From a virus, in the IMG/VR virus record IMGVR_UViG_3300000117_000355, positions 1-20,555 of that record: 20,555 nucleotides of DNA, one strand, 5' to 3'. Both the position numbers and the translations under genes were made by a program. Below the pieces are notes generated by a model that had not been told where the DNA came from, searched no databases, and was given only the letters and a program-made list of their open reading frames with translations. Below, piece by piece: positions 1 through 20,555 of this stretch; within the stretch, counting starts at the first letter, position 1; each line of letters starts with the position of its first letter.

Positions 1-2034
1 TGGAGAACCTTCCGCCTGCTGCCTGCCTAATTGCTCCGCCTCATAAGCCGCGATTTCGTTCTGCGACTGCTGTAGGGCAAGTGCGTTCTCGACTTCGCGG
101 TTATTCTGCTCAATCCGTGCGTCTTCCATTGCTCGCATCTCAGCCTCTTGTTGAGCCTGTTGTGCTTGCTGTTGTGCTTTTTGTTCTTGTTCTTGCTGAC
201 GTGCAACTGCTTCTTGCATGCGCTGCTGTAATAGGTTTGGTTGTGCCTGCGGCTGCTGTGTTGCAGCTTGCTGGATAGCCGCACTTACGTTCTCTACGGG
301 AACTGGGGGTGCTGGCGGCTGCTCTACCACAGGGGGTGCAGCTGGCATAGGTGGTGTAGCCTGCTGACTAAACATATCAGGCTGCGCACCCACAGGAGCT
401 ACAAGGTCTAACTCTTGTTGTACTGGCTCTGGTTGCGCCATAAGCTGTTGCTGCCCGAACGGCAGTTCCATCTGGAACCCTGGCTGCTGTGAAGGAATCA
501 CAGGTTGGTCAAATAAGTTTAACTGGTTGGGGTCTACACCTTCACCAAGATTTTGCCCTTCAAACATCTCTAGTTGCTCCGGTGGAGCAGGAGGTGCAGG
601 GGGCGGAGACCCTAAGTCTTGTCCCTCAAACATCTCAGTCTGACCTTTTCTCTGGTCAGTTAGCATAAGGGTTTCTTGTTCGTCTTCAGTAGGCGCACCC
701 TGTAGGATGTCAGCTTCTTTATTACCTTTAAGGTTAGCGATGCCACCGATAGTCCCACCGATAGCAAAGCCTGCGGCAAATGAATTGATTAAGCGTGATA
801 GAGTTTCATCTGATTCGTACTCACGACCAGTGTAGGCGCTGGTTGCGCCCATAATAATAGCTTCTTGGCCTGCTTCAGTGGCCCCCTCTAGTGTGCCACC
901 TACACCAGCACCTGTTGCACCACGGCGTAAGCGGCTACCTTTAGAACCTCTGGCTATGTTGCCAAATATTTTAGCGCCTACGACAAACTCAGGGATTGTA
1001 TCTAGTAGTGCATACGGAACAGCCGCGCTTAGCGCAGTCATCTTGGCCCCAAAGTCGCTAGGGTCTACACCGCTTTCTAATAGTTCTGAATAAACGTCCG
1101 ATGAAGCAATACCAAAGTTGTTTGCATAGCCTAACGCAACTGCTCCCGCAATACCTGAGGCACGCTTGAGAACCTTACCTTGGTCAGTCTTCATAAAGGC
1201 TTTAGCTGCTGCCTTACCTTTAACTTTTTCTTTAGCGTAGGCTTCGGCTGCTTCTTTGACAGCTTGCTTAAACGCTGACTTACCTGTAATACCAGCAATA
1301 GTACCACCGACTGAGCCTAAACCTGGCCCTGCTGTGGCGGAACCTGCAACGAAACCGATAGCACCTGCAGCGATAGTCTCAAGAAGCATCGGGCCTTGTG
1401 CGCCAAGGACACCAACAAACCAGTCAACTGGGCCGATGTCTGCATCACCCATACCGATGTCAGTAAACTCTGTGTAGAATGGTGAGTTCTTACGGATGTC
1501 TTCTTCCGCACGTTCCATGACCCCAAGGCCATACTCCTCTGCGCCAACAAGTACAGAGCCAGCACCAAATAAGGAGCGTAGCTGTGCCATACCAGTGTCA
1601 AAGTTCTCAGCGAATCTGCGAGAAAGCGTAGGGTCTTTAATAGATTTGATATACTTGCCGTATTCCTGCGGTGTAACTTGCTGCCAGCTACCAGTAGGGG
1701 GAGCTTGGCGTGGGCCGTCTAGGAACTGCTCAGACTTAAGAGCATTGTCAGCATCGTCTAGGTCAAACAGCGAGCCATTCACAAACATCTTGTTTTGCTG
1801 CGGATCAAACAGGACATTAGGGCCAGTAGGAGCAGGGCGTTTTACCTCAGGCATAGAGAACTGAGACATACCTTTAGCGTACTCAGCATCAATCTCTCTG
1901 CCGATAGCTTCTTTTTGGCCTAAAAGATTGCCCATCCCTATATTAGGAGCAGGATCATATGGATTGCCTAGCGGCTCTATATCCATAGCTGCGAGGGTAG
2001 GGCTACCAAATGCTTTAAGTCCCGCCTTAGCCAT
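1..2034 (-). CDS. Giant internal virion protein, N-terminal 678 residues (3' end outside window)
   Basis: The frame opens at ATG 2034, 8 bases after the upstream stop, with GAGG/AGG just before it, and stays open to the edge. It begins MAKAGLKAFGSPTLAAMDIE. Hydrophobic Gly/Ala-rich stretches occur at about 200-250 (VDWFVGVLGAQGPMLLETIA, GFVAGSATAGPGLGSVGGTI), 293-310 and 414-434 (LINSFAAGFAIGGTIGGIA). From about 459 the chain is Pro/Gln-rich, with a repeated MFEGQ(D/N)LG motif and a QLNLF motif at 504-508. It then becomes a Gln/Glu/Ala-rich coiled coil to the edge. Very long proteins of this kind close the ejection operon of T7-like phages (gp16 slot). The role is inferred; no enzyme domain is visible in the part present. 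Confidence 0.72.
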   Translation of the reverse strand, partial: MAKAGLKAFGSPTLAAMDIEPLGNPYDPAPNIGMGNLLGQKEAIGREIDAEYAKGMSQFSMPEVKRPAPTGPNVLFDPQQNKMFVNGSLFDLDDADNALKSEQFLDGPRQAPPTGSWQQVTPQEYGKYIKSIKDPTLSRRFAENFDTGMAQLRSLFGAGSVLVGAEEYGLGVMERAEEDIRKNSPFYTEFTDIGMGDADIGPVDWFVGVLGAQGPMLLETIAAGAIGFVAGSATAGPGLGSVGGTIAGITGKSAFKQAVKEAAEAYAKEKVKGKAAAKAFMKTDQGKVLKRASGIAGAVALGYANNFGIASSDVYSELLESGVDPSDFGAKMTALSAAVPYALLDTIPEFVVGAKIFGNIARGSKGSRLRRGATGAGVGGTLEGATEAGQEAIIMGATSAYTGREYESDETLSRLINSFAAGFAIGGTIGGIANLKGNKEADILQGAPTEDEQETLMLTDQRKGQTEMFEGQDLGSPPPAPPAPPEQLEMFEGQNLGEGVDPNQLNLFDQPVIPSQQPGFQMELPFGQQQLMAQPEPVQQELDLVAPVGAQPDMFSQQATPPMPAAPPVVEQPPAPPVPVENVSAAIQQAATQQPQAQPNLLQQRMQEAVARQQEQEQKAQQQAQQAQQEAEMRAMEDARIEQNNREVENALALQQSQNEIAAYEAEQLGRQQAEGSP

Positions 2035-2042
2035 TACCTACC

Positions 2043-4571
2043 TCACTTTGCTGCGTTTTTGTAGTCATCCGATGTTGCTCCTGGTGAGTTCAAAGCCTGA
2101 GCTTGCCCAGGGCTAAGAGGAGTTAACTTCGGCCTCCGTACTTTTTCGCCATTTATTGTTTCCTCTACAGCTTGTGGCTGAAGTAGGAAGTATTGTCCAT
2201 TATCGTAGATTAAAGCGAAGCCTTCGCCAAGGGCTTTGAACTCACCCTTACGTTGTTTAACCTCTTCAAGATAAATACCGTAAGCGTTCTTAAGGTTCTC
2301 TATCTTAAGATCGCCCAGCAGTTTGTCACGTTGTTTAGCAAGCTCAACCTCAAGATCGACGCCTTTTTCAAATAGATATGTCTGACGCTCTGTCTGTAGC
2401 TTAATCTGGCTTTCACGATATGCTTGGCTGTAAGTACGCTGTAGTTTGTCAGATAGCTCAGCCATAGTGTATGTCTGCTGGCGAGTGCCGTTAACCATAA
2501 GATCATAGTTGCCGTCTGAGCGTGGCACGACTTGTATATCTAAGCCAGAGAATGCTGACAGAACTGCACCTGCACGAGCGGTGGAGCCAAAGGATAAATC
2601 CTGTAGAGCTTGCGCACCCTGTACTAGAAGCATTTTGTTGTCGAACTCTTGCATAGCCACTCGAGCTTTGTTCTGAGCGTCTAGACCGCTATTGCGTAGG
2701 TCGTTAGACTGTTTGATAAGCCCATCAGCTAAACCGCTGTATCTCTCAAACGTAGCAATCTGGCCGTTAGCCAGTGCAATGTCTGCAAACCTGTCGTACT
2801 CAGCTGCTTTTGCATTGTTAGCATTGATCTGATCGTTCAAGGACTGAAGTTGGCGATTAAGATTATCGACTCCTAGCTTTCTACCGTTAAGCAAGTTCTG
2901 CATTTCGATACCAATGTTAGGCGGGTTCTGCAAAAACTTAACAATCTCTTGCTCAGGCTCTGTTACCTCAGTAGTGGCAATAGATTCTTTTTCAGTGCCG
3001 TCCGCATTGGTTACTGTTTGTGTCTGCGCTGTGCCTGTTTGCGCTGTGCCTGTTTGGGCTGTGCCTGTCTGCGTTGTATCTGTCTGCGTTGTATCTGTCT
3101 GCGTTGTATCTGTGCCTGCGACCTGTGTCATAACAGGCTGGCCTACACCAGACCCAGCGATTGTGTTTAAGTCAATGCCATAAGGCATCTCAACATCTGA
3201 AAGCTGTTTGCCGTACGTGGCAGCAATGTGGTTATAGAGACTTACATACGCATTGTTGTAGTCAGAGTTACTAATGTTGCCATCATCTACATTTAGTGGC
3301 GCACCAGCTTCTAAAACTTTATTGGCATTAGCCTGATACCCAGCACCCCAAAGGTTTTTAGGTAGGCCAATGGCTTTGTTGTAGATTAGTTGCGCTAACC
3401 CGCCGTAGATTTCGCCGCCGTTGCCGCCTTGCCCGCGTCCATTAGGCATTTTCATATTGGAGAACGTCTGGATTGCGTAGTCTACACGGGCTTTATTCAC
3501 TGTGCCGTCTGCCATAGTGAACGCGCTTTCGATAGCAGCGCGATTAGCAGGATCAGCAAACCATGTCTTTAGTCTTTTGAATTGGGCAGGCATAACCTGC
3601 ATACCGCCTTTAGCACCTTTGCTGCTGGTACCAGAGTTACGACCAAAGTCAGACTCAATACCAAAAATAGCAATCGCAGCGAATGGGTCGATGCCAAGAT
3701 CGTTAGCCATTTTGTAAACGCGTTGTACTTTGTTGCCGCCTATTTCAGTTTTAAGCCCTTCGATACGACCACTGATTAGCTTTTGTGTGCGTAATGAAGA
3801 TTTATCGGAGACCTCAGAGGTAACTCGCTGATCACGCTGAGAAGAATACTCATACGCAAACACAATCGGGTCTTGCTTGGCAGTAGCTAAAAGCTCAGGT
3901 TTGTTATAAAACAGACGGAACGCTTCATCACTAGACCACCACTTATACGCATCGCCCTGTTCTTTGGTGACGTTACGCCCAGCCATACCTGCTTTACGCC
4001 TGATACCCGCTGACTTCATAATTTCGCTTATAGAAGTTTGTAGACCCTTACGCTTAGCAATCTCGCCCGTTCTAGCAGCGTTATTAAATGTGGATAAGTC
4101 AGGGAGTTCTGGGCCTAGCTTAGGTAGTAGGTCAGCACCATCTTGTGCAAAAGGGTCTAGAAGCGGTGTGTCGCCGCCAGGTTTTAGTGAACCATCTGCC
4201 GATGGCTCTATAACAAGGCTACCATCTGGATTGCGCTTAGGCGTTAGCTTTGGCTCTGTAACATTGCCGAGGTCATCACCATCATACTGGCCGTCTGGGC
4301 CAAGGTTATCCACCTTAGGTGGAGGTTTAGGGATGTCACGCAGGCCAGGTTGTTGTAGGTTGTCAAACGCAAACGCATCGCCAGGATTAAAGGGGGCAAC
4401 TTGCCGCACAGCCGCAGGATCTGCAGGCTTAGCAGAGTTCATCATGTCTTTAGTAAACTGGTTCTTACGTTGCAGTGCTTGTAGTCTACTAGCAGACGTT
4501 ACCGCCCCTTCGTAGTCCTCCGCCGACTGCATCCCCAGTGCGCCACCTATAAAATTTCCGAGCAATGCCAT
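2043..4571 (-). CDS. Internal virion protein with lytic transglycosylase (SLT) domain
   Basis: An 842-residue protein. Residues 1-150 are Pro/Asp/Gly-rich. A lytic transglycosylase-like domain lies at about 285-455: YKMANDLGIDPFAAIAIFGI leads to catalytic Glu306 in E-S-D-F-G, then KGGMQVMP (321-328, the GxxQxMP-type motif), GGLAQLIYNK, GYQANANKV and YNNAYVSLYNHI. This matches SLT enzymes that cut the glycan strand, as in the T7 gp16 N-terminal domain. Residues about 487-516 are a six-fold pentapeptide repeat (QTDTT/QTGTA type). The rest (about 550-790) is largely coiled-coil helix (LNRQLQSLNDQINANNAKAA, LKIENLKNAYGIYLEEVKQR). GGAG precedes ATG. It would open peptidoglycan for DNA entry. Domain call is strong; placement in the core is inferred. 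Confidence 0.83.
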   Translation of the reverse strand: MALLGNFIGGALGMQSAEDYEGAVTSASRLQALQRKNQFTKDMMNSAKPADPAAVRQVAPFNPGDAFAFDNLQQPGLRDIPKPPPKVDNLGPDGQYDGDDLGNVTEPKLTPKRNPDGSLVIEPSADGSLKPGGDTPLLDPFAQDGADLLPKLGPELPDLSTFNNAARTGEIAKRKGLQTSISEIMKSAGIRRKAGMAGRNVTKEQGDAYKWWSSDEAFRLFYNKPELLATAKQDPIVFAYEYSSQRDQRVTSEVSDKSSLRTQKLISGRIEGLKTEIGGNKVQRVYKMANDLGIDPFAAIAIFGIESDFGRNSGTSSKGAKGGMQVMPAQFKRLKTWFADPANRAAIESAFTMADGTVNKARVDYAIQTFSNMKMPNGRGQGGNGGEIYGGLAQLIYNKAIGLPKNLWGAGYQANANKVLEAGAPLNVDDGNISNSDYNNAYVSLYNHIAATYGKQLSDVEMPYGIDLNTIAGSGVGQPVMTQVAGTDTTQTDTTQTDTTQTGTAQTGTAQTGTAQTQTVTNADGTEKESIATTEVTEPEQEIVKFLQNPPNIGIEMQNLLNGRKLGVDNLNRQLQSLNDQINANNAKAAEYDRFADIALANGQIATFERYSGLADGLIKQSNDLRNSGLDAQNKARVAMQEFDNKMLLVQGAQALQDLSFGSTARAGAVLSAFSGLDIQVVPRSDGNYDLMVNGTRQQTYTMAELSDKLQRTYSQAYRESQIKLQTERQTYLFEKGVDLEVELAKQRDKLLGDLKIENLKNAYGIYLEEVKQRKGEFKALGEGFALIYDNGQYFLLQPQAVEETINGEKVRRPKLTPLSPGQAQALNSPGATSDDYKNAAK
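3025..3114. repeat. Six-copy 15-bp tandem repeat inside the transglycosylase gene
   Basis: Six consecutive 15-bp units can be read on the plus strand. Three resemble TGCGCTGTGCCTGTT and three resemble TGCGTTGTATCTGTC. They encode pentapeptides of the QTGTA and QTDTT types on the minus strand (residues about 487-516). The 3+3 arrangement suggests stepwise slippage or unequal exchange from two ancestral units. The reading frame is preserved because the unit is a multiple of three. The tract separates the lytic domain from the C-terminal coiled-coil part, so it is likely a flexible Thr/Gln linker. Confidence 0.88.
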
Positions 4572-4583
4572 CCGGTTTACTCC

Positions 4584-6017
4584 TTACGCAATCACGCCAA
4601 AGTTGCTTGTATCGACCCCAGCCTTCTTTTTTGTTTCTGTTTTTGTTTTTGCTTTGTTGCTGTTCCAGTAGCTATCTGCGCCGTAGCCAGTTCCTGATGT
4701 GGTATTGAACCCAGCAAACAAGTCAGAGATATTCTTACCCGCACCTTGTGAAGCTAGAATAGCTGCATCTTCAGCTTTCTGAGTATCCTGAGACAAACTC
4801 TGAAGCGCGTTAGTGTACGCAGCATAGTTTGAAGAGTTAGGAATCGCTGATAGCCCAGCTTGTGTCACTTTGTTCTGAGCAGTTAGACCTTGTTGAAATC
4901 CTTGGTCGTAACGAGAGCTAACATTACGCGCTGAGTCTAAACTCATACGGCGTTTTTCTGCTTCGCTGATGTCACGGCCACTGCCTAGTGCAGACTTACG
5001 ATACTGCTCACGCATCTTACGCTGTTGGTCAATGGCTTCTTTGTTAGCCGCTTGGAACGCCATGTATGTAGGATCATACTGCTCTGCCTGCTGGAGGAAG
5101 CTCTTAGCCGCATCCATCTGAGCGTTAAACGCAGTTTCATCCCGCTCTTTAAGCGCTGCAAGTTCAGCTTTACGCATCTCAAGTAGCTCACGCTGCTCTG
5201 GTGGCATTTCTGGATCAGGTGCCAATGCTGCGCCAAGTAGTTGGCCACCGGCCTGCATTGTCAAACTAGCCAAGGCAGCAGGGTCTGTGACCTTACTAAC
5301 AAGTGCTGAGCCTGCGTCTTTCAAGTACGCACCTGACTTAGCCGCAAACGTAGCGTCAGGGGGAAGTTTGGACATTGCAGTTTCAGCTACGACGTTATTA
5401 GATAGCTGGTTTGCTGCGGTATTTCCTACATTGGCATCCCTAAGGCTCGCTTCAATTACGCCGTCTTGTGGCCTTGTCGAATTAAATGTTTCTAAAGTTC
5501 CTTCCCCGCCAGTAGTATTTAATGAGGCATTTTCCACCCCGCCAGTATTTAGCCCAGCCGTTTCTGTCCCTGCCGCTGGCTGACCAAAGGTAGTGCCGAA
5601 AGTGTTATTAACTGTTGCTTGAATACCTGTGTCAGCCACGTTACCGAGACCCGCTCCAGTGCTTTGTGCAACACCGTAACCACCGATGCCGCCGCCGATT
5701 GCGCCCATAATTGCGCCTGACTTAACATCGCCGCCCATAACTTTAGCTGAGATAGCTCCGAGTCCTGCACCTACAACAGCCGAAGTTACCGCCGCCCCTG
5801 CAGTAGTGGCAGCAAAAGCCGTTACAGCAGAAATACCTGCTGAGGCTACAAGCGAGCTTGCAATAGCAGGTGCCGCGATTGGGATAGCAACTGCAACAAC
5901 GACAGCTAGGACTTTTTTGACCCCGCCGCCATGCTCAGTTGGTTGAATACGTCTTACGATAGTTCCGTTAGTGGGCCTAAGTGCAACCACCATCGGGTTT
6001 ATTGTGATAGCTGTCAT
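4584..6017 (-). CDS. Internal virion protein (T7 gp14-like, membrane-active ejection protein)
   Basis: A 477-residue protein. Residues about 36-145 are Gly/Ala/Val-rich and hydrophobic (VLAVVVAVAIPIAAPAIASS, AVTSAVVGAGLGAISA, GAIGGGIGGYG), a composition typical of gp14-type proteins that enter the outer membrane during DNA ejection. Residues about 250-400 form charged helices: EQRELLEMRKAELAALKERD, QQRKMREQYRKSALGSG, ISEAEKRRMSLDSARNVSS and YDQGFQQGL. The C-terminus is Lys/Thr-rich and ends DTSNFGVIA. GGAGG sits just upstream of the ATG, one base after the preceding stop. Its position between GNAT-like and transglycosylase-containing proteins matches T7 gp13-gp14-gp15/16 order. The ejection role is inferred from composition and order. 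Confidence 0.7.
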   Translation of the reverse strand: MTAITINPMVVALRPTNGTIVRRIQPTEHGGGVKKVLAVVVAVAIPIAAPAIASSLVASAGISAVTAFAATTAGAAVTSAVVGAGLGAISAKVMGGDVKSGAIMGAIGGGIGGYGVAQSTGAGLGNVADTGIQATVNNTFGTTFGQPAAGTETAGLNTGGVENASLNTTGGEGTLETFNSTRPQDGVIEASLRDANVGNTAANQLSNNVVAETAMSKLPPDATFAAKSGAYLKDAGSALVSKVTDPAALASLTMQAGGQLLGAALAPDPEMPPEQRELLEMRKAELAALKERDETAFNAQMDAAKSFLQQAEQYDPTYMAFQAANKEAIDQQRKMREQYRKSALGSGRDISEAEKRRMSLDSARNVSSRYDQGFQQGLTAQNKVTQAGLSAIPNSSNYAAYTNALQSLSQDTQKAEDAAILASQGAGKNISDLFAGFNTTSGTGYGADSYWNSNKAKTKTETKKKAGVDTSNFGVIA

Positions 6018-6018
6018 T

Positions 6019-6507
6019 TTAGACCTCCATTAAATCTTGTTTTAGTTGGACATACTTACGCTCAAAGCCAACAGTTGAAAGAATACGCTCCATTCCAGGG
6101 GCTACCGAACACTCAATCTGTGTAACACCACAGATACGTGCCCATCCACAGACATCAGCCCAGAATTTCTTAATAAGGTGCCGAAGGTCTTTACCGCCCA
6201 TAGCCACAACATTCATGGCTGTGTACTGCGGGTAGTATACTAGCTGTAAAATCAAAACTAATTTTACTTCTGGTAATTCAGTATCGTCATTTTTTACTGC
6301 TATGGCATACATCTGGCCTTGCATGACGCTTGTATAAAGATCGTCTATAGTGCACTCCCCGTGCATACCTTCTAGGCAACGATCTAAATGTGGCACACAT
6401 TGTGCCCAATATCTATCCACTAGCTCTTGAGTAGAAAGCAAAATAGCCTCATACTTTTTAGGTACGAGGTTTTCTGATTCTGGCTGTTCTACTACTTGTA
6501 AAGTCAT
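6019..6507 (-). CDS. GNAT-like internal virion protein (T7 gp13 position)
   Basis: A 162-residue protein whose second half has the order of a GNAT fold: YAIAV, KLVLILQLVYYPQYTAMNVV, AMGGKDLRHLIKKFWADVCG, ARICGVTQIECSVAPGMERI, and a final STVGFERKYVQL strand. The 'G-M-x-R-x-L-x-x-x-G-F' close is common to phage proteins of the T7 gp13 group, which share an acetyltransferase-like fold. The acetyl-CoA binding signature (Q/RxxGxG/A) is replaced by GGKDLRH, so catalysis is doubtful. It lies directly before the gp14-like gene, as gp13 does in T7. The upstream junction is ATGA with a poor SD. A structural or packaging-assembly role is more likely than enzymatic acetylation, but this is inference. 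Confidence 0.68.
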   Translation of the reverse strand: MTLQVVEQPESENLVPKKYEAILLSTQELVDRYWAQCVPHLDRCLEGMHGECTIDDLYTSVMQGQMYAIAVKNDDTELPEVKLVLILQLVYYPQYTAMNVVAMGGKDLRHLIKKFWADVCGWARICGVTQIECSVAPGMERILSTVGFERKYVQLKQDLMEV

Positions 6508-7394
6508 GCTACGTCCGTCTTCCCATCTTTACCGATTAGTTTGTCAAAAAACTCAGTACCTTTCCTAGCTACGATATCTTTAGGGATAACGTACTCGCCG
6601 CCTTCCACTTCAATCTCGCCGCCGTTTTTCATCTTTACGCGAACACCGCCATCATCGTGGGACGGGCCATTAACCATACCGCCAAACTCCATCTCTTGCA
6701 CCGGAGGTTGTTGCATTGGCATCTGCTGCGCTGGCATCTGCTGCCCCGCAGATTCGATTTGTACGTCTGCCGCCATAGCCTTAGCCGCTGTAACAAGCGC
6801 GATAACTAGCCCCTGATCGTATTCCATTGGTAGATCATTTGGCCCTGCTAGACCACGATCAATGGCAAACTGCCGAAGCTGTGGGTACATAGCTGGATTT
6901 TGCATAGCCACTTGAGCTAGCTGTGTTGCCATCTGAATCTCTTGCTGCGAAATTTCACCTGACTGGATACCTGCTTCAATAGCTGCACGAATACGCGCCA
7001 CTACCTCTGGGTTCTTACTAAGCATGTCATTAACTTGCATATCAGCCATTTGGGGGTTAGCCATACCACCTTGTGCTTGCTGAGGCTGTAGCCCTGCTTG
7101 CGGTGGAGCCATACCCTGCATACCTGCGTTTGGTGGAACCATGCCGCCTTGCTCGAATGTAGATGGCTGCATACGAAAATCCAGTACAGGGTACTGAGGG
7201 TTTCCGCCTTGGACTCCCGTAGGAATATTTCCTACTGCCGCTTGGTTAATCCCAGGGGTAGGCGCTTGAATTAGTTGCTGTATACTAGGCGGTAAATCCA
7301 TAGATACAGTTGTTGGAATTGCTGCTGGTGTTGCTCCGCCAGCGACAGGAGTAGGTGCCATCGCTGCGGGTGTTGTATTTGGTGTCATAGCCAT
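6504..7394 (-). CDS. Met/Gln/Pro-rich internal virion-type protein
   Basis: A 296-residue protein. Residues 1-125 are disordered and Pro/Gly/Met/Gln-rich. A helical domain follows at about 124-185 (LSKNPEVVARIRAAIEAGIQ, QQEIQMATQLAQVAMQNPAM). A second low-complexity Gln/Met/Pro tract precedes a compact C-terminal motif: EFGGMVNGPSHDDGGVRVKM, then NGGEIEVEGGEYVIPKDIV and KGTEFFDKLIGK. That C-terminal block, 'GGMv.GpSHddGGV.v....G.EiEvEGGEyVIp.d.v..kGt.fFdkLi', recurs in many phage ejection-region proteins. It may be a beta-rich docking module. An AGGA lies about 9 bases before ATG. It overlaps the GNAT-like gene by ATGA. The role in the internal core is inferred from position. Confidence 0.68.
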   Translation of the reverse strand: MAMTPNTTPAAMAPTPVAGGATPAAIPTTVSMDLPPSIQQLIQAPTPGINQAAVGNIPTGVQGGNPQYPVLDFRMQPSTFEQGGMVPPNAGMQGMAPPQAGLQPQQAQGGMANPQMADMQVNDMLSKNPEVVARIRAAIEAGIQSGEISQQEIQMATQLAQVAMQNPAMYPQLRQFAIDRGLAGPNDLPMEYDQGLVIALVTAAKAMAADVQIESAGQQMPAQQMPMQQPPVQEMEFGGMVNGPSHDDGGVRVKMKNGGEIEVEGGEYVIPKDIVARKGTEFFDKLIGKDGKTDVA

Positions 7395-7400
7395 GTCACA

Positions 7401-7748
7401 TCATCCTTTAAGCTGTCTTATTAAAGCGTTTAATACTGTCCTGTTAAACGCTACATCATTTGCTAAAGTTTGCACATCTGTTAATAGCAAACCATAGTCC
7501 GCAAGTCCAGCAACCTCTTGGCCACTGATTGTAAAGCCTGTACCTTTTGCAGATACCTGCCTCATATTTTGATCTGGTTGTTCAAGTAAAGTTATCTGGC
7601 CTTTAGTAATTGCCTTACTAGAGAGGTCAGCTTCACCGCGTAAGCCAGTAAGTAACTCCACGTTTTCTTTTACAGTGGTGATAAGTACACTCTGCCAGTC
7701 TGTGATCCCCCCTTGGGGAACTGCGGGTATTGCTGTAAACCTTGCCAT
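7401..7748 (-). CDS. Conserved 115-aa virion-associated protein
   Basis: A 115-residue protein starting MARFTAIPAVPQGGITDWQS. It has a helical region (VLITTVKENVELLTGLRG), a central MRQVSAKGTGFTI element and a helical end (LLLTDVQTLANDVAFNRTVL, NALIRQLKG). No transmembrane or catalytic feature is present. The helix pair, plus tight placement between the nozzle and ejection genes with a TAATG overlap and a GAGGA about 7 bases upstream, suggests a small structural partner of the nozzle or internal core. Similar proteins occupy this slot in other marine podovirus-like phages as hypotheticals. Function is unknown. Confidence 0.68.
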   Translation of the reverse strand: MARFTAIPAVPQGGITDWQSVLITTVKENVELLTGLRGEADLSSKAITKGQITLLEQPDQNMRQVSAKGTGFTISGQEVAGLADYGLLLTDVQTLANDVAFNRTVLNALIRQLKG

Positions 7749-10123
7749 TATGATGTCCTCAATCCGTAGGGTGTCTCTCCAAAGTGTATAGCTCTAACAC
7801 GAGCGGAACCTGACACGCCCACTTCAAATGTATCCGATCTGTAGCCAGTTGGCAATCTGAATATATCAGAAGTTTGTATAGACCCTTGGAAGACAAGCTG
7901 TTTATCTACCCAAAGCTTAAACGTTACAGGCTGAGTTCCGGTGTTAGCTTTCTGGTACTGAGTTTGTGGGTCGCCGTTTATGACGTATGTGTTAATTGAG
8001 CCGCCAATAGTAAAAGTAACACCACCACTCTGGTAGTTAGTAGGCCCGTTAAGTGTACCTATCTGCTGGCTTCTATTCCAAATAGTCTGGTTAAAGTTTG
8101 CTAGCCCTAAGTTGTAGGCGATAATATTAGCAGCTTCCTGCGCAGATGTATCGTAATCAGCAATTACTCTAAACGCACCTAGGTTAAGATAGTCTTTGGT
8201 GACAATGGTTTTAGACTTCCACTCCATAGGTGAAAGAACTTCCCCAGTATTGTCCCACTCATATATCTCACCGTCGTTTCCGTGAGTGTAGTACATGATG
8301 CCGGTTTCGGAATCTGTGTATGCAGCACTGAACCGGTACTGAACCTGTACAAAGAACCCGCCAACTTTATCGTCACGCTCAAATATAAATGACCTGGTAC
8401 TGTGAGACCCAAAGTATTTGCCGTTGTAAAAGTGACCAACAATGGTAGATGGGTCTAGAGATGCGTTCCAAGTATCCCAGTCGTGGACAAACTGAGTTAT
8501 AAGTTGGACACCGCCCCCACTAGGACTCCATGTAGCAAGGCCCCCATGCGTAGACCACACGACCCCGTAACCCATATTAACAACGGACTGCTTAGACAAA
8601 CATGGATACGGCGTGTCAATACGTGCTGACACCATTGTCGCTGGATCGTTACCGGATACCTGATGAGGGTAGTCCTCTGTAAGCACAAGCACATAGCCTG
8701 CAACAGACGCAATCGCTACAATGTCGGAATCAAATGTTATCCTATACTTCTCTGGCCACGCATGTGGTGTATCAGGGAATGAGAAACATAACTGGTTGCC
8801 AAAGAACCCGACCAAAATATTGTTGTGCGAGGTTATAAGCCCCTGCATATTATCAGGTGGTGGGTCATACTCCTCTGACGGAATAATAGTTTCTAAGCTG
8901 GATACAGTAAAATCATCTGTAAAGTTATAGTTAGCGTCACCCCAATACCTAGCAGCATCATCAAGACTTTCAGACACATCGTGGTACACAGTACCTGCAG
9001 AAGCATTGGTCGTTCCAACATCAGTAGCAGTCTGTGCGTAACTAAACGTGTAGTCATCAGCAATCGCGGTAACTTCACCGTCTGTGATATTAAAGCTGCT
9101 ATCTGAACATGCGCTAATCTTAAACCTGTCGCCAACAATAAAGTTATGTGGGAAGTCTGTAACGACAGTAGATACATTGCTGGTTCTCGCCACTGTGGCG
9201 ATAGTAGTAGGAAACCACAGTGTCGCCAATAAAAAGTAGTCCGTGGCAGCTGCAGAAGCTACGCTTCGGTACAACCTAATACCACGGACAAAGTTATCCC
9301 CCGACGGTTTAGCCGAGGGCAGGGAGGAGACAGTTACTGTTTGACCTTCTTTAATATATAGCTCGTTAGACACATTGGATGGTATGGACTCTTCATCCCA
9401 CGGAGTAACAAACGTAAAAATATAAGTTCTAATCTGTGTGTTGCCTGCGAGGTCTGCTCGACCTGTGGTGTTCGAAGTCTTACTTACTGTGTCGCCAGAA
9501 CTAAAATACTGGAACTCTGTAGCGCTTGTTACAGTAATCTCTACGTTCTTGGCGTTAAACCCTTTAGCCTCATCAGAAGTACCAAAGTCACGTATAGTTA
9601 CAATATTGCCTGTACGTAAGTTGTGGTTGCCAGAGCAATAGAAAGTAGCTGTATTGCCTGAGTCGCGCTCATAGTGAGTAGCGTTAACAACAGTAAAAGA
9701 TGCTGCTGACACGCTAGGTGTAGTAGTAGGGAGCGGTATCCCTAGATCGTAGTACCCATTAACAACTGGGTACGGCTCACTACCAGCTGTAGCCAGTGCG
9801 TAGTCAGATACCTTAGGCTTTCCGTCACCTGTATAGTAGAATCTTTGTGCGTTGTCTGCGCTATCTGATGCAATAGCAATGTCAACATCAGTAGTCCAAG
9901 ACAGCCACACAAGCGCGTCAGTGGTAGGGTCACGCAGCGCATGAAGGGTCTTAGCCTCAACGCTACGCTCTGTATTATCCACCTCTTTGGGTGTGTGGTA
10001 AGGTAGCAAGTCGCCAGAGTAAAGCTTTACGTTAAAAGCTTCTTGGGCCACGCCATCAGGTAGCAACTCCGAAGATATCTTCGGTGCTTCGCCTAGAAAC
10101 TTTGTAAGCTTTACTGACGCCAT
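7748..10123 (-). CDS. Tail nozzle-like (tail tubular protein B-like) virion protein
   Basis: A 791-residue beta-rich protein opening MASVKLTKFLGEAPKISSEL, then PDGVAQEAFNVKLYSGDLLP. This 'iss.lLpdgvAqea.N..l.sGdL.P' N-terminus is shared by podovirus nozzle proteins of the T7 gp12/P22 gp10 type. The middle and C-terminal thirds contain blade-like repeats expected of a beta-propeller: NNILVGFFGNQLCFSFP, IASVAGYVLVLTEDYP, NMGYGVVWSTHGGLATWSP, FYNGKYFGSHS, and MYYTHGNDGEIYEWD. The last 130 residues form a beta-sandwich (FRLPTGYRSDTFEVGVSG). GAPK and other signature residues lack catalytic meaning, so a structural role is inferred. It follows the endolysin with only a weak SD, suggesting translational coupling, and begins the ejection block. 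A wider 'tail hub' label is possible. Confidence 0.7.
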   Translation of the reverse strand: MASVKLTKFLGEAPKISSELLPDGVAQEAFNVKLYSGDLLPYHTPKEVDNTERSVEAKTLHALRDPTTDALVWLSWTTDVDIAIASDSADNAQRFYYTGDGKPKVSDYALATAGSEPYPVVNGYYDLGIPLPTTTPSVSAASFTVVNATHYERDSGNTATFYCSGNHNLRTGNIVTIRDFGTSDEAKGFNAKNVEITVTSATEFQYFSSGDTVSKTSNTTGRADLAGNTQIRTYIFTFVTPWDEESIPSNVSNELYIKEGQTVTVSSLPSAKPSGDNFVRGIRLYRSVASAAATDYFLLATLWFPTTIATVARTSNVSTVVTDFPHNFIVGDRFKISACSDSSFNITDGEVTAIADDYTFSYAQTATDVGTTNASAGTVYHDVSESLDDAARYWGDANYNFTDDFTVSSLETIIPSEEYDPPPDNMQGLITSHNNILVGFFGNQLCFSFPDTPHAWPEKYRITFDSDIVAIASVAGYVLVLTEDYPHQVSGNDPATMVSARIDTPYPCLSKQSVVNMGYGVVWSTHGGLATWSPSGGGVQLITQFVHDWDTWNASLDPSTIVGHFYNGKYFGSHSTRSFIFERDDKVGGFFVQVQYRFSAAYTDSETGIMYYTHGNDGEIYEWDNTGEVLSPMEWKSKTIVTKDYLNLGAFRVIADYDTSAQEAANIIAYNLGLANFNQTIWNRSQQIGTLNGPTNYQSGGVTFTIGGSINTYVINGDPQTQYQKANTGTQPVTFKLWVDKQLVFQGSIQTSDIFRLPTGYRSDTFEVGVSGSARVRAIHFGETPYGLRTS

Positions 10124-10635
10124 TAGTTCACCATTTTTAACGCAGCTTCAAGCGTCTCATTATTTCTGCGAGTCCAGCCTCTGCCGAAGCTATCAAATGT
10201 AGAGAGGGACTCATAGAAACTTTGCCTGATATTCTTGTAATTTTCAAGTGTATTCTCAATCCCGTGGTGTTCGACATATTCGTTAAGGGTGCGTAAAGTA
10301 TTGGGGCCAATGCCGCCATCTACCTCTGTACCAATCATACCTTGCAGTTTCTTAGCCGCTCTCCCAGGCCCAGAGTTTACACTCCAGTCAAAGACCGCGA
10401 GGTCTAAGCCCGCAGGAAGCTGGTCACACTTAGCTTTACCCCAGTAGTTTTTCTCGTATATTGGAGCAACATCTTCTGGTGTAAGCTCCTTCATATCCTT
10501 AGTGCCACCCCACTCTTCATAAACGCGCTTAGTAACACCAAGGTTTGTTTCGCCCCCAGGATCACGGGGGTGATTTACCCAGCCGCCTTCGTGGTGCAAA
10601 ATTATAGTTAAGCAGTGCTGAAAGTTACCCTTCAT
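10123..10635 (-). CDS. Endolysin, glycosyl hydrolase family 108 with PG-binding domain
   Basis: A 170-residue peptidoglycan hydrolase. The N-terminal motif HHEGGWVNHPRDPGGETNLG gives the GH108 signature, with catalytic Glu16 in E-G-G-W and the D-P-G-G-x-T-N-x-G-V-T element at 25-35. A conserved YW (64-65), D83 and NSG (87-89) follow. Residues about 95-165 (KLQGMIG, VDGGIGPNTLRTLN, FGRGWTRRN) match the PG_binding_3 domain usually fused to GH108. The length is normal for this family. No signal peptide or signal-anchor is present, so it would need the adjacent holin to cross the membrane. It overlaps the holin by ATGA and the nozzle gene by TAATG. N-acetylmuramidase activity is expected from the family. 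Confidence 0.9.
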   Translation of the reverse strand: MKGNFQHCLTIILHHEGGWVNHPRDPGGETNLGVTKRVYEEWGGTKDMKELTPEDVAPIYEKNYWGKAKCDQLPAGLDLAVFDWSVNSGPGRAAKKLQGMIGTEVDGGIGPNTLRTLNEYVEHHGIENTLENYKNIRQSFYESLSTFDSFGRGWTRRNNETLEAALKMVN

Positions 10636-11027
10636 TTAGTCAATCCTTTTACTTTTTCTACTGTGCGGAGTCCGCCAAGCCCGAGCATCCCAAGGAGAAC
10701 AGTCATCAAACTATCCATATCAAACACGGGCAAATCTGGTGCTTCCATGCCTGCGTATGCAAAACCAAACATAGTCACGGGCGCAAGCACAAAGTGCCAT
10801 ATCATAGCCGTCGCTAGGCCCCAGCCAAGAAAGGGTCGCCAACCCGCCACAAAAATAGACCGGTGTTGGGCTTCAGCTTTGTTAATCTCGATTTGGCCCA
10901 TCGCCTGCTCGTGCATTTGTTTTTCGGCCATCGTGGCAATGTCATGCGCGAGCTTTGCCTTCTGGTCTTTATCTTCGATGAACTTATCTAGTAGCCCTGT
11001 AACTGGGCCAATCAGTGCTTGTAACAT
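10632..11027 (-). CDS. 3-TM holin of the gene-transfer-agent type (GTA_holin_3TM-like)
   Basis: A 131-residue protein. Residues 1-55 are an amphipathic charged region (LLDKFIEDKDQKAKLAHDI, MGQIEINKAEAQHRS). Then comes the signature IFVAGWRPFLGWGLATAMIW, followed by hydrophobic segments at about 66-92 and 106-120 and a basic end. The 'Q.EIN.AEAqH.s.FvaGWRPfiGW' block followed by hydrophobic helices is typical of the 3-TM holin family first described in gene transfer agents (PF11351). It would form membrane lesions that release the endolysin encoded next. AAGGA precedes ATG by a normal distance, and the endolysin start overlaps its stop as ATGA. The family call is strong by motif; lysis timing cannot be read from sequence. 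Confidence 0.85.
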   Translation of the reverse strand: MLQALIGPVTGLLDKFIEDKDQKAKLAHDIATMAEKQMHEQAMGQIEINKAEAQHRSIFVAGWRPFLGWGLATAMIWHFVLAPVTMFGFAYAGMEAPDLPVFDMDSLMTVLLGMLGLGGLRTVEKVKGLTK

Positions 11028-11030
11028 TTG

Positions 11031-11492
11031 CTATCCTTCTATGTTAAAGCGGAGGTTTTGATGGTCGGGGTAGTTGACCACTACCTGCCCTTCCGGACAA
11101 CCATAGTGTATATACGCTATAAGCGTAGCTTCCCCAGTCGCCACCTCCTCTGGTTTGTCGAGAGTTATCGAATACGCGAACGTATCCACTTTATCCGTGG
11201 CTGGCCCCATAAACTTAGTTATGGAGGGTGTTGCTTTATGTACAAACAACTCACTGTCACGAACATCTAGGATAAAATCAGTAACCGTACAATCATCACG
11301 GTGTTTCTCACGAGCTACCGCTACCTTAAACGAGCCGTCAGCTGGCCCTGAACTAATAGCAAAATGCTCTGGTGCCCAAGTAAGGATAGGGTCATCAAAC
11401 CCAATTTTGTCGTACAAACTATACCCTCCACCAACTAACGCTAGCGCAGCAGTAACAGCCCCGACTCCTTTTGTAATGTTATCAATATCCAT
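11031..11492 (-). CDS. Membrane-anchored beta-rich protein of unknown function
   Basis: A 153-residue protein, MDIDNITKGVGAVTAALALV at the N-terminus, in which residues about 8-27 form a Gly/Ala-rich transmembrane segment. A motif region follows (ILTWAPEHFAISSGPADG), then beta-rich sequence ending LIAYIHYGCPEGQVVVNYP. Cys68 and Cys132 are the only cysteines and could pair if the domain is periplasmic. GGAG lies 8 bases before ATG, and the start overlaps the previous stop (TAATG). It stands next to the holin. I see no lipobox, catalytic residues or coiled coil, so it is not a recognisable Rz. It is probably an envelope-located accessory of lysis or superinfection control, which is inference. 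Confidence 0.65.
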   Translation of the reverse strand: MDIDNITKGVGAVTAALALVGGGYSLYDKIGFDDPILTWAPEHFAISSGPADGSFKVAVAREKHRDDCTVTDFILDVRDSELFVHKATPSITKFMGPATDKVDTFAYSITLDKPEEVATGEATLIAYIHYGCPEGQVVVNYPDHQNLRFNIEG

Positions 11493-11704
11493 TAATACAG
11501 CTCCGTACTTGCAGCTACCTTAACAGGCTTACAATAAGCCGTAGCTTTATGCTCAGCAGGAACACCGCTTATACTTCCGTAGTTTCCATAGCGTTTTGTT
11601 ACTTGAGACGCAAAGTAGTTACACTCTACCACGGATCTAAAATACATATCTTGGCTCTGTATTTTATCCCCCAATACGACTACTAGCAAAAACGCATGTA
11701 TCAT
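11492..11704 (-). CDS. Small protein with N-terminal membrane segment and two cysteines
   Basis: A 70-residue protein starting MIHAFLLVVVLGDKIQSQDM. The first 12 residues are hydrophobic and could be a short anchor or uncleaved signal. The rest, with YFRSVVECNYFASQV and ATAYCKPVK, looks soluble and would face the periplasm if exported. Cys28 and Cys58 could form a disulfide there. The start overlaps the EF-hand stop as ATGA and the stop overlaps the next start as TAATG, so it lies in a coupled envelope-gene run. I recognise a conserved phage hypothetical but no function. A spanin-like role is possible but has no direct support: no lipobox is seen. Confidence 0.62.
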   Translation of the reverse strand: MIHAFLLVVVLGDKIQSQDMYFRSVVECNYFASQVTKRYGNYGSISGVPAEHKATAYCKPVKVAASTELY

Positions 11705-12015
11705 TTCTTACCCGCCCAAGCAGTAGCACCCATATACGCACCGACTATGCCAGCGCCTGAGATATAGAATAGATTACTTATGTCGGATAAAGCTGTAACC
11801 CTGTCTAACGGTATAAAAAACATAGACAGTGTGAACACACCCATTGAGATTAGCGTGTAGCGAGCCATACGTAGTTGGGCTAAATGTTTGCGGAGGTTAT
11901 CTTCTGTTTCACGAATCTCTTTAGCTCGTGCCATCTCTTCATCAGAAACAACGCCGTCGTCATTCATATCATACGCGTCGTATTTACTTTGATCTTCTAG
12001 TTTCTTAGCCGCCAT
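11701..12015 (-). CDS. EF-hand protein with two transmembrane helices
   Basis: With the start at 12015 the product has 104 residues (MAAKKLEDQSKYDAYDMNDD). A longer frame to 12072 would use TTG and overlap the upstream gene by 47 bases. GAGGAG 6 bases before 12015 decides for the short form. Residues 16-27, DMNDDGVVSDEE, match the 12-residue EF-hand loop exactly: D1, N3, D5, G6, hydrophobic 8, S9 and E12. A charged helix follows, then two hydrophobic segments at about 52-68 and 82-100. Calcium binding near the membrane is therefore plausible, although single EF-hands usually pair by dimerising. Similar small EF-hand/TM proteins occur in marine phages. Function unknown; perhaps tied to lysis timing, by position only. 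Confidence 0.75.
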   Translation of the reverse strand: MAAKKLEDQSKYDAYDMNDDGVVSDEEMARAKEIRETEDNLRKHLAQLRMARYTLISMGVFTLSMFFIPLDRVTALSDISNLFYISGAGIVGAYMGATAWAGKK

Positions 12016-12021
12016 ACTACG

Positions 12022-12027
12022 CTCCTC
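12022..12027 (-). promoter_or_regulatory. Ribosome binding site deciding the EF-hand gene start
   Basis: GAGGAG lies 6 bases before ATG 12015. The longer frame would need TTG at 12072, deep inside the upstream gene, so the 104-residue form is favoured. Confidence 0.75.
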
Positions 12028-12466
12028 ATGCTGCGCGATTCCGCTGGTACAGCCACCAGACAAAAACCCCAAGAGCTGCTATTCCGATAATAAAACACGC
12101 AACTAAAACAGAAACTTCTATCCACCACTGTATCTTTTTCTTGTTCGCCTCTTCTGCTTCTCTGCGGGCTTTACGCGCCTCTACTTGAAACCGCACCCAG
12201 TCCTGCCAAAGTCCGGGCCTACCGCAGTATATCATTATCTGCTTCAGCTCGTCTTCTTGCTCTTTAACGCGCTCTAAGGCCATAAACTCTTCGAAGTCTG
12301 TTGACTGATGAGCGGCCTTTTTCTTGTTTACTTTTTTCTGTAGAGACTCTTTTGCCCCTACAATCTCGCCTATTTTATGCGCGTATTGGCTTAGCTCTCT
12401 CCCATTGGAGACAGCATTTTTTATAACCGAAAACGCGGCATTGGCGGCGGCAAGTTCTGCTAACAT
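12026..12466 (-). CDS. Tail-anchored coiled-coil membrane protein, conserved in phages
   Basis: A 146-residue protein beginning MLAELAAANAAFSVIKNAVS. Residues 1-110 are helical and strongly charged, with NKKKAAHQ, FEEFMALERVKEQEDELKQ and the striking CGRPGLWQDWVRFQVEARK stretch. Residues about 114-140 form one transmembrane helix flanked by Trp (IQWWIEVSVLVACFIIGIAA, WWLYQRN), giving a cytoplasmic coiled-coil anchored by its C-terminus. GGAGGG sits 7 bases before ATG. It resembles a protein seen repeatedly in marine and T4-like phages without known function, sometimes near lysis genes. A role at the inner membrane during lysis or virion release is inferred from topology and neighbours. Confidence 0.72.
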   Translation of the reverse strand: MLAELAAANAAFSVIKNAVSNGRELSQYAHKIGEIVGAKESLQKKVNKKKAAHQSTDFEEFMALERVKEQEDELKQIMIYCGRPGLWQDWVRFQVEARKARREAEEANKKKIQWWIEVSVLVACFIIGIAALGVFVWWLYQRNRAA

Positions 12467-12494
12467 GTAACATCCCTCCGCCTACCTATCATCG

Positions 12495-12638
12495 CTAGCC
12501 GTAAACTTTTTTCATGCACTTTTTAGCTATTGAGCACGCACGTTTAGTCTTACAGCCTGGGCACATCTTAAACACTGAGCCTCCAGCTTTGTAAGAAGCC
12601 AAAGTTTTTTTCTTATCAGTTTTCTTTTTGTCCATCAT
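12495..12638 (-). CDS. 47-aa Lys/Cys-rich small protein (possible zinc knuckle)
   Basis: A short gene starting ATGATG at 12638 and ending TAG. An ideal AGGAGG lies 6 bases before the first ATG, inside the end of the XhlA-like gene. The product starts MMDKKKTDKKKTLASYKAGG, then has SVFK, MCPGCKTKRACSIAKKC and a MKKVYG end. Cysteines lie at 26, 29, 35 and 41 (spacing C-x2-C-x5-C-x5-C), and about a third of residues are lysine or arginine. That fits a small metal-binding or nucleic-acid-binding peptide. Similar small 'CxxC...C...C' basic proteins occur in phages as uncharacterised genes. The strong RBS, ATGA coupling and cysteine pattern make it a real gene; its function is unknown. Confidence 0.75.
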   Translation of the reverse strand: MMDKKKTDKKKTLASYKAGGSVFKMCPGCKTKRACSIAKKCMKKVYG

Positions 12639-12823
12639 GTTGAACCTCCTATTAGAATCGCGCTGAGGATAGACCCCATACCAACTATTATTGCACCCGC
12701 TGCAACAATTAGAATCCGCTCAAGGCGGTCAACCCTAGTTATAAAGGTCTGATACCTTTCAGCACAGACCGCTTCGTGGGTTAATATTTCCTGCTGTAGT
12801 TCAGCTACCGTCATTTTGGCCAC
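12635..12823 (-). CDS. XhlA-like small membrane protein with GTG start
   Basis: A 62-residue protein initiated at GTG (12823), with GGGAGG exactly 6 bases upstream. ATG at 12814 (M4) lacks an equally placed SD, so GTG is preferred. Residues 1-35 form an amphipathic helix (VAELQQEILTHEAVCAERYQ, VDRLERIL) followed by a hydrophobic segment of about 20 residues (LIVAAGAIIVGMGSILSAIL) and a short tail. A cytoplasmic coiled-coil helix followed by one transmembrane helix is the architecture of XhlA/hemolysin-type holin partners. It overlaps the preceding gene by 23 bases and the 47-aa gene as ATGA. The similarity is architectural; membership of the XhlA family needs a profile search. Confidence 0.6.
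   Translation of the reverse strand: MAKMTVAELQQEILTHEAVCAERYQTFITRVDRLERILIVAAGAIIVGMGSILSAILIGGST
12645..12650 (-). promoter_or_regulatory. Strong ribosome binding site for the 47-aa gene
   Basis: AGGAGG lies 6 bases before ATG 12638 and is embedded in the last codons of the XhlA-like gene. It is among the best SD matches in the window and is a main argument that the 47-aa frame is translated. Confidence 0.8.
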
Positions 12824-12995
12824 TAATAGCCTCCCGTACTGCTTTACTCTGATCGTCTATCTTTACCTCTACTTCTTCCGGCAGATCCGGTTCCTCTACA
12901 AGCACGCAACCCTCAGGCACTTTGTCTGCTGTTCTAGCAAACGTACCGTTGGGGAACATATATAGAGGAGTAGGTTTCATGGTTTTGTCGGCCAT
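12801..12995 (-). CDS. Small acidic conserved hypothetical protein (64 aa)
   Basis: MADKTMKPTPLYMFPNGTFA begins a short soluble protein with TADKVPEGCVLVEEPDLPEE and a charged end (KIDDQSKAVREAISGQND). No membrane segment or catalytic motif is visible. Two ATGs are possible. The one at 12995 overlaps the chaperone by 19 bases. The one at 12980 (M6) would overlap as ATGA, like many junctions here. Neither has a good SD, so the start is uncertain. It stands between the fiber cassettes and the membrane-protein run. I do not recognise the family; a tail or lysis accessory role would be a guess. Confidence 0.58.
   Translation of the reverse strand: MADKTMKPTPLYMFPNGTFARTADKVPEGCVLVEEPDLPEEVEVKIDDQSKAVREAISGQNDGS
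12830..12835 (-). promoter_or_regulatory. Ribosome binding site supporting a GTG start
   Basis: GGGAGG lies 6 bases before GTG 12823 and sets the start of the XhlA-like gene inside the preceding gene. The next ATG (12814) is 15 bases away from this SD, a poorer spacing. Confidence 0.72.
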
Positions 12996-13261
12996 ACTAC
13001 ATCAGCTAGTGATGTGTAAATGTTGGTGATATCCCGCAGCGCTTGCCGATAATCTATCTGTGCTTGAGTCATAGTTACATCAGAGTTTGCCCACCAATCG
13101 GTTTCGGCTAGTTTTGAATTTCGTTTCGATCTAAGCATAATTAGATCAGTCGCTGGCCTATCAGTTTCAACTTGCGCCCACTCCGCCTGCTTAGCAATAA
13201 GCTCATCACCAGAAAGCTCTACTCGCTCACCATTTACAAATTGATAATATTGCTCAGCCAT
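12977..13261 (-). CDS. Tail fiber assembly chaperone, second cassette
   Basis: A 94-residue protein starting MAEQYYQFVNGERVELSG. The C-terminal part, with LRSKRNSKLAETDWWANSD, TMTQAQIDYRQALRDIT and final WPTKP, closely matches the chaperone at 14437-14790 and fits the Phage_tail_APC family. The N-terminal half is unrelated by eye to that paralogue. It begins 2 bases after the second fiber stop, with GGAG about 9 bases upstream of ATG. The repeated order fiber-chaperone, fiber-chaperone implies that each chaperone serves the fiber upstream of it. The role is family-based; the pairing is inferred. Confidence 0.78.
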   Translation of the reverse strand: MAEQYYQFVNGERVELSGDELIAKQAEWAQVETDRPATDLIMLRSKRNSKLAETDWWANSDVTMTQAQIDYRQALRDITNIYTSLADVVWPTKP

Positions 13262-13263
13262 AA

Positions 13264-14424
13264 TTACCGCTCCACCCCAAATATTTGAAAATCCCCGTAA
13301 GAACTATTTCCGCCGACTCCGTATAAATGGACACCTGTTAAGCCTGTATGAGGATTGGTGTACTCTAAAGTAGACGCAAACTCTTCTTCGTAGTGCTCAT
13401 GGGTAGTTCTATTTTGAAGCTGTGACATTCCGCGTACACCGGTTCGAGATGAACCATTGCGGGGTACTGTTATGATTGCTGTACCATGGGAGTTAAAACC
13501 TGTTCCATTACCGGCCAGCCAAGCAAAGTTTTGGTTACCAGCATAAGAAACACTGTTTATGGTATCGGCACTTGCAGTAGATTCACGCCAACGAACGTTA
13601 TTCCAATAGCTAGTTGAGGAAATATCTCCGCTGCTATTCCTAAATCTAAGGTAGGTGGTAGTCCAACTTGGGCTATGATCCACCATCCAATACAACACAT
13701 AAGTTGTATATTTCGTGTAGTCAAAAACATCAAAGATAGCGCCGGTAGTGTTAGAAGTCCAAGAAGACTGGCCTAGTAGAACTAGCCCGCCGCCAAACAT
13801 CTTACCATTGATAGTAACATCGCCATTAGTGTTTACTTCTAGTTTATTGGCGATAGTACCCGCTGGAACTAGAGATACTTTACCAGGACTCGACCAAACA
13901 TAAGTCTCACCAGCTGCAAGACTATTACCTCCACCTGTTCCGTTGTGAATTAAATAACCTGAGCTGCTATCTGTCTTTGCTTCGTAATAAGAGTACTGAA
14001 CTCCAGCAGTCGTGTTTTCGAGTCTCACACGAACTTGAGTGGCTTCTGTGCCTGTAATATGTAAAGCTTCTGCTGCTGTACTCTCTATATCTACAACACC
14101 AGAAATTGTACCTCCGTCTCCGAGATCAATATCTTCAAACAGAGCAGCTACGGGGCGAAGCTCGAACCTGTCGCCAATCACGTAAGCCCTTGCAGTTGTA
14201 TCATCTTGGCCGCGAACAACAGTCATAGAATCTGTAGACCGCGCAGTTACCTTTACGATCTCGAGATTATTAGAAGTATCAACGATAGTACCGTAAAAAT
14301 AGTCGCCAGCACCAAGCGTAGGGAATCGGGCACCCTGTCCTGAGTCCAGAGTAACTGTAGTGTCAGAAGAACTAATACCGGCTGACAGAGTGCCAAAAGC
14401 ATTATTTGAAACTTTTACGCCCAT
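13264..14424 (-). CDS. Tail fiber protein, second cassette
   Basis: A 386-residue protein. Residues 1-94 repeat the N-terminal module of the fiber at 14787-15758: MGVK, NNAFGTL, GQGARFP, YFY, DTSNNLE, TTARA and GDR-ELR are all kept. The rest differs: a shaft with DGGTISGVVDIESTAAEAL and NKLEVNTNGDVTINGK, typical of phage fibers carrying fragments of annotated 'image' repeats. A C-terminal domain of about 175 residues follows, rich in aromatic residues and Ser/Thr/Asn (YVLYWMVDHSPSWTTTYLRF to GDFQIFGVER). That tip is unlike the first fiber's, so the two probably bind different targets or form different fiber segments. GGAG lies about 9 bases before the ATG. No autocleavage or chaperone domain is visible inside the protein. 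Confidence 0.75.
   Translation of the reverse strand: MGVKVSNNAFGTLSAGISSSDTTVTLDSGQGARFPTLGAGDYFYGTIVDTSNNLEIVKVTARSTDSMTVVRGQDDTTARAYVIGDRFELRPVAALFEDIDLGDGGTISGVVDIESTAAEALHITGTEATQVRVRLENTTAGVQYSYYEAKTDSSSGYLIHNGTGGGNSLAAGETYVWSSPGKVSLVPAGTIANKLEVNTNGDVTINGKMFGGGLVLLGQSSWTSNTTGAIFDVFDYTKYTTYVLYWMVDHSPSWTTTYLRFRNSSGDISSTSYWNNVRWRESTASADTINSVSYAGNQNFAWLAGNGTGFNSHGTAIITVPRNGSSRTGVRGMSQLQNRTTHEHYEEEFASTLEYTNPHTGLTGVHLYGVGGNSSYGDFQIFGVER
14143..14424 (-). repeat. Duplicated fiber N-terminal module, copy 2
   Basis: This stretch codes for the first 94 residues of the second fiber. They match the first 94 residues of the fiber at 14787-15758 (coding 15477-15758) at about 62 positions by eye, without gaps. 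The rest of the two fibers is not similar, so the copies mark a module shared by swapping or duplication. Confidence 0.75.
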
Positions 14425-14436
14425 CGTTTGTTACTC

Positions 14437-14790
14437 CTACGGTTTAGTTGGCCACGCAAAACCGTCATCATCTATAGATGAATAGGTATTTGTAATATCA
14501 CGCAGTGCTTGGCGGTAATCTGTTTCAGCTTGAGTCATAGTGCGATCAGAACTAGCCCACCAGTCTGTCTCAGCGAGACGTTGGTTGCGTTCGGCTCTAA
14601 GTTTTTGCAAATCATACTCTGTATTTATTTCGGATATTTTATTTACTACCGCTGTAGAGTCTATATCTACAGAAACAACATTGCCGCTTGCGTCATAAGC
14701 AGAAACCACACCATCTGTCTCGGATATGTCAGTAACATTTGTATAAACGTCCATAATGGCCTTATGTTTTGGAGTTATGATTATAGTCAT
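14437..14790 (-). CDS. Tail fiber assembly chaperone, first cassette
   Basis: With the start at 14790 (MTIIITPKHKAIMDVYTN) the protein has 117 residues. A longer frame back to 14823 would begin with TTG inside the fiber gene. I prefer 14790 because it is ATG, has GGAG 8 bases upstream and overlaps the fiber stop as ATGA. The C-terminal half carries LRAERNQRLAETDWWASSD, TMTQAETDYRQALRDIT and WPTKP, a pattern typical of the phage tail assembly chaperone family (Phage_tail_APC, PF16778). Such proteins help fibers fold or trimerise and are encoded next to their client. The variable N-terminal half differs from its paralogue at 12977-13261, which would fit client-specific recognition. This is inference. 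Confidence 0.78.
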   Translation of the reverse strand: MTIIITPKHKAIMDVYTNVTDISETDGVVSAYDASGNVVSVDIDSTAVVNKISEINTEYDLQKLRAERNQRLAETDWWASSDRTMTQAETDYRQALRDITNTYSSIDDDGFAWPTKP

Positions 14791-15758
14791 CCTGCTATCT
14801 CCATCAATATCATAGTCGAGCAACCTCTACCTTGGTTAGCATCGCCCAAGGTAGTCATAACATTTATACTTACTGTACGGTTGGCTGTTCGCATTGGGCT
14901 GACCTGGACGCTGTATGTTGTGGCACTGGTCGTACTCGGAGAATCTAAAAACTGGTAGTTTACTGGTTCAAATAGATACGGGTCTCTAGCATCATTACCT
15001 GTACGAGTAGCAAAGAAAGTTGCCTCTGTTTGAGAACCTGAATCTGCAATTTGTACAGTAGTGCTTCCTCGCTTCAACAAGTACGCAGGGAAAGCATCTT
15101 GGTTTTCACCTTGTGAAATGTTCACCATTATCAGAATTTTACTGGATGTACTTGATGGCGTTATTGATGTGTTTAAACCTGTGATTGTCTGAAACGCAGT
15201 ACCAGTATAGGAAGCTGTGCTTGTTAGACTTGTCTGCACAACTTGCAACACCTTACCAGCCCCACCCCAGCTCATCGTGCCGTCACCGTCAGACAGTAAC
15301 ACTTGGCCCGCAGTACCATTGCCGGAAACGTTAAGAGCTGCTGCTCCAACTGCGTTATCTGCAATTTCTGCTGCACCGACTACATCGTTATCTAGTGACC
15401 AAGTAGCACCATCTGATGAAACAGTGATGTCGCCCTTGTCGCCATCTAGGTTGACTGTCGTTATATCGTTCAACCCAGCGGCTGTGACACGAAGTTCTAC
15501 ACGATCCCCCACAGCAAAAGCTCTAGCTGTAGTGCTTTCTTGTGCGCGAGTAATAGTTAGAACATCGCTTGACCTTGCTGTACACTTTACAACTTCTAGG
15601 TTGTTGCTTGTGTCAATTAAGGTTGCGTAGAAATAGTTCCCTGCGGACAAAGATGGAAAACGAGCGCCCTGACCACTTGAAAGTGTCAAGCTAGCATCAC
15701 CGGAAGCAATACTGGCGTTCAGAGTGCCGAAAGCATTGTTGGCAAATTTTACGCCCAT
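14787..15758 (-). CDS. Tail fiber protein, first cassette
   Basis: A 323-residue protein. Residues 1-94 (MGVKFANNAFGTLNASIASG, the GQGARFP turn, TSNNLEVVK, TTARAFAVGDRVELR) form a compact beta module nearly matched by the second fiber at 13264-14424 (about 62 of 94 residues identical by eye). Such modules attach fibers to the virion. The middle (about 100-168) is a low-complexity linker with GDKGDITVSSDG and a GTAGQVLLSDGDG motif typical of fiber shafts. Residues 170-323 (GKVLQVVQTSLTSTASYTG to CSTMILMEIAG) are a distinct beta-sandwich-like tip, probably receptor binding. AAGGAG precedes the ATG. The stop overlaps the chaperone start as ATGA. Fiber role is well supported by context; the receptor is unknown. 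Confidence 0.75.
   Translation of the reverse strand: MGVKFANNAFGTLNASIASGDASLTLSSGQGARFPSLSAGNYFYATLIDTSNNLEVVKCTARSSDVLTITRAQESTTARAFAVGDRVELRVTAAGLNDITTVNLDGDKGDITVSSDGATWSLDNDVVGAAEIADNAVGAAALNVSGNGTAGQVLLSDGDGTMSWGGAGKVLQVVQTSLTSTASYTGTAFQTITGLNTSITPSSTSSKILIMVNISQGENQDAFPAYLLKRGSTTVQIADSGSQTEATFFATRTGNDARDPYLFEPVNYQFLDSPSTTSATTYSVQVSPMRTANRTVSINVMTTLGDANQGRGCSTMILMEIAG
14799..14802 (-). promoter_or_regulatory. Ribosome binding site deciding the first chaperone start
   Basis: GGAG lies 8 bases before ATG 14790, which overlaps the fiber stop as ATGA. This favours the 117-residue chaperone over a TTG-initiated longer form from 14823. Confidence 0.68.
15477..15758 (-). repeat. Duplicated fiber N-terminal module, copy 1
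   Basis: This stretch codes for the first 94 residues of the first fiber and pairs with 14143-14424. Shared elements include NNAFGTL, SGQGARFP, DTSNNLE and TTARA. It probably provides virion attachment, because the distal parts of the two fibers differ. Confidence 0.75.
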
Positions 15759-15769
15759 TACCCTACTCC

Positions 15770-16210
15770 TTAGTTAACAGTGACAGTCCAAGTAATACCT
15801 AGAGTATCAGCTGCCCCTTTGTTGATAACAGAAAACACTGTGCGGCACAACATATCGCCACTTGAGCTGGCATTAAACAAGCCTGCCTCAGTGATAGCGC
15901 CGGTACCTGTCCCAGCCCCAAACGTAGCAACATATGCTACTGCGTTAGCTGTGACTGTAGTAGACGTAAGCGTTACGCGCCCTGCCTCAGTGCCTAGTGT
16001 AGTATCGCCAGCTGCCGCTGCAGTGGTACCTGTGCCAATAGCCATGTGTGACATAGCAGTTGTCGTAGCATCTTTCATACGCTCAGCAATATAATCTTTG
16101 CCTGAAGTAACAACGAGGTTAGGGATTACAGTTTCTTGAGTTACATTTCCGTTAGGATTTGTGACCGTGATCTTCAACTCACCGGTCACTTTGATAGAAT
16201 CTTGAATCAT
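15770..16210 (-). CDS. Small fiber-associated structural protein
   Basis: A 146-residue protein beginning MIQDSIKVTGELKITVTNPN, with PNLVVTSGKDYIAERM, then SHMAIGTGTT and a Gly/Ala/Thr-rich second half containing ITEAGLFNAS. Proteins with the order 'kv.G.l.i.v.d..Gnv....e..NlvvttGk..ia.rm....mshmaiGtgt' followed by 'ItEaglfna...g.ml.r..f' recur in phage tail-fiber neighbourhoods as small beta-structured virion proteins. A clear GGAG stands 6 bases upstream of the ATG. No catalytic motif or membrane segment is seen. It sits between the LamG protein and the first fiber, so it may be a fiber connector or minor fiber; the exact role is unknown. Confidence 0.68.
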   Translation of the reverse strand: MIQDSIKVTGELKITVTNPNGNVTQETVIPNLVVTSGKDYIAERMKDATTTAMSHMAIGTGTTAAAAGDTTLGTEAGRVTLTSTTVTANAVAYVATFGAGTGTGAITEAGLFNASSSGDMLCRTVFSVINKGAADTLGITWTVTVN

Positions 16211-16223
16211 GGTCAGCTCCTAT

Positions 16224-18611
16224 TTACAAGATTGTTCTAGCACCTACCGTACTGTTGCCAGCATTGATAGGCGTTTGGTTGAAGTAGTATCCGCCCAAAG
16301 CTCGGTCATCTTCATCAACATCAGTATAATGAAAGTTGACAAGAAGTCCAGCGTTTAATAGATCTGGGTAGGTTATGAGGTCTGCGTTTGTGACAACTTG
16401 GCCGATAAGGCCGTCGAAGCCAATAATGCCTGTGTTTGACGCGCGAGCTACATCGTCTGTAGCCCCGCCCCACAGCACAGCACTGTTGAGCAACATATCT
16501 TCATTGCCCACTTGCGCGGTGTAGTCCAGCCTTGTAAACCGGAAACTGTCCTGCACAAAATTTTCTTCTCCATCAGACATGTACACTCTGTCTGGGTACA
16601 TGTATTCAGACTCACCTAAGATCAGCGTAGTGTTTATGCTTTCGACTGGTGTGACGGTATCGGTATATATAGCTGTATAGTTAATTACAGCAGCCTCAGA
16701 CAAACTAAACGAATCAGTCAATGATTTTGTAGTGTCAGTCGCCAGCTGCTCAGATACATTAACTGGGTCAGCGTCAGCGTCAGCATCGCTACGATCAAAG
16801 TCTACATTTTCTGTAAAGTTCTTAACACTTACATCAGATACATTAACGGCGTCAGCTTTAACAAGGTCTACATCAAAGTTATCAATAGCCTCAGCGAGTG
16901 TCGCAGAATCTGAAAGCTCTGGCCTAGCATCGAATACTTGGGCTTCGGATGTGGTTACAGAATCGCTCTTAGCAATTTCGGGATTATTTTTAATGCCCTC
17001 AACAGCAGTAAGTGAGTCACTAAGACCACCGTGAGTAAACTCTTTAGCGTCAGAATCACTCAGGGATGTGGTATCGCTATCTGCTAGCTCCCCTACCGTA
17101 ACTTCCTTAGCGTCTGCCTCAGTGGCTGTAGCGGCGTCAGTAAGCCCTTTGTTAAAATCAAACTCACTAATTGCATCCGCTGCAGTAACTGGATCAGGGT
17201 CAACATCTGCGTCAGATAAATCAAAGTCTACATTCGAGGTAAATGTTTTAATGTTGGATTGTACAGCCGTAACTGAATCAGCCACAGGCAGTGTTACTTC
17301 ATTCTCTAATGCCTCTGTTACAGATACAGTATCGCCAAAGGCAGTCGCTACATCGAAGCGATCAATCGCCTCAGAAGCTGTTGCGGTATCGGACACAGCT
17401 TTATTAATATCAAAATCATCAATGGCTTCTGCTGTTGTGACAGCATCAGTCTTGGGTATGTCTAATTCGTTTGTTATAGACTCTGTAACATACACATCAA
17501 CAGTTTCTGGTATGCCTGTGTTGTCTATAGTCGTCGAGCCATTAGCTCCATCAAACGCAAGAACTATAGGATTTGTAGGATCGACAGCTACAGGTGACGC
17601 TGGTGTAAAACCCTGCCCGCCATACTTATCCGATGTAGATAAAGCAAACCCATCGACGTAACCTGCCCAACCGTTTAAGTTATTAAAGTCCGCACCTATG
17701 CGTAGTTCAGCTGCTGCAGGAGTACCCCCAGAAGTAGCTGTATGTATAACAGCCCCGCCTACAAAAATAGTATATGTGTTTCCAAACGCCCCGCCGCGAG
17801 TAACTGCAAGGTGTGTCCATGTGTTAGCACTAAAAACATTATTTTGGCTTTTAAGTATTCCATTGCCTCGGATAGCTACAAGAAAACTACCCGACTGCCG
17901 CAGCATGATGTTATCGTCATTGTAGGCCACGCGAGAATCAAAGATTACATCATCCTGCGTGCCGCTAGTAGGATAAACCCACATCTCCACGGTAAATGGA
18001 TTACTACCGTAGTCTAGTGTGGCGTCAGAAAGAACATAATCGCCCGTACCATCTAGCTTCAGACTAGCACTGCCGTACTTCTTTACAGCCGTAGATAGTT
18101 GGGCATCGCCGTAAGCCGTGAACCCTATTAGCCCTGGGCTACCAGCTAAATCATTATCAGCGAGTTCGCCAACAGTTATATCTTTAGCATCAGACTCAGC
18201 TATAGTAACAGGCGTGGCGTCTATATCAGCGTCTGAAGGGTCAAAGTCAATAAAGTCTGTAAATACTTTTACGCGGGTTTCTACTACTGTGACGGAGTCC
18301 GCTAAGACTTTATCTGCTTCAAACACAGGGTCAGCGTCTGTAACTGCTGGGCCTTCAGTCTTAAAAGTTTCAAAGTCTTTTTGTAAATTTGTTTCAACCC
18401 CGACACCATCTCCGATGTCACTAACTTCAACAAATTCAGAAACAAGATTAGTTTGTTCTAATATTAGTGGGCGTGCCGCTGGGCTAAAAATTATAGTAGC
18501 GGCATTAACTTCAGCTTCTATGTAACTAGGGCGTGCTACTGCAACGCTGATGTCGCTTACAACAGCGGCAGCGCTAATAGATAATACAGTTACACTAAGC
18601 CCTATCTTCAT
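16224..18611 (-). CDS. Large LamG-domain, repeat-rich tail fiber / virion surface protein
   Basis: A 795-residue acidic protein. Residues about 165-345 form a LamG/concanavalin-A-like lectin domain: KKYGSASLKLDGTGDYV, then FTVEMWVYP, TWTHLAVTRGG, an AELRIGADFN strand and WAGYVDGFALS, the usual order of a LamG_3 fold that binds glycans. This domain is embedded in degenerate repeats (about 95-150 and 370-660) of the form D-x-V-T-x-x-E-A-I-x-x-F-D. A longer unit recurs: (I/V)DFDxSDADxDxxPV at about 121, 461 and 603, and DAKxxTVGELAD at 141 and 500. The C-terminal 135 residues (from GESEYMYPDRVYM) are non-repetitive. The N-terminus is hydrophobic but is probably not a secretion signal. It overlaps the BppU-like gene as ATGA and precedes the fiber genes. 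A host-surface-binding role is inferred from domain and context. Confidence 0.75.
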   Translation of the reverse strand: MKIGLSVTVLSISAAAVVSDISVAVARPSYIEAEVNAATIIFSPAARPLILEQTNLVSEFVEVSDIGDGVGVETNLQKDFETFKTEGPAVTDADPVFEADKVLADSVTVVETRVKVFTDFIDFDPSDADIDATPVTIAESDAKDITVGELADNDLAGSPGLIGFTAYGDAQLSTAVKKYGSASLKLDGTGDYVLSDATLDYGSNPFTVEMWVYPTSGTQDDVIFDSRVAYNDDNIMLRQSGSFLVAIRGNGILKSQNNVFSANTWTHLAVTRGGAFGNTYTIFVGGAVIHTATSGGTPAAAELRIGADFNNLNGWAGYVDGFALSTSDKYGGQGFTPASPVAVDPTNPIVLAFDGANGSTTIDNTGIPETVDVYVTESITNELDIPKTDAVTTAEAIDDFDINKAVSDTATASEAIDRFDVATAFGDTVSVTEALENEVTLPVADSVTAVQSNIKTFTSNVDFDLSDADVDPDPVTAADAISEFDFNKGLTDAATATEADAKEVTVGELADSDTTSLSDSDAKEFTHGGLSDSLTAVEGIKNNPEIAKSDSVTTSEAQVFDARPELSDSATLAEAIDNFDVDLVKADAVNVSDVSVKNFTENVDFDRSDADADADPVNVSEQLATDTTKSLTDSFSLSEAAVINYTAIYTDTVTPVESINTTLILGESEYMYPDRVYMSDGEENFVQDSFRFTRLDYTAQVGNEDMLLNSAVLWGGATDDVARASNTGIIGFDGLIGQVVTNADLITYPDLLNAGLLVNFHYTDVDEDDRALGGYYFNQTPINAGNSTVGARTIL
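16630..17499 (-). repeat. Degenerate protein repeats in the LamG protein
   Basis: The coding region for residues about 371-660 encodes many copies of a loose unit of 18-25 residues with the core D-x-V-T-x-x-E-A-I and a following F-D. Examples are KTDAVTTAEAIDDFDINKA, SDTATASEAIDRFDVATA and SDSATLAEAIDNFDVDL. DNA copies are diverged, so this is an old protein repeat rather than a recent minisatellite. Two related longer blocks also appear before the LamG domain (residues about 100-150). Such repeats usually build an extended beta-rich stalk. Confidence 0.7.
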
Positions 18612-18949
18612 GTCAGATTATCTCTAACCCTGAAACTCAATGTTTCATAGACAGTCTGTGTGCCAGCGCCTGATGTTGATACAACAACCTCGCCCTCATA
18701 CTGACCGGCGTCTATACCATCAAGAACTCCGCCAGAGAAATCAAATTGTACTTTACCGTCTGTACCTGTGTTAACTAGGATGCAGTTAATCGTGCTAAGT
18801 AAAGTGCTAGTGTTGGCTTTACGGAAACGAACAGATACAGTCACAGATGCCGGTGATAAGTCATACGGGCTATCAGTAGACTCATCAGTAAGCGTGAGAA
18901 TGATTACTGGTTTTGAGTCACCTTTAACAAGTCTAATTGTATCTGCCAT
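18608..18949 (-). CDS. BppU N-terminal-like Ig-fold phage protein
   Basis: A 113-residue, almost entirely beta-strand protein. It begins MADTIRLVKGDSKPVIILTL, then has DLSPASVTVSVRFR, a 'GKVQFDFSGG' turn and a closing DAGQYEGEVVVS strand pair ending in LSFRVRDNL. The pattern 'kGDs.p.i.ltLtd......dLsga.V.v.vr......' with a late 'pGtYeGEvevt' is characteristic of the BppU N-terminal domain (DUF2479), found in upper baseplate and fiber-attachment proteins. Here it stands alone as a single domain rather than fused to a fiber. GAGGTG lies 6 bases before ATG. Its stop overlaps the start of the large LamG protein (ATGA), so the two are probably co-translated and may assemble together. That last point is inference. 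Confidence 0.65.
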   Translation of the reverse strand: MADTIRLVKGDSKPVIILTLTDESTDSPYDLSPASVTVSVRFRKANTSTLLSTINCILVNTGTDGKVQFDFSGGVLDGIDAGQYEGEVVVSTSGAGTQTVYETLSFRVRDNLT

Positions 18950-18957
18950 ATTTCACC

Positions 18958-19611
18958 TCACGCAAATCTTTGGTTCTGTACACGCATAGAGCCTCTGCCT
19001 GTACCTAAGTTAGCTCTAGCCCTGCGCTCTGATAGTTTGTAGGCAAACTGTTTTGCGTGGTATGACGCTAGCTCTCTATCACTCCATGTGCGGTCTGGTA
19101 ACACTAAAAGGTGCTGCAACGCCCCATGCATAATTACATTTTCTAAATCATCTAGAGCTGTTTTATCCATCTCTTCTGCTGTACGTAAAGGCTTAAGAGC
19201 TACAATCATACGCACATCATAGTTGACACTACCGTCTGGAACTGGTGCTACAGCAAAATTATCTGGGTCTATAGATGTTATATATCTAGGAGTCGCATGC
19301 TCATCTGATGATACATACGGCCACTTGGGGTATACATCGTGTAGCTGCTCTAAAGAAATTGGGGCTAGTTTCTCCCCGTTTACTGTAGCAGTTAAGATGG
19401 CATGCACCTCGGAAAAATCTGGTGGGTCGTACGCATAATCATGCCCGCCTGGGTTAAGTCGTATCTGAGGTTGCTCATAGCGCCACGCTAGGGTGCGCTC
19501 ACACGCCTCTATGGCTGCATCCCGTACATACTGCTCTACAACTACGTTAGGGGCACCAGGGACGCTTGGAGCGAGCCTAGTGACGATTTCTCTAAAAGCA
19601 CGGTTTGGCAT
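18958..19611 (-). CDS. Second adaptor-like / tail-tubular-A-like structural protein
   Basis: A 217-residue protein starting MPNRAFREIVTRLAPSVPGA. An N-terminal helical region (ERTLAWRYEQPQIRL) leads into a beta-rich middle with YDPPDFSEVHAI, YPKWPYVSS and an 'Y/F-A-V-A-P-V-P' edge strand (NFAVAPVP). Long helices at the C-terminus include the LENVIMHGALQHLL and ERRARANL segments. Small phage tail adaptors and T7 gp11-like proteins show this helix-beta-helix order and length. The start overlaps the previous stop as TAATG (19611), and AGGAGG lies about 9 bases upstream. A head completion/stopper or first tail-ring role is inferred. It could instead be a gatekeeper; the sequence alone does not separate these. 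Confidence 0.7.
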   Translation of the reverse strand: MPNRAFREIVTRLAPSVPGAPNVVVEQYVRDAAIEACERTLAWRYEQPQIRLNPGGHDYAYDPPDFSEVHAILTATVNGEKLAPISLEQLHDVYPKWPYVSSDEHATPRYITSIDPDNFAVAPVPDGSVNYDVRMIVALKPLRTAEEMDKTALDDLENVIMHGALQHLLVLPDRTWSDRELASYHAKQFAYKLSERRARANLGTGRGSMRVQNQRFA

Positions 19612-20255
19612 TATACAACATCCTCCTCTTGCAATCCGCCACGCTCAGGATCAGTAATCGAGCGGGACTGTGCGGCAACACCTAAGGACTGAGTAAAGGA
19701 TTGCTGGAACAACTGTGCACGTTGAGAGTTTACATGCTCGTTATCAACAGACTCCGCTAAAAACACTGTAGCATCAACTACTGCAGGAAAATAGGCATCC
19801 GGCAGTAAAGCAACAGTTTGAGTGCCTGTATATACAGCAGGAGTCTTAGAATACTCACCTATCAGAATCTGATTGACAGGAGCTTTAGGGTATATAAAAA
19901 ATTTATTAGGGTTACGAACATGCCGCATAAAGTTTACAGCAGGCCCCGCAGTGTCGTTCATCCATGTTGGGTACGCTTGATCCAAAGCCTCACGGTTTGT
20001 TTCAATAATACCATCTCCGTCTTTTACAGAGTAAATTTCAATCAGGCGTATAGAATCGTCTGGGGCAGACTGTACAACAGAACCATCCGTGCAAGGTATT
20101 TCTTCGATGGAAGCAAAAAGATCAGGGCGCAACATAGCTATACGTTTTAGACCCTGATTAGCAAAGCCCAACAATACATCATCACTATAACGATACGGTA
20201 TATTCGTATCTTGTATGATGCGCCTAACCTCTATGATTACATCGTCTAAGATCAT
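19611..20255 (-). CDS. Phage adaptor-like (head-tail connector) protein, DUF6682-like
   Basis: A 214-residue soluble protein. It opens with MILDDVIIEVRRIIQDT, followed by the YSDDVLLGFANQGLKRIAMLRPDLF region. This helix-loop-helix plus 'N-x-G-L-x-x-I/L' layout is typical of gp6/gp11-type adaptor proteins that dock under the portal. The middle (residues about 60-150) is beta-rich with a YPTWMND motif, an arrangement I associate with the DUF6682 phage adaptor group. The C-terminal half returns to helices (PAVVDATVFLAESVDNEH). Its start overlaps the upstream stop as ATGA with only a weak SD, suggesting translational coupling. It lies directly before a second protein of similar size and role. The adaptor call is from pattern and position, not from a search. 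Confidence 0.72.
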   Translation of the reverse strand: MILDDVIIEVRRIIQDTNIPYRYSDDVLLGFANQGLKRIAMLRPDLFASIEEIPCTDGSVVQSAPDDSIRLIEIYSVKDGDGIIETNREALDQAYPTWMNDTAGPAVNFMRHVRNPNKFFIYPKAPVNQILIGEYSKTPAVYTGTQTVALLPDAYFPAVVDATVFLAESVDNEHVNSQRAQLFQQSFTQSLGVAAQSRSITDPERGGLQEEDVV

Positions 20256-20555
20256 TCTTTAACCCACGCTTCGTTTTCTGGTGTGTCTGGATCATCAGAC
20301 ATAAAATGCCCGTTATCATCACGCGCACGAACCAATCCTCTAGTTGCTTCATCTGCAAGCTCTGGCGGAGTAGTATCTGGTTCCTCAGGCACTTCAGTTT
20401 CCAAAGCTACTTTAGACTTGCGCCCTTTTTGTTTCTTCGGGATAAATTTCTCTGGGAACGCCTGCTCCTCAGTAACTTCTACAGTCTTAGGGTTATCGGC
20501 TAGGATCTCGTCCCACTCGTAAATTTCGCCATCAACTGTATTCTTAAGCCATCGT
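20252..20555 (-). CDS. Hypothetical phage protein, C-terminal 100 residues (5' end outside window)
   Basis: An open frame runs in from the right edge with no in-frame stop and ends in TGA that overlaps the next start as ATGA (20252-20255). It begins RWLKNTVDGEIYEWDEILAD and continues as a low-complexity, highly charged tail: a basic patch (KKQKGRKSK), an acidic/Pro segment (EVPEEPDTTPPE), then GHFMSDDPDTPENEAW near the end. No hydrophobic segment is present. I do not recognise a named family. Short proteins ending in a similar 'DDPxTPxNEAW' motif occur beside head genes in other phages, so a small head-associated or linker protein is plausible from its place before the adaptors. Reading frame confidence is high; function is unknown. 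Confidence 0.75.
   Translation of the reverse strand, partial: RWLKNTVDGEIYEWDEILADNPKTVEVTEEQAFPEKFIPKKQKGRKSKVALETEVPEEPDTTPPELADEATRGLVRARDDNGHFMSDDPDTPENEAWVKE

Follow-up and report, generated by a model that had tools for sequence, protein, structure and literature searches.

A predicted EF-hand, two-helix membrane protein in the lysis gene block of aquatic phages and its possible link to calcium

Does the lysis gene block of some phages encode a protein that reads calcium? The question is raised by a small gene at 11701-12015 on the minus strand of the window, by which we mean the whole stretch of viral DNA analyzed (IMG/VR record IMGVR_UViG_3300000117_000355, positions 1 to 20,555; 20,555 nt). 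Its product carries a single EF-hand loop from D16 to E27 (DMNDDGVVSDEE) followed by two membrane helices, and from these features the first-pass annotation had raised the possibility of Ca2+ sensing and of an effect of ion levels on lysis or superinfection. As judged from sequence comparisons, hundreds of marine and freshwater phages carry such an EF-hand two-helix membrane protein, usually in the lysis gene block. The reading that we favor, with a probability of about 0.4, is that of a class-II-holin-like inner-membrane protein of the lysis module, or of a holin partner, that would be modulated by cytoplasmic Ca2+. The gene, its parts and its neighbors are as follows (TM, transmembrane segment).

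12635-12823, minus strand: 62-aa protein with a C-terminal TM; a similar protein is encoded upstream in relatives including DC31 (neighbor clustering, charge/TM scan)
12026-12466, minus strand: partner gene, encoding a phrog_32327-like protein of 146 aa with a single TM at its C-terminus; its place 1-3 genes upstream is conserved (family searches, neighbor clusters)
11701-12015, minus strand: EF-hand and two-TM membrane protein, 104 aa (translation, 391 family loci, structure model)
11935-11970, minus strand: EF-hand loop of 12 residues, 16-27, DMNDDGVVSDEE (translation, family conservation, profile match to calmodulin EF-hands)
11704-11853, minus strand: two-TM core, residues 55-104, common to loop-less relatives (matches the loop-less family A5 with 97.3% probability in hhalign; model)
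11492-11704, minus strand: 70-aa protein with a hydrophobic N-terminus, its start overlapping the stop of the EF-hand gene; conserved next gene in 23 loci (neighbor clustering)
11031-11492, minus strand: 153-aa protein with an N-terminal TM anchor, without a match in family searches
10632-11027, minus strand: 3TM holin (PF11351 GTA_holin_3TM, E 5.6e-22; phrog_3427, E 2.2e-31)
10123-10635, minus strand: GH108 endolysin (PF05838, E 5.2e-31; phrog_315, E 1.7e-50)

The EF-hand gene is an exact ORF, translating into 104 aa plus TGA. Its GAGGAG Shine-Dalgarno sequence overlaps the stop codon of the gene upstream, and its own stop overlaps the start of the next gene in an ATGA; because of these two overlaps, the gene is placed in a densely packed operon. 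The order of the block is 62-aa TM protein, partner, EF-hand gene, 70-aa gene, 153-aa gene, 3TM holin and GH108 endolysin, with the lysis genes located between tail fiber genes and internal virion genes. The earlier description of the EF-hand gene as lying beside a holin thus holds in part: the holin at 10632-11027 is downstream in the same block, but it is not the next gene, as two genes lie between. Since no spanin was recognized in the window's clades, in which the 3TM holin is present, these two intervening 70-aa and 153-aa proteins could replace it.

Several other features of the window were observed. The 70-aa (11492-11704) and 153-aa (11031-11492) proteins, between the EF-hand gene and the holin, each have two cysteines. 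Between the partner and the 62-aa gene, a small basic ORF of 47 aa (12495-12638, minus strand) contains CPGCKTKRACSIAKKC and possibly encodes a zinc-binding protein. A tail-fiber-assembly-like C-terminal module (LAETDWWA.SD.TMTQA..DYRQALRDITN.Y) occurs in two copies, at 12977-13261 and 14437-14823 on the minus strand, each coming after a tail fiber gene with a shared N-terminus (13264-14424 and 14787-15758); by sequence likeness, the two pairs appear to be a duplicated fiber and chaperone unit. At about 3030-3150 (minus strand), inside 2043-4571, lies the short tandem repeat TQTDTTQTDTTQTGTAQTGTAQTGTAQ; the large protein that contains it also has a segment that is probably a lytic transglycosylase.

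Is the loop a genuine EF-hand? It reads D16-M-N-D-D-G-V-V-S-D-E-E27 and satisfies canonical positions 1, 3, 5, 6, 8, 9 and 12, with D1, N3, D5, G6, a hydrophobic V8, S9 and E12. One could suspect a chance match with no metal-binding role, given that the window protein alone stays below the Pfam cut-off (EF-hand_5, 14.4 bits against 25.9). With such a score one sequence would not settle EF-hand identity, and it is the family that settles it. The family comprises at least 391 loci, some contigs being represented twice, collected from four viral-contig scans with family members, one scan with the C-terminal half, one genome scan and isolate phages; a scan with the phiM12 member gave two loci only. 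Among the matches listed, 384 of 391 family loci carry the EF-hand pattern (PROSITE-type, after PS00018), whereas it occurs in only 4 of the 15,219 unrelated ORFs that these loci contain; the contrast confirms the complete canonical loop described in the first-pass annotation. Three of the seven misses are contig-end cuts, two (Melnitz and phiM12) fail at one position, and two (DLP_6 and cta1H496) are truly loop-less. When members are clustered at 70% identity, 23 of the 25 clusters have the loop, and it was also seen in the intact matches of the scan queried with the C-terminal half only, so that recruitment of members via the loop is not the explanation.

Homologues lacking ligands 1, 3, 5 and 12, which had been put forward as the observation that would speak against the loop, were looked for, and these positions proved to be among the most conserved of the protein. 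Across 89 representatives at 90% identity, ligand columns 1, 3, 5, Gly 6 and 12 rank 7, 14, 2, 8 and 9 of 104 in conservation, while the non-ligand loop positions 2, 7 and 11 drift (ranks 101, 57 and 61). Compared with 17 close relatives, the ligand codons show 42 synonymous and 14 non-synonymous differences, and the other loop codons 14 synonymous and 42 non-synonymous. The ligand columns are therefore under strong purifying selection while the non-ligand columns of the loop drift. Position 12 is Glu in every member with a loop. The family profile matches calmodulin EF-hands in the PDB (E 2.5e-9, profile positions 8-43), and about half of 63 members reach E <= 0.01 against EF-hand_5 (32) and against EF-hand_1 (30). 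We consider it very probable that this is a real metal-binding EF-hand; a chance loop is hardly credible and was discarded on the pattern counts and the family-wide ligand conservation.

An AlphaFold model built with 63 family sequences (mean pLDDT 77, pTM 0.50) consists of a short helix (11-15), a loop, a single helix (25-65) and a second TM (TM2) within 70-103, in agreement with the two hydrophobic segments previously noted after the loop. The helix-loop-helix is thus present in the model, with moderate confidence (pLDDT about 63-75 there), and helix 25-65 is, unbroken, both the exit helix of the EF-hand and TM1. A simple hydropathy scan detects both TMs in 44 of 64 members and only one in the window protein. 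Over 44 members the K/R bias is 3.0 on the N side, 0.8 in the inter-helix loop and 2.4 on the C side; both termini are therefore predicted to be inside, and the EF-hand to be cytoplasmic. Since the two-helix model had no significant match in fold searches of PDB and viral libraries, fold similarity is uninformative.

Is the gene a member of the lysis module? We counted neighbors wherever the EF-hand gene is flanked on both sides by three genes or more, which is the case in 243 loci; these include many close relatives, so that none of the counts that follow are independent. An endolysin lies within five genes of the EF-hand gene in 166 loci, a spanin in 102, a 3TM holin-like gene in 75 and the partner in 125. 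Endolysin and spanin occur without any other recognized holin in 101 loci, and 45 loci have no endolysin, spanin, partner or 3TM holin-like gene nearby. In the DC31-, CRP-9- and related clades, endolysin and spanin genes accompany the EF-hand gene without a further recognized holin, which makes the EF-hand protein the best holin candidate in several clades. In Roseobacter phage CRP-810, the EF-hand gene (loop DLNGNGKLDPEE) directly precedes a gene annotated 'holin family protein', followed by a GH108 endolysin. This gene order and the endolysin count support membership of a lysis module, and the protein probably takes part in the lysis process. Adjacency to endolysin or spanin is a feature of most podo- and siphovirus-like loci, but not of the T4-like or CRP-207-type members, which the earlier lysis reading leaves unexplained. 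Among the T4-like members, phiM12, Melnitz and HTVC008M have the EF-hand gene flanked by gp51 and a tape-measure-like gene, and lysis genes are absent from its surroundings; in DLP_6 the loop-less version directly follows gp51. No recognized lysis gene was found near the EF-hand gene in CRP-207-type clades. What is annotated as 'lysozyme' upstream of it in CRP-207 combines a TM with a coiled coil; a lysozyme match was looked for in a similar protein of the same neighbor cluster and none was found, so the CRP-207 'lysozyme' was not counted as an endolysin. As for the partner, its family phrog_32327 occurs near DNA maturase genes in the T7-like roseophages CRP-113, CRP-361 and CRP-118, even without an EF-hand protein following, and may itself be part of the lysis module.

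Relatives without the loop indicate which part of the protein is constant. A shorter loop-less family (A5), with 36 loci plus Limnohabitans phage DC33, is homologous to the two-TM core (hhalign 97.3% probability, E 1.9e-11), and 29 of the 36 loci have a GH108 endolysin close by. A similar 79-aa protein (hhalign 88.5%) of the Autographiviridae phage CRP-113 directly follows the partner gene and precedes a probable lipoprotein spanin and DNA maturase genes, in the part of the genome that in T7 contains the holin gene 17.5. Because the loop-less relatives share it, the two-TM core is the constant part of the protein, with the EF-hand as a module present in most clades sampled. The DC33 record (PQ492659.1; 39 kb) is labeled Inoviridae, although in both length and endopeptidase lysis block DC33 resembles a typical tailed phage; the label is likely a taxonomy error.

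Taken as a lysis-module protein with a calcium input, the EF-hand protein is most likely the holin where the phage has no other, and most likely a second holin or a holin modulator in phages with a 3TM holin, such as that of the window. The separate 3TM holin of the window weighs against the holin reading, in that the EF-hand protein need not be the holin here, and we put the chances that it is a holin or a direct holin modulator at about even. We infer that Ca2+ would gate the protein, and in which direction. In an intact membrane, low cytosolic Ca2+ would leave the loop empty or Mg2+-bound; a first membrane leak would let external Ca2+ enter and fill it; binding could then stiffen and reposition TM1, because the second helix of the EF-hand runs unbroken into it; and the filled loop might alter the oligomeric state so that triggering becomes all-or-none. 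That lysis timing responds to Ca2+ at all is doubtful, and a Ca2+-gated holin or antiholin, whose EF-hand would respond to Ca2+ entering with the first leak (or upon superinfection) and thereby fix the moment of all-or-none lysis, is rather unlikely. Against Ca2+ sensing, the Ca2+ affinity of a single EF-hand may be low as long as it has no partner in a dimer. EF-hands usually, though not necessarily, come in pairs; each chain has one EF-hand in the sequences read, and pairing would be possible through dimers only.

The near-constant presence of the loop could also be explained if the EF-hand of a lysis-module membrane protein were structural, that is, always filled with Ca2+ or Mg2+ and stabilizing the N-terminus, a dimer or a contact with the partner (12026-12466). 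Such a role, which we regard as possible but rather doubtful, would fit with the loop being almost never lost in EF-hand clades and with a partner gene that roughly half of the loci retain 1-3 genes upstream; single EF-hands, moreover, often act by pairing. It accords less well with the invariant Glu at position 12, a residue that usually favors Ca2+ over Mg2+, and constant occupancy would need more Ca2+ than the cytosol normally holds. Also against it, loop-less relatives exist, from which it follows that the two-TM core is stable without the loop.

The T4-like loci suggest yet another role, in virion or tail assembly, in which the protein would serve as an inner-membrane anchor for the assembly of tails or baseplates, or be ejected into the host membrane at infection, with external Ca2+ setting its folding; proximity to lysis genes in other phages would then reflect a shared late operon. 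In line with this are the T4-like neighbors of the gene (gp51, the baseplate hub catalyst, on one side and a tape-measure-like gene on the other), the loop-less DLP_6 version after gp51, and the tail fiber and internal virion genes flanking the window's lysis genes. Nevertheless, endolysin, spanin and holin genes are the nearest in most podo- and siphovirus-like loci, and the loop-less relatives are also found beside endolysins, so that we hold a virion role to be unlikely. Those T4-like loci and the CRP-207-type loci, without a lysis gene near, still count against the lysis reading, and a lysis role is not proven. Very unlikely, in our view, is a superinfection or host-takeover protein that would use Ca2+ to detect an incoming phage or a membrane breach and block or delay lysis. 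The predicted inner-membrane location with a predicted cytoplasmic sensor would suit it, and T4 antiholins do respond to superinfection (PMC9636201), but the gene has a late-module position and no known antiholin family was matched in family searches.

If the preferred reading of a Ca2+-modulated lysis-module protein is true, a conserved cytoplasmic EF-hand would add calcium as an input to holin timing, and phages would directly exploit the steep Ca2+ gradient across the bacterial membrane. Holin timing responds to membrane energization and, in T4, to superinfecting DNA. The idea raised here is that calcium entry tunes the time of cell burst in widespread aquatic phages. The calcium question is testable, given the large family and isolates with cultured hosts (Roseobacter phages CRP-1, CRP-9 and CRP-810; Limnohabitans phage DC31).

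Searches of open-licence papers on phage EF-hands, holins and calcium did not find a description of this family, nor a published example of Ca2+-gated holin action. No holin family was above cut-off in Pfam, PHROG or NCBIfam-type searches of the window protein; matches to Pfam DUF4337 and NCBIfam models were rejected as weak TM matches. Weak similarity to holin superfamily III, PF07332, was seen in nine of 63 members (best 2.8e-4). The closest family is phrog_27150 (Sinorhizobium phage phiM12 gp165), which has no recorded function and the same EF-hand plus two-TM layout; it is matched by window residues 37-104 (E 6e-5), by CRP-9 (E 5e-11) and by phiM12 (E 2e-96), the phiM12 members differing in a longer N-terminus and in their baseplate gene neighbors. 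GTA_holin_3TM (PF11351) occurs together with the EF-hand protein in the window's gene block and, under the name 'holin family protein', also in that of CRP-810, but it is a separate gene in which similarity to the EF-hand protein was not detected. Class II holins are defined by two TMs with both termini inside (PMC9636201), and the model together with the charge bias gives the EF-hand protein this layout, the topology being predicted. It resembles class II holins such as phi21 S21 in TM number, predicted topology and small size, as well as in having its gene, in many phages, next to those of an endolysin and a spanin, but it adds an EF-hand, does not belong to them by sequence, and in the window accompanies another holin. 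With calmodulin it shares the canonical 12-residue loop with flanking helices, as the profile match reflects, whereas EfhP of Pseudomonas aeruginosa has two EF-hands against one per chain in the phage protein (PMC9132961). Unlike in calmodulin or EfhP, the exit helix of the phage EF-hand is, in the model, continuous with a membrane helix.
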